NCBI GenBank assembly: GCA_902796965.1
Contig: CADBRA010000052.1
Span: 1-64,000 of the forward strand
Length of the DNA: 64,000 nucleotides
DNA from: an uncultured Eubacteriales bacterium
GTDB taxonomy: Bacteria; Bacillota; Clostridia; Peptostreptococcales; Anaerovoracaceae
Direction of reading: 5' to 3'
Below the pieces are notes generated by a model. The model searched no databases and was not told the origin of the DNA. It was given only the letters and a program-made list of their open reading frames with translations. The translations under genes were made by a program, and so were the position numbers. Shown piece after piece: positions 1 through 64,000 of this stretch (the first letter of the stretch is position 1; every line of letters starts with the position of its first letter).

Positions 1-1149
1 GGACTTAATTCTCTGATCTCAAGAAGACTCGGCGAAAAGCGCGAGGCTGATGCCAATTCAGCTGCTACGCATGGCATGATTCTGATCTTATTCAACTCTG
101 TTGTTTTCCTTTTAATAGGGCTTTTTACATCAAGGCCGTTTTACAACTGGTATTCAGATGATCCTTCGCTCGTTAACATGGCGACCCAGTATGGGCAGAT
201 AGTGCTCTGTGTGTCGGTTTTCCTGTTTGCGCAGACAACATTTGAGAAAATTCTCCAGGGCACCGGTAACATGCTGATGCCGATGATCTCAAACATGATC
301 GGATGCGTCGTAAACATTATCCTCGATCCGATACTCATATTCGGCCTTCTCGGAGCACCTGAACTCGGCGTGGTCGGAGCAGCTGCCGCTACTGTAATCG
401 GACAGGCCTGCGGTTGTCTCGCTGTTTCCATGTTCGTTCTCAAAAAGCAACAGATCATAAAGATCAGCTTCAGGAATTTCAAATTTTCCTGGGCCACTAT
501 CAAAGACATATATGTAGTTGCGCTGCCGGGAATGGTAATGCAGGCAATTCCCTCATTTGTCAACATCGCGCTCAACCAGATACTGATCGGCTTTTCTGTC
601 AGTGCCGTTTCTGTGCTCGGCGTATACTTCAGGCTGCAGTCGTTCGTGTTTATGCCTGTATTCGGTCTTACCCAGGGAGCTATGCCTATCATGGGCTACA
701 ATTATGGTGCAAAGAACAGAAAAAGGCTTACAAAGACGATACATCTCACTCTCAGAGTCAGTATCATAATCATGATAATCGGAACTGTTGTTTTCCAACT
801 GTTCCCGGATCAGCTGCTTGCTATATTCGATGCGTCTTACCAGATGCTCGAAATGGGCAGAATGGCCATGAGACTCCTAAGCATCTGCTTCGTGCCGGCC
901 GCTGTAGGTATCACGTTCTCCACGCTTTTCCAGGCTCTTGGCCATGGCATATACAGTCTCATTATGACGCTCATAAGACAGTGTTTCGCCATTCTCCCAA
1001 TCGCGTACTTCCTTTCTAAAGTAATAGGCGTAAACGGAGTGTGGGCTGCATATCCGATGGCGGAAACGGCTGGTATTACGGCGGCGATACTGTTCTACAG
1101 ACATATTTATAAAAAGGAAATCCGAAATCTTCCTGACGGGGCCGAATAA
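1..1149 (+). CDS. MATE family multidrug/toxin exporter, 5'-truncated by window edge
   Basis: This is an inner-membrane antiporter of the MATE/MatE family, which exports organic cations or drugs in exchange for Na+ or H+. The reading frame is open from base 1 and already shows a loop typical of the family (SRRLGEKREADA), so the start lies outside the window. About 382 residues remain, with repeated hydrophobic segments and the family-like stretch GLTQGAMPIMGYNYGAKN in the second half. The first methionine in the window (base 76) lies inside a membrane segment and is not the true start. A second, unrelated MATE gene lies on the other strand near 8.7-10.0 kb. The substrate cannot be read from sequence. 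Confidence 0.9.
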   Translation, partial: GLNSLISRRLGEKREADANSAATHGMILILFNSVVFLLIGLFTSRPFYNWYSDDPSLVNMATQYGQIVLCVSVFLFAQTTFEKILQGTGNMLMPMISNMIGCVVNIILDPILIFGLLGAPELGVVGAAAATVIGQACGCLAVSMFVLKKQQIIKISFRNFKFSWATIKDIYVVALPGMVMQAIPSFVNIALNQILIGFSVSAVSVLGVYFRLQSFVFMPVFGLTQGAMPIMGYNYGAKNRKRLTKTIHLTLRVSIIIMIIGTVVFQLFPDQLLAIFDASYQMLEMGRMAMRLLSICFVPAAVGITFSTLFQALGHGIYSLIMTLIRQCFAILPIAYFLSKVIGVNGVWAAYPMAETAGITAAILFYRHIYKKEIRNLPDGAE

Positions 1150-1358
1150 ACTAAAAGCTCCGGCGAAAATCCCACAGTGAAACGCACTGATGATATTCAA
1201 AACTGACGTCCGGAGGCAGACATCGCAGCAGCTGTTTTCAGTTATACATTTTAATATTATGTATTATGCGGAAAATCGCACGGCTTTTACCAGCCGGCTT
1301 AATTCACTTTGATTTTTCATGATATTTTTATGATCAGCAGCATACATTCAGAGTGTCC

Positions 1359-1384
1359 ATGTGATAATATTAATCACATATAAT
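1359..1384 (+). promoter_or_regulatory. Palindromic operator overlapping a -10 box, upstream of the nitrilase gene
   Basis: ATGTGAT and ATCACAT form a perfect 7-bp inverted repeat around a 7-nt AT centre. The last base of the right arm begins a consensus TATAAT (1379-1384), about 25 nt ahead of the start codon. A protein bound here would block RNA polymerase. The -35 region is weak. The half-sites resemble CRP/FNR half-sites, but the spacing does not fit either exactly, so the regulator is unknown. Confidence 0.5.
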
Positions 1385-1409
1385 TTGGTTGTGAAAGGAT
1401 GTGATTCTC

Positions 1410-2243
1410 TTGTTAAATATAAAAATTGCTCAGGTTCAGATGCCTCAATACAATTCAGTTAATGAAGCGCTCGACGCTGCGTCCGATGCTGTTGCAAGAG
1501 CCGCAGCCATGAGAGCTGACATGGTATGCCTGCCTGAGATGTTCATAACTCACTATGACAATCAGTCAATGAAGCGCGATGCCGTCGAAGAAGGCGGATA
1601 CGAGCTCACAAGGCTGGCCGAAATGGCGGACAGATACAATATCTATCTCCAGGCAGGCACAGTTCCGGAAGACGCCGAAGGAAAAATATACAACACCGCT
1701 TATCTTTTCGACAGAAACGGAGCTCAGATAGCGAAACACCGCAAAATACATCTGTTCGACGTCGACATAAAAGGCGGACAGAGTTTCAGAGAATCAGACA
1801 CACTGTCTCCCGGAAATGAAATCACGGTTGCTGCAACTGAATTCGGCCGTATCGGCATAGCCGTCTGCTACGACATGCGCTTTCCCGAATTATTCAGGCT
1901 CATGGCTCTCAAGGGTGCCAGGCTCGTGCTCGTGCCGGCCTCATTCAACACAGTAACAGGCCCGGCTCACTGGGACATCTGCTTCAGGTCCATGGGCATG
2001 TACAACCAGTTCTTCATCGCAGGCACATCATCAGCATTCACAGAAGACTCATCGTATCATTCCTACGGGCACACTATGATCTGTGATCCGTGGGGAAGCG
2101 TGCTAGGCCAGCTCGACGAAAATCCGGGCGTTCTAATGACAGATATAGATCTTGACAGGACGGCGGATATCAGAAACCAGCTGCCAATACTAAAGAACAG
2201 ACGCACAGACATATACGATACGATCGAGATCAACAGGCCATAA
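1410..2243 (+). CDS. Carbon-nitrogen hydrolase (nitrilase superfamily, omega-amidase-like)
   Basis: This is a predicted cytosolic amidase of the nitrilase superfamily; the closest functional type is omega-amidase/Nit2, which hydrolyses alpha-ketoglutaramate or similar amides. The Glu-Lys-Cys triad is visible: Glu in CLPEMF, Lys in KHRKIHLFD and Cys in VCYDMRFPE. About 277 residues is normal for a single-domain member. I place the start at TTG 1410 rather than GTG 1401 because the near-perfect Shine-Dalgarno AAAGGATGTGAT lies immediately before and across 1401 and is correctly spaced for the TTG. The gene stands alone between a palindromic operator and a strong terminator. Exact substrate is inferred from family only. 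Confidence 0.85.
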   Translation: MLNIKIAQVQMPQYNSVNEALDAASDAVARAAAMRADMVCLPEMFITHYDNQSMKRDAVEEGGYELTRLAEMADRYNIYLQAGTVPEDAEGKIYNTAYLFDRNGAQIAKHRKIHLFDVDIKGGQSFRESDTLSPGNEITVAATEFGRIGIAVCYDMRFPELFRLMALKGARLVLVPASFNTVTGPAHWDICFRSMGMYNQFFIAGTSSAFTEDSSYHSYGHTMICDPWGSVLGQLDENPGVLMTDIDLDRTADIRNQLPILKNRRTDIYDTIEINRP

Positions 2244-2306
2244 TATCTGAAGACATCAGTTTATACTGTTAGGAAATGACTGCTCACCGATGAATATACA
2301 CATAAA

Positions 2307-2340
2307 AAGGAGGAACCCACGTTCCTCCTTAGTTTTTCTG
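2307..2340 (+). terminator. Intrinsic terminator after the nitrilase gene
   Basis: A perfect 10-bp stem (AAGGAGGAAC / GTTCCTCCTT) with a CCAC loop is followed by AGTTTTTCT. An A-rich run on the other side could make it partly bidirectional with the converging queF. Confidence 0.85.
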
Positions 2341-2405
2341 CATAAAACCATATTTACTTCAGTTTCGTTTTTCAGGACCAGCACTGCTGCTGCATCCGCG
2401 TTCAC

Positions 2406-2420
2406 GTCCGCTCCGCGGAC
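2406..2420. repeat. Mini-hairpin repeat, GTCCGC-TCC-GCGGAC
   Basis: Perfect 6-bp stem with a TCC triloop, between the nitrilase terminator and the queF stop codon. It belongs to the dispersed mini-hairpin family described in the findings. Confidence 0.7.
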
Positions 2421-2429
2421 AGCTAAAAC

Positions 2430-2921
2430 CTATCTGTTGTCTATTTTCTCAGGATACATGTCGTGGTGCGCAAGCCTGTCAAATGCGATTTTCTCCCATC
2501 TTGTGCCGGATTTACCGTAATTGCAGTACGGGTCTATCGATATGCCGCCTCTGGGCAGAAATCTTCCGAGTACTTCGATATATCTCGGATCCATAAGCTT
2601 TATAAGATCGTCCATTATGATATTAACGCAGTCCTCGTGAAAATCACCGTGGTTTCTGAAGCTGAAAAGATATAGTTTAAGCGACTTGCTCTCGACCATC
2701 TTCACATCCGGAACATACGATATCGTGATCTCCGCAAAATCCGGCTGCCCTGTAATCGGGCAGAGGCTCGTGAACTCCGGACAGTTAAACTTGACGAAAT
2801 AGTCTCTTTCCTGATGCTTGTTCACAAATGTCTCCAGCACCGACGGATCATAATCCATGCTGTATTTTACCGATTTGTTTCCGAGAAGTGTCAGACCTTC
2901 TCTCTCTTCTTCTGTTCTCAT
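2430..2921 (-). CDS. queF: NADPH-dependent 7-cyano-7-deazaguanine (preQ0) reductase
   Basis: QueF reduces the nitrile of preQ0 to the aminomethyl group of preQ1, the base later inserted into tRNA by Tgt on the way to queuosine. At 163 aa it is the short, unimodular Firmicute form of the T-fold family. The catalytic Cys lies in [11 protein letters not shown] (about C54) with the catalytic Asp at about 61. The QueF signature ESKSLKLY (about 77-84) and the FHED motif (about 94-97) are both present. It is the last gene of the queD-queE-folE-queF operon, 30 nt after folE. Confidence in family and role is high. Confidence 0.95.
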
Positions 2922-2951
2922 TTTATTTTTCTCATGCTTTCCTTCTGCCGC

Positions 2952-3524
2952 CTAAACAGTGCCAAATATACTTCTGAATAATTCAGGTTCTATCTTGAAT
3001 CTGCCCCTGAGCGTCGTCGTAACTGTTTCCGAATTGACTTTTTTTACTCCTCTCGCCGCCATACAGCCGTGGTGAGCCTTTATGACGACTGCTACGTCTT
3101 CAGAGCCAGATATTTTCTGAATCACATAAGCGAGATCAGAGCCTATTCGCTCCTGCAGCTGCAGACGCCTGCTGACAGCATCGGCAGCCCTTGCTATTTT
3201 GCTCAGTCCGATAACGCGGCCGTGCGGTATATAAGCAACTGAGATCTTCATGTCATACATAAGCATCAGATGATGCTCACATATGCTGAATGTATCTATG
3301 TCCCTCACTACGACAACGTCATCGTTCTCAACCGGACATTCAAAAGTCTTGTCGCACATCTCCGCTATTTCGTCATTTGTCAGCGCAATACCCGAAAATA
3401 TTTCCTCGCACATGCGCGCCGCACGGTCAGGTGTTTCCACAAGGCCTTCTCTGTCCGGATCCTCACCTATAGCTTCCAGCAATCCTCTTATGTGTTTTCT
3501 GACTTCATCTTTATTGATAGCCAT
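2952..3524 (-). CDS. folE: GTP cyclohydrolase I
   Basis: FolE converts GTP to 7,8-dihydroneopterin triphosphate, the shared first step of folate and queuosine synthesis. The zinc ligands are visible as Cys and His in SICEHHLM (about C82 and H85) and Cys in HHGCMAARG (about C154). The core stretch VIGLSKIARAADAVSRRLQ is typical, and 190 aa is the normal length. Its position between queE and queF suggests this copy feeds deazapurine synthesis; whether the genome has another folate-dedicated copy is unknown. The ribosome binding site AGAGGTGT lies in the second unit of a 17-bp tandem duplication whose first unit ends queE. Confidence 0.96.
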   Translation of the reverse strand: MAINKDEVRKHIRGLLEAIGEDPDREGLVETPDRAARMCEEIFSGIALTNDEIAEMCDKTFECPVENDDVVVVRDIDTFSICEHHLMLMYDMKISVAYIPHGRVIGLSKIARAADAVSRRLQLQERIGSDLAYVIQKISGSEDVAVVIKAHHGCMAARGVKKVNSETVTTTLRGRFKIEPELFRSIFGTV

Positions 3525-3530
3525 TTATAA

Positions 3531-3564
3531 TATACACCTCTTCTGACTATACACCTCTTCTGTC
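3531..3564. repeat. 17-bp tandem duplication across the queE end and folE ribosome binding site
   Basis: TATACACCTCTTCTGAC (plus strand) is followed directly by a copy with one mismatch. On the coding strand each unit carries AGAAGAGGTGTATA. One copy forms the last codons and stop of queE, and the other supplies the folE Shine-Dalgarno. Confidence 0.75.
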
Positions 3565-4230
3565 TGGATCCCATATGATCTTGTGAATCTGGATACCGAT
3601 CCTCACCCCATTGAGTCTGTTCTTCAGCAAGAAATCGACGATTTTCTCAGGTTCAAGACTTCCGAAAACAGGATTAATGAAAACACCGCACCTGCCCTGA
3701 AGATCAAATTCTCTGATGATGTCAAGCGCCCTTTCAAGATCTCTTTCAGATGATGCAACCAGCTTGACGGAATCTTTTTCCTTAAGCAGCTTCATATTCG
3801 AGAGCTTCATCTCCGCTTCCATGCCGCTGTCGGGCAGTTTATAATCCATCGTGAAAATCGGCCTGTTTTTAAGCGCTGCAAACGGTGCAATGCTGACGCT
3901 GCCATTCGTCTCTATTTCGATGGAATGATCATTTCCGTCACTCTGCAGAGCATCGATAAGTTCTGTAAGGCCGTCCTGCAGAAGCGGCTCACCTCCTGTA
4001 AGAGTCACGTTCCTGATGCCTGACGCCCCGACTATATCACATATTTCGTCTGTGCTCATCTCAGTGAAGTTTTCTACTCCGGGACTTCCGGCGCATCTCG
4101 CCCACGCTGTATCACAGTACGCACATCTCAGATTGCATCCGGCAAATCTCACAAAATACGCAGGCTCTCCGCATCTCTGACCTTCTCCGTTTATACTCGC
4201 GAAATGTTCTGCTACAAGAAATAATCTCAT
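3547..4230 (-). CDS. queE: 7-carboxy-7-deazaguanine synthase, radical SAM
   Basis: QueE is a radical-SAM enzyme that contracts 6-carboxytetrahydropterin to 7-carboxy-7-deazaguanine. The cluster motif is CNLRCAYC (C32, C36, C39), preceded by the conserved INGEGQRCGEPAYFVRFAGC. The GGEP SAM-binding motif (TLTGGEPLLQ) follows. At 227 aa the length is normal. Its ATG overlaps the queD stop by 4 nt, so the two are translationally coupled. The following pathway enzyme, QueC (to preQ0), is not in the window. Confidence 0.95.
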   Translation of the reverse strand: MRLFLVAEHFASINGEGQRCGEPAYFVRFAGCNLRCAYCDTAWARCAGSPGVENFTEMSTDEICDIVGASGIRNVTLTGGEPLLQDGLTELIDALQSDGNDHSIEIETNGSVSIAPFAALKNRPIFTMDYKLPDSGMEAEMKLSNMKLLKEKDSVKLVASSERDLERALDIIREFDLQGRCGVFINPVFGSLEPEKIVDFLLKNRLNGVRIGIQIHKIIWDPDRRGV

Positions 4231-4667
4231 GCCGGACCGCCTTCCGAATAACAGGCGCAGTTATTAGGCGTCTCATATACTTCTGTCTCTTTTACAGGTA
4301 TACCTTTCTCTTTGAGCTTTTCAAAAAAATACTTAGCAAAGTTTTCTGCTGTCGGTCTGAAATCCATTTCGATTATTCTGAAATTCTCTTCTCTGAGTGC
4401 CTCGAGCGTTTTCTGCTTCAGACTTCCTTTTTCTATTATAAGGCTGTGGTCCAGAAAATCAGCTTCATTTCTGAGGGCAGATTTAATATCTGCAAAATCC
4501 ATCACCATGCCGCGGCAGTAGCCGTCTTCAATCAGCGTCTGCGACACAGCCTTTATAACAACACGCCACCTGTGGCCGTGTATGTTTCTGCACTTGCCAT
4601 CATATCCGGCAAGAAAATGAGCCGAGTCAAAACTCGCTTCAGTCTTCAATGTGTAAATGTCAATCAT
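4227..4667 (-). CDS. queD: 6-carboxy-5,6,7,8-tetrahydropterin synthase
   Basis: QueD, a small T-fold enzyme of the PTPS family, turns dihydroneopterin triphosphate into 6-carboxytetrahydropterin. Zinc ligands are His in FDSAHFL and the two His of NIHGHRW; the catalytic Cys is in GKCRN, four residues before the first of these His. Glu in VYETPNNCACY near the C-terminus matches the family. The start is uncertain. The ATG chosen sits directly after GGAG, which is unusually tight; an in-frame TTG lies 6 nt upstream without a ribosome site. The gene heads the operon behind an attenuator and a probable preQ1 riboswitch. Confidence 0.9.
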   Translation of the reverse strand: MIDIYTLKTEASFDSAHFLAGYDGKCRNIHGHRWRVVIKAVSQTLIEDGYCRGMVMDFADIKSALRNEADFLDHSLIIEKGSLKQKTLEALREENFRIIEMDFRPTAENFAKYFFEKLKEKGIPVKETEVYETPNNCACYSEGGPA

Positions 4668-4674
4668 CTCCAAT

Positions 4675-4695
4675 AAAAAAGGGCGCTGTGCGCCC
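4675..4695 (-). terminator. Transcription attenuator ahead of queD
   Basis: On the minus strand GGGCGC-ACA-GCGCCC is followed by six T, directly before the queD ribosome site. Its first arm overlaps the second arm of an alternative hairpin, CCCTG/CAGGG (4697-4712), so the two structures are mutually exclusive. That is the layout of a riboswitch expression platform. Confidence 0.75.
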
Positions 4696-4713
4696 CTGTA
4701 TACTATTCAGGGT

Positions 4714-4754
4714 CCTGGTTTTATTTTATGACAGGATGGCACCGGCGAACTGTC
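4714..4754 (-). promoter_or_regulatory. Probable preQ1-I riboswitch aptamer
   Basis: On the transcript, GACAG pairs with CTGTC around a loop that begins TTCG and ends CCATC. An A-rich tail, ATAAAATAAAACCAGG, follows. This matches the small H-type pseudoknot of preQ1 class I: a 5-bp P1, a UUCG-type loop and an A-rich tail ending in GG that can pair back to the loop CC. It lies in the leader of a preQ1 biosynthesis operon and just before an attenuator. The loop is slightly longer than usual (15 nt). Called from motif and context, not from a covariance model. Confidence 0.6.
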
Positions 4755-4801
4755 CGTATTATATTATGTGGCAGCCGGACATATCAATCTGACTGCACGT
4801 A

Positions 4802-4830
4802 ATTGTATATTTTTATATACATAATGTCAA
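4802..4830 (-). promoter_or_regulatory. Sigma-A promoter of the queuosine operon
   Basis: Consensus -35 TTGACA, a 17-nt spacer and -10 TACAAT on the minus strand. Predicted transcription starts near 4795, giving a leader of about 130 nt that holds the riboswitch and attenuator. Confidence 0.8.
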
Positions 4831-4925
4831 CCAGATAACGATAATAATGTTATATTAGATCCGCGCCGCTGCCTGAAACGTCTGCGCCTGAGACAGCAGG
4901 CACATTATTATGTTATTTACGGTTG

Positions 4926-6707
4926 TCAGCCGGCGAATTCTTTTATGCCGGCGACTATACGCGTGATTATGTCAACTCTCGAAAACGGAGTCACTATATA
5001 GTATCCGTCGACGCATGAATTCATGCGTCTAGCGAAATCGAGAGATATTTCGACAGCGAGCTCGGTGCACTCATCTCGCGTTTTTCCTTCGTAACGCTCG
5101 ATAATATCTTCTCCGACTGTTATTCCTGATATCTCTGAATTCATGAATCTGCCGTTTCTGCTGCTCACTACCGGTATAATTCCCCCGAGTATCTTTGCAT
5201 CGAGTGTCTCGTGCGCAAACTGCAGATTTCTGAGAGCATCATCAGTAAGTACCGGTTGAGTCAGGAAACACGAAACTCCGTTCTTTATCTTCTCTTCCGC
5301 GAGTCTGAGCTGAATATCAAATTTCCTTGAATTTACATTCAGTGCTCCGTATATGCGGAACGGACTGTCGAGTTCGTTTTCATTAAGAGATCTGATGAAA
5401 TTCGCGAGCATCCTCGAATTGAACTGAAAGACACTCTTTACTTCGTCGCGCTCCGCGGACGGTACAGGATCTCCTGTAATAGTAAGCACATTCCTGATGC
5501 CTTCCATTGACAGAGCGAGCAGCAGTGCCTTTGTAGCATTCAGATTTCTGTCTCTGCACGTCATGTGAGGAATTGTCTCTATATCGAGCTCACGCTTGAG
5601 CTTGCTCGCCATCAGGCACGAATCCATGTGCGCACGCGCTGTCGGACAGTCAGCGAGAGTTATAGCATCTACGCCGGCGCCTCTGAGCTGCCATGCGCCG
5701 GCCATAAATTTATTCGCATCAGAATCACGCGGCGTATCCAGTTCCACTGCTATGACTTTTTTGCCAGACTCGATCTTTTTCCAAAGCCGGTTATTTTCAC
5801 GCTTAGTTGTTCTTGTAACCGAATGCGGTCTTACACGCGGAGCCTTTCTCCTGCCGCCGTCACTGCGCATCCGCTCCGAAATCCGCTTTATGAACTCCGG
5901 TCTTGTTCCGCAGCAGCCGCCTACGATCGTAACGCCGTCATTCAGCAGATTTTCTACGCCATCCGCGAAGAATTCTGGATCAGAATTATAGTAGATCCGG
6001 CGCCCCGAAACTCTCGGATATCCGCCGTTCGGCATAGCGCAGACAATATCTCCGCCTATGTCAGCACTCCTGAGGAGCTGTTCCATATGCATGACGGAAA
6101 GCATGCAGTTAAGACCATACGCATCCACTGACTTTGCTTTTCTCGCTTCATCAAAGAGATCGAGATAATAGCAGCCTTCTCTCGTGTATCCGTCGGACTG
6201 AACTGAAAACGAGACTATGACAAACGCGTCTGGAACGGCCTTTTTTATCGTTTCAGCCGCTTCGGAAATGCAGGAGAAACTGCTGTTCGTTTCAAAAATA
6301 TAGTGTTTTATTCCGTGTTCAGCGTATATCATGCACATCTTTTTCAGTGCGTCAGCCGTATTCCGCTCGTCAGTTCCAGTCACAGGTCCGATATCGGCAA
6401 AGACATATATGTCTCTTCCGGCTTCATCTGCGGCTTTCTGAGCTATGCTTATGCCGGCTTCTAAAGTTTTTTCGAACCTATTTCCTGAAAACACGTCGTT
6501 AAGCGGATTTACCGAAAATGTGTTAGTCTTTATCGCGTTTGCGCCGGCTTCTATATACTGCCTGTGGATCTCGAGCACGTATTCAGGATGAGTTATATTA
6601 GCCAGCTCACACGGCTCCTGATCATCACCATGTATCTCGCTGAAATACGTGCCCATCGCGCCGTCGAACAGCAGCGCGTTTTCCTTCAAAAATTCTCTTA
6701 TCTCCAT
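4926..6707 (-). CDS. Bifunctional homocysteine S-methyltransferase / methylenetetrahydrofolate reductase
   Basis: Two domains are fused in 593 aa. Residues 1 to about 285 form a zinc-dependent homocysteine methyltransferase (BHMT/MetH-N type), beginning with LLFDGAMGTYF; the zinc cysteines are C201 (YGLNCML) and C265/C266 (VGGCCGTRP). From about 313 to the end is a MetF-type flavoprotein that reduces 5,10-methylene-THF to 5-methyl-THF, with LTITGDPVP and VSCFLTQPV stretches. The arrangement resembles B. subtilis YitJ. There is no cobalamin-binding domain, so any methyl transfer is direct or depends on a partner. It is monocistronic, and no S-box-like leader was found in the roughly 120-nt upstream gap. 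Confidence 0.9.
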   Translation of the reverse strand: MEIREFLKENALLFDGAMGTYFSEIHGDDQEPCELANITHPEYVLEIHRQYIEAGANAIKTNTFSVNPLNDVFSGNRFEKTLEAGISIAQKAADEAGRDIYVFADIGPVTGTDERNTADALKKMCMIYAEHGIKHYIFETNSSFSCISEAAETIKKAVPDAFVIVSFSVQSDGYTREGCYYLDLFDEARKAKSVDAYGLNCMLSVMHMEQLLRSADIGGDIVCAMPNGGYPRVSGRRIYYNSDPEFFADGVENLLNDGVTIVGGCCGTRPEFIKRISERMRSDGGRRKAPRVRPHSVTRTTKRENNRLWKKIESGKKVIAVELDTPRDSDANKFMAGAWQLRGAGVDAITLADCPTARAHMDSCLMASKLKRELDIETIPHMTCRDRNLNATKALLLALSMEGIRNVLTITGDPVPSAERDEVKSVFQFNSRMLANFIRSLNENELDSPFRIYGALNVNSRKFDIQLRLAEEKIKNGVSCFLTQPVLTDDALRNLQFAHETLDAKILGGIIPVVSSRNGRFMNSEISGITVGEDIIERYEGKTRDECTELAVEISLDFARRMNSCVDGYYIVTPFSRVDIITRIVAGIKEFAG

Positions 6708-6750
6708 GTTACCTAAATCCTGTCGTCTAATTGCCCCTTTTATATATTAC

Positions 6751-6789
6751 TATAAAAACAGCCGGAACCCTGTCGTCAGAATTCCGGCT
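6751..6789 (-). terminator. Intrinsic terminator after pckA
   Basis: On the minus strand an 8-bp stem (AGCCGGAA / TTCCGGCT) is followed by GTTTTTATA. It separates pckA from the methyltransferase/reductase gene. Confidence 0.85.
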
Positions 6790-6829
6790 TCAGTCATGAT
6801 TTCGATCTGTAATCGCAATTAAAATGTAT

Positions 6830-8425
6830 TTACAGTTTTCTCGGACCGGCTTTTTTTACCTCTTCCGGCATGTCATTATATTTCGTTTCGAAATTCTCAT
6901 GGAACATCTCAGCGAGCATGTCTGCCGTCTCGTCATAAGCAGCTTTATCTGCCCATGTTTCGCGCGGATTCAGTATCTCTGCAGGAACTCCATCTACAGA
7001 CTGCGGAACTTCGACATTGAATCTGTCATCATGTCTGTATTCTGCGTCCTCTATCGATCCGTTCAGTGCAGCAGTGACCATTGCACGCGTATAGCGCAGC
7101 TTGATTCTGGCACCTGTTCCGTATGAACCGCCCGACCATCCAGTATTTACGAGATAAACTTTTGTATTATACTCTTCCATCTTTTCGCCGAGCATCTCAG
7201 CGTAGACTCTCGGATTAAGAGGCATAAACGGCTGACCGAACAGCGTCGAGAATGTAGGAGTCGGCTCCTTGATGCCTCTTTCTGTCCCTGCCAGCTTCGA
7301 TGTGAAACCCGTGACGAAATGATACATCGCAGCTTCCTTTGAAAGCCTTGACACAGGAGGCAAAACGCCGTATGCGTCGGCAGTGAGGAATATGATAACC
7401 TTTGGAATGCCGCCGGTTCCCTTGTCTGTAGCATTGCTGATCGACGTGATCGGATATGAGCACCTCGTGTTTTCTGTGAGCGAAGAATCGAAGTAATCCA
7501 GCTCTCTTGTATCAGGGTCCATGACTACATTTTCAACCACGCTTCCGAATTTTACCGCTCCGTATATTTCAGGCTCAGCGTCCTTGTCGAGGTTAATGCA
7601 CTTGGCATAGCAGCCTCCTTCGAAATTGAAGATGCCGTCTTCAGACCAGCCGTGTTCATCATCGCCTATCAGAACTCTGGCCGGGTCAGCAGAAAGCGTC
7701 GTCTTTCCCGTGCCTGAGAGGCCAAAGAAAACAGCTGATTCGCCCGTTTCAGGATCCATATTGGCCGAGCTGTGCATTGGAAGCACGTTTTCTTCGAGCG
7801 GCATCACATAATTCATTGTAGAAAATACACTCTTCTTTATCTCGCCGGCATATCCCGTGCCTGCAATCAGGATACAGTGAGCTTCATAGTCGATGATGAT
7901 GGCCGCCTCGGAATGAGTGTGATCTCTTTCAGGGACACATTTAAACCCGGGAGCGCAGAGCACCGTATAATCAGGTTCTCCGTAATTCATAAGCTCCTCC
8001 GCCGTCGGACGCACGAGAAGCTGGTGGATAAACAGATTCTGCGATGCGAGCTCATTTATTATCCTGAACTTTCTCGTATATTTTCTGTCAGCTCCGGCAA
8101 GTCCGTCGAACACAAAGACTTCCCTGCCGTTGAAGTACTCGATCATACGCTTTTTGAGAGCGTCGAAGACCTCCCTCGTTACCGGACGGTTTACCTTACC
8201 CCAGGAAATCTTATCGTGAACTCCCGGCGTGTCTACGATGAATTTATCATCAGGACTTCTGCCGGTATACTTTCCTGTAGTGACGACTACCGCGCCTGTT
8301 GTATTCAGCTTTCCCTCTCCGCGTCTAAGAGCCGCCTCAACCAGCTGCGGAGGGTTAAGATTGGCGTGAATTTCCGCGGGACTATCAAGACCTAATTCTT
8401 CAGGGCTGTAAGTATTCAATTTCAT
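6830..8425 (-). CDS. pckA: Phosphoenolpyruvate carboxykinase (ATP)
   Basis: PckA interconverts oxaloacetate + ATP and PEP + CO2 + ADP. In anaerobes it serves gluconeogenesis or PEP carboxylation with ATP gain. The P-loop FGLSGTGKTTLSADP is near residue 235, followed by the metal-binding LIGDDEHGWSEDGIFNFEGG. The N-terminal NLNPPQLVEAALRRGEG and the R-rich substrate motif TGRSPDDKFIVD are canonical. A longer reading would add 13 residues upstream; I prefer ATG 8425. The Shine-Dalgarno AGGAG abuts this ATG with one base between, so initiation at the in-frame TTG two codons later (8419), which has ideal spacing, is equally plausible. Confidence 0.95.
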   Translation of the reverse strand: MKLNTYSPEELGLDSPAEIHANLNPPQLVEAALRRGEGKLNTTGAVVVTTGKYTGRSPDDKFIVDTPGVHDKISWGKVNRPVTREVFDALKKRMIEYFNGREVFVFDGLAGADRKYTRKFRIINELASQNLFIHQLLVRPTAEELMNYGEPDYTVLCAPGFKCVPERDHTHSEAAIIIDYEAHCILIAGTGYAGEIKKSVFSTMNYVMPLEENVLPMHSSANMDPETGESAVFFGLSGTGKTTLSADPARVLIGDDEHGWSEDGIFNFEGGCYAKCINLDKDAEPEIYGAVKFGSVVENVVMDPDTRELDYFDSSLTENTRCSYPITSISNATDKGTGGIPKVIIFLTADAYGVLPPVSRLSKEAAMYHFVTGFTSKLAGTERGIKEPTPTFSTLFGQPFMPLNPRVYAEMLGEKMEEYNTKVYLVNTGWSGGSYGTGARIKLRYTRAMVTAALNGSIEDAEYRHDDRFNVEVPQSVDGVPAEILNPRETWADKAAYDETADMLAEMFHENFETKYNDMPEEVKKAGPRKL

Positions 8426-8598
8426 TCTCCTAAGATTAATACATACGTAGGTTAATATATACACAAATGTGTAAAACAGGTTAAATCAATATAACACCGA
8501 ATTTACACTTGTTTTTTATTATATACTAACGAAAGTTTTTTGGAAACACGTAAGGCAAAATTGTATTTTTTATTAAGAATATATGCTCAACGCCATTG

Positions 8599-8615
8599 TG
8601 TGCGCTCCGCGCACA
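8599..8615. repeat. Mini-hairpin repeat, TGTGCGC-TCC-GCGCACA
   Basis: Perfect 7-bp stem with a TCC triloop in the gap between pckA and the MATE gene. The stem sequence is wholly different from the GTCAGC copies, but the loop and closing pair are the same. Confidence 0.7.
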
Positions 8616-8678
8616 GATTTCCCGCGGAAAATACGTTTCCGCTTCTGAAAATGCTGCAATATGAGGACTGTCATATTG

Positions 8679-10028
8679 CTACAGATCCCTTCCGTAATGA
8701 TATCTCTTTCTGTTTGCCATGATCAGAGAAACAGATATGATGAGCGCGAGGAAATCCGCCATCGGAGCAGCCGCCCATATTCCGCCCGCTCCGAAAACGA
8801 GCGGAAGCAGAAATATCATTGCTATTTCAAATACAAGTGTTCTAAGCATTGAAATCAGCGCCGAGAGCATCCCATTGTTAAGAGCTGTAAATAACGACGA
8901 CGCAAATATATTGAACCCCCACATCAGGAACACTATGGAATAAATCCTGTATCCGCCAAGCGTGAGTTTCATAAGCTCGCTGTCGTATCCGACAAAAAAG
9001 CCTACGACCGCGCGTCCAGACAACTCTGCCAGCAGGAACATGACAACACCGGTAACTGCTATCAGCCGTATGCTCTTCAGGTAGATGTTCCGAAGCTCAG
9101 GATAATTCTGGGCTCCATGATTGAAACTGATTATGGCCGAACTGCCGAGCGAATATCCCATGAACACCGCTGCAAATAGGAAGCCTACATACTGCATCGT
9201 ACCGTATGCCGCAACTCCACTCTGGCCTATGAGCCTTATCAGCTGCAGATTGTAGAGGATGGCAACAATCGACGAAGCGATATTAGTCATGAATTCCGAT
9301 ATGCCGTTAAACGCTCCGCGGAAAAGTACGCGTACATCGTGTGATGGCTTGCCGAGCCTGAGGTTGCTCGTGTTTTTTCGTACAAAATATACGATAGGAA
9401 TCAGACCGCCGATGCCCTCACAGATCGACGTCGCGAGCGCAGCACCCGGAAGTCCCCATCCGAAGCCTACGACGAACAGCGCGTCAAGCACCATATTGCC
9501 TACCCCGGTTATGATTGTCGAAACAAGCCCCAGCACCGGTTTGCCGGCAGAATTGTAAAAACTCTGGAACGCGACCTGCAGCATGAAGAATGGCAGTGAA
9601 CAGATATTGATACGTCCGTAAATTACAGCCCAGTATTTTACTTTACCTGTCGCGCCCAGAAGTCCGACAACGGGCTCCATAACAATCTGTCCTGCTATTA
9701 GAATGATGACGCCTATTGCGAATGTGACATACACAAACATTGAAAAATATCTGTCTGCCTTTTCCCGTTCGCCTTCACCAAGCGTCTTTGCGACGACAGC
9801 GCTGCCGCCCGTGCCGAACATGAATCCGACGCAGCTGAGCATAATCATGACCGGCATAACGATGTTAATCGCGGAATAAGCTTCTTTGCCGGCAAAATTG
9901 GACACGAACAGCCCGTCGACCATGTTATATATTGATGTAAATATCATCATTATTACGGACGGCAGCACAAATCTTAAAAGCCGCCCGTATGTGAAGTGAT
10001 CCGATAATTTAATTTCGCTTTTAACCAT
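8679..10028 (-). CDS. MATE family efflux transporter
   Basis: This is a second MATE exporter, about 449 aa with roughly 12 hydrophobic segments. The N-terminal LLRFVLPSVIMMIFTSIYNMVDGLFVSNFAG and GTGGSAVVAKTLGEGE match the DinF/NorM-like MATE group common in Firmicutes. I start it at MVKSEIKLSDHFTYG; a longer reading adds 17 polar residues with no sign of conservation. The ribosome site is weak. Cargo is unknown; the neighbouring genes give no pathway clue. Confidence 0.9.
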   Translation of the reverse strand: MVKSEIKLSDHFTYGRLLRFVLPSVIMMIFTSIYNMVDGLFVSNFAGKEAYSAINIVMPVMIMLSCVGFMFGTGGSAVVAKTLGEGEREKADRYFSMFVYVTFAIGVIILIAGQIVMEPVVGLLGATGKVKYWAVIYGRINICSLPFFMLQVAFQSFYNSAGKPVLGLVSTIITGVGNMVLDALFVVGFGWGLPGAALATSICEGIGGLIPIVYFVRKNTSNLRLGKPSHDVRVLFRGAFNGISEFMTNIASSIVAILYNLQLIRLIGQSGVAAYGTMQYVGFLFAAVFMGYSLGSSAIISFNHGAQNYPELRNIYLKSIRLIAVTGVVMFLLAELSGRAVVGFFVGYDSELMKLTLGGYRIYSIVFLMWGFNIFASSLFTALNNGMLSALISMLRTLVFEIAMIFLLPLVFGAGGIWAAAPMADFLALIISVSLIMANRKRYHYGRDL

Positions 10029-10152
10029 GATAATCTGTCTTTCTATCTGTTTTATTCCAACACAATACTCTGCAATCAAAGCAGCCCCGTATGGCCGCGC
10101 ACTAAAAATGCGGCCTGATGGTACATACGCCCGGTCATAAGCCGCATCATGC

Positions 10153-11094
10153 TCATTTGTTATTCTTCAGAAATTCCTTTATTTTATTAAGATTTTTTTC
10201 AGCGTCTCTGTATCCCTGTATGTATCCATCGAGCAGTTTGTCTGGATTTCTCGTGAATCTGTGAAACGAAAGATTCTTGTCAGGAGCAAGCATGAATATG
10301 CTGCCGTCAGCCGCCAGTTCCTCAAGTTCACCGCATTGTTCGTTATATCGCTCTACATTTTTTCTGACGGCATCGCAGAATTCCGGATATCTCTCGAATT
10401 TCTGAACCACTCTGTTTACATAAATCTCGTTGTTTTCGGCCCTGTAGTCCGATGGATTTGTGCGTATCACGACAACAGGGCCATCGTTTTGATCGAGCGC
10501 ATATCTGTACGGAATCTGCATGCGCACTCCGCCGTCAAGATATCTGTTTCCGTCTATTCTTACAGGAGGCGCCATAAGAGGAAATGAAGCTGATGCCTGG
10601 ACTTCGATCATATTGTGCTCAGGATCGCTTTTCTCGAGATATTCAGCTTCTCCGGTTCTTACATTAGTCACGACGCTGATGAACCTTCTGCGCTGATCCT
10701 CGAATCTGCCGACCGTAAGATGATCCCACAGTCGGCTTTCTCTCGTCATTAAAGAATAATTGATCATGCCGCCTCTCGAATGTTCATCACGGTTTCCTGC
10801 TCCTATCCCGATGAATTTAGTGTCTGCCGAATGCGTGATCATAAACCTGGCGGCCTCTCCGATATTTCCTGCCATATACGAAACGCCGGAAAGTGCGCCT
10901 GCGGAAACGCCGACTACATTCATGATATTGAGTCCGTTTTTCATGAACACATCGAGCACTCCCATCGAATAGATACATCTCTGCGCACCGCCCTCGAGCA
11001 CGAGAAATCCATTTGTTATTTCAGACGTATCTGCAGTTCCGTTAGGTATTATCTTAAGTATGTCTCTTATCTTTTTTCTCGTTCTGGTTCTCAT
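10153..11094 (-). CDS. Patatin-like phospholipase
   Basis: This is a patatin-fold serine lipase/acyl hydrolase with a Ser-Asp dyad. The oxyanion loop EGGAQR (about 34-39), nucleophile elbow GVSAG (Ser about 64) and catalytic Asp in YLDGGVRMQIPY are all present and ordered as in RssA/YjjU-type bacterial patatins. The predicted protein is 313 aa, starting at MRTRTRKK. A longer open frame would add 37 residues, but AAAGAG precedes the chosen ATG. No signal peptide is seen, so it is probably cytosolic and acts on membrane phospholipid or thioesters. It has no operon partner. Confidence 0.88.
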   Translation of the reverse strand: MRTRTRKKIRDILKIIPNGTADTSEITNGFLVLEGGAQRCIYSMGVLDVFMKNGLNIMNVVGVSAGALSGVSYMAGNIGEAARFMITHSADTKFIGIGAGNRDEHSRGGMINYSLMTRESRLWDHLTVGRFEDQRRRFISVVTNVRTGEAEYLEKSDPEHNMIEVQASASFPLMAPPVRIDGNRYLDGGVRMQIPYRYALDQNDGPVVVIRTNPSDYRAENNEIYVNRVVQKFERYPEFCDAVRKNVERYNEQCGELEELAADGSIFMLAPDKNLSFHRFTRNPDKLLDGYIQGYRDAEKNLNKIKEFLKNNK

Positions 11095-11474
11095 AAATCT
11101 CTTTCCCCTATAAAAATATGATGGTGTCTGATGCTTCGGAATTCTATGGTTTGTTTCACTCAAACCAGGCATATCGGTCATCTGCCGCCGCGCTCCGAAA
11201 CACATTCATAATATGACATCAATTTTATAATGATAACATGAAAGAACTGAAAACAGGCAGTATAAGAAAGAAATAAGAAACAAAACCATCACGGATATAA
11301 TCCGTATAATATGTACGGCCGGAGCGGCCGCAGCTGATCTGCTGCCTCAATATCACCTTATGCATCAATGTAATAAAAAATAAACGGCTGCACGGCGGAA
11401 TATGCATTCCGCTGCAGAGCCGTTCATAATAAACCCACAAAGATCAATCCGTAAAAATTCTCAGATTACTCCTT
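11095..11474. other. Gene-poor gap; holds the terminator of the membrane-protein pair
   Basis: Apart from the hairpin at 11369-11424 and AT-rich DNA upstream of the patatin gene (a possible weak TATAAA -10 near 11235), I see no feature. A 71-codon open frame here looks spurious. Confidence 0.5.
11369..11424 (-). terminator. Intrinsic terminator after the membrane-protein pair
   Basis: On the minus strand AACGGCT pairs with AGCCGTT, enclosing a second complementary stretch (GCGGAAT / ATTCCGC). TTTATTTTTTATT follows. Confidence 0.75.
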
Positions 11475-11840
11475 TTATTTAAGGTTTTCTGTCTTTTTTT
11501 CTTTTTCTGTTCTGCTGTTTTCAGAATCATTTTGTCTGAACAATGCCCTTTTCACAGCCCCCGATGGATCCGTTATCAGTACGGCAGCAATCCATATCAC
11601 CAGCGCAAGAGCGATAACTGAAAGTCCGAGGAATGCATCGTTAAGCATTTCGGCGCCCGAAGGTTTGAAATATGAAGCTCCAAATTGTATGTACTCAAAT
11701 ACCGCATCGACGAACCACATAATCGACGCCCCCCAGAACAACCAGCAGAGAATGCCGATTTTCATCGTGCTATTTTCGCCATGTGCATACCACAGGGCAG
11801 TACTGATAACCGCAGCAAAAACGCATAGCAGAAGCGCCAT
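11475..11840 (-). CDS. Unknown small membrane protein (second gene of pair)
   Basis: I do not recognise this 121-aa protein. From the chosen start it has three hydrophobic stretches (about 1-18, 27-48 and 73-95) and a polar, charged C-terminal tail rich in Ser, Glu and Lys. The start ATG 11840 is supported by AGGTGG six bases upstream. That ribosome site overlaps the last codons of the preceding gene, whose stop lies one base before this ATG, so translation is coupled. The two genes are therefore likely to make partners in one membrane complex. A longer TTG-started reading would overlap the neighbour by 50 nt and lacks a ribosome site. Confidence 0.65.
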   Translation of the reverse strand: MALLLCVFAAVISTALWYAHGENSTMKIGILCWLFWGASIMWFVDAVFEYIQFGASYFKPSGAEMLNDAFLGLSVIALALVIWIAAVLITDPSGAVKRALFRQNDSENSRTEKEKKTENLK

Positions 11841-11841
11841 G

Positions 11842-12279
11842 TTATTCCACCTGATCCTGCCGTGAATCTCCGGCGAGCTGTCTCTTTTCAAAAATGTGTA
11901 CGATACCTGTCATGATACACCAGATGAGTGTCACAAGGACAGCCATTCCCACTCCCACAGTCGACATTTCATGAAGCATCGATGCCGTATCGGCGGGATT
12001 ACTTGCGCCTGTAATGAACGGAAACCACGGGACTATTTCTCCGTGCCACAGATGTTCAAATGCCAGCAGGACAACTCCGCCCCATAAAAGATTTGTCAGC
12101 CATGTGAGCTTTCTTGAAAGAGCGATTTTCCCTGTGTGTGAAGCGCTCATATGCGCATCTGAATCCGAAAGAGCTTTTTCAACTCCGCCATTTGAAAGCC
12201 TGACTTCTCTTTTCCTTACTGCATATGTCACGGCCGTCATGACCAGAGCCTCAGCGCCTGGAACTAAAAAACATGCCAT
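11842..12279 (-). CDS. Unknown small membrane protein (first gene of pair)
   Basis: This 145-aa protein is not assigned to a family. It begins with a hydrophobic MACFLVPGAEALVMTAVTY, then a polar region (about 24-54), then two more membrane segments (about 56-76 and 105-128). The second segment is followed by AFEHLWHGEIVPWFPF, in which Glu, two His and Trp lie close together, a pattern that could bind metal or haem; this is inference. The start is fixed by GGAGG eight bases upstream of ATG 12279; an ATG five codons upstream overlaps that ribosome site. A possible -10 (TATAAT) lies near 12410. Confidence 0.65.
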   Translation of the reverse strand: MACFLVPGAEALVMTAVTYAVRKREVRLSNGGVEKALSDSDAHMSASHTGKIALSRKLTWLTNLLWGGVVLLAFEHLWHGEIVPWFPFITGASNPADTASMLHEMSTVGVGMAVLVTLIWCIMTGIVHIFEKRQLAGDSRQDQVE

Positions 12280-12775
12280 ACTGTTTACCTCCATAGATTG
12301 ATAGACTTGATCAGCAAAAACAATGATTTTCCGAAGCGCCGCAGAAAATACTGCCGTATGACGGCAGATATTCATGACGCACAGCGATCCGGAAGACTTT
12401 TTATTATTATATCAGCACAATAAGCGAAATACACTCTGCCGGCAAGAAATAATTTCAGTATTTCATAATACTGGCGAATGAAATATTAAAAAACAGCTCA
12501 TCCTCAGATTTCCACAGATGTTCATCAGTACCCGGAATACGCATAATCACGCTGCCCGAAATCACGCGGTCCGGTCCAAAGTGTTGATAAAGACCGCATG
12601 TACATGCAGTGCAAAAGCCTGTATCGCAGCTTGATTCCAGCATGTATGCTGTTCGGAAGCGTATAAAGCTTGATTTTATCACCGCCGGGCTTTAATATTA
12701 AATGACCGAAATAACAGTCGGATGTACTGAACTTCAGAAATTACCGGACTACAGAATATACATGGTAAATATATT
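12280..12775. other. Intergenic region between divergent genes
   Basis: About 500 bases separate the minus-strand membrane pair from larE. A TATAAT in minus orientation near 12410 may be the pair's promoter, but its -35 is poor. A 75-codon frame on the minus strand lacks a ribosome site and coding character. I see no convincing promoter or riboswitch for larE. Confidence 0.4.
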
Positions 12776-13534
12776 ATGACATTAAAGGAATTTTTTACAG
12801 AACACCCGAAGGCTGCAGTCGCCCTTTCAGGCGGTGTAGACTCTTCATATCTTTTCTACTCTGCCTGTGTCAGCGGAGCTGACGTGAGGGCATATTTCGT
12901 GGACAGCGCTTTCCAGCCTACCCGTGAAAAACAGGATGCAGAGAGAATAGCCGCAGACATCGGCGTTCCTGACAGACTGACGATACTTCACGCTGACGTG
13001 CTTGCATATGACGAGATCACAGCTAATCCTGAAAACAGATGCTATTACTGCAAAAAACAAGTTTTCGGACTAATAGCTGCCAGAGCGCGGCATGACGGAT
13101 ACAGCGTCATTCTTGACGGTACAAATGCGTCTGACGATCAGAGCGACAGACCCGGCATGAAAGCGCTTCAGGAACTGAACGTATACTCGCCTCTGCTGAT
13201 CTGCGGACTTACAAAGGAAGATATACGGGCCAGGTCGCACGATGCCGGACTTTTCACATGGAACAAACCGTCATATGCTTGTCTGGCGACGAGAATTCCG
13301 CACGGCGAGGAGATAAACGATGAAAAACTCAGACGTATCTGCTCAGCCGAAGAAGAGCTCAGAGCGATGGGGTTTTCTGATCTGCGTGTCAGGAAACGCG
13401 GCGAAACAGGGCTGATCCAGCTGCCCGCTGAACAGTTCGCGAAAGCTGTATCGGAGCATGCCGTAATTTCAAAAAAGCTCTCTAAATACTTCGAAACACT
13501 CGCGCTCGACCTGAGACCGAGAAAGAGCAATTAA
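12776..13534 (+). CDS. larE: LarE sulfur insertase for the nickel-pincer nucleotide cofactor
   Basis: LarE adds sulfur to the two carboxylates of pyridinium-3,5-biscarboxylic acid mononucleotide. The PP-loop ATP-binding motif is SGGVDSS (18-24). Cysteines occur at C89 and C92 (NRCYYCKK) and C169 (SYACLATR). The last aligns with the sacrificed Cys of L. plantarum LarE. The extra CxxC pair matches the three-Cys type described for Thermotoga maritima LarE, which holds a [4Fe-4S] cluster. Length (252 aa) is normal. larB starts 1 nt after the stop. A mini-hairpin repeat lies within codons 32-36. The ribosome site is weak. Confidence 0.92.
   Translation: MTLKEFFTEHPKAAVALSGGVDSSYLFYSACVSGADVRAYFVDSAFQPTREKQDAERIAADIGVPDRLTILHADVLAYDEITANPENRCYYCKKQVFGLIAARARHDGYSVILDGTNASDDQSDRPGMKALQELNVYSPLLICGLTKEDIRARSHDAGLFTWNKPSYACLATRIPHGEEINDEKLRRICSAEEELRAMGFSDLRVRKRGETGLIQLPAEQFAKAVSEHAVISKKLSKYFETLALDLRPRKSN
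12869..12883. repeat. Mini-hairpin repeat inside larE, GTCAGC-GGA-GCTGAC
   Basis: Perfect 6-bp stem with a GGA loop (complement of TCC), in frame as V-S-G-A-D. The identical 15-mer occurs at 37969 and 50713. Confidence 0.65.
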
Positions 13535-13535
13535 T

Positions 13536-14297
13536 ATGGAAGAAAAAGATCTCAGAATCCTGCTGGAGCAGGTTGCAGATGGCAGCATTAGTGCAAAAGA
13601 CGCTGCCGGCAGACTGAAGATTGAGCCATTCAACGATATCGGCATCGCAAAGCTCGACACTCACAGAGGCATAAGGCAGGGCGTCGGCGAGGTAATATAC
13701 GGCGCATCGAAGACGCCGGAGCAGATAGACGTCATTGCGCACAGTCTTTATGCTGACGGTCAGGAAACCATACTTATCACGCGCATGTCAGCCGAAGCCG
13801 CCGCATATTTTCACAAAGACATCCCGTTCGAATACAACGAAGCTGGACACACAGGAGTTGCAGGAAAGAAAAGAGAAGCTGACGGAACTGGAACTGTGCT
13901 CGTCATAACCGGCGGCACAAGCGATATTCCGGTCGCTGAGGAAGCTGCCGAGACGCTGGAGGCATTCGGAAACAGCGTAAAACGAATCTACGACGCAGGT
14001 GTCGCAGGCATACACAGGCTGCTTAATTTTACAGAAGATATAATGAGCGCATCTGTAATCATCGCTATTGCCGGCATGGAGGGAGCGCTCGCCAGCGTAG
14101 TCGGAGGACTCGCGGACTGTCCCGTCATCGCTGTTCCCACAAGCGTCGGATACGGCACATCATTCGGCGGTGTGACGGCACTGCTCTCTATGCTTAACTC
14201 TTGTGCGAGCGGCGTTACCGTAGTAAACATAGACAACGGATTTGGAGCGGCGTATACCGCAAGCATGATAAATCATATGGAAAGAAAGGGCCGATAA
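13536..14297 (+). CDS. larB: LarB, nicotinate mononucleotide-adenine dinucleotide carboxylase/hydrolase
   Basis: LarB carboxylates nicotinic acid adenine dinucleotide at C5 and cleaves the phosphoanhydride, giving the biscarboxylic mononucleotide that LarE thiolates. The C-terminal half is PurE-like: LVITGGTSDIPVAEEAAETLE, then VAGIHRL, then IAIAGMEGALASVVGGLADCPVIAVPTSVGYG, where CO2-handling residues lie. At 253 aa it is full length. It is packed between larE (1-nt gap) and larC (start codon directly after its stop), so the three are one transcript. Its strong similarity to PurE-type mutases makes the family call secure. Confidence 0.95.
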   Translation: MEEKDLRILLEQVADGSISAKDAAGRLKIEPFNDIGIAKLDTHRGIRQGVGEVIYGASKTPEQIDVIAHSLYADGQETILITRMSAEAAAYFHKDIPFEYNEAGHTGVAGKKREADGTGTVLVITGGTSDIPVAEEAAETLEAFGNSVKRIYDAGVAGIHRLLNFTEDIMSASVIIAIAGMEGALASVVGGLADCPVIAVPTSVGYGTSFGGVTALLSMLNSCASGVTVVNIDNGFGAAYTASMINHMERKGR

Positions 14298-15704
14298 TTG
14301 AAAACTCTGTACATTGAAGCAAACATGGGCGCATCTGGCGACATGCTGACAGGCGCTCTTCTCGAAATAGCTCCGGAAGGCGCTGATAAAAAAATACAAA
14401 ATCTCGGAATCCCTGGCGTCAGGACAGAATTCCGCCATGATTCGAAGCTCGGCGTTGGCGGTACACATGTCTCTGTCTTTGTGAACGGACACGAGGAAGT
14501 ACCGGGCGCCGCACCGGATGAACACGCACACGATCATGAATCCGAAAAGTACGCAGACATACACAGTCACTGCCGCGAAAGCATTGAAACCGCACACGAA
14601 CACGAGCACACACTCGGCAATGCTCACGGCGAAGATACGGACATCCGCAAACATACACATGAACATGGCAGGGCCGATGGTCACGGACACGTTCATAACC
14701 ACCACGAACATCACAGCCTCAGTGACATAGAGAATATCATCGACTCGCTCGACATAAGCAGCCCGGTAAAGAAAAAATCCATGGCTGTCTACAGCCGCAT
14801 CGCCGCTGCAGAGTCAATGGTTCACGGAGAGCCTGTCGACATGGTCCATTTCCACGAAGTCGGCGCGCTCGACGCCGTCGCCGATATCGTTTCAGTATGC
14901 CTGCTAATGGATATGATAAATCCCGACTGCGTTGTCGTCTCTCCTGTAAATACCGGTTCTGGAAGCGTAAAGTGCGCACACGGCATTATGCCGGTCCCGG
15001 CTCCTGCTACAGCTGAAATACTCAAGGGTATCCCCTGTTATCAGGACGGCAAGATAAACAGCGAACTCACAACTCCGACAGGAGCTGCTCTAATTGCCGA
15101 GTTTGCTGATGAATTCGGATATATGCCCGCTATGACCGTCGAAAAAACGGGCACGGGCACGGGCACAAAGGATTTAAAAAAAGCAAATATTATACGCGTA
15201 TTTATCGGTGAGAGATTCGACCGCTCCGCGGACTATGAAATGAAAACAGATGCATGCAGAACTGAAGCTGAAAGCACACCGGACACGATCTGCGAGCTTT
15301 CGGCTAATATAGATGACATGACGGGTGAAGAGCTCGGATTTGCGATGGAGCAGCTGCTGAAAAAAGGGGCTCTTGATGTTTATCAGACTCCGATCATCAT
15401 GAAGAAATCCCGGCCGGCAGTAAAGATCTCATGCATCTGCGCTGCAGAAGAGGAGGAACGTTTTGCGTTCCTCATGCTGAAACTCACCAGCACGGCTGGC
15501 ATAAGAGCGTCCGGATATTCAAGATACATCTTAAAGCGCGGAATAACCGGAGAAGACAGCGGAATCAGAGAAAAGACATATACAGGATTCGGCATATCGA
15601 GAAAGAAATACGAATATGACGATCTCGCCGCAGCAGCCGAAAAAAAAGGTATTTCTCTCTCCGACATGAGAGAAAAGCTCATGAACGGAATGTCAGATAA
15701 ATAA
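14298..15704 (+). CDS. larC: LarC nickel-insertion protein with His-rich loop
   Basis: LarC inserts nickel into the bisthiocarboxylic pyridinium mononucleotide using CTP. The N-terminus LYIEANMGASGDMLTGALLEI and MVHFHEVGALDAVADIV are family signatures. Residues about 65-139 form a Ni-binding-type insert with some 20 histidines (for example DGHGHVHNHHEHH). Unlike L. plantarum, where larC1 and larC2 are joined by frameshifting, this is one continuous 468-aa frame. It starts at TTG, immediately after the larB stop, with AAAGG upstream. A strong terminator follows. larA, the lactate racemase that uses the cofactor, is not adjacent. Confidence 0.95.
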   Translation: MKTLYIEANMGASGDMLTGALLEIAPEGADKKIQNLGIPGVRTEFRHDSKLGVGGTHVSVFVNGHEEVPGAAPDEHAHDHESEKYADIHSHCRESIETAHEHEHTLGNAHGEDTDIRKHTHEHGRADGHGHVHNHHEHHSLSDIENIIDSLDISSPVKKKSMAVYSRIAAAESMVHGEPVDMVHFHEVGALDAVADIVSVCLLMDMINPDCVVVSPVNTGSGSVKCAHGIMPVPAPATAEILKGIPCYQDGKINSELTTPTGAALIAEFADEFGYMPAMTVEKTGTGTGTKDLKKANIIRVFIGERFDRSADYEMKTDACRTEAESTPDTICELSANIDDMTGEELGFAMEQLLKKGALDVYQTPIIMKKSRPAVKISCICAAEEEERFAFLMLKLTSTAGIRASGYSRYILKRGITGEDSGIREKTYTGFGISRKKYEYDDLAAAAEKKGISLSDMREKLMNGMSDK

Positions 15705-15729
15705 TAAATTCATAATTTGATCATCACGA

Positions 15730-15763
15730 AAAAAATCCGGATCATCATCGATCCGGATTTTTT
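15730..15763 (+). terminator. Intrinsic terminator after larC
   Basis: A 14-bp near-perfect stem built on ATCCGGATC / GATCCGGAT has an ATCATC loop. The A-run and T-run flanking the stem make it function on either strand. Confidence 0.88.
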
Positions 15764-15806
15764 ATCTGTCTATAATGCATAGATCAGGCAGCATACATCT
15801 TAATAT

Positions 15807-16175
15807 CTATTTTTTTTCGCGGTTAACTGCCAGCCATGCACCGAGTGCAGCCGCGATCGCTACGACGATACCTCCGATCCTCACAGTCTTCGCATTGCCG
15901 CCGCTGTTATTCTGCGAGCCGCTCTCTTCCTCAGCGGAACCGGCGCTCGAATCAGACGATGCAGCGCTCGACTTCACTGCTGTAAAAACTACACTGTCAG
16001 ACGACGCTTGTGAATAACCGGAATCCGGCTGATATACCGTTTCAACAGCAGACGGCCGAGCTGCAGGAATATCTGTATCAGCAAAAACAACTCCTGCCGA
16101 GCAGAACAGAAAGAGCGCTGCCGCAAATATTACTGCAGATATTTTTGATCTGAATTTATGATTGTAATATTTCAT
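15807..16175 (-). CDS. Secreted, C-terminally anchored Ser-rich small protein
   Basis: The product (122 aa) has a clear signal peptide (about 1-33; charged start, hydrophobic core, cleavage near GVVFA-DT). A low-complexity Ser/Ala/Glu/Gly linker follows (about 55-93). It ends in one membrane segment (about 98-115) and a short positive tail (NREKK), so it would sit outside the cell, held by its C-terminus. There is no LPXTG-like motif and no catalytic domain. I do not recognise the family; a membrane-tethered surface spacer is an inference from its shape. It is monocistronic. Confidence 0.6.
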   Translation of the reverse strand: MKYYNHKFRSKISAVIFAAALFLFCSAGVVFADTDIPAARPSAVETVYQPDSGYSQASSDSVVFTAVKSSAASSDSSAGSAEEESGSQNNSGGNAKTVRIGGIVVAIAAALGAWLAVNREKK

Positions 16176-16609
16176 TTTAAGCCTTTCACCTCTTCATAAT
16201 TTTTTACTCTGAGAAAATACCTATTCTGATTTTACATACAATGTGCACAAACTTCAATGCACACTGCGAATACATCATGAAAAATATTATTGCTGTCTGA
16301 AAAAGAATTGAACTGTAACACCGCCATGTATATACAAGACGCTCTGCACAGGAACCTTTTTCCGGTATAACTGCTCACACATTCGTGATCAGACAGAATA
16401 CATCAGCTGCAGATGATATCGTGCTGTTTCAGCGCAAGACAAAGTTCTCACAGCAAGAGCACAAATTAAGTGTTAATTTATTGAAATATATTATTGAATA
16501 CTCTAATCCATATAACTATAATAGCTTATGTTGCGGGCGGATGTCATAGCTTATATGACAATATTTTAACATGCTTGCCATACGCCTGCGGTGAAATGGA
16601 GGAATCAGG
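16176..16609. other. Divergent intergenic region with the butyrate kinase leader
   Basis: About 430 bases separate two divergent genes. The right part holds the buk promoter and an 80-nt leader with a small hairpin (TGTCATA-GCT-TATATGACA, 16541-16560) before the AGGAGG-like ribosome site. The left part shows nothing recognisable. Confidence 0.5.
16494..16522 (+). promoter_or_regulatory. Sigma-A promoter of butyrate kinase
   Basis: TTGAAT, 17-nt spacer, perfect TATAAT. Predicted start near 16529. Confidence 0.75.
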
Positions 16610-17800
16610 ATGCAGACATATAAAATACTGGCGGTAAACCCGGGATCGACTTCTACCAAGGTTTCATATCACGAAAACGAAAAGATGATTTTTCAGACCG
16701 ACGTATTTCACGATTCTTCGGTACTGCTTAAATTTCCTACGATAAACGACCAGCTCGACTACCGTCTGGCAGTAATAGAAAAATTTCTCAAGAGCAAAGA
16801 TATAGATCTGAACTCTATAGATGCGATAGTCGGCCGCGGAGGCGGATGCTGTTCCGTAAAGAGCGGGATTTATGAGATAAACGACAAACTCATCGAAGAC
16901 ACGCGTGAAGCAAAGGGCGGGCTTTATCATTCATCCATGCTCGGAGTTCAGCTCGCTGATGAACTTCACAAGAGATACGGAGGCAGAATGTTCATGATGG
17001 ATCCGCCGGTTGTCGACGAGCTCTGCGATTATGCCAGGATTACAGGCGTAAAAGGTATTTACAGAAGAGCTGTATCGCATGCGTTGAATCTCAAAGCCAC
17101 AGCAAAACATCATGCAAAAATCATAGGAAAAAAATATGAGGACTGCCGATTCATAGCGTGCCACATCGACGGCGGCATCTCTATCACGGCACATCTCGAC
17201 GGACGCATGATTGACGGAAATGATGCCGGCGGAGGAGAAGGTCCTTTCACGCCGACGAGAATGGGAAGCATGGCTGTCACCGACATGAACAACCGCATGA
17301 AAGGCTTTTCCCACGATGAAATCCGCAGTCTCTGCAGTCAGGCAGGCGGACTGAGCAGCCACTTCGGAACTTCAAACTCTAATAAAATCCATGCCGCAGC
17401 AGAAGCAGGCGATCCCGAAGCGTCAAGAGTATGGAACGCTATGATATATCAGATTTGCAAATGGATAGGCGCAATGGCTGCAGTTCTCGAGGGAAAAGTA
17501 GACGCTATCATACTGACCGGCGGTCTTATGAGGTTTGATGACGTTGAGCAGGAGATTCAGAAACGCTGCGGCTGGATAGCTCCTATAGCTGTCTATGTCG
17601 GCGAAATGGAGCAGACAGCCATGGCCGACGGAGCGCTCCAGGTTCTCAGAGGAGAAATACAGCCTGAAGAATATACAGGAGTTCCTGTATGGACAGGATT
17701 CGACGATGAACACCAGAAGTTCGATACGCCGCTTAATATCAGAAAATCTTCCGCAGAAGCTAACAGTACCCCTAAATTAGGCTCTAACGACATCAGATAA
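16610..17800 (+). CDS. buk: Butyrate kinase
   Basis: Buk interconverts butyryl phosphate + ADP and butyrate + ATP, an acetate/sugar-kinase/Hsp70 fold. The phosphate-1 motif LAVNPGSTSTKVSYHE starts the protein; VGRGGGCCSVKSG, MMDPPVV, CHIDGGISITAHLDGRMID and ILTGGLMRFDDV follow as in the family. At 396 aa it is some 35 residues longer than usual Buk proteins (about 355-360). The excess is a polar tail after EEYTGVPVWTGF. No phosphotransbutyrylase (ptb) gene lies beside it, unlike the classic ptb-buk operon. The ribosome site GGAGGAATCAGG is strong. A branched-chain acyl kinase role is also possible. Confidence 0.9.
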   Translation: MQTYKILAVNPGSTSTKVSYHENEKMIFQTDVFHDSSVLLKFPTINDQLDYRLAVIEKFLKSKDIDLNSIDAIVGRGGGCCSVKSGIYEINDKLIEDTREAKGGLYHSSMLGVQLADELHKRYGGRMFMMDPPVVDELCDYARITGVKGIYRRAVSHALNLKATAKHHAKIIGKKYEDCRFIACHIDGGISITAHLDGRMIDGNDAGGGEGPFTPTRMGSMAVTDMNNRMKGFSHDEIRSLCSQAGGLSSHFGTSNSNKIHAAAEAGDPEASRVWNAMIYQICKWIGAMAAVLEGKVDAIILTGGLMRFDDVEQEIQKRCGWIAPIAVYVGEMEQTAMADGALQVLRGEIQPEEYTGVPVWTGFDDEHQKFDTPLNIRKSSAEANSTPKLGSNDIR

Positions 17801-17837
17801 ATCAACATCAGATTGCATACTTCGATCTCTGATGGTT

Positions 17838-17884
17838 AAAAAAGACAATTTTCTGCTGAGTGGCAGAGAATTGTCTTTTTCTTT
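17838..17884 (+). terminator. Intrinsic terminator after butyrate kinase
   Basis: AAAAAGACAATT pairs with AATTGTCTTTTT, with CTGC/GCAG paired inside the loop, and is followed by further T residues. Confidence 0.88.
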
Positions 17885-18112
17885 TTGATTTTCTATGCAG
17901 CTTCAAATAGGGTCAGCGAGCGTCAGGCAGTCCTAAATTCCTAACGATTTTAGATTGTCAGTTTTAGCGAAGCGTTTTTATTGCGGGATGACGCCGGTGA
18001 ATCCGAACTGATCCTGACAATCTGACTTCGTTTTTCTGATTTTCTGGCTGTAAATATCTGATTGATTATATATAAAGCATCGTACAGATTTTTCTATATA
18101 GTAACGTCGTCC
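17885..18112. other. Convergent intergenic region with a spaced inverted repeat
   Basis: No gene. AGATTGTCAG (17952-17961) and CTGACAATCT (18014-18023) form a perfect 10-bp inverted repeat about 52 nt apart. Each arm is followed outward or inward by similar TTTT/CGAAG-containing DNA. It could be a loose terminator for addA or a small palindromic element. Confidence 0.5.
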
Positions 18113-21100
18113 CTAATATAAGTCGGTCTGTTTTATAACGACTTCACGGCCGGCTCTGAGCATGAACAGGCTCGCACGCTCTACAGGCTCGCCGTATTCC
18201 TTTTCAACTACTTCGCAGTAAAGCTCAATCTGACGCCCGTAGAGCTTTTTGAAGCGGCTGAAGCCGTTTCGTTCGTCAGCGGCGCTGCACCAGTCTGTCT
18301 TGAAGTCGATAACTACTATACCGCTTTCGTCTCTGAATGCACAGTCTATCACGCCCTGTATCAGGATTTTACTCGGCAGGCTGTCCGCGACAGCGCGGCT
18401 GATTTCCGGACTATCTGCTTCTGCCGCCAGCTCCGCCGTACTTTTTTTCATCGTGAACGCCCATTCGTTCCTGCGCTTTACAGCGCGGCATGCGCGTTTC
18501 CCGAGTTCAGACGAAAAGAATGATGCGATATCTGAATATGAAACTGCAGAAGCTTCCTCCTCTGTCATGAGTCCGCGCCCGACAAGGCTTCTCGTAAATT
18601 CTCTTATGCGTTTCTCGTCATTTTTCTCCGAATAATCTATTAATTCGAGGATTTTATGAGTCAGCGTTCCCCTGCGTGCCGGCGCGATTTTACTTTCGCC
18701 GCGGAGGAAACGCGGCACATCTCCTTCATCCGGCATATCGCATGCAGCCTGATCTTCAGCAGGGGTTTCTGGTCCCTGCACATCCTTTGCAGCAATTTCG
18801 GATTCTTCGTATTTTTCATCTGCCACATCATTTTCATACAGTTCGCTGCCGACGTCTGACGGGAGCATATGAGGACGTCTTTCATCTGATTCGCCGCGCA
18901 GCATTCTGTTTATACCTGTCACGGTAAATTTTGATTTCGTCAACGTTTCTCTGACATACGGATATTGGCTGTCAAAGCGCTTCTGAATTGCTGCGATCAT
19001 CCCGTGTTCATCTTTGAATTCAGGAAATCCTTCGGAGATCTCTCTCATGATATTTATCCGGCTTTCTGTTTTAGAAACTGCATCTCCGGCAAATTCAACT
19101 GCGTCGTGAACGATCACATCTATTCCTGCTTCTGCGGCGTTTGACAATACCCACTGAATCCTGCTGTCGTCGCTCTGAACATTCATCTCATCCGCGAGTT
19201 CGGCCGCTTTAAGTGTTTTTTCAGCACTTCTGACGTTCGCCGTCATGATAAGTTCATCTTTAGCTCTGGTCATCGCCACATATAGTATGCGTTTTTCCTC
19301 TTCAAAATCTTCGCGCCTCTTTACATCTTCAATCGCAGAGTAATTCACTGGCACAAATGACGTATGAGCTGCTGTATCGAAAAATTTGAGCGCCAGTCCC
19401 AGATTCTTGTGAAGCTGCATTCCGTTCATATCAGTATCGTGTCTGATATTCGCCGCAAGATTCGAAACGAATACTATAGGAAATTCAAGTCCCTTGCTCT
19501 TATGAACAGTCATGATCTGAATCATGTTGCTGATGTCGCCTTCATAAGAAGCCTGAGGCGCCCGCTGGCGGCTCTGCTTCACCCGTTCGATATAATTGAC
19601 GAAACTGAACAGACCCTCGCCCTGATTTCTTGTAAATTCCCCGGCCTTGTCGACGAGCAGTCTCAGATTTGCTGTCCTCTGAACTCCACCTGGCAGAGCT
19701 GCCGTGTAGTTCAGCAGATCTGTATCGACCATAAGTTTCCAGATAAATTCCGGAAGCGGCATATAGCGAGCCTCGACCCTCCAGTTGTCCAGCTGCTGCA
19801 CTGCCGCATGGCATTTCAGCGCAAGCTTTGTTTTTCCTTCATCAGCCAGCCTTGAAAATGCCTCGCTGTATGCACATTTTTCATCATATAATCTGATTCC
19901 GGCAAGTTCCTCGATCGAGAATCCGAATCCCCGTACAGGCGACCTCAGCACGCTTATGAGCTCCGTATCACGTCTTCTGTTGTCTATTACGCGCAGAAGA
20001 TTCATGAACATCTCGACCTCATATGTTTCAAAATAACCCTCTCCGCCCGCTATATAAGCCGGCAGTCCTCTGTCACGCAGAGCTTTCGCATATATATCGG
20101 CATTCGTTCTGGATCTCAGGAGTATGACAATATCTTCGTATCCTGCTTTTCTGACAGCCTGCAGCTTATCGTCGAACACAGGCTTTCCGAGACGTTCTGC
20201 GGCCAGTTCGGCGATCATCTCACCCTCCGCTTCCGCGGCAGTAAGCTCGCCTATCTCTCCTGTGAGCTGTTCCACATCGTCCTTCTTCATTCCTTCTACG
20301 ATATGAAGCGATGCACCGTAGTCCAGCTCTCCTCCTGTTTCATATACTGATCCCTTGTGGAGTTCAGCAGCATCGTCATAGGCGATGCCGGTCTTCTCCA
20401 TCGTCATCACGTTCCTGAAAACACCGTTTACCGAGTCAATGACACCGCTCTTGCTCCTGAAATTCATGTTCAGACTTATGAGCCTGCCGTCGGCATCTTC
20501 GCCTGTGCGGTTATATGAATTGTACTTGCCGATGAATATGTCCGGGTCAGCCTGCCTGAACTTGTATATGCTTTGCTTAACATCGCCAACCATATACACA
20601 TTTCTGCCTCTGCTGACGCTTCTTATGATCGCCTCCTGAATCCTGCTGCTGTCCTGATATTCGTCGATGAATATCGCATCATACTTGCTCTTATATGTCT
20701 CGGCAGCTTCAGTATGCTCTTTGTTCGTCAGGATGCCGTATGCCACATGCTCTATATCGGAATAATCAACCACTTTTTTTGATTTTTTTTCTGCCGCAAA
20801 TCTCAAGCTGAAATCATTTACCAGATTTTCGAGAGTTTGCGCAAACGGATATGTGGCAGCAATCTTTTCCGCGGACTCAGCAGGTGATGTTTCCGGCAGC
20901 AGCTCAGCTGCTTCCTTAACACATTGTTTCATGCCATCATTGAGAAATTTGACATCATCCTTGATGATGTCAAACGACGCTTTCTCATGCTTCTTTGCAC
21001 GCATCTGCACCCATTGAATGTCCAGAGCTTCTCTGAGGCTGTCATCGGTCATGGTATACATTTCTGCTGCAGCTGCTTTTACGGCATTCACATTTGAGCG

Positions 21101-21880
21101 TGCTTTACTCATCAGATTATCAGCCGATTTTTTGGTCAACTCGCCGAGATCGGGATATCCGCCTATCAATTCCATCATGGCATCGCCGTATTTTAAAGCC
21201 TTTTTCAGTTTTTCACTTACGGCTTTTCTGTATTCATGATAGACATCAGATTTTAAGAGGTCATCTTCGCTGCAGTTCAGCTTTTCGACATTCTCGTGGA
21301 GCCAGCCGAACGGATCCTCCATATTCATGATGAAATCATACACGCTGATGATCATACGCTTTGCACCAGCAGTCCCTTTTATGCCCGAATAAGCGTCTGC
21401 GAATTTCAGAAAGTCTTCATCTCCCGCAGCAAATCTGTCACCGAGCATATCGTCAAGACACTTGTCTCTGAGGATCACCTGCTGTGCATCGTCGCAGACT
21501 CTGAAATCCTGATCTATATCAGTCAGATAAAAATACTGCCTTATTACACCCATCAGAAATTTGTGAAACGTGCTTATATCGGCCGAAGGGATGTTTCTGA
21601 GTTGTGTTCGCACGAAATCGACTGTTTCCCTGTCGTTATTGTCATAAGCCTGCTGTTCCGCCTCTCTGAGCGCCTTTACGATCTTCTCCTTCATCTCGCC
21701 GGCCGCAGCATTCGTAAATGTCACGACGAGCATTTTCTCCACGGGAATGTGCTGTTCTACGACGAGCCTCTTTATCCTTTCCGTGAGCACAGCCGTCTTT
21801 CCCGACCCTGCCGCCGCTGAGACGAGAATATTGTCTATCGGTGCTTCTATGGCCCTTTCCTGTTGTTTTGTCCAATCCAT
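18113..21880 (-). CDS. addA: ATP-dependent helicase/nuclease subunit A
   Basis: AddA is the UvrD-like helicase and nuclease subunit of AddAB, which processes double-strand ends for RecA loading in Gram-positives. At 1255 aa the length is typical. Walker A is SAAAGSGKTAVLTERI (about 21-36), the DExx box FIDEYQDSS, motif VGDVKQSIYKFRQADP and motif TVHKSKGLEFPIVF. The C-terminal nuclease is shown by QGVIDCAF, VVIDFKTDW and the YGRQIELY motif. The start is fixed at MDWTKQQ by GGAGG nine bases upstream; a longer reading adds 22 residues. addB, usually just upstream, is absent: gpmI lies there. Confidence 0.95.
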   Translation of the reverse strand: MDWTKQQERAIEAPIDNILVSAAAGSGKTAVLTERIKRLVVEQHIPVEKMLVVTFTNAAAGEMKEKIVKALREAEQQAYDNNDRETVDFVRTQLRNIPSADISTFHKFLMGVIRQYFYLTDIDQDFRVCDDAQQVILRDKCLDDMLGDRFAAGDEDFLKFADAYSGIKGTAGAKRMIISVYDFIMNMEDPFGWLHENVEKLNCSEDDLLKSDVYHEYRKAVSEKLKKALKYGDAMMELIGGYPDLGELTKKSADNLMSKARSNVNAVKAAAAEMYTMTDDSLREALDIQWVQMRAKKHEKASFDIIKDDVKFLNDGMKQCVKEAAELLPETSPAESAEKIAATYPFAQTLENLVNDFSLRFAAEKKSKKVVDYSDIEHVAYGILTNKEHTEAAETYKSKYDAIFIDEYQDSSRIQEAIIRSVSRGRNVYMVGDVKQSIYKFRQADPDIFIGKYNSYNRTGEDADGRLISLNMNFRSKSGVIDSVNGVFRNVMTMEKTGIAYDDAAELHKGSVYETGGELDYGASLHIVEGMKKDDVEQLTGEIGELTAAEAEGEMIAELAAERLGKPVFDDKLQAVRKAGYEDIVILLRSRTNADIYAKALRDRGLPAYIAGGEGYFETYEVEMFMNLLRVIDNRRRDTELISVLRSPVRGFGFSIEELAGIRLYDEKCAYSEAFSRLADEGKTKLALKCHAAVQQLDNWRVEARYMPLPEFIWKLMVDTDLLNYTAALPGGVQRTANLRLLVDKAGEFTRNQGEGLFSFVNYIERVKQSRQRAPQASYEGDISNMIQIMTVHKSKGLEFPIVFVSNLAANIRHDTDMNGMQLHKNLGLALKFFDTAAHTSFVPVNYSAIEDVKRREDFEEEKRILYVAMTRAKDELIMTANVRSAEKTLKAAELADEMNVQSDDSRIQWVLSNAAEAGIDVIVHDAVEFAGDAVSKTESRINIMREISEGFPEFKDEHGMIAAIQKRFDSQYPYVRETLTKSKFTVTGINRMLRGESDERRPHMLPSDVGSELYENDVADEKYEESEIAAKDVQGPETPAEDQAACDMPDEGDVPRFLRGESKIAPARRGTLTHKILELIDYSEKNDEKRIREFTRSLVGRGLMTEEEASAVSYSDIASFFSSELGKRACRAVKRRNEWAFTMKKSTAELAAEADSPEISRAVADSLPSKILIQGVIDCAFRDESGIVVIDFKTDWCSAADERNGFSRFKKLYGRQIELYCEVVEKEYGEPVERASLFMLRAGREVVIKQTDLY

Positions 21881-22050
21881 GAAAAAATTCCTCCAGACTG
21901 TGTCATCAGGGACGGTTTGCCGGCTCGTTTTAAACGCATGCGGCATAACCCATTTTTTTGCGTATCGTATATCATAGAAAATTGCTTATCATCAGCGGAA
22001 TGGCACCCTCCGGCTGTAAGATAAACGGGACAATTATGAAAAAGTGCATG

Positions 22051-23595
22051 CTAAGCCTGATCTTTTATAAGCAGCGATTTCCCCGTCATTTCATCAGGCT
22101 TCTTCAAATTCATCATCTCGAGTAAAGTAGGAGCGATGTCGGCGAGAATCCCGCCTTCTCTGAGGCTGTATCCCTCTCCGCTGTAAGGCGGCATTATGAC
22201 AAAAGCAGGAACCGGATTCGTCGAATGTTTAGTCACAGGATTGCCGTCACCGTCTATCATAGTGTCAGCGTTTCCGTGGTCAGCTGTTATGAAGACAGAT
22301 GCTCCCGTTTTCTCGGCTTCAGCCACGATATCTCCGATGCAGCTGTCGACTGCTTCCACTGCCTTTACGGCCGCGTCAAACACGCCTGTGTGACCTACCA
22401 TGTCCGGATTAGCAAAGTTCATGATTATGAGATCATATTTTCCGGATTCAAGAGCCGCGACAGCGTTGTCTCTGACTTTGTATGCGCTCATCTCAGGCTT
22501 GAGATCGTACGTTGCCACTTTAGGAGAAGGAACGAGAATCCTTTCCTCGCCCGTAAACGGCTTTTCTATGCCACCATTCATAAAAAACGTAACATGTGCA
22601 TATTTTTCTGTTTCAGCCAGTCTCAGCTGCGTGAGTCCGAGTTCGGATACATACTGGCCAAGAGTATCATCCGGATGCTCCGGCGGAAATGCTACATCTG
22701 CGCCCGGCATTCCGGCTTCATATTCAGTCATGCAGACATATTTTATATCATGCGGCAATACCTCGCGCTTGAAACCGTCGAATTTCATGTCACAGAGAGC
22801 GTGTGTAATTTCTCTGGCTCTGTCCGGTCTGAAATTGAACATAACAACACTGTCTCCGTCTTTTATGGTTCCGTCAGCTCCGCTGACTACAGTCGGAAGC
22901 ACAAATTCGTCTGTCTCTCCTCTGTCATATGCAGCTGAAACTGCTCCTGCCGCTGAAGTATTTTTCATTCCCTCTCCGGCAGTCAGAGCATCATATGCCT
23001 TCTGAACTCTGTCCCATCGCTTGTCTCTGTCCATCGCGTAGTAACGGCCGGCAACAGTCGCAATTCTGCCTGCACCGGCTTTCCTCAGATGATTCTCGAG
23101 AGCATCTATGTACTTCTCAGCGCATGAAGGCGGTACATCTCTGCCGTCGAGTATGCAGTGTATGAATATGTTTTCAATGCTGTAAGAGCGTGCCATATCT
23201 ATGAGCGCAAAGAGATGGTCTATGTGACTGTGAACACCTCCGTCTGAAAGAAGTCCCATCAGATGGAGCGAATGACCGTCCGCGGCATTTTTCATGGCAG
23301 AAATCAAAGGTTTATTCTCAAAAAACGAACCATCCTCAACTGCTTTTGTAATGCGTGTGAAATCCTGATATATGATCCGGCCGGCACCAATATTGAGATG
23401 ACCTACCTCTGAATTTCCCATCTGTCCATCCGGCAGGCCGACATAACCGCCGCTCGCTCCCAGTGTCGAATGCGGATATTTTTTGAATATGCTGTTTATA
23501 TTCGGAAGATCTGCCGCCGCTATCGCATTTCCCTTTTTTTCGGATGAGCAGCCAAAACCGTCCATTATGATAAGCATCGTCGTTTTCTTGTTCAT
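22051..23595 (-). CDS. gpmI: 2,3-bisphosphoglycerate-independent phosphoglycerate mutase
   Basis: GpmI interconverts 3- and 2-phosphoglycerate in glycolysis; it is a Mn-dependent alkaline-phosphatase-superfamily enzyme. The metal Asp is in MLIIMDGFGCS and the phosphorylated Ser in GQMGNSEVGHLNIGAGR. HCILDGRDVPP and, near the C-terminus, FITADHGNADTM with KHSTNPVP complete the metal sites. The 514-aa protein starts at MNKKTTM; AAAGGA lies about 13 nt upstream, a slightly long spacing. It has its own promoter and is separated from addA by 170 nt. A mini-hairpin repeat is embedded in the codons for V-S-G-A-D. Confidence 0.96.
   Translation of the reverse strand: MNKKTTMLIIMDGFGCSSEKKGNAIAAADLPNINSIFKKYPHSTLGASGGYVGLPDGQMGNSEVGHLNIGAGRIIYQDFTRITKAVEDGSFFENKPLISAMKNAADGHSLHLMGLLSDGGVHSHIDHLFALIDMARSYSIENIFIHCILDGRDVPPSCAEKYIDALENHLRKAGAGRIATVAGRYYAMDRDKRWDRVQKAYDALTAGEGMKNTSAAGAVSAAYDRGETDEFVLPTVVSGADGTIKDGDSVVMFNFRPDRAREITHALCDMKFDGFKREVLPHDIKYVCMTEYEAGMPGADVAFPPEHPDDTLGQYVSELGLTQLRLAETEKYAHVTFFMNGGIEKPFTGEERILVPSPKVATYDLKPEMSAYKVRDNAVAALESGKYDLIIMNFANPDMVGHTGVFDAAVKAVEAVDSCIGDIVAEAEKTGASVFITADHGNADTMIDGDGNPVTKHSTNPVPAFVIMPPYSGEGYSLREGGILADIAPTLLEMMNLKKPDEMTGKSLLIKDQA
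22873..22887. repeat. Mini-hairpin repeat inside gpmI, GTCAGC-TCC-GCTGAC
   Basis: Perfect 6-bp stem. The same stem as the copies at 12869, 37969 and 50713, with the loop in the opposite orientation on the plus strand. Confidence 0.65.
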
Positions 23596-23652
23596 GATCT
23601 GTTTTATTTCCTTTCGGATCCGGTACAACCGTTGAAAATCGTGTATTCGTAG

Positions 23653-23681
23653 ATTATATCAGATGGCAGCGCATGGTGCAA
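23653..23681 (-). promoter_or_regulatory. Sigma-A promoter of gpmI
   Basis: TTGCAC, 17-nt spacer, perfect TATAAT on the minus strand; leader about 50 nt. Confidence 0.75.
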
Positions 23682-23828
23682 AAATGCGTCTTTTCCACCC
23701 TAATTGCTGCATTTTCTCAAGCAAAAACGGGACCGGCCCGATGTGTGAACCGACTGCCGGAAGTCTGACAATATGCCGGCTTCCGGAGATCACCTCAGCA
23801 TATCAAGCTGTCCCCGTATTCTGATAGC

Positions 23829-25454
23829 TTATTTCATGCAGAGCTCTTTTATTATCTGCTCCGCAATTTTAACACCGTCAACTGCGGAAGACATGATGCC
23901 TCCTGCGTATCCTGCGCCTTCTCCGCCAGGGAAAAGTCCGGCAGCGGAAATGCTCTGAAATTTGCCGTCGCGCAGTATTCTTACAGGCGACGAACTTCTC
24001 GTCTCTACTGCCGTCAGAAGTGCGCCGTCGAGATCGAAGCCATGCAGACGCCTTGACATCTCAGGCAGAGCTTCTTTCATCGCATCGGTCACAAATGCCG
24101 GGAGACAGTGCGTCAGATCAGCATGGCGTACTCCTGGTCTGTATGTCGCTTTTACAGCTGGTTCTGCAGTTCCCCGGCAGAGAAATTCGCCGACTGTCTC
24201 GGCAGGCGCGGTGTATCCTCCGCCGCCAAGCTCGTACGCGGAGCGTTCGAGAGCGCGCTGAAATTTCACCCCGGCCAGAGGAGTCGTGTCGCCAGTTTCG
24301 CGCATGCAGTCCTCCGGTGATACACTCACGAGAAGCGCGCTGTTTGCATTTTCTCCGTCTCTGGCAAATACGCTCATGCCGTTTGTCACTTCGCATTCCC
24401 TCTCAGAAGCTGCACCTACAACTGTACCTCCGGGGCACATGCAGAACGTGTATACACCTCTGCCGCTCTCCCTGCAATGATATGACAGCTTATATACAGC
24501 TGCCGACAGCCGTCCCTCGCTGTCGTTTACCTCGCCGTACTGCGCGTAATTTATGAGTGACTGCGGATGCTCGATCCTGACACCGACTGAAAACGGCTTT
24601 GCTTCCATCGCGATGCCGCTGCGGTAAAGTGTCTCAAATGTGCGGCGCGAGCTGTTTCCTATCGCGAGAACTATGTGCGATGACTCTATCATGCTACCGT
24701 CAGCGAGCTTTACGGCTTTCGCCGTTCCGTCCGCGCATTCCAGTGAAACGACTTCCGATTCAAACATGATTTCTCCGCCCAGCCCTGTGATTTTTCTGCG
24801 TATGTTTTTTACGACAGTCTTAAGCACGTCAGTTCCGATATGCGGCATGTGTTTGTACGCGATGGTCTCTGACGCTCCGGCCTCGATGAATTCTTCGTTT
24901 ACCTTGCCAATGCGCGGATCTTTTATGCCTGTCGTCAGCTTTCCGTCTGAAAACGTGCCGGCGCCGCCTTCACCGAACTGTACGTTCGACATCTCGTCCA
25001 GCTCGCCTGTCTCCCAGAAGTGCTCCACATCACGGGAGCGCTGTTCCACCTGTCTGCCCTGTTCGAGAACAATCGGCCTGAGACCGGCTTCTGCCAGTAT
25101 GAGCGCAGCGAACATGCCGCACGGGCCGAAGCCAATGATAACCGGCCGCTCCCCGTTATAGCCGCTGGTGTCCTCATATCCGCTTATAACCCGGCAGTAA
25201 GACGTGTCCGGAGCTTTTTTCAGACTGATCTTATGATCAGCCGCCCGCTTCAGAAGCCGTTCTTCATCGTCAGTTTCAAAATCGACTGTATATACAAAGC
25301 TCACTCCGCCGCGGCCGCGTGCATCTATCGATTCCTTAACTATCTTGAGATTTTTTACAGCAGTTTTTTTAACTCTGAGTCTGACGGCGGCCTTTTCTGC
25401 AATCTGGCTCACAGGCTCACCTGGTTTCAGCTTTATTCCGTTCATCCTAAGCAT
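23829..25454 (-). CDS. Uncharacterised FAD-dependent dehydrogenase (COG2509 type)
   Basis: This is a flavoprotein with an N-terminal domain of about 90 residues (MNGIKLKPGEPVSQIAEKAA) ahead of the dinucleotide-binding fold. The FAD Rossmann motif is IIGFGPCGMFAALILAEAGL (about 106-125), then NVQFGEGGAGTFSDGKL and a C-terminal FPGGEGAGYAGGIMSSAVDG. This matches the COG2509 family, widespread in Clostridia and without a known substrate. GGAGG six bases before ATG 25454 fixes the start, which overlaps the upstream flavoprotein stop by 8 nt, so the two oxidoreductases are coupled. About 541 aa, typical length. Confidence 0.85.
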   Translation of the reverse strand: MLRMNGIKLKPGEPVSQIAEKAAVRLRVKKTAVKNLKIVKESIDARGRGGVSFVYTVDFETDDEERLLKRAADHKISLKKAPDTSYCRVISGYEDTSGYNGERPVIIGFGPCGMFAALILAEAGLRPIVLEQGRQVEQRSRDVEHFWETGELDEMSNVQFGEGGAGTFSDGKLTTGIKDPRIGKVNEEFIEAGASETIAYKHMPHIGTDVLKTVVKNIRRKITGLGGEIMFESEVVSLECADGTAKAVKLADGSMIESSHIVLAIGNSSRRTFETLYRSGIAMEAKPFSVGVRIEHPQSLINYAQYGEVNDSEGRLSAAVYKLSYHCRESGRGVYTFCMCPGGTVVGAASERECEVTNGMSVFARDGENANSALLVSVSPEDCMRETGDTTPLAGVKFQRALERSAYELGGGGYTAPAETVGEFLCRGTAEPAVKATYRPGVRHADLTHCLPAFVTDAMKEALPEMSRRLHGFDLDGALLTAVETRSSSPVRILRDGKFQSISAAGLFPGGEGAGYAGGIMSSAVDGVKIAEQIIKELCMK

Positions 25455-26724
25455 CACACGCCTCCGCTGCACTCCTGCCGCAAAGAAAACCTGAAGACCA
25501 CGCCCACTGAAGATTATATCCGCCGCACGGTCCGTCTACATCGAGCACTTCGCCGCAGAAATACAGACCCGGTATGATCTTTGATTCCATGTTTTCACAA
25601 TTCACTTCAGATGTCCTTACGCCGCCCCTCGTCACCTGGGCATCATTCCAGCCCTTTGTTGATTTCACACGCACATCGAAATGCTGCAGCAGACCGGCTG
25701 CTCTCTCGGCAGTCTCACGTACATCAGCGCCGCTGCTCAGGGCCGCCGCCTTCTTCGCTATCCTGCTGTTCACTATCCATGACAGAGCTTCCTCGAGCGT
25801 AATTCCATTTATTTCCATGCTTTTAAAAATCACTTCAGCCAGCGCTTCTGCATCGAGCTCAGGCATGAAATTCAGCCTGATGATATAATCGTGCTGTTCC
25901 TCTGTCTGAGCCGGAAGGCTATCAGTTCTTTTCATTTTCCTTTTCCCTGCCGGCCTCGGTGCTCTCATATACCTCGTTACATTCATAACGCATATGCCCG
26001 AAAGGCCTGTGCCTGTAAACTGAACCTCACCGTATTCCGAATATTTTTCGCTCCCGTTGTCGAGCAGTGTAACGCGTGCCCGCGCCCTGCCTTTTATACC
26101 TTCTACGGCAGGGTCGTCTGATTCGCAAGCTACAAGTGCCGGACGCGGAGCATTCAGAGTGTGGCCGAATGATTTCGCAAATCCAAAACCGTCGCCGGTG
26201 CTCCCGAACCTCAGACCGGCTCTTCCGCCTGCTGCGATTATAAGCTTTTTTGCTGTGACAACGCAGCCTGACTCGAAACGCACCACAAAAACGCCGTCTT
26301 CAGATGAACACGACGTTATCTTATCTCCGAAATAAAATTCTGCTCCGTGCGAAACCGCCGTTTTAAAGAGCATATCGACAACAGACGAGGCCTGACCCGA
26401 ATACGGATAGCAGCGGCCTTCCTGCTCTTCAACGATCAGAAGACCGTTGTTCTCGAACCATTCGACGGTCTTTTCGACGGTATCAGAATGTATGATGCGC
26501 CTTACAAACGAGACTGCATCTCTGTTATAGACGAGTGCGTTGCAGAAAGCGTTTGTGATATTGCATCTGCCGTTTCCTGTCGCTGCAAGCTTTCGTCCTG
26601 GAGCATCATTTCCGTCAGCGCATATGACGCGCGCACCGGCCGATGCCGACTCGCAGGCTGCAGCCAGTCCCGAAGCTCCAGCTCCCACAATAAAGATATC
26701 TGTATCAGTTTCAGTTCTGTGCAT
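25447..26724 (-). CDS. NAD(P)/FAD-dependent oxidoreductase, HI0933/YhiN (BaiN-like) family
   Basis: The 425-aa flavoprotein begins with the FAD motif DIFIVGAGASGLAAACESASAG, then the family hallmark GRKLAATGNGRCNITN. GGRAGLRFGSTGDGFGFA and, at the C-terminus, GLYFCGEVLDVDGPCGGYNLQWAWSSG follow. Members are annotated as aminoacetone oxidase family, HI0933 or BaiN-like, and most have no proven substrate. Its start overlaps the whiA stop by 14 nt and its end overlaps the next flavoprotein, so it is the middle of a whiA-yhiN-COG2509 coupled run. Confidence 0.88.
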   Translation of the reverse strand: MHRTETDTDIFIVGAGASGLAAACESASAGARVICADGNDAPGRKLAATGNGRCNITNAFCNALVYNRDAVSFVRRIIHSDTVEKTVEWFENNGLLIVEEQEGRCYPYSGQASSVVDMLFKTAVSHGAEFYFGDKITSCSSEDGVFVVRFESGCVVTAKKLIIAAGGRAGLRFGSTGDGFGFAKSFGHTLNAPRPALVACESDDPAVEGIKGRARARVTLLDNGSEKYSEYGEVQFTGTGLSGICVMNVTRYMRAPRPAGKRKMKRTDSLPAQTEEQHDYIIRLNFMPELDAEALAEVIFKSMEINGITLEEALSWIVNSRIAKKAAALSSGADVRETAERAAGLLQHFDVRVKSTKGWNDAQVTRGGVRTSEVNCENMESKIIPGLYFCGEVLDVDGPCGGYNLQWAWSSGFLCGRSAAEACDA

Positions 26725-27679
26725 CGGAGCTTTTCTCCTCTCTGAGTTTATTGGCCTGCTCAGCTATCTTTGAAAATCTGTGATTCAGACCGCTTTTGCT
26801 GACTGGCGGATTCATCATCCCCGCCAGTTCCCCGAGTGAAAGCTCCGGGTTCTCGAGCCTGAGCTCCGCCGCGCTTCTCAGCCTTGGCGGCAGATTTTCG
26901 AGACCGAGGTTCTCATCAATATATCTTATATTTTCTATCTGTCTGAGAGCAGCATTTACAGTCTTGTCTGCATTAGCGCTCTCGCAGTTGACTATTCTGT
27001 TTGCCGCATTTCTCATGCTCTTCATAATGCGCGTGTTTTCAAAGCTCAGGAGCTGATTGTGCGCACCTGTAATGTTCATGAAATCGACTATGTGCTCGCT
27101 GTCCTTTATATATATTACAAATGACCCTCTGCGCTGTACGACCTTAGCTCCGAGCGAAAACTGATTCATAAGTTTCCTGATATCGCCGGCTGTCTGTTCA
27201 TCTGAACATACAATTTCCAGATGATATTCCTTTTCCGGATCACTCACTGACCCTCCAGCCATGAAAAGACCTCGCAGATACGCCCTGCGGCAACATTTCT
27301 TTCTGACGATGCCCGGATCGATTCCGTCGACGAGAATGTTGCTCCCTTCGTGCACCTTCAGCATTCCAGTTTCGCGGAGCACCTGGCCTCCCATGACATC
27401 ATCCATGAACGTCAGCCTGTAGCTTCTGCCCGGTCTCAGAGTCCTGCCTTCTATGACCTCGATCCCAGTTTCGGCTTCAAAATAGCAAGATGTGAGCTTT
27501 TTGAGTGTTCTGGCAACTGCCGGATCCTCGGATGTGAGTGAAACGCTTACTCTGCCGCCTCCTTTTAGGCGTATCGAGCCTGCAATTCTGGCAAATCCTG
27601 CTATCTCGGCGAGCATACAGCACTTTTTATCAGGCATCACCTTTGCGAGTTCTTTTTTTGTTTCTGATGAAAATGACAT
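26711..27679 (-). CDS. whiA: DNA-binding regulator WhiA
   Basis: WhiA is a Gram-positive protein combining a LAGLIDADG homing-endonuclease-like N-terminal fold (about 1-220; AYLRGLFMAGGSVSDPEKEYHLE is the diagnostic stretch) with a C-terminal helix-turn-helix (NPELSLGELAGMMNPPVSKSGLNHRF). It acts in cell division, chromosome segregation or sporulation depending on species; its presence does not prove sporulation. I start at MSFSSETKKEL (322 aa); an ATG six codons upstream overlaps the yvcK stop and is possible. It follows rapZ-yvcK as in most Firmicutes. Confidence 0.95.
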   Translation of the reverse strand: MSFSSETKKELAKVMPDKKCCMLAEIAGFARIAGSIRLKGGGRVSVSLTSEDPAVARTLKKLTSCYFEAETGIEVIEGRTLRPGRSYRLTFMDDVMGGQVLRETGMLKVHEGSNILVDGIDPGIVRKKCCRRAYLRGLFMAGGSVSDPEKEYHLEIVCSDEQTAGDIRKLMNQFSLGAKVVQRRGSFVIYIKDSEHIVDFMNITGAHNQLLSFENTRIMKSMRNAANRIVNCESANADKTVNAALRQIENIRYIDENLGLENLPPRLRSAAELRLENPELSLGELAGMMNPPVSKSGLNHRFSKIAEQANKLREEKSSDAQN

Positions 27680-27686
27680 CTTATCA

Positions 27687-28694
27687 TCAACCTTCATGTA
27701 CCAGCGTCATGATTATGTTCGTTATCCTTCCGGCATCGTGGCGCACGAGACCGTCTCCGATCTCTATCATGCTGCTTTCAATGGGAGTTATTCCCATTCT
27801 CTTCAATTCTTTTCTGTCAGCATCCGTAGCGAGTATCTGCCTGACGCCTTCTGTTATATATGGTGTAAGCTCATCGTTCGTACACCTGTGATCGTTTATG
27901 ATCATATAATCGAGAACATCCTCTCCGAGATATGTCTCTACAGCATGCGCACAGTCTGAAACAGAGTAATTGTCAGTCTCTCCAGCCTGCGTCATAACAT
28001 TGCAGATCAGTGATTTTATACCGCTCGCATTTCTGATCGCGTCCGCGATTCCCTTTACCAGAAGATTTGGTATGATGCTGCTGTAAAGGCTTCCCGGACC
28101 GAGCACGATCATGTCAGCAGACATGATGGCCTCGACGGCTGAGGGAAGCGCCTCTGCTCCGTCAGGCTCAAGATACACCCTCTTTATCGGACTCAAATGT
28201 TTTCTGACTGTTTCAGGAATGCTTGACTCACCCTTCACTGTTGTACCGTCCTCGAGGACAGCGCACAGAACCTCATCCTGGGCAGTTACAGGAATCACAT
28301 GTCCTTTTATCCTCAGAATATCCTGAAGTTTATCGACTGCGAGCTCGAAATCGCCGTAAATATCAGTAAGAGCCGCAATGAACAGATTTCCCATGTTCTG
28401 TCCGTTGAGCCTTCCCTCATGAAATCTGTACTGAAGCAGCTTCTCCATGATGTCTTCGTCATCTGCAAGAGCGAGTATGCAGTTTCTTATATCTCCGGGC
28501 GGAAGCATTCCGAGTTCACTGCGTATCATGCCCGATCCGCCGCCGTCATCTGTCACAGTAACGACTGCTGTTATGTTATCGGTCATGTTCTTGAGCCCGC
28601 GGAGTATTACAGAAAGACCCGTCCCTCCGCCGATGACAACGATTCGGGGTCCTCCAACCGGGATACTCCCCGGTCGAACAATATCCTTGTACAT
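27687..28694 (-). CDS. yvcK: YvcK/GlmR family gluconeogenesis factor (UDP-GlcNAc-binding)
   Basis: YvcK/GlmR binds UDP-GlcNAc and, in B. subtilis, stimulates GlmS and supports growth and cell shape on gluconeogenic carbon. The motif VVIGGGTGLSVILRGLKN (about 19-36) and VTDDGGGSGMIR, LPPGDIRNCILALAD are conserved; VLGPGSLYSSIIPNLLV lies in the second half. Length (335 aa) is typical. The ribosome site GAGGTC stands seven bases before the ATG. It is 19 nt downstream of rapZ. Confidence 0.94.
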   Translation of the reverse strand: MYKDIVRPGSIPVGGPRIVVIGGGTGLSVILRGLKNMTDNITAVVTVTDDGGGSGMIRSELGMLPPGDIRNCILALADDEDIMEKLLQYRFHEGRLNGQNMGNLFIAALTDIYGDFELAVDKLQDILRIKGHVIPVTAQDEVLCAVLEDGTTVKGESSIPETVRKHLSPIKRVYLEPDGAEALPSAVEAIMSADMIVLGPGSLYSSIIPNLLVKGIADAIRNASGIKSLICNVMTQAGETDNYSVSDCAHAVETYLGEDVLDYMIINDHRCTNDELTPYITEGVRQILATDADRKELKRMGITPIESSMIEIGDGLVRHDAGRITNIIMTLVHEG

Positions 28695-28713
28695 ATATTA
28701 TGACCTCTTCAAA

Positions 28714-29571
28714 CTATCTTTTCATTATATCCCTGTGATATCTGTCGACGTACATGTCTTTTTCCTTGAAAATATCGTAGAACTCGTTCGCCATCGACAC
28801 AGATCTGTGCTGTCCGCCCGTGCATCCGAACGCGATGACCAAGTTTCTTTTTCCCTGTTTCATATAGAAAGGTATGAGGTATTCGAGCAAAGCGCTTACA
28901 TCATGAACAAACCGCTTTGTCTCATCGAACTTCATTACATAGTCGCGCACATGTCTGTTGTTTCCGGTCAGATCTCTCATACTCTTGAGATAATATGGAT
29001 TTGGAATGAATCTCACGTCGAAAACTACATCAGCATCTATTGGCATTCCGTGCTTGTAGCCGAATGACATCACTGTTATCTTGAATTTTCTGCCGCTGTC
29101 TGTGTCCGAGAGCATCATCTGCAGTTTGTTCTGAAGCTCCATCGGTTTCAAATTCGTCGTATCTATCACATAATCGGCATTCTGACGTATGTTTCTGAGC
29201 ATCTGGCGCTCCTTGCGGATCGCCTCGATGTCTGTACACCCGCTGCTGAGCGGATGTATGCGCCTCGTCTCCTTGAAGCGCCTTACAAGTGCCTCGTCCG
29301 TCGCTTCGAGGAAAAGAACCTTGTATGGCTTGTTTTCATTCTTCAGCTCGCCGAGCACTCGTTCAAAATCCTTGAAAAATTCACCCCCTCTGATGTCCAT
29401 GATAAAAGCGGCCTTCTTGAGATTTATCTTGTTCTGAGACTCCAGCGCCAGAAAAGACTCAAGCAGTGCAGGCGGCATGTTGTCTATGCAGTAATATCCC
29501 ATATCCTCGAGATAATTCATTGCATTGCTCTTTCCTGCACCCGAAAGTCCAGTGACGATGAGAACTTCCAT
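28714..29571 (-). CDS. rapZ: RapZ (YvcJ) nucleotide-binding RNase adaptor
   Basis: This is a P-loop protein of the RapZ/YvcJ family. In E. coli RapZ directs RNase E to GlmZ and senses GlcN6P; in Firmicutes YvcJ binds nucleotides and its target is unclear. Walker A is VTGLSGAGKSNAMNYLED (about 6-23). The C-terminal domain carries VIAFGCTGGQHRSVSMAN, the conserved sugar-phosphate-type pocket. At 285 aa it is full length. It sits next to yvcK, which fits a shared link to amino-sugar and cell-wall precursor control together with murB upstream. Confidence 0.94.
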   Translation of the reverse strand: MEVLIVTGLSGAGKSNAMNYLEDMGYYCIDNMPPALLESFLALESQNKINLKKAAFIMDIRGGEFFKDFERVLGELKNENKPYKVLFLEATDEALVRRFKETRRIHPLSSGCTDIEAIRKERQMLRNIRQNADYVIDTTNLKPMELQNKLQMMLSDTDSGRKFKITVMSFGYKHGMPIDADVVFDVRFIPNPYYLKSMRDLTGNNRHVRDYVMKFDETKRFVHDVSALLEYLIPFYMKQGKRNLVIAFGCTGGQHRSVSMANEFYDIFKEKDMYVDRYHRDIMKR

Positions 29572-29613
29572 AATATCACCTTCCAGTTATACGGCCGTCC
29601 GGCCTTTATTATT

Positions 29614-30348
29614 CTATATAAGATTCACGATTCTCTCAGGCTCAAGCCCGGCCTCGCGGACCCTTGCGAGCGCGATATCGCATTCTCCCACCTTCTGCGG
29701 GACATGTGCATCGCTTCCCAGTATGAATTGCACATTATACTTCATTGCCATCCTGATCTCTTCAACAGTCAGCTGTTTATGCCTGTTGCTGATCTCAAGC
29801 CATGTTCCTGTCTCTTCACACGCTTTGAAAACTGCGTCGAGGTCGACCTTTCCTTTGTCTCCGGGATGCGTCAACGTCCTGATCCTGTTAGCCCTAAGCG
29901 ACGCAACGACCATCTGCGTATTTTTTTCTATGAGTGCATCGCTGAAATGATGCGTGCGCGTTCCGGCGAGGTTCCTCGCGTGTAGTACGAGTGAAGACGC
30001 CGGATTCTCACCAAGAGTCCCGAAATGATATCCTGCTATGACGAAATCGTAGTATTTGAACTCCTCCGGTTTTACGTCGAGCATACCCGAAGGATTTATG
30101 ATATTAGCTTCAACCGACATATAGACTTTAATGTCATCGTATTTTTTGTTCATTTCGTCTATATCGCGCCTCATCGCCGGAATATCTCTGCGTCTGAAGC
30201 CATATCCGAAATGCCCGGGACCGTGATCAGTGATCGCGACCGATGCGAGGCCCTTTCTTCTGGCCTCAAGCACATTGTCCTCTACGGAACCCTTTCCATG
30301 AGAATAAGTCGTATGAGTATGCCAATCAAACTTCATTCTGTCGTACAT
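29614..30348 (-). CDS. PHP-domain phosphoesterase
   Basis: This is a metal-dependent hydrolase of the PHP superfamily (histidinol-phosphatase/polymerase-type). The first motif FDWHTHTTYSHGKGSVEDN gives metal His residues; ITDHGPGHFGYG, SVEANI, RTLTHPGDKG and ILGSDAHVPQKVG supply the rest. About 244 aa from MYDRMKFDWHTHT; the start could also be four codons later. PHP genes of this type sit between murB and rapZ in many Clostridia, so the location is conserved, but the substrate is unknown. YcdX-like phosphatase is the nearest description. Confidence 0.88.
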   Translation of the reverse strand: MYDRMKFDWHTHTTYSHGKGSVEDNVLEARRKGLASVAITDHGPGHFGYGFRRRDIPAMRRDIDEMNKKYDDIKVYMSVEANIINPSGMLDVKPEEFKYYDFVIAGYHFGTLGENPASSLVLHARNLAGTRTHHFSDALIEKNTQMVVASLRANRIRTLTHPGDKGKVDLDAVFKACEETGTWLEISNRHKQLTVEEIRMAMKYNVQFILGSDAHVPQKVGECDIALARVREAGLEPERIVNLI

Positions 30349-30418
30349 ATTTTTACCATATCCCCTTCTGCTGCATGAAAAACATTTCATACATGAAAAT
30401 TCAATACAGTGCGCTGGG

Positions 30419-31333
30419 TCATCCTCCTATTATCCGAATCTCTGTTTCCAGATCCACGCCTGAATTTTCTTTTACCCGCATCTGTACGAGTTTTATCAGA
30501 GAAAGTATGTCGTCAGCAGTCGCATCGCCGTTATTTACTACAAATCCCGCATGTTTTGGACTTACCTGGGCTCCGCCCAAAGACGCTCCGCGCATACCTG
30601 CCTCATCGATGAGCTGACCGGCGAAATGTCCGGCAGGCCTTTTGAATGTGCTTCCCGCGCTCGGCAGATTCAAAGGCTGCTTAGATCGGCGGCGTTCAGC
30701 CAGATCCTTCATATATGAGCTTATCTCAGCTCTGTCACCTTTTTCGAGCTTCATCTTAACGCTGAGCACAATCGAACCGTTTTTCTCAAAGACGCTGTGT
30801 CTGTAACCGAAATCGCATTCGGCGGCGCTGTACACTCTTACAGAACCATCGCTGTCAGCTGCTGTCACGCTTGAAACGACATGTTTCATCTCGCCGCCAT
30901 ATGCACCGGCGTTCATGAACACTGCGCCGCCGACGCTGCCTGGAATGCCCGACGCGAATTCGAGGCCTGTGAGCGAATGCTCAGCAGCTTCTCTCGCGGC
31001 AGCCGAGAGCAAAGCTCCCGCCCCCGCTTCTACAGTGTCCCCCATTACAGATACTGCAGACATCGCTCTGCCTATCCTGACTATAACTCCTCTGAAACCT
31101 TTATCTTTTACAAGAACATTGGAACCGTTTCCCAGTATATAATACGGTATGCCATTCTCCTTAAGAGCTGACACAATCGTAGAAAGACTTTCAGCATCTG
31201 ACGGTTCAACGAGAACATCAGCCGGTCCTCCGACGCGGAAAGTCGTATATTCCTTCATCGGTGCGTCCATTCTCACACTCCCGCCGCTGCCTGCGAGCTG
31301 GAGCAGTTTTTTATATATTTCTTCTTTATTCAA
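30419..31333 (-). CDS. murB: UDP-N-acetylenolpyruvoylglucosamine reductase
   Basis: MurB reduces the enolpyruvyl group to make UDP-N-acetylmuramate for peptidoglycan. The FAD domain has TFRVGGPADVLVEP and ILGNGSNVLVKDKGFRGVIV; the catalytic Ser is in LPSAGSTFKRP and the catalytic Glu is in the C-terminal ETEIRIIGG. At 304 aa it is type II, as usual in Firmicutes. It starts at TTG, with GGAGG nine bases upstream. It leads the cluster with the PHP gene, rapZ, yvcK and whiA. A short mini-hairpin repeat is within the codons for L-G-G-A-Q. Confidence 0.96.
   Translation of the reverse strand: MNKEEIYKKLLQLAGSGGSVRMDAPMKEYTTFRVGGPADVLVEPSDAESLSTIVSALKENGIPYYILGNGSNVLVKDKGFRGVIVRIGRAMSAVSVMGDTVEAGAGALLSAAAREAAEHSLTGLEFASGIPGSVGGAVFMNAGAYGGEMKHVVSSVTAADSDGSVRVYSAAECDFGYRHSVFEKNGSIVLSVKMKLEKGDRAEISSYMKDLAERRRSKQPLNLPSAGSTFKRPAGHFAGQLIDEAGMRGASLGGAQVSPKHAGFVVNNGDATADDILSLIKLVQMRVKENSGVDLETEIRIIGG
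30567..30579. repeat. Mini-hairpin repeat inside murB, TGGGC-TCC-GCCCA
   Basis: Perfect 5-bp stem, TCC triloop. The shortest exact member of the family; protein constraint (GGAQ) may contribute. Confidence 0.5.
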
Positions 31334-31459
31334 TTCAAAAATCCTCCGGACGGATCTCAGCCGTCTTTTTGTGTATCATTTGCATAATAGCGGTCATATT
31401 AATATTTCTGCCGGCTTTTCATGTACATTCATATAACATCGACTGCTTCCTGACTATGG

Positions 31460-31885
31460 TCAGCTCTCTTTTACGATTTCCATGGAACCGTCGGCACAGT
31501 TCGGACAGACCGGCCTCGATCTGGGCACTACCTCGCTGAAAAACGAACTGCCGCAGTCGGGACATTTATGCCTTATATTAATGTCGAGTCCGTACTGTTC
31601 TCTCGATGGTTCCAGATTCACTATCCTCCTGCGCCGCCATACGCGTATTTTTCTGCAGTCGAGACACTGAAACACTGCGTCTGAACAGTCATAATACAAT
31701 TCGCTGTCACTGTCAGCCATCGCAATTCTCCTGAGCAGCGCCCCATATTTTCCCTTCAAAGTGTCGTTCTTCAGATTCTCCTCAAGTTCTTCTGTCTCGT
31801 CGTGAAATCCGGCTCCGGAACTGCCCGTCGTGAGCGTTGTCTCATATCCGCAATCGCTGCATCTGTATCTTATTTTTCTGCTCAT
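31460..31885 (-). CDS. Zinc-ribbon-like protein of unknown function
   Basis: The 141-aa basic protein contains four CxxC knuckles: CSDC near the N-terminus, CLDC in the middle, and CPDC plus CPNC at the C-terminus, enough for two zinc ribbons. Between the first and second pairs is an acidic helix-like stretch (DETEELEENLKNDTLKGKYGALLRRIAMAD, in part). I do not recognise the family. Zinc ribbons of this kind often sense or bind nucleic acid or protein; no specific function is claimed. The start ATG 31885 has GAGGTGAT upstream; an earlier in-frame GTG overlaps that site. No operon partner. Confidence 0.7.
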   Translation of the reverse strand: MSRKIRYRCSDCGYETTLTTGSSGAGFHDETEELEENLKNDTLKGKYGALLRRIAMADSDSELYYDCSDAVFQCLDCRKIRVWRRRRIVNLEPSREQYGLDINIRHKCPDCGSSFFSEVVPRSRPVCPNCADGSMEIVKES

Positions 31886-32302
31886 ATATATCACCTCTGC
31901 TGTTGCAGCCGGAACAGCGCGTTGAAATTCTGTTCATATATTATAATATTTATATTGCAATTTGTACCTTTTTTCTGACTAAACAGCAAAGTCTTAAGAA
32001 CTGCAGGCGATTTCTCTGCATCTGTCACGCTATCACATTCAGAAAACATTCCCGATATCCCGCAGGCAGTATAACGGTCATGCTGCCGGTGGAAGCTCTC
32101 ATATACCGCTAATATATCTTGCATCAACTTCCGCCGCAGTAACGCTCTATACTCTGCGGCTGATATCAACGCTGCCGTCTGATGCCCGGCTGCCGGAAGC
32201 ACTTGCTTGCCGGAGGCATCTGTCGACGGAGTCGTCATATATATTTTTTATGCACAAGAACACGTCATTTAATTCGTGCGGTGTGTATAAATATAAATTT
32301 TT
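31886..32302. other. Intergenic region between divergent genes
   Basis: A roughly 115-codon open frame runs on the minus strand (31891-32238), but it lacks a ribosome site, ends in AT-rich low-quality coding and has no recognisable motif. I treat it as non-coding. The right end carries the argG regulatory region. Confidence 0.4.
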
Positions 32303-32353
32303 ATGTATAATTATTAATTGATTGTTGTATATGGATTTTCATTGTGGTATACT
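32303..32353 (+). promoter_or_regulatory. argG promoter with ArgR-box-like site
   Basis: TTGTAT (32325), 17-nt spacer, TATACT (32348). Just upstream, the segment around ATGTATAATTATTAAT fits the 18-bp ArgR consensus (WNTNAATWWWWATTNANW) with one mismatch, and shares ATGTATAATTAT with the argB promoter. This suggests arginine repression by ArgR/AhrC. Confidence 0.6.
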
Positions 32354-32368
32354 ACCTGCATCGAACGA

Positions 32369-32392
32369 AAAAGCCTTACTTACAAGGCTTTT
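32369..32392 (+). promoter_or_regulatory. Hairpin in the argG leader
   Basis: AAAAGCCTT-ACTTAC-AAGGCTTTT, a perfect 9-bp stem ending in T residues between promoter and ribosome site. It could act as a leaky attenuator, though the T-run is short. Confidence 0.5.
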
Positions 32393-32428
32393 CAGATATC
32401 AGAAATCTATCTATCACGGAGGCAGAAA

Positions 32429-33655
32429 ATGGCAGATAATAAAGTTATTCTCGCATATTCAGGCGGGCTTGACACTTCGGTAATTCTCACATGGCTCATG
32501 GAAAAGGGATATGACGTAATCGCCGTATGTGTAAACGTCGGCCAGGAAGATGACATGGCTGAAGTTGAAAAGAAGGCTTATGCTACAGGCGCAAAGAAGT
32601 GCTATATCATCGATGATAAGGAGACATTCATAAAAGATTTCGTATGGCACGGCGTAAAGGCCGGTGCTATCTACGAAAATGACTACCTGCTCGGCACCGC
32701 TTATGCGCGTCCGCTCATAGCGAAAGAACTCGTAAAGGTCGCACACGCCGAGAATGCTCAGGTAATCGCACACGGATGCACAGGCAAGGGAAACGACCAG
32801 GTTCGTTTCGAATCAGGGATCCACGCTCTTGATCCATCACTCAAAGTTATAGCTCCATGGCGCGAATGGGACATGAAATCCCGTGAAGACCTCATCGCAT
32901 ACGCTGACGAAAAGAAGATTCCTATCAGTGCTACGCTCAAAAAGATCTACAGCCGTGACCAGAACCTCTGGCACATCAGCCACGAGGGCGGCAATCTCGA
33001 AGATCCGTGGAATATTCACGAGGACGACATCCATGTTATGTCAAAAACTCCTGAGGCTGCTCCTGACGAACCTGCATATGTCGACATCACATTTGACAAA
33101 GGTGTCCCTGTTGCTGTAGACGGCGTCGATATGGGTCCTGTCGAGATCGTCGAAAAACTCAATGAGCTCGGTGCAGCAAACGGTGTCGGAACTATAGACA
33201 TCGTTGAAAACCGTCTCGTCGGCATGAAGTCAAGAGGCGTATATGAGACTCCGGGAGGCACTATCATCTACAAGGCTCATCAGGATCTCGAAAAGCTCGT
33301 TCTCGACAGAGAGACCATGATGTTCAAGAACCATGTCGCAATCAAATATGCTCAGATCCTCTATGACGGACAGTGGTACACTCCGCTGAGAGACGCTCTC
33401 GATGCTTTCGTAGATTCAACTCAGGACGTTGTTACAGGCGTCGTAAAGATGAAGCTCTATAAGGGCAGCGCTGTTCCTGCAGCATCAAAATCAAAATACT
33501 CGCTCTTCAACGAAGCGTTCGCTACGTTCGGCGAAGACGAAGTCTATGATCAGAGCGATGCGGAAGGATTCATCAACCTCTTCTCGCTTCCTCAGAAGAT
33601 CCGTGCGATCAACTGCAAGCAGAACGGAATTCCTTCAAAATATACTGCAGACTAA
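32429..33655 (+). CDS. argG: Argininosuccinate synthase
   Basis: ArgG joins citrulline and aspartate with ATP, the penultimate step of arginine synthesis. The PP-type ATP loop VILAYSGGLDTSVILTWL (about 6-23), GCTGKGNDQVRFE and the C-terminal substrate residues are present. 408 aa, typical. The start is fixed by GGAGG six bases before ATG 32429; a longer open frame adds 37 unlikely residues. It is followed by argH after a 76-nt gap that contains a hairpin. Its promoter carries an ArgR-box-like site. Confidence 0.97.
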   Translation: MADNKVILAYSGGLDTSVILTWLMEKGYDVIAVCVNVGQEDDMAEVEKKAYATGAKKCYIIDDKETFIKDFVWHGVKAGAIYENDYLLGTAYARPLIAKELVKVAHAENAQVIAHGCTGKGNDQVRFESGIHALDPSLKVIAPWREWDMKSREDLIAYADEKKIPISATLKKIYSRDQNLWHISHEGGNLEDPWNIHEDDIHVMSKTPEAAPDEPAYVDITFDKGVPVAVDGVDMGPVEIVEKLNELGAANGVGTIDIVENRLVGMKSRGVYETPGGTIIYKAHQDLEKLVLDRETMMFKNHVAIKYAQILYDGQWYTPLRDALDAFVDSTQDVVTGVVKMKLYKGSAVPAASKSKYSLFNEAFATFGEDEVYDQSDAEGFINLFSLPQKIRAINCKQNGIPSKYTAD

Positions 33656-33678
33656 AATCATCTGATAAACTAATCTCG

Positions 33679-33709
33679 GACGCCAGAAACCCGGACGGCT
33701 TCTGGCGTC
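33679..33709 (+). terminator. Hairpin between argG and argH
   Basis: A 10-bp stem (GACGCCAGAA / TTCTGGCGTC) has a GC-rich 11-nt loop, then TTGTTATAAT. The weak T-tract suggests partial termination or an mRNA-stability element that tunes argH below argG. The following TATAAT could serve as a weak internal -10. Confidence 0.6.
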
Positions 33710-33731
33710 TTGTTATAATGAGGAGAACAAC

Positions 33732-35120
33732 ATGTCTGACAAATTATGGGGAGGACGCTTTACAAAAAATGAAAGCCAGTCGGCGCTGGAGTTCAATGCG
33801 TCCATAGATTTTGACAAAAGACTCTACCGCCAGGATATCGCAGGCAGCAGAGCTCACGCGGCTATGCTGGCGCGCTGCGGCATCATATCTCAAGAGGATG
33901 CTGACGCGATCGATAAAGGCCTCGAAGGCATACTTCACGACATCGAAGACGGGAAGATAGAATTCACAATAGACAACGAAGACATACACATGAATATCGA
34001 GAGCATACTCACGGAAAGGATAGGCCAGCCGGGCAAGCGTCTTCACACAGCACGAAGCAGAAATGATCAGGTCGCTGTCGACTTCAGGATGTGGACGCGC
34101 GAGGCCGTCGAAAAGACGATGGAAGATCTCAAACGTCTCATGCACTCGATATATAACCGCGCTGAAGCCGGGCAGGATGTGATCATGCCGGGATACACCC
34201 ATCTGCAGAGAGCGCAGCCTGTAACATTCGCCTTCTACATGATGGCATATTTTGAGATGTTCAAACGCGATTACAGCAGATTCAGCGACTGTCTCACACG
34301 CATGAACGAAAATCCTCTCGGTGCCGGCGCGATGTCCGGAACCGGATATGCCACTGACAGAGAATATCTGACAAAGAAGCTCGGCTTCAACCGTACGTGC
34401 GCCAACGCCATGGACGCTGTCAGCGACCGCGACTATGCGCTCGAATTCCTCAGCAGCGCTTCGATATGCGCTATGCACCTCTCGAGGTTCTGCGAGGAAC
34501 TCATACTCTGGAGCAGCGCTGAGTTCAGCTTTATAGAGATCGACGACGCCTACAGCACAGGCTCCAGCATCATGCCGCAGAAGAAAAATCCTGACATGGC
34601 GGAGCTCATCAGAGGAAAGACCGGACGGGTATACGGCGACATGATGACTCTGTTCACGATAATGAAGGGACTGCCTCTTGCCTACAACAAGGATATGCAG
34701 GAAGACAAGCCGCCTGTATTCGACGCATATGACACACTCTCGGCCTGCATAAACATATTTGCAGACATGCTTGATACTCTGACAGTAAAATCAGATAATA
34801 TGGAAAAGGCTGCTTCCAAGGGATTCACGAATGCCACAGACGCAGCTGATTACCTCGTGTCAAAGGGAGTTCCGTTCAGAGAATGCCATGCGATTATAGG
34901 CGAAATCGTGCTCTACTGTATAAGTCACGATAAGTCAATCGAAGAGCTGTCGCTCGACCAGCTGCAAGACTTCGCTCCTGAGTTCGACGAAGATGTATAT
35001 CAGAGAATAGACATACGCTCGTGCGTAAAGGCCAAGAAATCAGAGGGATCGACTTCATTCGAAAGTGTTAAGAACATGCTTTCCGATTCAAAGACATATC
35101 TCGATTCACTCAACAATTAA
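33732..35120 (+). CDS. argH: Argininosuccinate lyase
   Basis: ArgH splits argininosuccinate into arginine and fumarate. The fumarase/aspartase superfamily signature STGSSIMPQKKNPDMAEL holds the catalytic Ser; TARSRNDQVAVDFRMW and the N-terminal LWGGRFTK are canonical. 462 aa, normal length. Preceded by GAGGAGA. Last gene of the argGH unit. Confidence 0.97.
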   Translation: MSDKLWGGRFTKNESQSALEFNASIDFDKRLYRQDIAGSRAHAAMLARCGIISQEDADAIDKGLEGILHDIEDGKIEFTIDNEDIHMNIESILTERIGQPGKRLHTARSRNDQVAVDFRMWTREAVEKTMEDLKRLMHSIYNRAEAGQDVIMPGYTHLQRAQPVTFAFYMMAYFEMFKRDYSRFSDCLTRMNENPLGAGAMSGTGYATDREYLTKKLGFNRTCANAMDAVSDRDYALEFLSSASICAMHLSRFCEELILWSSAEFSFIEIDDAYSTGSSIMPQKKNPDMAELIRGKTGRVYGDMMTLFTIMKGLPLAYNKDMQEDKPPVFDAYDTLSACINIFADMLDTLTVKSDNMEKAASKGFTNATDAADYLVSKGVPFRECHAIIGEIVLYCISHDKSIEELSLDQLQDFAPEFDEDVYQRIDIRSCVKAKKSEGSTSFESVKNMLSDSKTYLDSLNN

Positions 35121-35211
35121 GCAGGAAAGGACAGGATCCGGTCAGCAGGCGCATATTGTGCATGACCGCACTTTCTGCTTCAAATAAATCTTAATCTGAT
35201 TCTGTTCAGAT

Positions 35212-35275
35212 AAAAAAAGAGATCCCGTACTCCTGAACTATCTTGATCTAAGATAGTTCAGGAGTACGGGATCTC
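35212..35275 (-). terminator. Perfect 26-bp hairpin terminator after the OYE gene
   Basis: Two perfectly complementary 26-base arms (35219-35244 and 35250-35275) enclose a GATCT loop. On the minus strand seven T residues follow. This is much longer than a usual intrinsic terminator and would be an RNase III substrate. Confidence 0.9.
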
Positions 35276-35309
35276 CGCCGTAATGCGGGGGTCTGTTTCA
35301 GCCTTTCTG

Positions 35310-36383
35310 TTATTTTTCTTCTTCGAGATTGAACCTGCATCTGTGACCCGGAGTACTGAAACATCCGTTGCATGATATGCACTTAGGCGTGTAATCTCTG
35401 TCTTCGCGCCATATATTCGGCAGCTCAGGTTCTCTGATAAGCGGACGCGATATAGAAATAAAATCTGCGTTTTCGTCGTCGAGAAGCGTCTCCATACTCT
35501 CAATGGTTCTGTTTCCTCCTACGAGAATTACAGGCATTTCCGAAATACTCTTGAGTGCCAGCCCGTAGTCTTTGAAATATGCCTCCTCTGAAGGCACTTC
35601 AAAACCTGTTTTAGATGTGTTTGCAGCACTCACTTCAAGTCCGTCGAGCCCATGTCTTTCCATCTGCTTGCACGCCATCAGAGCGTCTGATAGAGTAACG
35701 CCGCCTTCGACACCGTCGAAGAAATTGATTTTCGCGATGACTGTAAGTCCCGGAACAGCTTCTTTTACGGCATCGATTATGTCTGTCAGAATCCTCGCAC
35801 GTCTGTCAGCTGCCCCACCGAACCTGTCTTTTCTATGGTTGTGATAAGGACTGAAGAAACGGCTTAGAAAATAACCGTGCGCAGCGTGAATCTCAACGCC
35901 GTCAAAACCGGCTTCTGCAGCTCTCCGTGCAGCGTCGGCGAAATCTTTCACGATTCTGCATACATCATCTTCCATCATGTCATCGATCGAAACTTTTCTG
36001 CCGTCTTTCACAAAATACCCTGCGGCCAGCTGAGCGATGATTCTGCAGCCGTATCTGTGAACCTCATCTGCAAGGTTCCTGTACTGCGGAATAAGGCTGT
36101 CGCTGTCGAGCCGCATCGATCCCGCCGGCACATCATCAGTAGCGGACACTGCTGTAAATCCTGTTATGACTGCTCCTGCTCCTCCGCGCGCCAGATCTCT
36201 GTATATTCCTATGAGCTCATTCCCGAGAGAACCATCTTCTCCCGCCAGAGCTTCCCAAGTCGCGGAACGTATAAGCCTGTTTTTCAGACTCATATTTCCG
36301 ATATGAGCTTCCTCAAAAATTTTCTTTTCTGTTTTTTCCGGATCGGCGCCAAAGAACAAATCATCCTCGTTAATTACAGCCAT
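35310..36383 (-). CDS. NADH:flavin oxidoreductase, Old Yellow Enzyme family
   Basis: The 357-aa TIM-barrel flavoprotein carries the OYE/xenobiotic reductase features NRLIRSATWEALAGEDG, GVEIHAAHGYFLSRFFSPYHNHRKDRFGG (in part), VILVGGNRT and FISISRPLIREPELP. A C-terminal cluster CISCNGCF followed by a further Cys in the tail recalls the Fe-S-binding motif of the larger 2,4-dienoyl-CoA reductase type, but the second domain of that family is missing. Substrate unknown. It lies 48 nt after rpoD and ends at the 26-bp hairpin, so it may be read through from rpoD. Confidence 0.88.
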   Translation of the reverse strand: MAVINEDDLFFGADPEKTEKKIFEEAHIGNMSLKNRLIRSATWEALAGEDGSLGNELIGIYRDLARGGAGAVITGFTAVSATDDVPAGSMRLDSDSLIPQYRNLADEVHRYGCRIIAQLAAGYFVKDGRKVSIDDMMEDDVCRIVKDFADAARRAAEAGFDGVEIHAAHGYFLSRFFSPYHNHRKDRFGGAADRRARILTDIIDAVKEAVPGLTVIAKINFFDGVEGGVTLSDALMACKQMERHGLDGLEVSAANTSKTGFEVPSEEAYFKDYGLALKSISEMPVILVGGNRTIESMETLLDDENADFISISRPLIREPELPNIWREDRDYTPKCISCNGCFSTPGHRCRFNLEEEK

Positions 36384-36431
36384 ATCTCTCTCCCTTATTC
36401 TATATAAGTATAAGCATTACGCTGAAATACG

Positions 36432-37565
36432 CTAATCGTCGAGATATCCGTTCAGGATTTTTATCCTGCTCGGATGTTTGAGCTTTCTGATAGCCTTTGC
36501 CTCGATCTGACGTATTCTCTCGCGCGTAACATCCATTTGTTTGCCGACCTCCTCGAGCGTGCGCGGCCGGCCGTCCTTGAGTCCGAATCTGAGGCTCAAC
36601 ACTGCCTGCTCCCTCTCAGTAAGAGTGTCGAGCACTTCGACGAGCTGATCCTTGAGCATCGAGTACGCCGCTGCCTCGTCAGGCGTCACGATGTCATTGT
36701 CAGGTATGAAATCGCCGAGGTGGCTGTCGTCTTCTTCGCCTATCGGCGTTTCGAGCGAAACAGGCTCCTGTGCGATTCGCTGGATCTCCATGACTTTTTC
36801 GACTGTTATATCCATCTCGGCAGCGATCTCCTCAGGCGTCGGCTCGCGTCCGAGATCCTGCATGAGCTGCCTGGAAACTCTGACGAGCTTGTTGATCGTC
36901 TCGACCATATGAACAGGGATTCTGATAGTTCTCGCCTGATCCGCTATCGCCCTCGTTATCGACTGACGTATCCACCATGTGGCATATGTGCTGAACTTAT
37001 ATCCCTTCGTATAATCGAATTTGCTTACAGCCTTTATGAGACCGAGATTTCCTTCCTGAATTAGATCGAGAAACTGCATTCCGCGCCCGACATACCTCTT
37101 TGCGATGCTTACAACGAGTCTGAGATTGGCTTCGCACAGCTTTTTGCGTGCCTCCTCGTCACCCTCTTCTATCCGCTTCGCGAGCTCTATTTCCTCTTCT
37201 GCCGAAAGAAGCGGAACCTTTCCTATCTCCTTGAGATACATCCTGACAGGATCATCGACCGGAATGCCTGCCGACATATCCTTTTCGAAATTATCTGAAG
37301 ACCTCTTGCCCGAACCGCTGTTCGAATCTCCATCTTCCTCTATCTCTCTGAGGTCTGATTCATCGGGATCTGAATCCGCGATTATGTTGATTCCGTTTGA
37401 CTGCAGCTCCCTGACAACAGTAAGCTGCTGTTTCCTTGTGATATCAAGATCTCCGAACTCCTTCATTATCTCGTCATATGTCAGGACGCCTTCTTTTTTT
37501 CCTTTTTTTATGAGATTGTCCAGATTATCCCGAATGTCCACTCCACTGGCACTTTTTCCTGCCAT
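36432..37565 (-). CDS. rpoD: Principal RNA polymerase sigma factor (SigA/RpoD)
   Basis: This is the housekeeping sigma-70. The N-terminal region 1.1 is short, followed by an acidic linker ([16 protein letters not shown]). Region 1.2 is [21 protein letters not shown]; region 2 is [16 protein letters not shown] and [21 protein letters not shown], which reads the -10; region 4 is the [30 protein letters not shown], which reads the -35. 377 aa, typical of Clostridia. dnaG, often just upstream, is not here. The ribosome site GGGGGTGT follows a small hairpin (GATATC-TGATAA-GATATC). Confidence 0.97.
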
Positions 37566-37849
37566 AAATAATACACCCCCGATATCTTATCAGATATCAG
37601 CCGAACAGCTTCCTCTGATGCGGAAATCCCGGCGCGCTCTTTCATCAGCTGAGATGAAAACCGATAACTTCCGTATAATTATGAAATAAAACCAGATAAA
37701 AATATCCGGCTCCTGTTATGTTCCGTTTCTCTATTCGTATATAGTTACCGTATTTTTATTTCCAGAACGCATAAGTTCTAAACACATCAGATGAATAAAA
37801 GATACGAAATACATGACTGATACTGAGAAATGTCTTTTACAACTGACAG

Positions 37850-37878
37850 TTGAATATTTGACTGCCGCACTCTATAAT
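37850..37878 (+). promoter_or_regulatory. Sigma-A promoter of the phosphodiesterase gene
   Basis: TTGAAT, 17-nt spacer, perfect TATAAT; predicted leader about 160 nt. Confidence 0.7.
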
Positions 37879-37948
37879 AGTCTATTATTGTATACGAAAT
37901 CAACAGCATGTGTCCACCCTTTTATTAAATAAAAATATCATACCCTGC

Positions 37949-37963
37949 GTCCCCTCCGGGGAC
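37949..37963. repeat. Mini-hairpin repeat (variant), GTCCCC-TCC-GGGGAC
   Basis: Perfect 6-bp stem with TCC loop, five bases before a second copy. The closing pairs differ from the usual GC-TCC-GC core, but the loop and the GTC/GAC ends are the same. Confidence 0.65.
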
Positions 37964-37968
37964 ATGAC

Positions 37969-37983
37969 GTCAGCGGAGCTGAC
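37969..37983. repeat. Mini-hairpin repeat, GTCAGC-GGA-GCTGAC
   Basis: Perfect 6-bp stem. Tandem with the copy at 37949 and located in a 5' leader. Confidence 0.7.
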
Positions 37984-38046
37984 CGAATACATATTTTCAG
38001 GGTGCTCACGAAAAGATTTCATTTTTGCTTCGAAAGGAACTCTAAT

Positions 38047-38598
38047 ATGAAAATACTTATAGCTTCTGACATCCACGGCAGCGCAGAATACTGCGAAATG
38101 CTGCTGAAAGCGTATAACGCAGTCAAACCCGACAGAATTCTGCTGCTTGGAGATCTGCTTTATCACGGACCGAGAAATGATTTGCCGCACGACTACGATA
38201 CGAAACGCACGATGGAGATACTCAACTCACTTAAGGATGATATCACCGCGGTTCGCGGAAACTGTGACGCCGAAGTCGATCAAATGGTTCTCGATTTTCC
38301 GATCATGAACGATTACGAGCAGATTGAGGCCGACGGTTTCAGGATATTCGCGACTCACGGCCACCATTACAATCCGCAGACACCGCCTCCGTTTGTCAGA
38401 ATGGATGTGCTGCTTAACGGCCACACTCACATACCTATGATAAAGCGGTGCGACGGATTCATATACGTAAATCCTGGCTCAGTCTCCATACCAAAAGCCG
38501 GCTCAGATCACAGCATTGCGATATTTGACAGAGGCGTTATAACGCTCAACAGACTCAGTGATCTCAGCGAATACGACCGCATAGATCTGGGGATCTGA
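38047..38598 (+). CDS. YfcE-like metallophosphodiesterase
   Basis: This small calcineurin-type phosphoesterase (183 aa) of the YfcE/MJ0936 family hydrolyses phosphodiesters using two metal ions. All five motifs are visible: ASDIHGS (about 6-12), LLGDLLYHG, VRGNCDAEVD, ATHGHHY and LNGHTHIP. AAAGGA stands eight bases before the ATG and fixes the start; a longer reading adds 15 residues. It has its own promoter and a bidirectional terminator, so it is monocistronic. Natural substrate unknown. Confidence 0.92.
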   Translation: MKILIASDIHGSAEYCEMLLKAYNAVKPDRILLLGDLLYHGPRNDLPHDYDTKRTMEILNSLKDDITAVRGNCDAEVDQMVLDFPIMNDYEQIEADGFRIFATHGHHYNPQTPPPFVRMDVLLNGHTHIPMIKRCDGFIYVNPGSVSIPKAGSDHSIAIFDRGVITLNRLSDLSEYDRIDLGI

Positions 38599-38658
38599 TC
38601 AATTGAAGCCTCCATGCATCGCAGCCCCGGCCTTACACAGATTTTATTATAGGCGCAC

Positions 38659-38709
38659 AAAGCCGTCCGGCAGCATTTTCGCAATCACGCAATGCCGCTG
38701 GACGGCTTT
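38659..38709. terminator. Bidirectional terminator between the phosphodiesterase gene and argC
   Basis: AAAGCCGTCC pairs with GGACGGCTTT, with inner GCATT / AATGC pairing. The plus side has TTTATTTCTTTATTT; the minus side is less T-rich. Confidence 0.8.
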
Positions 38710-38719
38710 ATTTCTTTAT

Positions 38720-39763
38720 TTATGGCGCTACAATCGTAAGCCCTGAAAGACCCTCGCCTTCGTCGAGACCACAGATTATGTTCATATTCTGTACTGCCTG
38801 TCCGGCTGCACCCTTAATCATGTTGTCAATGCAGCTTGAGATTATGACTCTGTGTGTCCTCTCATCGACTCTTGCGCTAAGGTCACAGTAGTTTGTCCCT
38901 ACTACAAAACGACTCTCGCACATGCCTCTCCGGATCCTGATGAATTTCTCGTCTCCGTATGCGTTCCCAAGAACATCATATATATCGTCCTCTGTGACAT
39001 TCTTATTTAAATCAGCGTAGATCGTAGCGAATATGCCTCGCTTCATCGGCATTAGGTGAGGAGTAAACTGCACCATTATGTTCTTTCCTGCCACCTTTGA
39101 AACTTCCTGCTCTATTTCAGGAGTATGCCTGTGATGTGCAATCCCATATGCCTTTACGCTCTCTCCCGCTTCGCTATAGAGCAGCGAAACATCTTTTTTG
39201 CGGCCCGAACCGGTGATTCCGCTTTTTGCGTCGATTATTATGTGACCCGTATCGATGAGACCGTCTTCCCTGACAAGCGCTGAAACAGCAAGTATGCTCG
39301 CTGTAGTGTAACATCCAGGATTCGCTATGAGTCTTGCTCCTTTTATCTGATTCCTCCACAGCTCAGGAAGTCCGTACACCTTCTCGGACAGCAGCTCCCT
39401 GGCTCCGTGCTTAGTCTTGTACCAGTCCTCGTAGACACTGGCATCGTCAAGTCTGTAGTCAGCGCTGAAATCTATCATTTTCTTTCCTGCTGCCATAGCT
39501 TTTTTCGCAATATCAAAGGAAAGTCCGTTCGGAAGCGCTGTAAATACGACGTCGACATCGCAGATCGCGTTTTCTGCTTCTTCAGTCGAAAGAAGAGTCT
39601 GATCGCAGATCTGATAGAACTGTGGATAAATGTCACTGAATTTTTCACCAGCGTATGAGTTTGAAGAAACGAAAGCTATCTCCGCCTCCGGGTGATTTGT
39701 GAGAATGCTCACGAGCTGCTGGCCAGCATAGCCTGTAGCTCCTAATACTCCTGCTTTTATCAT
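38720..39763 (-). CDS. argC: N-acetyl-gamma-glutamyl-phosphate reductase
   Basis: ArgC reduces N-acetylglutamyl phosphate to the semialdehyde with NADPH. The N-terminal Rossmann motif GVLGATGYAGQQLVSIL and the catalytic Cys in ANPGCYTTAS are present, as is the conserved HRHTPEIEQE. 347 aa, standard. It is third in an argB-argJ-argC run, 145 nt after argJ. AAGG lies eight bases before the ATG. Confidence 0.97.
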   Translation of the reverse strand: MIKAGVLGATGYAGQQLVSILTNHPEAEIAFVSSNSYAGEKFSDIYPQFYQICDQTLLSTEEAENAICDVDVVFTALPNGLSFDIAKKAMAAGKKMIDFSADYRLDDASVYEDWYKTKHGARELLSEKVYGLPELWRNQIKGARLIANPGCYTTASILAVSALVREDGLIDTGHIIIDAKSGITGSGRKKDVSLLYSEAGESVKAYGIAHHRHTPEIEQEVSKVAGKNIMVQFTPHLMPMKRGIFATIYADLNKNVTEDDIYDVLGNAYGDEKFIRIRRGMCESRFVVGTNYCDLSARVDERTHRVIISSCIDNMIKGAAGQAVQNMNIICGLDEGEGLSGLTIVAP

Positions 39764-39908
39764 TTTGCAACCTTATTTCTGTTTGTATTAATATATTTTA
39801 TTATGTATTTTTTAAATGCCGGCACTTTACGGATGTGTCAGCTAATAGAGCATATTCTGCGCGCCGGCAAGCTCCGGTTTATAACAGCGCCAGCACTGGC
39901 TGATTCGA

Positions 39909-41126
39909 TTACGATCTGTAATCTCCGTTGATCTTTACATATTCCTCTGTCAAATCGCAGCCCCAGCTCTTCGCCTGAGCCTCTCCGCTGTTGAGGTTTA
40001 CGCTGATGCGGATGCTGTCCTTTGTCAGTATTTCAGAAGCCTGTTCCTCATCGAATTTGAGCGGAACGCCTTTAAGGAAAACGTCGATGCTCCCTGCTTC
40101 ACTCTCAAACGATACATCCACTTTGTTCTGATCGAACTGAGCTCCTGAATAACCCATAGCACAGAGAACTCTGCCCCAGTTTGCATCAGCTCCGTGCATC
40201 GCAGCTTTTACGAGACTCGAACCCGCTACAGAACGCGCAAGCGTTCTTGCCTGATTAATGTCATCGGCGCCGTAAACATAAACTTCTATGAATCTCGTTG
40301 CACCTTCGCCGTCGGCTGCTATCGCCTTTGACAGAAATTCGGTGACATAATATACTGCTTCGCTGAAGCATTCGTAATCCTGAGTGTCAGGACGGTCTAT
40401 CAGCGTATTTCCCGCCTCGCCGTTCGCAATTATGGTCGCGGAATCATTTGTGCTCGTGTCGCCGTCGACAGTGACCATATTGAATGTTCCTGCCGTTACA
40501 TCTTTCTGTATCCTTGTGAGCATTTCCTTTGTTATATTGCAGTCTGTAGCCACAAAGGAAAGCATAGTTCCCATGTTAGGGTGAATCATGCCTGAACCCT
40601 TGGCGATTCCGCAGATATCAACGTCCTTTCCTGAAAGCTGCATTCTTAGATAAATGCTCTTTTCCTTTGTGTCCGTAGTCATGATGGCTTTTGCCAGATC
40701 ATCGCCGCCATCCCGAAGACTGTCGAGGCAATTGTCTATGCCGGCATTTATCTTGTCCATCGGCAGAGGAACGCCGATTACCCCTGTGCTGTAAGCGAGG
40801 ACCTCGTCAGAAGAAAATCCGAGCGCAGATGCCACCTTTGCAGTCTCCGATTCAGCGTCGTCAAGCCCCTGCTGGCCTGTGCACGCATTCGCATTGCCGC
40901 TGTTTATCACGAATGCTCTCGTCGTTTTGTTTTTAATGTGCTTCATATCGATCTGAACAGGCGCAGCTTTCACGATATTTGTGGTGAATACGCCGGCTGC
41001 TACAGCCGGTACATCGCTTACAACAAGGCCCATGTCAAGTTTTCCGCCTTTCTTGAGACCTGCTGAAACAGCCGCGGCTCTGAACCCCTTGACACAGGAA
41101 ATCGATTTGTTTTCCAGAATTTCCAT
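39909..41126 (-). CDS. argJ: Glutamate N-acetyltransferase / amino-acid acetyltransferase
   Basis: ArgJ recycles acetyl groups from N-acetylornithine to glutamate and, in bifunctional forms, also uses acetyl-CoA. It is made as a precursor that cuts itself before a Thr: the site is within KGSGMIHPNMGTMLSFVATD, with Thr in GTML (the usual motif reads ATML). NSGNANACTG and TVDGDTSTNDS are conserved. 405 aa. Between argB (18 nt upstream) and argC. Whether it also acts as the first enzyme cannot be decided by eye; no separate argA is in the window. Confidence 0.96.
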   Translation of the reverse strand: MEILENKSISCVKGFRAAAVSAGLKKGGKLDMGLVVSDVPAVAAGVFTTNIVKAAPVQIDMKHIKNKTTRAFVINSGNANACTGQQGLDDAESETAKVASALGFSSDEVLAYSTGVIGVPLPMDKINAGIDNCLDSLRDGGDDLAKAIMTTDTKEKSIYLRMQLSGKDVDICGIAKGSGMIHPNMGTMLSFVATDCNITKEMLTRIQKDVTAGTFNMVTVDGDTSTNDSATIIANGEAGNTLIDRPDTQDYECFSEAVYYVTEFLSKAIAADGEGATRFIEVYVYGADDINQARTLARSVAGSSLVKAAMHGADANWGRVLCAMGYSGAQFDQNKVDVSFESEAGSIDVFLKGVPLKFDEEQASEILTKDSIRISVNLNSGEAQAKSWGCDLTEEYVKINGDYRS

Positions 41127-41144
41127 ATCAGTTTTCTCCTTATG

Positions 41145-42008
41145 CTACCTGGTTACCATTGTACCTGAACCTGCATGTGTGAACAGCTCTATCAGCAGGC
41201 TGTGCTCCACACGTCCGTCTATTATCGCCACCTGGCCGGCGCCGTCATTAAGCGCGTCCATGCAGCACTGCATCTTGGGGATCATCCCTCCCGCAATGAT
41301 TCCGTTTTCTATATATTCTCTCGTCGTCTTTATATCTATGTGGGAAATGAATGAGCTCTCGTCGTTTATGTCTTTATAGAGGCCCTTTATATCTGACAGG
41401 AGTATCAGCTTCTCGGCTCCGAGTGCACCTGCTATAGCGCCGGCCGCAGTGTCGGCGTTTACATTATACGTACCGCCGTTTTCTCCAGCTGCAACAGGTG
41501 AAATGATAGGAACATAATCGGCGTTGATCAAATCTGCAAGAATCGCAGTGTTGACTTTTTTAATGGTTCCGACATATCCGAGATCAAGAGGCTCGCCGTC
41601 GTGGCCTTCTGCGATCTTCTTCTCGGCGATGAGCAGATTGCTGTCACGGCCTGAAAGACCTACAGCATGGATACCGTGCGCCGAAAGACATGCGCTGAGT
41701 TCTTTGTTTACAGAACCTGAGAGCACCATCTCAACTACCTGCATGACGTCTTCGTCTGTGACACGCTGTCCCTGTATGAACTTCACATCCAGGTCGACCT
41801 TGTCGAGCATTGCGTTTATTCTCTTGCCGCCGCCGTGAACTATCACTATATTTATGCCGACAAGCTTAAGCAGAGCTACATCTTCGATGAACTTCTTCTT
41901 GAGAACTTCGTTCTCCATAACGCTGCCGCCGTATTTTATAACGAATGTCTTGCCGTTGAACTGCTTGATATATGGCAGTGCTTCTATGAGTATTTCCGCT
42001 CTATTCAT
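41145..42008 (-). CDS. argB: Acetylglutamate kinase
   Basis: ArgB phosphorylates N-acetylglutamate. The phosphate-binding motif FVIKYGGSVMENE and the GGGKRIN loop are near the N-terminus, with NVNADTAAGAIAGALGAEKLILLSDI at the nucleotide site. 287 aa. It leads argB-argJ-argC behind a promoter with an ArgR-like palindrome. argD and argF, which follow in many Clostridia, are absent from the window. Confidence 0.96.
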   Translation of the reverse strand: MNRAEILIEALPYIKQFNGKTFVIKYGGSVMENEVLKKKFIEDVALLKLVGINIVIVHGGGKRINAMLDKVDLDVKFIQGQRVTDEDVMQVVEMVLSGSVNKELSACLSAHGIHAVGLSGRDSNLLIAEKKIAEGHDGEPLDLGYVGTIKKVNTAILADLINADYVPIISPVAAGENGGTYNVNADTAAGAIAGALGAEKLILLSDIKGLYKDINDESSFISHIDIKTTREYIENGIIAGGMIPKMQCCMDALNDGAGQVAIIDGRVEHSLLIELFTHAGSGTMVTR

Positions 42009-42058
42009 TTTTTATTCGTTCCCACTTTCCCTAATTCAATATTTCAAACGTTATTTTC

Positions 42059-42092
42059 GTATAATTATACATCGATATATATATTTATTCAA
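42059..42092 (-). promoter_or_regulatory. argB promoter with ArgR-like palindrome
   Basis: TTGAAT, 17-nt spacer, TATAAT on the minus strand. The -10 lies inside the perfect palindrome GTATAATTATAC (42059-42070), which shares ATGTATAATTAT with the argG upstream site. An ArgR/AhrC repressor bound there would occlude polymerase. Confidence 0.65.
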
Positions 42093-42124
42093 CGAATATA
42101 TAAAGAAATATATGCGGAAAATTT

Positions 42125-42607
42125 TTATTCTGCGACAAACAGTCCACTCTTGCCGCCATCCTTCTTTACAAGGCGTATATCTGTAATGCGCATTCCTCTG
42201 TCAATAGCCTTGCACATATCGTAAATCGTCAGTGCAGCGATTGCGACAGCGTTAAGTGATTCCATCTCTATTCCGGTCTTTCCTGTTGTGCTGGCCGAAG
42301 CCTCAATGTGGACAGCCGAATTTTCTTCGTCTATCCGGAAATCCATGTCCACGCCCGTGATGAAGATATTATGGCACATCGGTATGTTTCTTGCCGTGTT
42401 CTTCGCTGCCATTATTCCTGCTACCTGTGCCACTGACAGGACATCTCCCTTAGCGATGCTTCCTTCTTTTATGCGCTTGAGCGTCTCGGGCGCCATATAT
42501 ATACTTCCCTTGGCCACAGCAATTCTCTTTGTGTCCGGTTTATCGCCCACATTGACCATGTGCGGCCTGCCGTTTTTGTCTATATGAGTCAGCTTTTCCT
42601 CCATCAT
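42125..42607 (-). CDS. moaC: Cyclic pyranopterin monophosphate synthase
   Basis: MoaC, acting after MoaA, forms cyclic pyranopterin monophosphate, the first stable molybdopterin intermediate. Active-site segments are present with small changes: IPMCHNIFITGVDMDF (commonly MCHPL), TGKTGIEMESLNAV, DMCKAIDRGM and RLVKKDGGKSG. 160 aa, normal. It starts one base after the moaA stop. No other moa or moe gene follows. Confidence 0.93.
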   Translation of the reverse strand: MMEEKLTHIDKNGRPHMVNVGDKPDTKRIAVAKGSIYMAPETLKRIKEGSIAKGDVLSVAQVAGIMAAKNTARNIPMCHNIFITGVDMDFRIDEENSAVHIEASASTTGKTGIEMESLNAVAIAALTIYDMCKAIDRGMRITDIRLVKKDGGKSGLFVAE

Positions 42608-42608
42608 A

Positions 42609-43574
42609 TCAGCCTCCTATCTTGTTCATGTCTCTGTTAATCGGCGCGGCGCCCTCGTTCAGCATGTGATGCGCCACTTTGTGACCTACCGAGTTTATCA
42701 GCAGATTTCTGACGTCTTCATCCGTTCCGTTCCTGAGCACGTTTTTCACGTCTATTTCTTCGTTGCTGTGAAGACATGGCTTGATCTTGCCGTCGCTTGT
42801 GAGCCTGATCTTGTTGCATGTTGCACAGAAATGATGTGAGAGTGCGCTGATGAATCCTACGGTACCCTCTGCATCCGGCAGCCTGTATTCATCGGCAACA
42901 GAGAATTTCTGGGGACCGCATGATTCGAGTTCCGGAAACATGCCGAGAATTTCCTGATTCGAAATGAATCCAAAGTCTCCCCCGAGATCGTTGTGGCCGA
43001 TCGGCATGAGTTCTATAAACCTCACACGATAGTCCTTTTCCCTAGTAAGCTCAACGAATTTTTTGAATTCATCATCATTGAATCCTCTGAGCGCTACACA
43101 GTTGATCTTTATCGGAGTCAGCCCGGCTTTTTCTGCGGCATCAAGGCCGTCGAGAACATTGCGTATATCGCCGCCTCTCGTGATCAGTCTGTATTTTTCG
43201 GGATCGAACGTATCCAGGCTCACATTAACTCTTCTGACTCCTGCTCTTTTGAGATCCTCCGCCATCGAGCCGAGAAGCACACCGTTTGTCGTTATATCTA
43301 TTTCGTCGATGCCATCGATTTCATTCATGCGCGCGATGAGATCTACAACGCTGTGCCTGATGAGCGGCTCGCCGCCGGTCAGTCTTATTTTACGTATTCC
43401 TATCGACGCAGCGGCCTGCGCTACCCTGAGTATTTCCTCAAACGTCAGTATCTCGCTGTGTGGTATCAGGTGACTGCATCCCTCCGGCGGCATGCAGTAG
43501 CGGCACCTGAGATTGCACCTGTCAGTGACTGAGATTCTCAGATAGTTTATTTCACGTCCAAAATTATCTATCAT
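42609..43574 (-). CDS. moaA: GTP 3',8-cyclase, radical SAM
   Basis: MoaA binds two [4Fe-4S] clusters and converts GTP to the 3',8-cyclised product for molybdenum cofactor. The SAM cluster motif CNLRCRYC (C20, C24, C27) and SAM motif LTGGEPL are N-terminal. The second cluster is bound by the Cys of FCATCNKIRLTSDGKIKPCLHS. The Gly-Gly C-terminus needed for activity is intact. 321 aa. It has a promoter in the upstream gap and is followed by moaC. Confidence 0.96.
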   Translation of the reverse strand: MIDNFGREINYLRISVTDRCNLRCRYCMPPEGCSHLIPHSEILTFEEILRVAQAAASIGIRKIRLTGGEPLIRHSVVDLIARMNEIDGIDEIDITTNGVLLGSMAEDLKRAGVRRVNVSLDTFDPEKYRLITRGGDIRNVLDGLDAAEKAGLTPIKINCVALRGFNDDEFKKFVELTREKDYRVRFIELMPIGHNDLGGDFGFISNQEILGMFPELESCGPQKFSVADEYRLPDAEGTVGFISALSHHFCATCNKIRLTSDGKIKPCLHSNEEIDVKNVLRNGTDEDVRNLLINSVGHKVAHHMLNEGAAPINRDMNKIGG

Positions 43575-43656
43575 AAGTCGTCTTTCCCCTCCGTATTAAG
43601 GGTTGTTTATAAAAAAACATTAACAGTAAAAATACATAACTCCAATTATCCCATTT

Positions 43657-43685
43657 ATATTAGAATTTTTACAGCATTTTTACAA
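43657..43685 (-). promoter_or_regulatory. Candidate moaA promoter
   Basis: TTGTAA, 17-nt spacer, TAATAT on the minus strand, about 75 nt before the moaA start. I do not see a Moco-riboswitch-like structure in the short leader. Confidence 0.5.
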
Positions 43686-43688
43686 CCG

Positions 43689-43717
43689 AAAAAAAGAGCG
43701 CGCAGAAACATCGCGCT
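43689..43717 (-). terminator. Intrinsic terminator downstream of the ADP-ribosylglycohydrolase gene
   Basis: On the minus strand AGCGCG...CGCGCT is followed by CTTTTTTT. It ends any readthrough from the transporter/kinase operon before moaA. Confidence 0.75.
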
Positions 43718-43809
43718 TAACATTATTTTTCCCGAAAAAAATTCTCACGAAACAGCAGGCACTGATTATATTACAAATCAATGCCTGCAAGAAAAAACCA
43801 GCATCCTGC

Positions 43810-43824
43810 GCCGGCTCCGCCGGC
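43810..43824. repeat. Mini-hairpin repeat, GCCGGC-TCC-GCCGGC
   Basis: Perfect 6-bp stem with TCC loop, extended by CCT/AGG pairing outside a two-base bulge. It lies between two other hairpins in the same gap. Confidence 0.7.
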
Positions 43825-43827
43825 AGG

Positions 43828-43859
43828 AAAAATTCAATTGTACTTCGGGTTGAATTTTT
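43828..43859. terminator. Bidirectional hairpin after the ADP-ribosylglycohydrolase gene
   Basis: AAAAATTCAA pairs with TTGAATTTTT across a 12-nt loop. Symmetric A/T flanks let it act on either strand. It sits 10 nt past the stop codon. Confidence 0.7.
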
Positions 43860-43869
43860 CTGATGTATG

Positions 43870-44853
43870 TCAGCCGAGCAGCTGTTCAGCGAGCTTTTCC
43901 ATGTCTATGCTGCTCGTCTTCTGAACTCTCGTCTTCCATTCGTCAGGAAATGATGAAGCGCCGGAATAAGCTCCGCATATATTTCCGCAGATCGCGCCGT
44001 TTGTATCAGCGTCGTCGCCCGCATTTATCGCTGCGAGCACGCCGTCCCTTCCGATGCCTTTCGCAGCGTAAAATGCAGCAAGTGCAACAGGAACAGATTC
44101 GTATGAAAACATGCTCGATCCGAAAATACCAACGACCTCATCCATTATGTCCGACATGTCAGCACTGCCCGCGCCATCGACGATTCGTTCTATATATCTT
44201 ATCCTGCGTGCTACAGACGGTGCCGTAATATCGGCTCCTCTCTTCTCGCCGTAAACAGCGCCCTCATAGGCCATGTTGAGGATTTCATTGACAGAATATC
44301 CGCCGTGAACACCACCTGAAACAGCCGCCGCAACAGCGCAGCATGCTCCCGCAGCCGGCCTGCTTCCGTGGCTCGGAAGTGATGATTCGAGCGCTGCCTT
44401 GAGACATGCTTCAAAATCATCGTGGTATTTTACGCCGACAGGTGCCACTCTCATAGCACTGCCGTTTGTGACGCCCTCGCCGGCTGTTTTTTTCGGATCG
44501 TCTCCGTTTATGATCGCCGTAAGATATCTTCTCGTAGAAGGTCCGATAACTGTAGACTCGAGCATCTTGTTTTCGATCGCCCAGTCACGCATCTTTTCGT
44601 TGAACAGTTCTTCTGAAAAGCTGCCGTTTTCTATTATCACGCGGGCGATGATTATACTCTCCATCGTGTCATCTGTTATCTCGCCCGCTTTCAGATCACC
44701 ATGTTTATCCTGAACAGACTTTTCAGGCACCAGGAAATCGTGAATATATCCATATGTTTCTCTTATCTGGCTGCGCGTCAGAAACGAAGCCGGCATGCCC
44801 ATGGCATCACCGATAGCTCCACCGACGAGAGCGCCGTAAGCTCTGTCAAGCAT
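43870..44853 (-). CDS. ADP-ribosylglycohydrolase family protein (DraG/YegU-like)
   Basis: This is an Mg-dependent hydrolase of the ADP-ribosylglycohydrolase fold (327 aa). Metal motifs are GGAIGDAMGMP at the N-terminus, GEITDDTMESIIIAR, and NAGDDADTNGAICG near the C-terminus. Family members cleave ADP-ribose from proteins or act on small ADP-ribosyl or related N-glycosides. Its start overlaps the stop of the kinase gene by 8 nt (ATGCTTGA), so the two are coupled; the same kinase-plus-hydrolase pair exists as E. coli yegV and yegU. This favours a small-molecule substrate over a protein target. A start seven codons upstream (TTG) is less likely. Confidence 0.87.
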   Translation of the reverse strand: MLDRAYGALVGGAIGDAMGMPASFLTRSQIRETYGYIHDFLVPEKSVQDKHGDLKAGEITDDTMESIIIARVIIENGSFSEELFNEKMRDWAIENKMLESTVIGPSTRRYLTAIINGDDPKKTAGEGVTNGSAMRVAPVGVKYHDDFEACLKAALESSLPSHGSRPAAGACCAVAAAVSGGVHGGYSVNEILNMAYEGAVYGEKRGADITAPSVARRIRYIERIVDGAGSADMSDIMDEVVGIFGSSMFSYESVPVALAAFYAAKGIGRDGVLAAINAGDDADTNGAICGNICGAYSGASSFPDEWKTRVQKTSSIDMEKLAEQLLG

Positions 44854-45787
44854 TTTTCTTTCTGCCTTTCTCAATTATCTCTTTCATCTTGATGTCAGGC
44901 TCCCAGAACGCATGGGGGCCGTTTATACCCACTGTTATCGCGGCAGTCCTCGAAGCCAGTTCCACCGCACTCTCGAGATCGAGCCCTTTTACTGCCGAAA
45001 AGAGCAACGCTCCTGAGAAACTGTCTCCTGCTCCTGTAGTGTCAACAGCGTCTGCTCTGACTGCACCGTATTGAAACGAACGCACTGATCCGTCTCTGTA
45101 TGTATAGACATTTCCGCCCTCGCTTCCCGACTTCACTACAATCGTTCCTCCGTGGGAACAGTATCTCTCTTTATCGGTATACTGCTCTATCACGCTGAGC
45201 TCTGTCTCGTTCGGAGTCATCATGTCGCTCGCTTCTATGATTCTTCTGAGCAATTCCGGTTTTATCGAGCTGACAAGCGGACTCGGATCGAAGAGCACCC
45301 ATGTGCCTCTGCTGTGAAGGTATTCTATGCAGTCCATGATGCGTTCCGCATCATCGTTGAGCAGATAGTATCCAGTAACTCCAGCCGCCCTGGGTTCGCA
45401 GGAACGGACTTTAGCATCGAGCGTTTCAGAAAATATTCCCTCTGCTCCCTTTTCAGTCAGAAACGTGCGTTCACCGTCAGGCTCGAGAAACACAAGACAT
45501 TTTCCGCTCGTTCCGCCAGCTCTTTCGATAAGATCTGTCGGCAGCGCGTGCTCCATCATATACTTTCCGGCTGTTTCCGCTGCCTGATCCTCGCCGAGTC
45601 CCGAGATAACATATGCCGGGCAGCCGAGGCTGCTCGCGGCAGCCGCCATGTTTATCGCACAGCCGCCTACCATGCTATCTTCGCCGGTAATAAATCCGTC
45701 CTGAGCCCGTTCCGGCCACTTGTCTATATAATAGTAATAATCTATGATAAGGCCGCCGAAAAGGCAGCAGATATCTCTCATGTTCAT
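44846..45787 (-). CDS. PfkB family carbohydrate/nucleoside kinase
   Basis: This is a ribokinase-superfamily kinase, 313 aa. The substrate-side motif MVGGCAINMAAAASSLGC (about 39-56) and the catalytic DTTGAGDSFSGALLF near residue 250 with anion-hole GAGD are clear. The sugar or nucleoside substrate cannot be deduced. Its ATG overlaps the ATPase gene stop by 4 nt and its own end overlaps the ADP-ribosylglycohydrolase start, so it belongs to the transporter operon. It probably phosphorylates the product released or imported by its neighbours. Confidence 0.9.
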   Translation of the reverse strand: MNMRDICCLFGGLIIDYYYYIDKWPERAQDGFITGEDSMVGGCAINMAAAASSLGCPAYVISGLGEDQAAETAGKYMMEHALPTDLIERAGGTSGKCLVFLEPDGERTFLTEKGAEGIFSETLDAKVRSCEPRAAGVTGYYLLNDDAERIMDCIEYLHSRGTWVLFDPSPLVSSIKPELLRRIIEASDMMTPNETELSVIEQYTDKERYCSHGGTIVVKSGSEGGNVYTYRDGSVRSFQYGAVRADAVDTTGAGDSFSGALLFSAVKGLDLESAVELASRTAAITVGINGPHAFWEPDIKMKEIIEKGRKKNA

Positions 45788-46854
45788 TCCTCCAGACGGA
45801 TGGCGTCTTCGGGCTCCCAGGTGACGAAGACTTCCGCGTTTCTGCCTGCGTCTTTTCTCTCATCTCCGCTGTTCATCTCGGAAAGAATGCTCATGCTGCC
45901 ACTGTCGACAGTACACGTTGTGATATTGCCCTTGTACACAAATCTGTCGGCGGAGCCGTCGATACCTGTTCTGCCGGCAGGTTTTTCACTCTTTTCAAAT
46001 ACCTTTACCTTTTCAGGTCTTACGGCATAGAGAACTTTTTCTCCCGCTTCCGCGCCATCTGCCGGTATCGTAATCTTCTCGTTTCCTGTATCTATTGTAA
46101 CAGTGCCCTCGCCGGTCTCTGTCACAATGCCTTCGAAGAAGTTTGCCTTTCCTAAGAAATCAGCCACAAATCTGTTCTTAGGCTTTTCATATACTTCTCT
46201 CGGAGTGCCCATCTGCTCTATCTTTCCGTCGTGCATTACGACGATCGTATCGGACAGCGTCATAGCTTCTTCCTGGTCGTGAGTTACAAAGAAAGTTGTA
46301 ACATGAGTCTCCTCGAGTATTCTTCTGAGCTCAGTCTGCATCTCAACGCGGAGTTTCTTGTCGAGAGCCGAAAGCGACTCGTCCAGAAGCAGAACCCTTG
46401 GCTTTATTACGAGAGCTCTCGCAAGCGCGACACGCTGCTGCTGCCCGCCTGAAAGCTGTGATGGCTTTCTGTCCCTGAAGTCCGCCATATGAACGGTTCT
46501 GAGAGCTTCCATAACCTGAGGCTCTATATCCTGCTTCGGAATTTTTCTCTGCTCAAGGCCGTATGCGACGTTCTGGAACACAGTCATGTGAGGAAAAAGA
46601 GCATAGCTCTGGAAAACCATGCCTATTCCACGCTTGTTTACAGGAACATTGCCTACAGGTTCATCATCGAACAGGACCTCGCCGTCATCAGGAAGCTCAA
46701 ATCCGGCGAGCATCCTGAGCGTCGTCGTCTTTCCGCAGCCCGAAGGACCGAGTATTGAGACCAGTGTGCCGTTTTCCACCGTGAGTTCTATGTGGTCTAC
46801 GACAGTGTTTTTTCCATATATCTTGGTCAGACCTTTTAATGTGACCTTAGCCAT
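45784..46854 (-). CDS. ABC transporter ATPase, PotA-like
   Basis: This is an import ATPase of the polyamine/iron-type family (356 aa). Walker A is LGPSGCGKTTTLRMLAG (about 35-51), the signature is LSGGQQQRVALARAL, Walker B is VLLLDESLSALDKKLR and the switch His is in TFFVTHDQEEAM. A C-terminal TOBE-type regulatory region (about 240-356) follows. It is directly adjacent to the permease gene. A one-mismatch mini-hairpin (45946-45960) lies in the TOBE region. Confidence 0.93.
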   Translation of the reverse strand: MAKVTLKGLTKIYGKNTVVDHIELTVENGTLVSILGPSGCGKTTTLRMLAGFELPDDGEVLFDDEPVGNVPVNKRGIGMVFQSYALFPHMTVFQNVAYGLEQRKIPKQDIEPQVMEALRTVHMADFRDRKPSQLSGGQQQRVALARALVIKPRVLLLDESLSALDKKLRVEMQTELRRILEETHVTTFFVTHDQEEAMTLSDTIVVMHDGKIEQMGTPREVYEKPKNRFVADFLGKANFFEGIVTETGEGTVTIDTGNEKITIPADGAEAGEKVLYAVRPEKVKVFEKSEKPAGRTGIDGSADRFVYKGNITTCTVDSGSMSILSEMNSGDERKDAGRNAEVFVTWEPEDAIRLEE

Positions 46855-47655
46855 TTAATCTTTTCCTCCTAACATAGCCTTTAAGTTGGATCTCATTATC
46901 AGTCCGACTACGGTGAGGCAGACTAGTGAAATGCCAATTATGATCGTCGAAATCGCGTTGATCTCAGGTGTGAATCCGAACTTGATCGACGACTGGATTT
47001 CTATAGGGAGCGTGAAAATGCCGTTTGGCATCAGGAAGTAACTGATAGGGAAGTTGTCGAAGCTGATCAGGAACGAGAGGAATCCGCCGGCGAGCATAGC
47101 CGGAGCGATTGCCGGGAATGTGACGCGCCTGAATGTAGTCCACGGGGACGCGCCGAGCGACGCGCTCATTTCCTCGAGCGACTTGTCAAGCGAGCTCACT
47201 CTCGCTCGCAGCACGAGCAGAGAATACGGCAGCGATATTACGATATGCCCCATAGCGACGAAGAACATGCTCTTTGAGAATCCCATGAAGCGGATCATCA
47301 GAAGTATAGAAAGACCTATGATGAGCCACGGGATGCTCATCGGCATCATAACTATGCTGTTGAAAAGACCCTGTGTTCTCTTCGCGAGATAGCGCTGTCC
47401 GAGTATGAAGAACGTGGCCAGAATCATGCAAACAATACCTGTCAGAAATGCGAGCAGCAGCGAGTTCTTCGCTGAATTTATCAACTCCGTGTCTGCGGCC
47501 AGCTCCTGGTACCAGTGCGTAGTGAACTTGAACGGAAGCGAGTTATATCTTGACTCATTGAAACTCAGCAGCATCAGTACGACGATAGGCACATAGAGAT
47601 ACAGCAGTACGAGCACGATGAGAAGTTTTCCGAAAAATCCTGTTTTTCTGTTCAT
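46855..47655 (-). CDS. ABC transporter permease, PotC-like
   Basis: This is the inner-membrane permease (266 aa) with six predicted membrane helices and the EAA-type coupling loop SLGASPWTTFRRVTFPAIAPAM. AGGAGGT lies ten bases before ATG 47655 and fixes the start; a longer reading adds 32 non-hydrophobic residues inside the upstream gene. It overlaps that gene by 4 nt. Confidence 0.92.
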   Translation of the reverse strand: MNRKTGFFGKLLIVLVLLYLYVPIVVLMLLSFNESRYNSLPFKFTTHWYQELAADTELINSAKNSLLLAFLTGIVCMILATFFILGQRYLAKRTQGLFNSIVMMPMSIPWLIIGLSILLMIRFMGFSKSMFFVAMGHIVISLPYSLLVLRARVSSLDKSLEEMSASLGASPWTTFRRVTFPAIAPAMLAGGFLSFLISFDNFPISYFLMPNGIFTLPIEIQSSIKFGFTPEINAISTIIIGISLVCLTVVGLIMRSNLKAMLGGKD

Positions 47656-48479
47656 TCTGTCTCCCACCTCCTGCCGAGAGCGCCGAATGCACCCATGAAT
47701 ATGAGTACAAGAGCGAAGAGTACGAACGCGATTGCCGCTCCGAAGTTCCATCCGTAGAGCTGGAAGAACTGGTCTTCGATCACTGTACCAATAACTGTTC
47801 CGTTTACGCCTCCGAGTATTCTCGGTTCAACAAATGATCCGAGGCATGGCACGAATACGATCGTTACGCCCGACATAACACCCGGCATCGAAATCGGAAA
47901 AATTACATCTTTAAATGTTGTCCACTTCGAAGCACCCAGGCTCATGCTCGCCTCTATCAGAGAGTCATCCATGCGCTCGAGCGCCATATAGATTGTAACT
48001 ACCATATAGGGGAAGAATGCGTGAGTCAGTCCTATTACCACAGCGGCTCTCGTATAGAGAATGCCGAGACCGTTTTCAGCGAGGCCGAACGACATGAAGA
48101 GTCTGTTCAGTATTCCGCCGTCCTGCAGGAAAATTAGCCAGCTGTAAACCCTGACAAGCTGGTTCGTAAAAAACGGAATGATCGTGAGGACGAGAATGAC
48201 ATTTTTCAGTCCTTTGAGCTTCTTTGCCATTATGTACGCGAGCGGATAAGCGATCAGAAGACTTATCACAGTAACAAGCAGACTCATGAGAAGCGTAGAT
48301 CCCGTCAGTTTTATGTACATAAAATTTGTGAAGAACTTTTTATAGTTCTCAAGAGTCAATGTGCCTGTCTCGTCACTTCTGAACGACGTTTCAAACATTA
48401 TCAGAAGCGGTATGAGCGTGAAGCATAACAGCATAAGCATTGCCGGCCACGTCATGGCCGATTTTTTATTTACTTTCAA
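47652..48479 (-). CDS. ABC transporter permease, PotB-like
   Basis: This is the second permease of the importer (about 275 aa), six helices, with the coupling loop SLGASKWTTFKDVIFPISMPG. I start it at TTG 48479 (KVNKKSAMTWPAM follows) because AGGAG is seven bases upstream; the longer reading lacks a ribosome site. It lies downstream of an attenuator that separates it from the binding-protein gene. Confidence 0.9.
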   Translation of the reverse strand: MKVNKKSAMTWPAMLMLLCFTLIPLLIMFETSFRSDETGTLTLENYKKFFTNFMYIKLTGSTLLMSLLVTVISLLIAYPLAYIMAKKLKGLKNVILVLTIIPFFTNQLVRVYSWLIFLQDGGILNRLFMSFGLAENGLGILYTRAAVVIGLTHAFFPYMVVTIYMALERMDDSLIEASMSLGASKWTTFKDVIFPISMPGVMSGVTIVFVPCLGSFVEPRILGGVNGTVIGTVIEDQFFQLYGWNFGAAIAFVLFALVLIFMGAFGALGRRWETE

Positions 48480-48570
48480 AATACTTCTCCTGAATAAATC
48501 AGCAATAATTTTGACTTGATTGATTAAATCCCGGCTATGTTCCAACGAGAAAAAAGAATCCGTAAAACGG

Positions 48571-48599
48571 AAAAAAAGAGGCTGCTGTTAGGCAGCCTC
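48571..48599 (-). terminator. Attenuator between the binding-protein and permease genes
   Basis: On the minus strand GAGGCTGC / GCAGCCTC (8 bp, 6-nt loop) is followed by seven T. It lies inside the operon, which fits the common pattern of making more binding protein than membrane subunits. Confidence 0.85.
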
Positions 48600-48633
48600 C
48601 TGACAGTAAAACTGCCATGAAATAATCTTCAGA

Positions 48634-49752
48634 TTAAGAAGCCTTGACTTCTGTCCAGAGGTCGTTCCACTCCTGCTTAGTCTTGTCGTCACGGTATTCC
48701 ATGAATGTCAGACGGTTGAGTGATGCTTCATCCATAGCAGCTGACTGTGCGTAATCTGGATCGATCGCATTGGCAGCTTCCTGATTTGAAGGTGCAGGAC
48801 CGCCGTTTGAAGACCATTTGTACTGAACATCCTTGCTGATCATGTAATCGATGAACTTGAGTGCAAGCTCTTTGTTCTTTGAATTCTTAGGGATCGCAAA
48901 GTTGTCGACCCAGCCTATTCCGCCGTCTTCAGGAACTACGAATCCGATAGGCTCACCGTCCTTTTTCATAGTGGCTGACTGGCCGGACCACATGAGACCT
49001 ACATCTATCTGACCGCTCGCGAAAAGCTTAGAGAATTCGTCTCCCGTCTGCCAGTAAGTCTTGTTGAGCGACTTCTGCTTGAGGAGCAGTTCCTTGATTG
49101 CATCGAGGTCTGACGGATTGTTAGGATCCTGTCCGAGAGCCAGAGCTGCTGTCATGATAGCGTCATTATAGTCATCCCTGAACGCGATTTTACCCTTGTA
49201 CTGTTCATCGAACAGGCATTTGATCGTAGTAGGAGCTTCCTTTACATTATCTGTGTTGTAGGCAACTGCAGTTGAACCCCATACGACAGGTACAGCGTAC
49301 ATCTGTCCATCGTCTCCAAGGCACTCTTTCTGAGTCTTGAAGCGGTCAAACAGCGAATTGAAGTTCGTGAGCTTGGACGTGTCGATAGGCTCGAGCAGAT
49401 CGCCTTCGATAGCTGCAGGAAGAATAGTGCAGTTAGGCAAGCAGACGTCTATTTCTCCGCTGCCTGAAGTCTTGAGCTTCGTGAGCAGATCATCCTCGCT
49501 CTGCATGTAAGTGTTTACGATCTCGCAGTCGTTTTCTTCTTCGAACTGTTTCATCAGTTCTTTGTCATCTGTACCGTAGTCTTTCCAGTTTACAACATAG
49601 AGCTTTGTCTTGCCGGAATCAGACTGTGCAGAACTGTCACCTGACGAGTTTCCGTCGGCTGTGCCTGTCGAATTGCCGCATGCCGACATAGAAAACATGA
49701 CAGCGACCGCAAGAGCTCCAACGAGCACTTTTCTGAATGAGCTTTTCTTCAT
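48634..49752 (-). CDS. Extracellular polyamine-type binding lipoprotein, PotD-like
   Basis: This is the solute-binding lipoprotein of the importer (372 aa). The signal peptide ends in a lipobox (SMSAC, Cys 25), then a Ser/Asp-rich linker. Residues matching the E. coli PotD polyamine pocket are kept in order: Trp in VNWKDYG, Asp in FRDDYNDA, Trp in LMWSGQSA, and Trp and Asp in GIGWVDNFAIP. This supports spermidine/putrescine or a similar cation as ligand. Gene order here is D-B-C-A, then the kinase and glycohydrolase. AAGGAGAGG precedes the ATG. Confidence 0.92.
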   Translation of the reverse strand: MKKSSFRKVLVGALAVAVMFSMSACGNSTGTADGNSSGDSSAQSDSGKTKLYVVNWKDYGTDDKELMKQFEEENDCEIVNTYMQSEDDLLTKLKTSGSGEIDVCLPNCTILPAAIEGDLLEPIDTSKLTNFNSLFDRFKTQKECLGDDGQMYAVPVVWGSTAVAYNTDNVKEAPTTIKCLFDEQYKGKIAFRDDYNDAIMTAALALGQDPNNPSDLDAIKELLLKQKSLNKTYWQTGDEFSKLFASGQIDVGLMWSGQSATMKKDGEPIGFVVPEDGGIGWVDNFAIPKNSKNKELALKFIDYMISKDVQYKWSSNGGPAPSNQEAANAIDPDYAQSAAMDEASLNRLTFMEYRDDKTKQEWNDLWTEVKAS

Positions 49753-49853
49753 TTTCCTCTCCTTGAAAAACATATGAAAGCTGAAATTTAATCATGTGAA
49801 ATCATCTGTTAAATCAAAATGCTTAATATTTTACAGAATCTTTCCCAATAAGC

Positions 49854-49882
49854 AGTATAGCATTTATGAAAATACACTGCAA
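49854..49882 (-). promoter_or_regulatory. Sigma-A promoter of the transporter/kinase operon
   Basis: TTGCAG, 17-nt spacer, TATACT on the minus strand; leader about 95 nt. Confidence 0.7.
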
Positions 49883-49947
49883 TCGAACTGATTATTTTTA
49901 ACATTTGAAAAGTTTATGCAGCTGCACCTGGCCTATGCACCTGATCA

Positions 49948-50580
49948 TCATTTATTTCTGCCCGGATCGATTTTTTCGTACATAAGAGCATTGACAATCG
50001 CAGCGGCGACATTGCTCCCGCCTTTGCGGCCGCGCGCGACTATATAATTTTCAGCCGTTTCCATAATGCGTTCTTTAGATTCTGTGACATTTACAAAACC
50101 GACCGGAACACCTATCACAAGCGCCGGCGAAACAGTGCGTTCCTCTATCAGATCAGCGAGTCTCATAAGTGCAGTGGGAGCATTTCCTACGGCAAAAATC
50201 AGCGGTTTCCCGGTGATGCGCGCAGCTTTCTCCATGCTGACTGCAGCACGCGTGACGCCTCTGCTCTGAGCTTCAGCCGCCACTTCGATATTCGACATGT
50301 AGCAGACAGCCTCTATGTGAAGCCATTCAAGCGCCTTCTTGTTTATTCCGGAAAGTGCCATATTCGTGTCAGTAACAACGACCGCTCCGCGGTCAAATGC
50401 TTCAAGAGCCGCCTGTACTGCTCCGCCAGAAAACACGAGATTCTCCTCATAATCAAAATCCGCCGTTGTGTGTATAACGCGCATAAGAACCGGCGCTTCA
50501 TCAGCCGGCGGATTCGTTCTCATCTCGCTCTTTATTATCTCGAAACTTCTTTTTTCTATGTCAGCCGGCTTTATGTATTT
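49948..50580 (-). CDS. cbiC: Cobalt-precorrin-8 / precorrin-8X methylmutase
   Basis: CbiC/CobH moves a methyl group from C-11 to C-12, giving (cobalt-)hydrogenobyrinate/cobyrinate, the substrate of CbiA. The catalytic His is in LMRVIHTTADFDYEE; NALSGINKK-like and VGNAPTALMRL, GVPVGFVNVTESKE segments are conserved. 210 aa from MKYIKPADIEK, with AAAGGA nine bases upstream. It is the last gene of the cobalamin operon, 99 nt after the CobD-CbiP fusion, and is the only ring-modifying enzyme of the upper pathway found here. A mini-hairpin lies within it. Confidence 0.93.
   Translation of the reverse strand, partial: KYIKPADIEKRSFEIIKSEMRTNPPADEAPVLMRVIHTTADFDYEENLVFSGGAVQAALEAFDRGAVVVTDTNMALSGINKKALEWLHIEAVCYMSNIEVAAEAQSRGVTRAAVSMEKAARITGKPLIFAVGNAPTALMRLADLIEERTVSPALVIGVPVGFVNVTESKERIMETAENYIVARGRKGGSNVAAAIVNALMYEKIDPGRNK
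50380..50394. repeat. Mini-hairpin repeat inside cbiC, GACCGC-TCC-GCGGTC
   Basis: Perfect 6-bp stem, TCC loop on the plus strand; coding strand reads D-R-G-A-V. Confidence 0.65.
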
Positions 50581-50679
50581 CATATTTTCAGTTCCTTTCA
50601 TTGTTACCGTCTTTCTGCTGTGCCACATCAGATGCATTTTTCACCACTGTTATTTCCCTGTAAAAACGGTGCCTGCGCT

Positions 50680-53484
50680 TCAAACATCTCGGTTCAGTGT
50701 CTTACTCCTTCTGTCAGCGGAGCTGACGCAGCACGCCGGTTTTTTCAGTCCGACGATATCATATATCTTATCTATATCGAGGTTTTTTCTCAGCAGATCG
50801 GCAAGTCTGTCGTACTGCTCCTCTCTGTATGCTCTGTAATCGCGCATTTCCGCCGTCACATTGCTGTCAGTCAGAACCGACAGCAATGCACGTCTGAAAT
50901 CAGTGCTGTCAAAAAGACCATGAATATATGTGCCGAACACATTCCCCGAAACACATCCGTCAGCGCTTCCATCTTCGAGCTTGCTGAAGTGAACTGCATA
51001 ATCTGCATCACCGGATCCGTTCACTGCTGAATTATCGCTGACGCCTCTCGCCGTAAACCGCGTGCGTCCCATATGTATCTCGTATCCCTCAATATGAGTG
51101 CCGCCCAATCCGGCAAGTCTGCCGCTGAAGCGGCCGGTAACAGCCTTTGTCTGCCTCGTGACTTTTTCATCTTTGAATTCTGTCTCAACAGGCAGAAGAC
51201 CGATTCCAGCTGTTTCAGTGACAGCGCTTTCGACAGCATCGGGATCTGTTATCCTGACTCCCAGCATTTGAAAACCTCCGCATATGCCGGCGACTACAGC
51301 GCCTCTGTCAGCTGCACGCCTCACTGCATCGGCCAGTCCTGTTTCGTTCATCCATTTCATGTCGCTTATAGTGCTCTTTGTTCCTGGGATAATGACAGCA
51401 TCGGCACCGCAGAGACCGTCCGGCTCATCGATGTACACGACGCGCGCACCATCAGCTTCAAGCGCTGTAAAATCTGAAAAATTGCTGATCTTCGGCAGAC
51501 GGATCACACAGATGAGCGGACCGCAATCACCTCTGCTGCGCAGATTGTCATTCTTATCTGCATCTCGCTGCCCGCGAAGTGTTTCCTGTTCATATTCAGT
51601 CTGCTTTTCAGTCAATATAGATCGGGACTGGTCATTTTCTCTTGTTTTGAGTCTGTCTGACAGACTGTCCTCGTCGTCTATATCGAAATCACCATAAGGA
51701 ACAACACCAAGAACAGGGACTCCGCAAACACCGGCGAGCATACTTCTTCCTTCGCTGAAAAGCGAGACATCACCCCGAAACTTGTTTGCGATAACGCCTT
51801 TTATGCGTCTGCGCTCAGGCGAGCTGAGAAGCGACATAGTGCCGGCGAGCTGCGCAAATATTCCGCCTCTGTCTATATCCCCTACGAGAATGACAGGAGA
51901 ATCAGTCATTTCAGCCAGCCCCATATTGACGAAATCATTGCCGTCACGAGTCAGATTTATCTCGGCAGGACTGCCGGCGCCTTCTATCACGATCACATCA
52001 TGCGCCGCCGCCAGTCTGCTGTACGCTGAACTAACATCGTCTCTGAGCTGCTTTTTGTATTCGAAATAGTCTGACGCATTCATATTGAAACGCGGTTTTC
52101 CGTTTACAATAACCTGAGATCCCGTGTCAGACGACGGTTTCAGAAGCACAGGATTCATATCAGATTCAGGCGGTATGCCGCACGCTTCAGCCTGTACAGC
52201 CTGAGCGCGTCCTATCTCGCAGCCGTCGGCAGTCACAAAGCTGTTGAGCGCCATATTTTGAGATTTGAACGGGGCGGGGCTGAACCCATCCTGCTTAAGT
52301 ATCCTGCAGAGACCGGCCGCAATTATACTCTTTCCTGCATTGCTCATCGTGCCTTGTATCATGATCGAAGGCGTGCGTTCCCGTTTCTCAGGATGATTGA
52401 CCCGCTCGGATTCCGATTTATAGCTTCCGAGCACTTCAGCAGCGGCTTCAAGCAGAAATTCGTCAGCTCTTTCTCCCAATAGAGCAGTTCTGTAATACTT
52501 CATGCCTCTGCACGGCTCAAGACCCCTGTAATCCGAACAGTCACGGACAGCAGCCCCGAGTTTCTTCATGTTCTCACCGAAATCATCAGGAGCCCTGAAA
52601 AGCACGAAATTTACGTCACTCTCAAATGTCTCTATGCCGAGCTTATAGAGTCCCGAAATCACGCGCCTGCGCTCCGCAGACATAATCTCCGCAGTCTTAC
52701 GGACGAAAGCTCTGTTTCCGAGCGCAGCAGAAGCGGCTTCTGCTGCAGGTCCCGAGACATTCCACGGCGGGCCGGCCTGTTCGACAGCTTCAGCCTTATT
52801 TTTATCGCTGAAGACAGCATAACCGCATCTCAGCCCTGCCATGGAAAATATCTTGGTAAAAGATCTGACTGCGGCCACGTCGGCTCCGCCGACAGAAAAA
52901 CGCGCTTCTTCGAGCGCAGCACGTTTTTTACGATCGGCAAAATCGATGAAGCATTCGTCTGTAACCAGCATCGTATCGGTTTCAGAACACCATCTCAGCA
53001 GCTCCGCATAATCCTCAGGCTCAATCAGCTTTCCCGACGGATTGACCGGATTTGAAATGAAAAAAGCGTCGCATCCCTTCGGCAGTTTTTCAAGCCCGCC
53101 GCTTATTGAGAAGCTGTTCTCAGGCCTTGTTTCAAAATATTCAATTTTTACATCTGCCTGCAACAGCGCTCTCTCATATTCCGTAAAGGACGGCACAGCA
53201 AGCAGAGCCTTTCTGATACCGAGAGCCCGGGGAAGCCTGTATATAATATCAGCGGCGCCTGCGCCGCACACTATCTTGTCAGTCTCTTCCGCAGCCATGC
53301 CGAGAAAATCAGCTACAGCGCATTTCAGCTTTCTGCTGTCTGTGTCCGGGTAACGTTCAAAACAGTCTCTGCTGCCGGCGAGCGCATCTATGGCCTCGGC
53401 CGGCATTCCGAGAGGATTCAGATTTACGGAAAAATCATATTTTATTTTGCCCGCGGTCTCGCCGCCATGATGATATCTTTTCAA
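50680..53484 (-). CDS. Fusion of threonine-phosphate decarboxylase (CobD) and cobyric acid synthase (CbiP)
   Basis: This is a single 934-aa frame. Residues 1 to about 355 are a class I/II PLP aminotransferase-fold protein of CobD type, with DFSVNLNPLGMP, SNPVNPSG and the PLP Lys at about K211 (RSFTKIFSMAGLRCGY). It would make aminopropanol phosphate. Residues about 371-934 are CbiP: IQGTMSNAGKS, VIEGAGSPAEINL, then a type I glutamine amidotransferase with Cys in GICGGFQMLG and THIEGYEIHMGRT. A polar insert (about 640-690) interrupts CbiP. It amidates adenosylcobyrinate diamide to cobyric acid. Two mini-hairpins are inside the gene. No frameshift is evident. Confidence 0.93.
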   Translation of the reverse strand: MKRYHHGGETAGKIKYDFSVNLNPLGMPAEAIDALAGSRDCFERYPDTDSRKLKCAVADFLGMAAEETDKIVCGAGAADIIYRLPRALGIRKALLAVPSFTEYERALLQADVKIEYFETRPENSFSISGGLEKLPKGCDAFFISNPVNPSGKLIEPEDYAELLRWCSETDTMLVTDECFIDFADRKKRAALEEARFSVGGADVAAVRSFTKIFSMAGLRCGYAVFSDKNKAEAVEQAGPPWNVSGPAAEAASAALGNRAFVRKTAEIMSAERRRVISGLYKLGIETFESDVNFVLFRAPDDFGENMKKLGAAVRDCSDYRGLEPCRGMKYYRTALLGERADEFLLEAAAEVLGSYKSESERVNHPEKRERTPSIMIQGTMSNAGKSIIAAGLCRILKQDGFSPAPFKSQNMALNSFVTADGCEIGRAQAVQAEACGIPPESDMNPVLLKPSSDTGSQVIVNGKPRFNMNASDYFEYKKQLRDDVSSAYSRLAAAHDVIVIEGAGSPAEINLTRDGNDFVNMGLAEMTDSPVILVGDIDRGGIFAQLAGTMSLLSSPERRRIKGVIANKFRGDVSLFSEGRSMLAGVCGVPVLGVVPYGDFDIDDEDSLSDRLKTRENDQSRSILTEKQTEYEQETLRGQRDADKNDNLRSRGDCGPLICVIRLPKISNFSDFTALEADGARVVYIDEPDGLCGADAVIIPGTKSTISDMKWMNETGLADAVRRAADRGAVVAGICGGFQMLGVRITDPDAVESAVTETAGIGLLPVETEFKDEKVTRQTKAVTGRFSGRLAGLGGTHIEGYEIHMGRTRFTARGVSDNSAVNGSGDADYAVHFSKLEDGSADGCVSGNVFGTYIHGLFDSTDFRRALLSVLTDSNVTAEMRDYRAYREEQYDRLADLLRKNLDIDKIYDIVGLKKPACCVSSADRRSKTLNRDV
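50713..50727. repeat. Mini-hairpin repeat at the 3' end of the CobD-CbiP gene, GTCAGC-GGA-GCTGAC
   Basis: Perfect 6-bp stem; coding strand reads V-S-S-A-D close to the C-terminus, in a tail with no family conservation. Confidence 0.65.
52879..52893. repeat. Mini-hairpin repeat in the CobD domain, GTCGGC-TCC-GCCGAC
   Basis: Perfect 6-bp stem; coding strand reads V-G-G-A-D shortly before the PLP lysine. Confidence 0.65.
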
Positions 53485-53493
53485 AATATTTCC

Positions 53494-54486
53494 TCACAGA
53501 TTCATGATGATCACAGCAGCCGGAATTTCACATACAGCAAGCATCAGCACAGAAGTCAGGTACATGAGGCCGTTTGCGTGAGCGATGTCAGCCGGCCCGG
53601 CTTCGCGCAGATCATCGCCTATATATTTCTTGTCATACAATTTTCCGAAATACCATGCCGGGCCGAGAAGTCTGATTCCGAGAGCTCCGGCTGTTACGGC
53701 TTCAGTGCATCCGGCATTCGGGCTCGCTGATTTTTTTCTGTCGCGGATGTAAATCCTGAGGGCGGAGTCCGCGTCAGTATAAGGAAGCAGCGCAGCGGCG
53801 GCTGTCATAAGAAAAGCCGAAACGCGCGCAGGTATGAAATTCAGCACGTCGTCAAGACGAGCTGCAAAGCGGCCGAACAGCATGTATCTTTCATTTTTAT
53901 ACCCTATCATGGAATCCATCGTGTTCACAGCCTTGTAGAAGCACAGGCCTGGGACTGACAGCACGGCCATCCAGAAGAGCGGAGCTGTCACGCCGTCCGA
54001 TGTATTCTCGGCAACAGTTTCCACGGCCGCCCGCGTAACGCCGGCGGCGTCGAGACGTTCAGTATCTCTGCCGACTATCATGGACACAGCGCGGCGTGCT
54101 TCATTCATATCATTCATTTCCAATGCATTCTGAACCTTGGTGCTCTCGGTCTTAAGCCCTTTCGCAGCGATCATCGACCAGCAGATCAGGGAGGACGCAA
54201 TACAGCCGCCTGCTCTTCCTGCTACTGCGGAAGCGAGCCGAACGGCCAGAAAGCCAACAGCCGCCGATGAAAGCGAAACAATCACAGCGAGAACAGCGCC
54301 GCGCGCAAGCTCTCTTCTTCCTTTTTTATACAGCTTATGTTCGCAAAATGTTATGAGCCTGCCGATCATGACGACAGGATGAGCCTTTGAAAGCGGATCG
54401 CCGAACAGTGAATCGAGCAGAAAACCTGCTGCCAGCGGCACCGACACATACCAGAGATAAGCTTCTGCGATGCCTGAATCCATCAT
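53494..54486 (-). CDS. cbiB: Adenosylcobinamide-phosphate synthase
   Basis: CbiB is an integral membrane enzyme that attaches aminopropanol (phosphate) to adenosylcobyric acid. The N-terminal GFLLDSLFGDPLSKAHPVVMIGRLI, then VAENTSDGVTAPLFW and NTMDSMIGYKNERY are diagnostic. 330 aa with several membrane helices. Its start overlaps the phosphatase stop by 4 nt and it ends 9 nt before the CobD-CbiP fusion that supplies both of its likely substrates. Confidence 0.95.
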   Translation of the reverse strand: MMDSGIAEAYLWYVSVPLAAGFLLDSLFGDPLSKAHPVVMIGRLITFCEHKLYKKGRRELARGAVLAVIVSLSSAAVGFLAVRLASAVAGRAGGCIASSLICWSMIAAKGLKTESTKVQNALEMNDMNEARRAVSMIVGRDTERLDAAGVTRAAVETVAENTSDGVTAPLFWMAVLSVPGLCFYKAVNTMDSMIGYKNERYMLFGRFAARLDDVLNFIPARVSAFLMTAAAALLPYTDADSALRIYIRDRKKSASPNAGCTEAVTAGALGIRLLGPAWYFGKLYDKKYIGDDLREAGPADIAHANGLMYLTSVLMLAVCEIPAAVIIMNL

Positions 54487-55073
54487 ATCTCTCCATTCAC
54501 ATAAAGCGTGCCGTCGCCGGCAATATCGCAGATGAAACCTCTGCCGTTTGATACGCAGCTGTCAAAATATTCGCGGTGCGGTTTAGCAAACGACGACATC
54601 ACAGACATTACGGTTCCTCCATGCACTACAAATATGAGCTGCGAGCGTTCCCTGTTATCACGCACAGCATCCATAAACGCATTCCGCGATCTTGCCTTGA
54701 ATTCTTCCGGATCCTCGCCGCCAGGAAACGGCAGCGTCCCGCCGCTGTCTATCCACGCCTGATAATCACTGTCGCCATCCAGCTCCTCGTAGTTCTTGTA
54801 TTCGAATCTGCCGAAATCGCACTCGCGGAGATTTTCAGCTTCTGTACGTTCTACGCCGGGATATATCAGTCCTGCCGTCTCGACGCACCGCCTGAGCGGA
54901 CTCGTTATCACGAGCGCATCTTCAGCCGCTTCAGGATATCTGCCTCTCTTGATCAGGCTCCTGACGACTTCGATTCCTTCGCTGCACAGCGGCTCATCCG
55001 TAGCACTGCCTATATATCTTTTTTCCAGATTTCCAGCTGTAGCGCCGTGCCTTATAAGTACTATCTCTCTCAT
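54483..55073 (-). CDS. cobC: Histidine phosphatase, probable alpha-ribazole phosphatase
   Basis: This phosphoglycerate-mutase-like phosphatase (196 aa) has the catalytic LIRHGATAGNLEKRYIG at the N-terminus and the second His in IFVVHGGTVMSVM. In cobalamin operons this family removes phosphate from alpha-ribazole phosphate or adenosylcobalamin phosphate, so the role is inferred from place. GAGGAG lies six bases before the ATG; a longer frame adds 23 residues. It overlaps both neighbours by 4 nt. Confidence 0.88.
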   Translation of the reverse strand: MREIVLIRHGATAGNLEKRYIGSATDEPLCSEGIEVVRSLIKRGRYPEAAEDALVITSPLRRCVETAGLIYPGVERTEAENLRECDFGRFEYKNYEELDGDSDYQAWIDSGGTLPFPGGEDPEEFKARSRNAFMDAVRDNRERSQLIFVVHGGTVMSVMSSFAKPHREYFDSCVSNGRGFICDIAGDGTLYVNGEI

Positions 55074-55432
55074 TTTATTCTCCTCGCGAGTCCAAATCTG
55101 ACGATTTCGACAGACTCGGCATTCCGGGCGAGCTCGCAGCATGCTCTGCCTGCGGCTTCTCTGAACTCGCGCTCTGATTTTTCCACAGGAATCACGCCGC
55201 TTCCTACCTCATCACATATAACTATTGCGTCAGGGCGCATGACCGGCAGAGCGCACTGACCGCCGCTCTGGTGCTCTCTGATATAATCCTGCAAGTTATA
55301 TACAATTTTTGCAGCAGCCATCTGTTCCGCGGAGGATACCGCCGCGTCAGCGGAACTGTCGTCATCTGCCCCGTATTTTTTCTCGGCGTATTCGAGCTTT
55401 CCCTGAAAAGCCCCGCCTGTTATGAATTTCAT
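55070..55432 (-). CDS. Short CobU-like protein (degenerate nucleotide-binding paralogue)
   Basis: This 120-aa protein aligns with the two ends of CobU. It begins FITGGAFQGKLEYAEKKY, like a CobU P-loop but with Leu where Ser/Thr is expected. It ends VICDEVGSGVIPVEKSEREFREAAGRA (in part) and FGLARRIK, as CobU does. The middle, with the guanylylated His and the second strand block, is missing. A full cobU lies three genes upstream. The intact frame and 4-nt overlap with cobC argue for a maintained protein, not decay. Function unknown; a regulatory or scaffold partner of CobU is possible. Confidence 0.8.
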   Translation of the reverse strand: MKFITGGAFQGKLEYAEKKYGADDDSSADAAVSSAEQMAAAKIVYNLQDYIREHQSGGQCALPVMRPDAIVICDEVGSGVIPVEKSEREFREAAGRACCELARNAESVEIVRFGLARRIK

Positions 55433-55495
55433 AAATTAATGCCTTTCGTTTCTGAATGTGGAATCCAGCTTTCTGAAGATCATTAGAATCTGACG

Positions 55496-56281
55496 TCAAA
55501 TCATCCTCAATACTGCCGCAGCTGCAATCAGAAGAACAGCGACAGAAATCTCGATGAGCCATCCGCACAGATCACCTGATATGCCGCCAAACTCCTTATA
55601 TGCCATATACCTGAAATAGATAAGTAACAGCGCACAGGCGGCTGAGAACACGAGCGCCGGCGGCCCGAACGCCCGCACGAGCGCACACTGGCAGACTGCC
55701 AGCACTGCGGAAGCGTTTAATATCAGCAGGCGTCTGCTGCTGACTGATGAAAAAGTGTAGAGCATCCCTTCGTTTCTTGCCGGTTTGACAAGCGCTATGC
55801 CGAGCTGCACTATCGCTCTCGATGCTGTAAAAATACAAATCAGCATGAGCGCAGTGTGAATTATCCACCCCTTGTCGCCAATTCTGTATATGACCTGGAA
55901 AAATGCAAAGCATACAAGCTCATATATCACAAGCGCAAGCGCGCCGAATGCTCCCATGTGCGGATCCGCGAGTATCTGCTGCTTCTTTTCGTGCCCGGCA
56001 TAAGAAGCGCGTGCGTCAGCCGTGTCAGCCAGACCGTCCAGATGAATGCCGCCTGTAACAGCCGCTGCTGCGGCGCATGCTCCGGCAGCAAATACAGCCG
56101 ATGGAAACCTGAGCAGCTCACATATAAAAAGCCATAGTATTTCAAATGCTCCCGTTATAAATCCTGCAAGCGGGAGCACAGTCAGCACGTGTTTTCTGTT
56201 TTCATCATCCCATTCTACGAACGGCACAGGAATTTTAGTATAAAGTGACAGCATTATCACCGTCGATTTCAGGAAATTCAT
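55496..56281 (-). CDS. cobS: Adenosylcobinamide-GDP ribazoletransferase (cobalamin synthase)
   Basis: CobS joins adenosylcobinamide-GDP with alpha-ribazole (phosphate) in the membrane. LYTKIPVPFVEWDDENRK and the metal-binding VTGGIHLDGLADTADA are diagnostic, followed by several hydrophobic helices. 261 aa. AAAGG eight bases before ATG 56281 supports this start, which places the first 47 nt within the end of cobU in another frame. Confidence 0.95.
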   Translation of the reverse strand: MNFLKSTVIMLSLYTKIPVPFVEWDDENRKHVLTVLPLAGFITGAFEILWLFICELLRFPSAVFAAGACAAAAAVTGGIHLDGLADTADARASYAGHEKKQQILADPHMGAFGALALVIYELVCFAFFQVIYRIGDKGWIIHTALMLICIFTASRAIVQLGIALVKPARNEGMLYTFSSVSSRRLLILNASAVLAVCQCALVRAFGPPALVFSAACALLLIYFRYMAYKEFGGISGDLCGWLIEISVAVLLIAAAAVLRMI

Positions 56282-56876
56282 CTTGCCTGCCTTTCAGAAT
56301 CACCGGAACGCCGTATATTACTTCAGCCGCGGCATCACACATATCGGCAAGTCTGCGCCCGGTGAGCGCGGTGTATTTCATGTATTTTTCAGTGAGTTCT
56401 CCGTACTCGCTTCCACCGCGGAAAATATCATCAGTGACAATGACAGCATGCTCCGCTATATTGAGTGTGCGAAGCACAGCATCCGACGTCCGCTCCGCAG
56501 ACACCTCAGGATCGAAATTTTCAAGGCCTGAGGGAAAAGGCGCCGTGCCGAACATCTCATCCGCGGTGAACCCGTCAAGACTGTCAAAAAGCACGGCGCC
56601 GAAACGCGGCCGCCCGCTTTCTGCCATTGATCCGGCCGCTTCTCTTTCAGCAATTCTGCACAGGTCATCTGCCGAGAAGCATTCTGCGATGACGTACTCA
56701 GTCCTGCCGGACTTTCTAAGCATCTCGTGTCTCATGACACGCTTAACCGACTCGCTGCTTCTGTCAGCAAGAGTCGCAATATAAAGCACCGGCAGCCCGC
56801 CGGACAGCGTCTCTGCAGCTTTTCCTGCGTACTCTGATTTTCCGCTCGCACTTCCTCCTGTCACAAAGAGTTTCAT
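56235..56876 (-). CDS. cobU: Adenosylcobinamide kinase / guanylyltransferase
   Basis: CobU phosphorylates adenosylcobinamide and adds GMP. The P-loop FVTGGSASGKSEYAGKAA (about 4-21) and the guanylyl-accepting His at about H50 (VMRHEML) are intact, as is DDIFRGGSEYGELTEKY. 213 aa is slightly longer than the common 180-190. It starts directly after the cobT stop. A one-mismatch mini-hairpin (56488-56502) is inside. Confidence 0.92.
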   Translation of the reverse strand: MKLFVTGGSASGKSEYAGKAAETLSGGLPVLYIATLADRSSESVKRVMRHEMLRKSGRTEYVIAECFSADDLCRIAEREAAGSMAESGRPRFGAVLFDSLDGFTADEMFGTAPFPSGLENFDPEVSAERTSDAVLRTLNIAEHAVIVTDDIFRGGSEYGELTEKYMKYTALTGRRLADMCDAAAEVIYGVPVILKGRQDEFPEIDGDNAVTLY

Positions 56877-57944
56877 CTACCTGAACCTCTCGTACGACTC
56901 TATTTCTATATCAGTGAAGCTTTCGCCATGCCTGTACAGTTCGACAGCGCAGTCGAGCAGCGGAAAAAGCATAACAGCACCTGCAGCTTCACCGAGCGCC
57001 ATTCCGCCGTGTATTACCGGATCGAGTTCCAGTGCCTCTATCAGCTTTTCAAACGCCGGCTCGCGCCCCATGTGCGACGCCAGCATATATCCGGTCGAAA
57101 CACGGCATATCTTCTTTGCGAGCAGCGCTGCTACACACGAGATCAATCCGTCTGCCACTACAGGAATTCTGTATATTGCCCCGCCTATGTAAAGTCCTGC
57201 CATGCCGGCAATGTCAAATCCCCCGATCTTCGAAACAACATCGATAGGGTCATCTCTGTCGGGTTTGTTCACATATATCGCAAGCTTCACTACTTCTATC
57301 TTGTGCCTGTACGAATCGCCACTGAGTCCCGCGCCTCTGCCTGTAGCTTCTACAGGGTCCATACCGAGCATGACAGACGCGATCGCCGAGGACGGAGTCG
57401 TGTTTCCTATCCCCATCTCTCCGGCAGCAAGCATGTCATAGCCTCTTTCAGACATCATTTCCGCCGTTTCTATACCGGCGAGCACTGCTCTGCACGCTGT
57501 TTCACGGCTCATAGCCGGTCCTTCCGCTATATTCCCTGTGAGCCTGCCCATTTTTTTGTCAATCGCGCCGGGAAGCGGGCCGTCCACATCTATCCCAATG
57601 TCCACCGCAAATACGTCTGTTCCGGTCTTCTCGGCGATCACATTCACTGTAGACGTGCCGTTCACGATCGCCTCCGATACAGCTTTTGTCACAGATCTGT
57701 CAGTCTGAGTCACGCCTTCGTCGGTCACACCGTTGTCAGCACACATTATGACAGCCGCACGTCTGTCCGTCCTTACATCAGGTGTACCCTGCGCAGCAGC
57801 TATTTTCACGACCATATTCTCAAATTTACCAAGTCCGTCTATGGGCTTCGCCAAAGCATCCCATCTGCGCCTGCACTCAGCGGCGGCTTTTTTTTCGGGT
57901 ATGACGGCCCGTCCTGCCATTTCATTCAGTTTTTCTTCATACAT
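56877..57944 (-). CDS. cobT: Nicotinate-nucleotide-dimethylbenzimidazole phosphoribosyltransferase
   Basis: CobT makes alpha-ribazole phosphate from a lower-ligand base and nicotinate mononucleotide. AKPIDGLGKFENMVVKIAAAQG, MCADNGVTDEGVTQTD, GEMGIGNTTPSSAI and the C-terminal catalytic Glu region GGMALGEAAGAVMLFPLLD are all conserved. I start it at ATG 57944 (MYEEKLNEM), overlapping cbiA by 19 nt in a different frame; a GTG seven codons earlier is possible. About 355 aa. Confidence 0.95.
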   Translation of the reverse strand: MYEEKLNEMAGRAVIPEKKAAAECRRRWDALAKPIDGLGKFENMVVKIAAAQGTPDVRTDRRAAVIMCADNGVTDEGVTQTDRSVTKAVSEAIVNGTSTVNVIAEKTGTDVFAVDIGIDVDGPLPGAIDKKMGRLTGNIAEGPAMSRETACRAVLAGIETAEMMSERGYDMLAAGEMGIGNTTPSSAIASVMLGMDPVEATGRGAGLSGDSYRHKIEVVKLAIYVNKPDRDDPIDVVSKIGGFDIAGMAGLYIGGAIYRIPVVADGLISCVAALLAKKICRVSTGYMLASHMGREPAFEKLIEALELDPVIHGGMALGEAAGAVMLFPLLDCAVELYRHGESFTDIEIESYERFR

Positions 57945-59293
57945 TTCAGAACAAATCTCCTGCACGCTTCAGGGCAGCTCGCAAAATGAAAATGAGGATA
58001 TCCGGCATAAAGCGTATCCGTATGAAAACCGCATTTCCACTTTCTGCTTCCGTCAGGCTTGACGGCATCAAAATCATCTCCCGGCGATGTGCTGTCCCAG
58101 TAGTGAAATTCATGAGCTTTCATCTCCGAGCCCTCCGGGCACATGAGACCGTTTTTTTCAGCCTTAAGCGTCACATAACCGAAGCGGCCGAGCGAACCCG
58201 AATCTGCGCAGCTGCCTTTTATGATTCCTGCCATCGGATACCTTGCTCCGTCCTGCCCCTCGAGTATGCTGTGAAGATACATGAATCCGCCGCACTCTGC
58301 GATCGTCGGCAGACCACTTTCGACCGCGCTTTTCACAGATCTGCGCATGCTCTTGTTTACGCTTAGACTGCCCGCGTAAATCTCAGGATATCCGCCGGAC
58401 AGAATGAGACCGTCTATGCCGTCAGGCAGCGCTTCATCGTCGATCGGACTGAAGTATACGATTCTGCAGCCCATACGCTCAAGCATATCGATATTTTCGC
58501 GATATATAAAATTGAAAGCGCGATCTCTTGAAACCGCGATTTTTGTTCCTCGTGCGAACGGTTTTTCTGAGAGCAGCTCCGGTGCTTCGAATTCGAGCAT
58601 GCCGGCCTGCTCCGCCATTCTCATTATAGAATCTATATCGATCGTCTTTTCCATCTCAGCGGCGATCAATCTGATTTTTTCGTCGAAATTCTTTATCTCA
58701 CCGGCTGTCACGAGTCCGAGATGCCGGCTTTCAAGTGTAAAGCGCCTGTCAGAAGGCAGATAGCCGAACACCTTCACTCCCATCTCCTCAGCCTTTTTCA
58801 CAGCCGTCGGAGCGAGCCTCGGAGAGATATTGTTGAATATCACACCACGTATTCTGCTGTCTTCTCCTGTATACTCGAGGAATCCCTTCAGAATAGCCTC
58901 TGCAGACGCACCCATGCCTCTGCATCCGACGACGAGGAGCACAGGCGATTCAGTGGCGCACGCCACGTCGTATGTGCTCGCTTCAGATGTAAACCCTATT
59001 CCGTCATAGTAACCCATGACTCCTTCGGCGACAGCCATGTCGCAGCCGCGCGATTCTTCCGTCATCAGATACTTCAGAGTATCACCACTGCAGAAGAAAG
59101 GATCAAGCGTTCCTCCGGCTCTGCCGGTTATCCTCGAGTGAAACATCGGGTCGATATAATCGGGTCCGCACTTGAACGATGCCGTCTTTATTCCTCTATC
59201 GATCAGGCAGCGGAGGATTCCGGCCGTAACAGTCGTCTTTCCGCTTCCGCTGCCCGTACCTGCTATTATCAGCCGAGGGGTGTCAAGCTTCAT
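57926..59293 (-). CDS. cbiA: Cobyrinate a,c-diamide synthase
   Basis: CbiA amidates the a and c carboxylates of cobyrinate with glutamine and ATP. The N-terminal P-loop is IIAGTGSGSGKTTVTAGILR (about 9-28), then FKCGPDYIDPMFH. The C-terminal glutaminase has Cys in PTIAECGGFMYLH and His in KAHEFHYWD. 455 aa from MKLDTPRLI, set by AAAGGAGG seven bases upstream; the longer frame adds 22 residues. It is the first gene of the cobalamin operon. Confidence 0.95.
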   Translation of the reverse strand: MKLDTPRLIIAGTGSGSGKTTVTAGILRCLIDRGIKTASFKCGPDYIDPMFHSRITGRAGGTLDPFFCSGDTLKYLMTEESRGCDMAVAEGVMGYYDGIGFTSEASTYDVACATESPVLLVVGCRGMGASAEAILKGFLEYTGEDSRIRGVIFNNISPRLAPTAVKKAEEMGVKVFGYLPSDRRFTLESRHLGLVTAGEIKNFDEKIRLIAAEMEKTIDIDSIMRMAEQAGMLEFEAPELLSEKPFARGTKIAVSRDRAFNFIYRENIDMLERMGCRIVYFSPIDDEALPDGIDGLILSGGYPEIYAGSLSVNKSMRRSVKSAVESGLPTIAECGGFMYLHSILEGQDGARYPMAGIIKGSCADSGSLGRFGYVTLKAEKNGLMCPEGSEMKAHEFHYWDSTSPGDDFDAVKPDGSRKWKCGFHTDTLYAGYPHFHFASCPEACRRFVLKCMKKN

Positions 59294-59360
59294 CTTTGCC
59301 TCCTTTACTCTGTTTACAAGCATTATAACGAATAAAAAATCAGTGTCTTTGAAAATCATT

Positions 59361-59467
59361 TCGATGCTGGAAGTTCTATTCTGCCGGCAAAAGGCCGCTC
59401 ACGGGCATTATCTGAACTGCCTCACAATTAAAGTGTATTTCCCGGCGGCAGCAGCTTCCTGCATCGA
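59361..59467 (-). ncRNA. Structured leader RNA of the cobalamin operon, class unknown
   Basis: The transcript folds on a closing stem of TCGATGC / GCATCGA, a 1x1 mismatch, GGAAG / CTTCC, an internal loop and CTGCCG / CGGCAG. Inside are two short hairpins (CAC/GTG and GGCA/TGCC) and a GCGGCC-rich arm, so it looks like a multibranch junction. It sits between promoter and cbiA ribosome site. I cannot match it to a known riboswitch. Confidence 0.5.
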
Positions 59468-59487
59468 CGAAGATTTATATTTAATCT

Positions 59488-59516
59488 ATTTTAACGTCTT
59501 ACTGTCACGCTTGCAA
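59488..59516 (-). promoter_or_regulatory. Sigma-A promoter of the cobalamin operon
   Basis: TTGCAA, 17-nt spacer, TAAAAT on the minus strand; leader about 190 nt. Confidence 0.6.
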
Positions 59517-59750
59517 TAATGTCATACACAGACTAAACTGCTGTATTCAGGCGGCGCGTTCAGAATCAGCAGCGCGCCGCCGTCTGTCCGCGGAGCGGTC
59601 GTAATAAGCCGGGCCTCACATTATCACCGCGTTATTTTTATAACTATAAAAAGATAGCCGGCATAATGCTTGGTATTTACAGCTGACTTGAGTCAGAATC
59701 AGGCAAACATAAGAATCTCTCCTATCTCGGCAGCTATCTCAGACAGGCAT

Positions 59751-59778
59751 AAAAAAACCCGGCTTATAAAAAGCCGGG
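59751..59778 (-). terminator. Intrinsic terminator after rplS
   Basis: On the minus strand CCCGGCTT / AAGCCGGG (8 bp, 5-nt loop) is followed by seven T. Confidence 0.9.
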
Positions 59779-59792
59779 CTGCTGAGATTATG

Positions 59793-60140
59793 CTATCTTG
59801 ATTCCTTTGATCTGATCTTCGCAGATTTTCCTGTTCTCTGTCTCATGTAGTTGAGCTTTGCTCTTCTTACATCACCATGTCTTACGACTTCGATGTGGTC
59901 AATCATAGGTGAGTGAATAGGGAATGTCTTCTCTACTCCGACACCTGATGCGATTCTCCTTACAGTGAACGTTCTTGAAAGGCCACCATTCTGCATCTTG
60001 AGCACGAAGCCCTCGAACATCTGGAGCCTTTCTCTGTTTCCTTCTTTGATCTTGATGTAGACTTTGAGTGTATCGCCTACGCCGAATTCAGGAAGATCGT
60101 CTCTCTTGTAATCCTGTTCAATTGCACTGATGATATCCAT
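59793..60140 (-). CDS. rplS: 50S ribosomal protein L19
   Basis: L19 lies at the 30S-50S interface. The 115-aa sequence is canonical: [22 protein letters not shown] (in part), [23 protein letters not shown] (in part), [11 protein letters not shown] and the basic C-terminus [15 protein letters not shown]. rimM and trmD, its usual upstream partners, are not here; instead it has its own promoter next to an IS remnant. A GC-rich leader hairpin (GCGCGC-AAAAG-GCGCGC, near 60200-60216) may be autoregulatory, as L19 leaders are known in Firmicutes. Confidence 0.97.
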
Positions 60141-60247
60141 AATATATATCCTCTCTCAGACGACGTTCTTAACATGAACAGGGAAACTCATTTCTCCTGC
60201 GCGCGCCTTTTGCGCGCCATGACAGCGGAGCGTCCGTAACAGCAGTT

Positions 60248-60276
60248 ATTTTACCACTGTCGGCATTTGTGTGCAA
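60248..60276 (-). promoter_or_regulatory. Sigma-A promoter of rplS
   Basis: TTGCAC, 17-nt spacer, TAAAAT on the minus strand; leader about 100 nt. It lies just outside the presumed right end of the IS remnant. Confidence 0.6.
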
Positions 60277-60297
60277 TATTTTTTTGATAATGCGCGT

Positions 60298-60373
60298 GAA
60301 CTATTCCGACTTATAGAAGTCGAAGCTTTCTGTTTCAGCCACTACTGCGTTGACTGCGATGATCGCAGTCAAC
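60298..60373 (-). mobile_element. Right end of an IS200/IS605-type element
   Basis: Downstream of the tnpB tail is a perfect 12-bp inverted repeat, GTTGACTGCGAT / ATCGCAGTCAAC (60349-60373). Next comes a terminal hairpin CGACTT-CTAT-AAGTCG (60307-60322), ending GGAATAGTTCAC. Subterminal hairpins and a TAGTTCAC-like end are usual for IS605 right ends, which also form the 3' part of the TnpB guide RNA. Confidence 0.6.
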
Positions 60374-60438
60374 GTCTTGCACAATGTCCGCAGACGTATG
60401 AGTTCGGGCTATTCCATCCCTACTATATATTCGTTTTG

Positions 60439-60600
60439 CTATGCTGATTCAGTAAGTATTCGTAATCCTTCGTTTAGGATATTGATGACCGCGTTTCGAT
60501 CGCGGCTGATTGTAAGTCCACAATCGCATTTCATCGTGCGGATTTGCAAGTTCTTCATCTCAGGATGAATCTTGCCGCATCGAATCCAGCTTTTGTCTTT
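60439..60600 (-). pseudogene. TnpB C-terminal remnant (IS200/IS605 family)
   Basis: About 53 codons with an intact stop survive. The translated tail reads RCGKIHPEMKNLQIRTMKCDCG, then SRDRNAVINILNEGLRIL, in agreement with the TnpB zinc finger and the last RuvC-like motif (RDxNAxxNI). The first Cys pair is damaged (WIRC in place of CxxC). There is no start, and the upstream part of the gene is missing: the remnant begins inside the stop codon of the recombinase gene. It is a dead transposon gene. Confidence 0.8.
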
Positions 60601-61507
60601 ACGCTCTGGGATGAGTCTTGTCGTATACTTCCTTCAGCTTGTTTTTTGTTACGTTCTGATAAACCTGAAGCGCTGCAGAATCTTCAAATCCCATGAGTTC
60701 CTTCATCGTCTTTGTATCAGCGCCGTTCTGCAGCATATGAACTGCAAACGAATTGCGGAGCATCTGCGGTGTAAGTTTTCTGTTAAGGCCCGATTTTTCC
60801 GCATATGTGCTCACAATTTTCCATAGCCCCTGCCTCGTCAGCCTGTCACCGTGATAGTTCAGAAACAGATATTCGCCTGCTTTTCCACCATCTCCGCTGT
60901 GGCATGAAGAAGCCAGCAGTTTTGATCTCGATTCCTCAACATATCTTTTGAGAGCCTCGACGCACATGTGTCCGAGCGGAATAATGCGTGCCTTTCCGAA
61001 ATCTCCTCTGCATGTCACAAACCCTATCGTGAGATTCACTTCACTGAGAAGCATCGCCGTCAGCTCGGTAACTCTGATTCCGGTAGCATACATAACCTCG
61101 AGTATAGCACGGTCTCTTATGCCCTTTACCGAATCATCAGGAGATTCAAGCAGTCTGTCGATCTCATTCAGCGTAAGATAATCTATCTCTTTGCGTTCTG
61201 TACGGTATGGCTTAACACCAGCGGAAGGATTTGAATCAATTATGCCTTCTTTGTAAAGATATGTCACATAAGACCTTATTGCAGAAGTCTTGCGGCTCAT
61301 CGTAGACTGTGAACGCCCCTTCTCTCTCAGAGATTCGAGATACGTTCTGATCTTATCTCTTGTCACATCTGCGGCATCATCGACTCCCTCTTTTTCAAGA
61401 TGATGCTCAAACTCCCTTACATCGCGCCTGTACGCATCGAGGGTGTTCTTGGACATCTCGCGCTCCTCCTTCAGATAGCGCAGATATTGCTCAGAATAGC
61501 TTTTCAT
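60599..61507 (-). CDS. Xer-like tyrosine recombinase with altered active site
   Basis: 302 aa with a SAM-like core-binding N-domain (about 1-90) and a catalytic domain. Overall it resembles XerC/XerD/XerA, ending DKTHPRA. Arg145 (ATGIRVTEL), Lys172 (GKARIIP), Arg251 (PQMLRNSF) and Tyr283 (QVYQNV) are in place. The His of HxxR is Gln248 and the His/Trp of LGH is Phe274, so two of the usual six residues are changed. Activity may be reduced or accessory-dependent. GGAGGAG sits three bases before ATG 61507. The gene directly abuts the TnpB remnant. Confidence 0.88.
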   Translation of the reverse strand: MKSYSEQYLRYLKEEREMSKNTLDAYRRDVREFEHHLEKEGVDDAADVTRDKIRTYLESLREKGRSQSTMSRKTSAIRSYVTYLYKEGIIDSNPSAGVKPYRTERKEIDYLTLNEIDRLLESPDDSVKGIRDRAILEVMYATGIRVTELTAMLLSEVNLTIGFVTCRGDFGKARIIPLGHMCVEALKRYVEESRSKLLASSCHSGDGGKAGEYLFLNYHGDRLTRQGLWKIVSTYAEKSGLNRKLTPQMLRNSFAVHMLQNGADTKTMKELMGFEDSAALQVYQNVTKNKLKEVYDKTHPRA

Positions 61508-61592
61508 TTCTCCTCCAAAAATCATGATAACTGTTAGATAGTATACCATAATTTTTATTTATGTGAACAAGCGGATTCTGTGCAAACACGTG

Positions 61593-63410
61593 TTACTGCC
61601 GGAGTTCTTCGATACCATATATAGCAGCGCCGACAGCGCCGACGATCTCAGGATCCTCGCATATGTATAGCTTTTCTCCGAGTTTATCCTCTACTGCCTT
61701 TACGGCGCCAGGATTCTGTGCAACGCCTCCGGTCATCATATATTCACCTTCGAGTCCCACTCTCTTCATGAGTCCGACTGCCCTGTTCGCGATAGATTTA
61801 TGTATTCCGTGTGCTATGTCTGCTTTATTCTTGTTATCAGCTATAAGCGAGATTACCTCGGACTCAGCGAAAACCGTACACATGCTGGAAATATCGATGT
61901 CATCCTTCCACTGAAGCGATACAGGACCGAGTTCATCGATCCCTACTCCGAGCGTAAGAGCCATCGCTTCGAGGAATCTGCCTGTTCCGGCGGCGCATTT
62001 GTCATTCATTGCGAAATCAAGAACGTCGCCGTGTTCGTTTATTCTGATCGCTTTGCTGTCCTGGCCTCCGATGTCGAGAATCGTCCTGACATTAGGATTG
62101 AAATAGTTGGCACCTCTGCCGTGGCAGCTTATCTCTGTGATCTCGCGGTCTGCAAATTCGAGGTTCACGCGCCCGTAGCCTGTCGACACGATCATATCCT
62201 GTCCGCCTTTTCCTATGCCGGCCTTCTTTAGAACCGTCTCATATGCTTCCAGCGCGCTGTCATGGCTCTTAGCGCCCGTTCTTATGACAACACTTGAAAT
62301 GATTTTTTTATTTTCGTCCATAACGACGGCATTCGTCGTCGTCGATCCGCTGTCTATGCCCACGACGCATAGTGCGCCCGTATTTTTGACTCTATCACCA
62401 TTACTATATGCTGCACTCTTTTCTTCTGCAGCTGCTTTCTTGTTTTTCTTCCAGAATAGTGACATTTCCTCTGACCCCGCTTCCTCCGAGCCGGCTTTGC
62501 CATTTACCGCGCTGCCGCTCTTCTTTATATTCTCAGGAGTTATTCCCTTGGCTGCTGCTAAAGACTCAAAAAATGCCTCGAGCCTTGTCCTTATCTGCCC
62601 TGCAGACTGATCTGTTCCGTCTGTCTCTATCTTGAGCATAGGCATCTCTTTCAAGCTGTTGAGATATGCATATTCATACGAATACATGTCGCAGAATTTC
62701 ATCGTATTGTATAAAATCCCGTCAGCTCTGCCTGAAGCAGCTCTGTATGCACTGAGTCTCCTCGAAATGTCAGCCATGCGCATGCACTGAAGCTGTGTGA
62801 GCAGAGCTCTCGCATAACCCTCGAATATATCCTCGTTATCCATTATGTCATAGCGGCGCTCTACTTCTGTGCAAGTCAGATCGTCTACGATATTCACGTT
62901 ATATTCCGAAAGTGTTCCGCGCAGGCTTTCACCAAGGCGCGCGCCCATAACCGCAATATTTATTCCATTCGCGTCAGACTCATTCTTATTTTCCTCCGCA
63001 GCTGCTCCTTCTGCAAGTCTCCTGCGCAGATCCTTCTCGTCGAAATCAGAACCGGAAATTTCTCCATAAACATCCTTCAGTTTCCTAAGCGCTCCTGCAT
63101 ATAGACCGACTGACTGAAACGAGACTTTGCGCGGCACATCGATCATATATACAAACCTGTCCGGGAAATCTTCTTTTATTCGGTCGTGCAGCCGTCTGGT
63201 GCTGTCGCAGCAGTTCGTCAAAACTATACCATCGTAATCTCCATCTGCAAAATCTATGAGAGATGATTTTATGAAAGAGCACATGTTCGGGTGCATCGCG
63301 GCATCAGCTCTGCTCAGATCTGTCACGCACGGTTTTATCATCTCCACCTCAGCGCCCATCGACTCAAGAAGTTCGACGGGCACATACTTGCAAAGATACC
63401 CTATCTTCAT
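61593..63410 (-). CDS. Fused 2-hydroxyacyl-CoA dehydratase subunit and activase
   Basis: 605 aa with two parts. Residues 1 to about 290 resemble an HgdB/FldC-type dehydratase component, with Cys44 (HPNMCSF), Cys67/68 (LTNCCDS) and Cys240 as Fe-S ligand candidates. A polar linker (about 297-345) leads to an ASKHA-fold activase of the HgdC/BadF type: VVGIDSGSTTTNAVVMDE, DIGGQDSKAI, with cluster Cys472 (DKCAAGTGRF) and Cys511 (SSMCTVFAESE). The activase drives one electron into the dehydratase with ATP. These are normally separate proteins. Its start overlaps the upstream dehydratase gene by 4 nt. Confidence 0.87.
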   Translation of the reverse strand: MKIGYLCKYVPVELLESMGAEVEMIKPCVTDLSRADAAMHPNMCSFIKSSLIDFADGDYDGIVLTNCCDSTRRLHDRIKEDFPDRFVYMIDVPRKVSFQSVGLYAGALRKLKDVYGEISGSDFDEKDLRRRLAEGAAAEENKNESDANGINIAVMGARLGESLRGTLSEYNVNIVDDLTCTEVERRYDIMDNEDIFEGYARALLTQLQCMRMADISRRLSAYRAASGRADGILYNTMKFCDMYSYEYAYLNSLKEMPMLKIETDGTDQSAGQIRTRLEAFFESLAAAKGITPENIKKSGSAVNGKAGSEEAGSEEMSLFWKKNKKAAAEEKSAAYSNGDRVKNTGALCVVGIDSGSTTTNAVVMDENKKIISSVVIRTGAKSHDSALEAYETVLKKAGIGKGGQDMIVSTGYGRVNLEFADREITEISCHGRGANYFNPNVRTILDIGGQDSKAIRINEHGDVLDFAMNDKCAAGTGRFLEAMALTLGVGIDELGPVSLQWKDDIDISSMCTVFAESEVISLIADNKNKADIAHGIHKSIANRAVGLMKRVGLEGEYMMTGGVAQNPGAVKAVEDKLGEKLYICEDPEIVGAVGAAIYGIEELRQ

Positions 63411-64000
63411 GATCTCCTCCTGTTTTCCAGCATCTCGATAAATGCTTCTGTGCGCGTCCTTATCTGTCCCTCATGACTGTTTCTTCTATCTACAGCATCG
63501 CCGTCGAGAATAAGGAGCGGAATGCCTCTGTCCGCTGCGACTTTCTTAATCTGCATGACGCCGCCTGACGACTGCTTGCAGCCCCAGTGGCAGTAATGAA
63601 TCGCGCCGTCAGGCCTGTATTCGTCCATGAGCCCGCCTATGAACTCTTCCTTGCGGCTGAAGTCTCCGTTGTACCGGCTCTCTATCATCTTTCTCGCAAC
63701 AGCTTCATAAGGATGTTCCTCGTCCATCTCATTCATGTAATCCATGTTAAAATCGAAGACCTGTATGTTATTCTCATATGAAAGATTGAAAATGCCCTTG
63801 AGAACTTCATCATAGAAAGGCTGCAGGTGGATCCACATTATGCGGCTGCCGGTGTACGGGCCGTAATTTTTCACGTCATCCGCGAGCGCTCTGAAAAAGT
63901 CCAGCGTCTCCTGAGTGCCTATATTAAGATGTGTGGCGAAAAGCATGCACTGGTTCAGCGTAAGCGTATTAGGATAACATATCTCCTTTGTCGCCTCGAG
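63407..64000 (-). CDS. 2-hydroxyacyl-CoA dehydratase family subunit, truncated by window edge
   Basis: This is the C-terminal 197 residues of an HgdA/HgdB-like (benzoyl-CoA reductase/2-hydroxyacyl-CoA dehydratase) protein. The frame is open to base 64000, so the true start is outside. HYCHWGCKQSSGG carries Cys ligands and LLILDGDAVDRRNSHEGQIRTR is the family C-terminal motif, which is echoed as KIETDGTDQSAGQIRTR in the fused neighbour. The two presumably form the heterodimer, with the activase supplied in cis by the fusion. Substrate (for example a 2-hydroxyacyl-CoA from amino-acid fermentation) is unknown. Confidence 0.88.
   Translation of the reverse strand, partial: LEATKEICYPNTLTLNQCMLFATHLNIGTQETLDFFRALADDVKNYGPYTGSRIMWIHLQPFYDEVLKGIFNLSYENNIQVFDFNMDYMNEMDEEHPYEAVARKMIESRYNGDFSRKEEFIGGLMDEYRPDGAIHYCHWGCKQSSGGVMQIKKVAADRGIPLLILDGDAVDRRNSHEGQIRTRTEAFIEMLENRRRS

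Follow-up and report, generated by a model that had tools for sequence, protein, structure and literature searches.

Results

The leader of the cobalamin operon

Is the foldable stretch in front of the cobalamin operon of this uncultured Eubacteriales bacterium a regulatory RNA, as the original prediction of a divergent or new RNA class had it? The window (the whole 64,000-nt stretch of DNA that was analysed) contained a nine-gene cobalamin operon on the minus strand. Its first gene was cbiA (57926-59293), encoding cobyrinic acid a,c-diamide synthase (NCBIfam NF002204.1, 447.6 bits, cut-off 254), and the remaining genes, assigned with NCBIfam and Pfam at 49948-57953, were cobT, a cobU-like gene, cobS, a short CobU-like gene, a cobC-like gene, cbiB, a CobD-like/CbiP fusion, and cbiC. 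The gene upstream was rplS (59793-60140, TIGR01024), whose intrinsic terminator was placed at 59756-59780 (minus strand) by a terminator scan.

Two features of the operon genes were also recorded. Both CobU-like genes were on the minus strand (55070-55432 and 56235-56876), and the match of the shorter, of 120 aa, to the CobU profile was confined to the C-terminal part of that profile (positions 98-167 of 168). A 934-aa frame at 50680-53484 (minus strand) joined an aminotransferase class I/II domain (residues 14-300, CobD-like) to a CobQ/CbiP-type part with nucleotide-binding and glutamine amidotransferase regions (residues 374-862), an apparent CobD-CbiP fusion.

The element under study, a leader hairpin region of 107 nt (59361-59467, minus strand), was located 68 nt upstream of cbiA. 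It was bounded by an inverted repeat with 13-nt arms, TCGATGCAGGAAG on the 5' side (59455-59467) and CTTCCAGCATCGA on the 3' side (59361-59373), which were 12/13 (92%) complementary with a single A-A mismatch and 81 nt between them. The arms read TCGATGC-A-GGAAG and CTTCC-A-GCATCGA and thus contained the predicted closing pairs TCGATGC/GCATCGA and GGAAG/CTTCC. The element also contained CTGCCG/CGGCAG and the string CAGATAATGCC. A promoter-like site, P1 (TTGCAA-17-TAAAAT, 59516-59488, minus strand), was found upstream by a promoter scan and the cbiA start was at 59293, in agreement with the proposed position of the element between a promoter and cbiA. Two small upstream ORFs, with ATG codons at 59464 and near 59409, overlapped the element; neither had a good ribosome-binding site or, by inspection, a counterpart in the closest congener sampled (G002). 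Farther upstream, between the rplS terminator and P1, a G+C-rich hairpin (GGCGGCGCG / CGCGCCGCC, 59545-59585, minus strand) was paired in the centroid structure computed for the region as a whole.

Comparison with known riboswitch classes

Since Rfam gave no match to a known family, nothing pointed to a riboswitch of the cobalamin or TPP class. At gathering score, none of 4227 Rfam families in a scan of the window matched the element, and a search of the leader (59250-59600) with permissive filters and E up to 10 returned no relevant match; one SNORA70 match (E 5.4) was outside the element and was dismissed as chance. The cobalamin (adenosylcobalamin) riboswitch model RF00174 and the TPP riboswitch model RF00059 were both unmatched, which agrees with the earlier claim that the structure does not fit a cobalamin riboswitch. 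The element resembles RF00174 in preceding cobalamin genes as part of their 5' leader and in its multibranched fold, but it is about half as long (107 nt versus 189 model positions), is not conserved, and lacks the B12-box with kissing-loop core; reading the leader likewise confirmed the absence of a GCCACTG-like B12 box. To RF00059 it is alike in one short string, CAGATAATGCC, which resembles part of the core and was present as described, but the CTGAGA partner was absent from the element, as had been stated, and the pathway is the wrong one. A degenerate or divergent riboswitch of either class, for which position and that short string are the sole arguments, has next to no probability. The same genome carries a recognisable cobalamin riboswitch elsewhere, and as far as covariance models allow, this reading may be considered already refuted.

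Strength of the fold

The closing helix was robust in the predicted ensemble, with pair probabilities of 0.79-1.0 for both arms. The interior that had been drawn within it, an inner CUGCCG/CGGCAG helix with two small hairpins, did not hold up: the predicted minimum-energy structure had a different interior, and the proposed one was 9 kcal/mol worse (-30.4 versus -39.4 kcal/mol). The local 126-nt fold had a z of -2.6, with 198 of 200 shuffles worse and two equally good. This stretch had been picked for its structure, and the background for its z is therefore the unselected windows, about 4% of which (1022 windows of 125 nt from the same sequence, both strands) reached z <= -2.58. For the whole leader, from the inferred transcription start to the first codons, z was only -0.6. 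Inverted repeats of this grade numbered 8 in the window, whereas 15 first-order Markov resamples contained 1-7 each, about 4 on average; counting this 500-bp intergenic region by itself, about 3.5% of resamples contained one. The strength of the fold against chance was modest.

Promoters and possible routes of switching

No clear route by which the element could switch the operon emerged from the leader sequence. Tested as a transcription attenuator, it had no intrinsic terminator before the first gene: the scan of 59250-59800 found only that of rplS and none between the element and cbiA. The ribosome-binding site of cbiA (AAAGGAGG, 59299-59306, minus strand) had a summed pairing probability with the element of only 0.19 over its 8 positions in a ligand-free, pseudoknot-free model, which speaks against a translational switch that sequesters this site. 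In the whole-leader model this site was 21% unpaired, and its partners were mostly outside the element.

A second promoter-like site, P2 (AAGACA-16-TATAAT, 59349-59322, minus strand), was found downstream of the element. If the operon were transcribed mainly from P2, the element would be a spacer between tandem promoter-like sites with no function as RNA. P2 is nearer to consensus than P1 (10/12 versus 9/12 matches), and transcripts starting there would carry a good ribosome-binding site on a short leader. However, the part conserved in G002 is P1, inspection of the G002 leader revealed no counterpart of P2, and TATAAT-like sites are frequent in A+T-rich sequence. Transcription mainly from P2 is unlikely, although it deserves some weight.

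Conservation in relatives

The genus sample comprised four genomes including the source genome, two of them quite incomplete. The CbiA of G002, the closest congener in this sample, was 81% identical to that of the source genome, and a scan of genome contigs with CbiA as query revealed no closer relative (best 53% identity). The promoter before cbiA aligned with that of G002 over 37 columns with a local score of 38, whereas the best of 300 shuffles reached 25. For the element against the G002 leader the local score was 11, when shuffled sequences averaged 14, and the parts of the leader on either side of the element likewise failed to align. In another congener (G003) the cbiA leader and promoter region differed from those of the source genome, and in the remaining one (G001) cbiA was closely preceded by another gene.

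Wider searches returned no relative of the element. By blastn the three congeners gave no match, and 198 family genomes gave just two, each of about 30 nt; both looked like coding sequence on inspection and were rejected. Across 394 genomes drawn from the order, a covariance model built from the single sequence recovered nothing beyond the element itself; in 347 family genomes it recovered the element plus one match at E = 0.3, rejected because the stretch reads as protein-coding by inspection. Both of these searches ran under stricter filtering. When the model was applied unfiltered to five loci surrounding cbiA in related genomes, no match was better than E 0.62, and none was credible. The proposal of a divergent or new regulatory RNA, for which conservation of the helices had been named in advance as a measure, failed on this point: by blastn, G002 alignment, and covariance model the helices were not conserved. 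The genus, family, and order searches thus provided no relative in which a conserved cis-regulatory RNA could be compared for helices, core, or covariation.

The repeat might instead mark a small inverted-repeat (MITE-like) insertion, as its 13-nt terminal repeats are near perfect and the source leader exceeds the G002 leader by about 90 nt. Against an insertion, the element occurred once in its own genome and in none of the congeners, phage and plasmid records contained no match, no target-site duplication was visible in the flanks, and the leader outside the element was as unalignable with G002 as the element. An insertion, already weakened as an explanation, has a very small probability.

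The leaders of the congeners were also folded. The unrelated cbiA leader of G002 (L039, 3830-3931) folded well (z -3.0), with a closing helix GAUGAU/AUCAUC adjoining the start codon; that of G003 did not (z -0.25). In Rfam the G002 leader had sub-threshold matches only, the best being malK-III (E 0.62, 15 bits versus a gathering score of 50).

A cis-regulatory RNA restricted to this species (a new riboswitch, an attenuator, or a protein-binding leader) would fit with the location of the element, behind a conserved promoter and ahead of cbiA, the local z of -2.6, the structured G002 leader, and the lack of a riboswitch at the biosynthetic operon in the genus. It is nonetheless improbable, as no relative by sequence or model was found in genus or family, no terminator follows the element, pairing with the ribosome-binding site is slight, and the whole-leader z is -0.6. 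That such an RNA would be of a new kind and evolving fast, with congener leaders that are unrelated yet structured behind the same promoter, is highly improbable.

Probable cobalamin-responsive control elsewhere in the genome

RF00174 had one match in each of the four genus genomes, none of them at cbiA or on the cbiA contig, and 261 of 347 family genomes had a riboswitch over the cut-off. In the source genome the riboswitch preceded genes for a CbiK-like lipoprotein, an exported protein, a substrate-binding-type lipoprotein, a permease, and an ATPase, labels that were given from reading the translations rather than from a family search. CbiD, an early-pathway gene, shared the contig of the window, and no riboswitch was found on that contig. 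The CbiD frame (G000, C52, 99538-100839; L129, 1198-2835, minus strand) was open over 545 aa, and its profile match was split in two around about 170 residues rich in serine, alanine, and acidic residues. Cobalamin-responsive control in the source genome is most likely placed at a separate operon of uptake/chelatase type, behind the sole cobalamin riboswitch found.

A comparable arrangement has been described in Corynebacteriaceae, in which cobalamin regulons comprise mostly B12 and cobalt transport while the biosynthesis genes are present but outside them; the same paper notes that such pathways are not universally under riboswitch control (PMC3766115). The riboswitch-free cobalamin biosynthetic operons of that family are like the present one in that B12/cobalt uptake is under a riboswitch and biosynthesis is not (PMC3766115). 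The two cases differ in that the published pattern is from other lineages, and the present one is deduced from where the genes and riboswitches lie in four genomes from a single genus.

Discussion

The inverted repeat itself exists; a functional RNA feature is unsupported, and what speaks for a new regulatory RNA is limited to a modest local fold and the position of the element. The stretch is probably an ordinary, lineage-specific, and fast-evolving leader of the cobalamin operon, and the conservation in G002 of P1 but not of the leader sequence behind it is consistent with this. The element would then be the middle of a long 5' untranslated leader, copied into mRNA from a start near 59481, and would fold as a branched hairpin. 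This hairpin would not switch the operon, since it is not followed by a terminator, hardly pairs with the ribosome-binding site, and is not kept in relatives in any part. At most it may have a passive effect on mRNA stability, and the biosynthetic operon is probably constitutive or protein-controlled. Against an ordinary leader stand the local fold, which beats 198 of 200 shuffles, and the low chance (about 3.5%) of such a repeat in the intergenic region; the well-folded yet non-homologous G002 leader could hint at selection for structure itself.

With these results one candidate for a new riboswitch drops out, and a simpler picture takes its place. In this genus the B12 biosynthetic operon is outside cobalamin riboswitch control, and in the source genome the sole such riboswitch found stands before an operon of uptake type; a split of this kind between uptake and biosynthesis has already been reported for other bacteria (PMC3766115).
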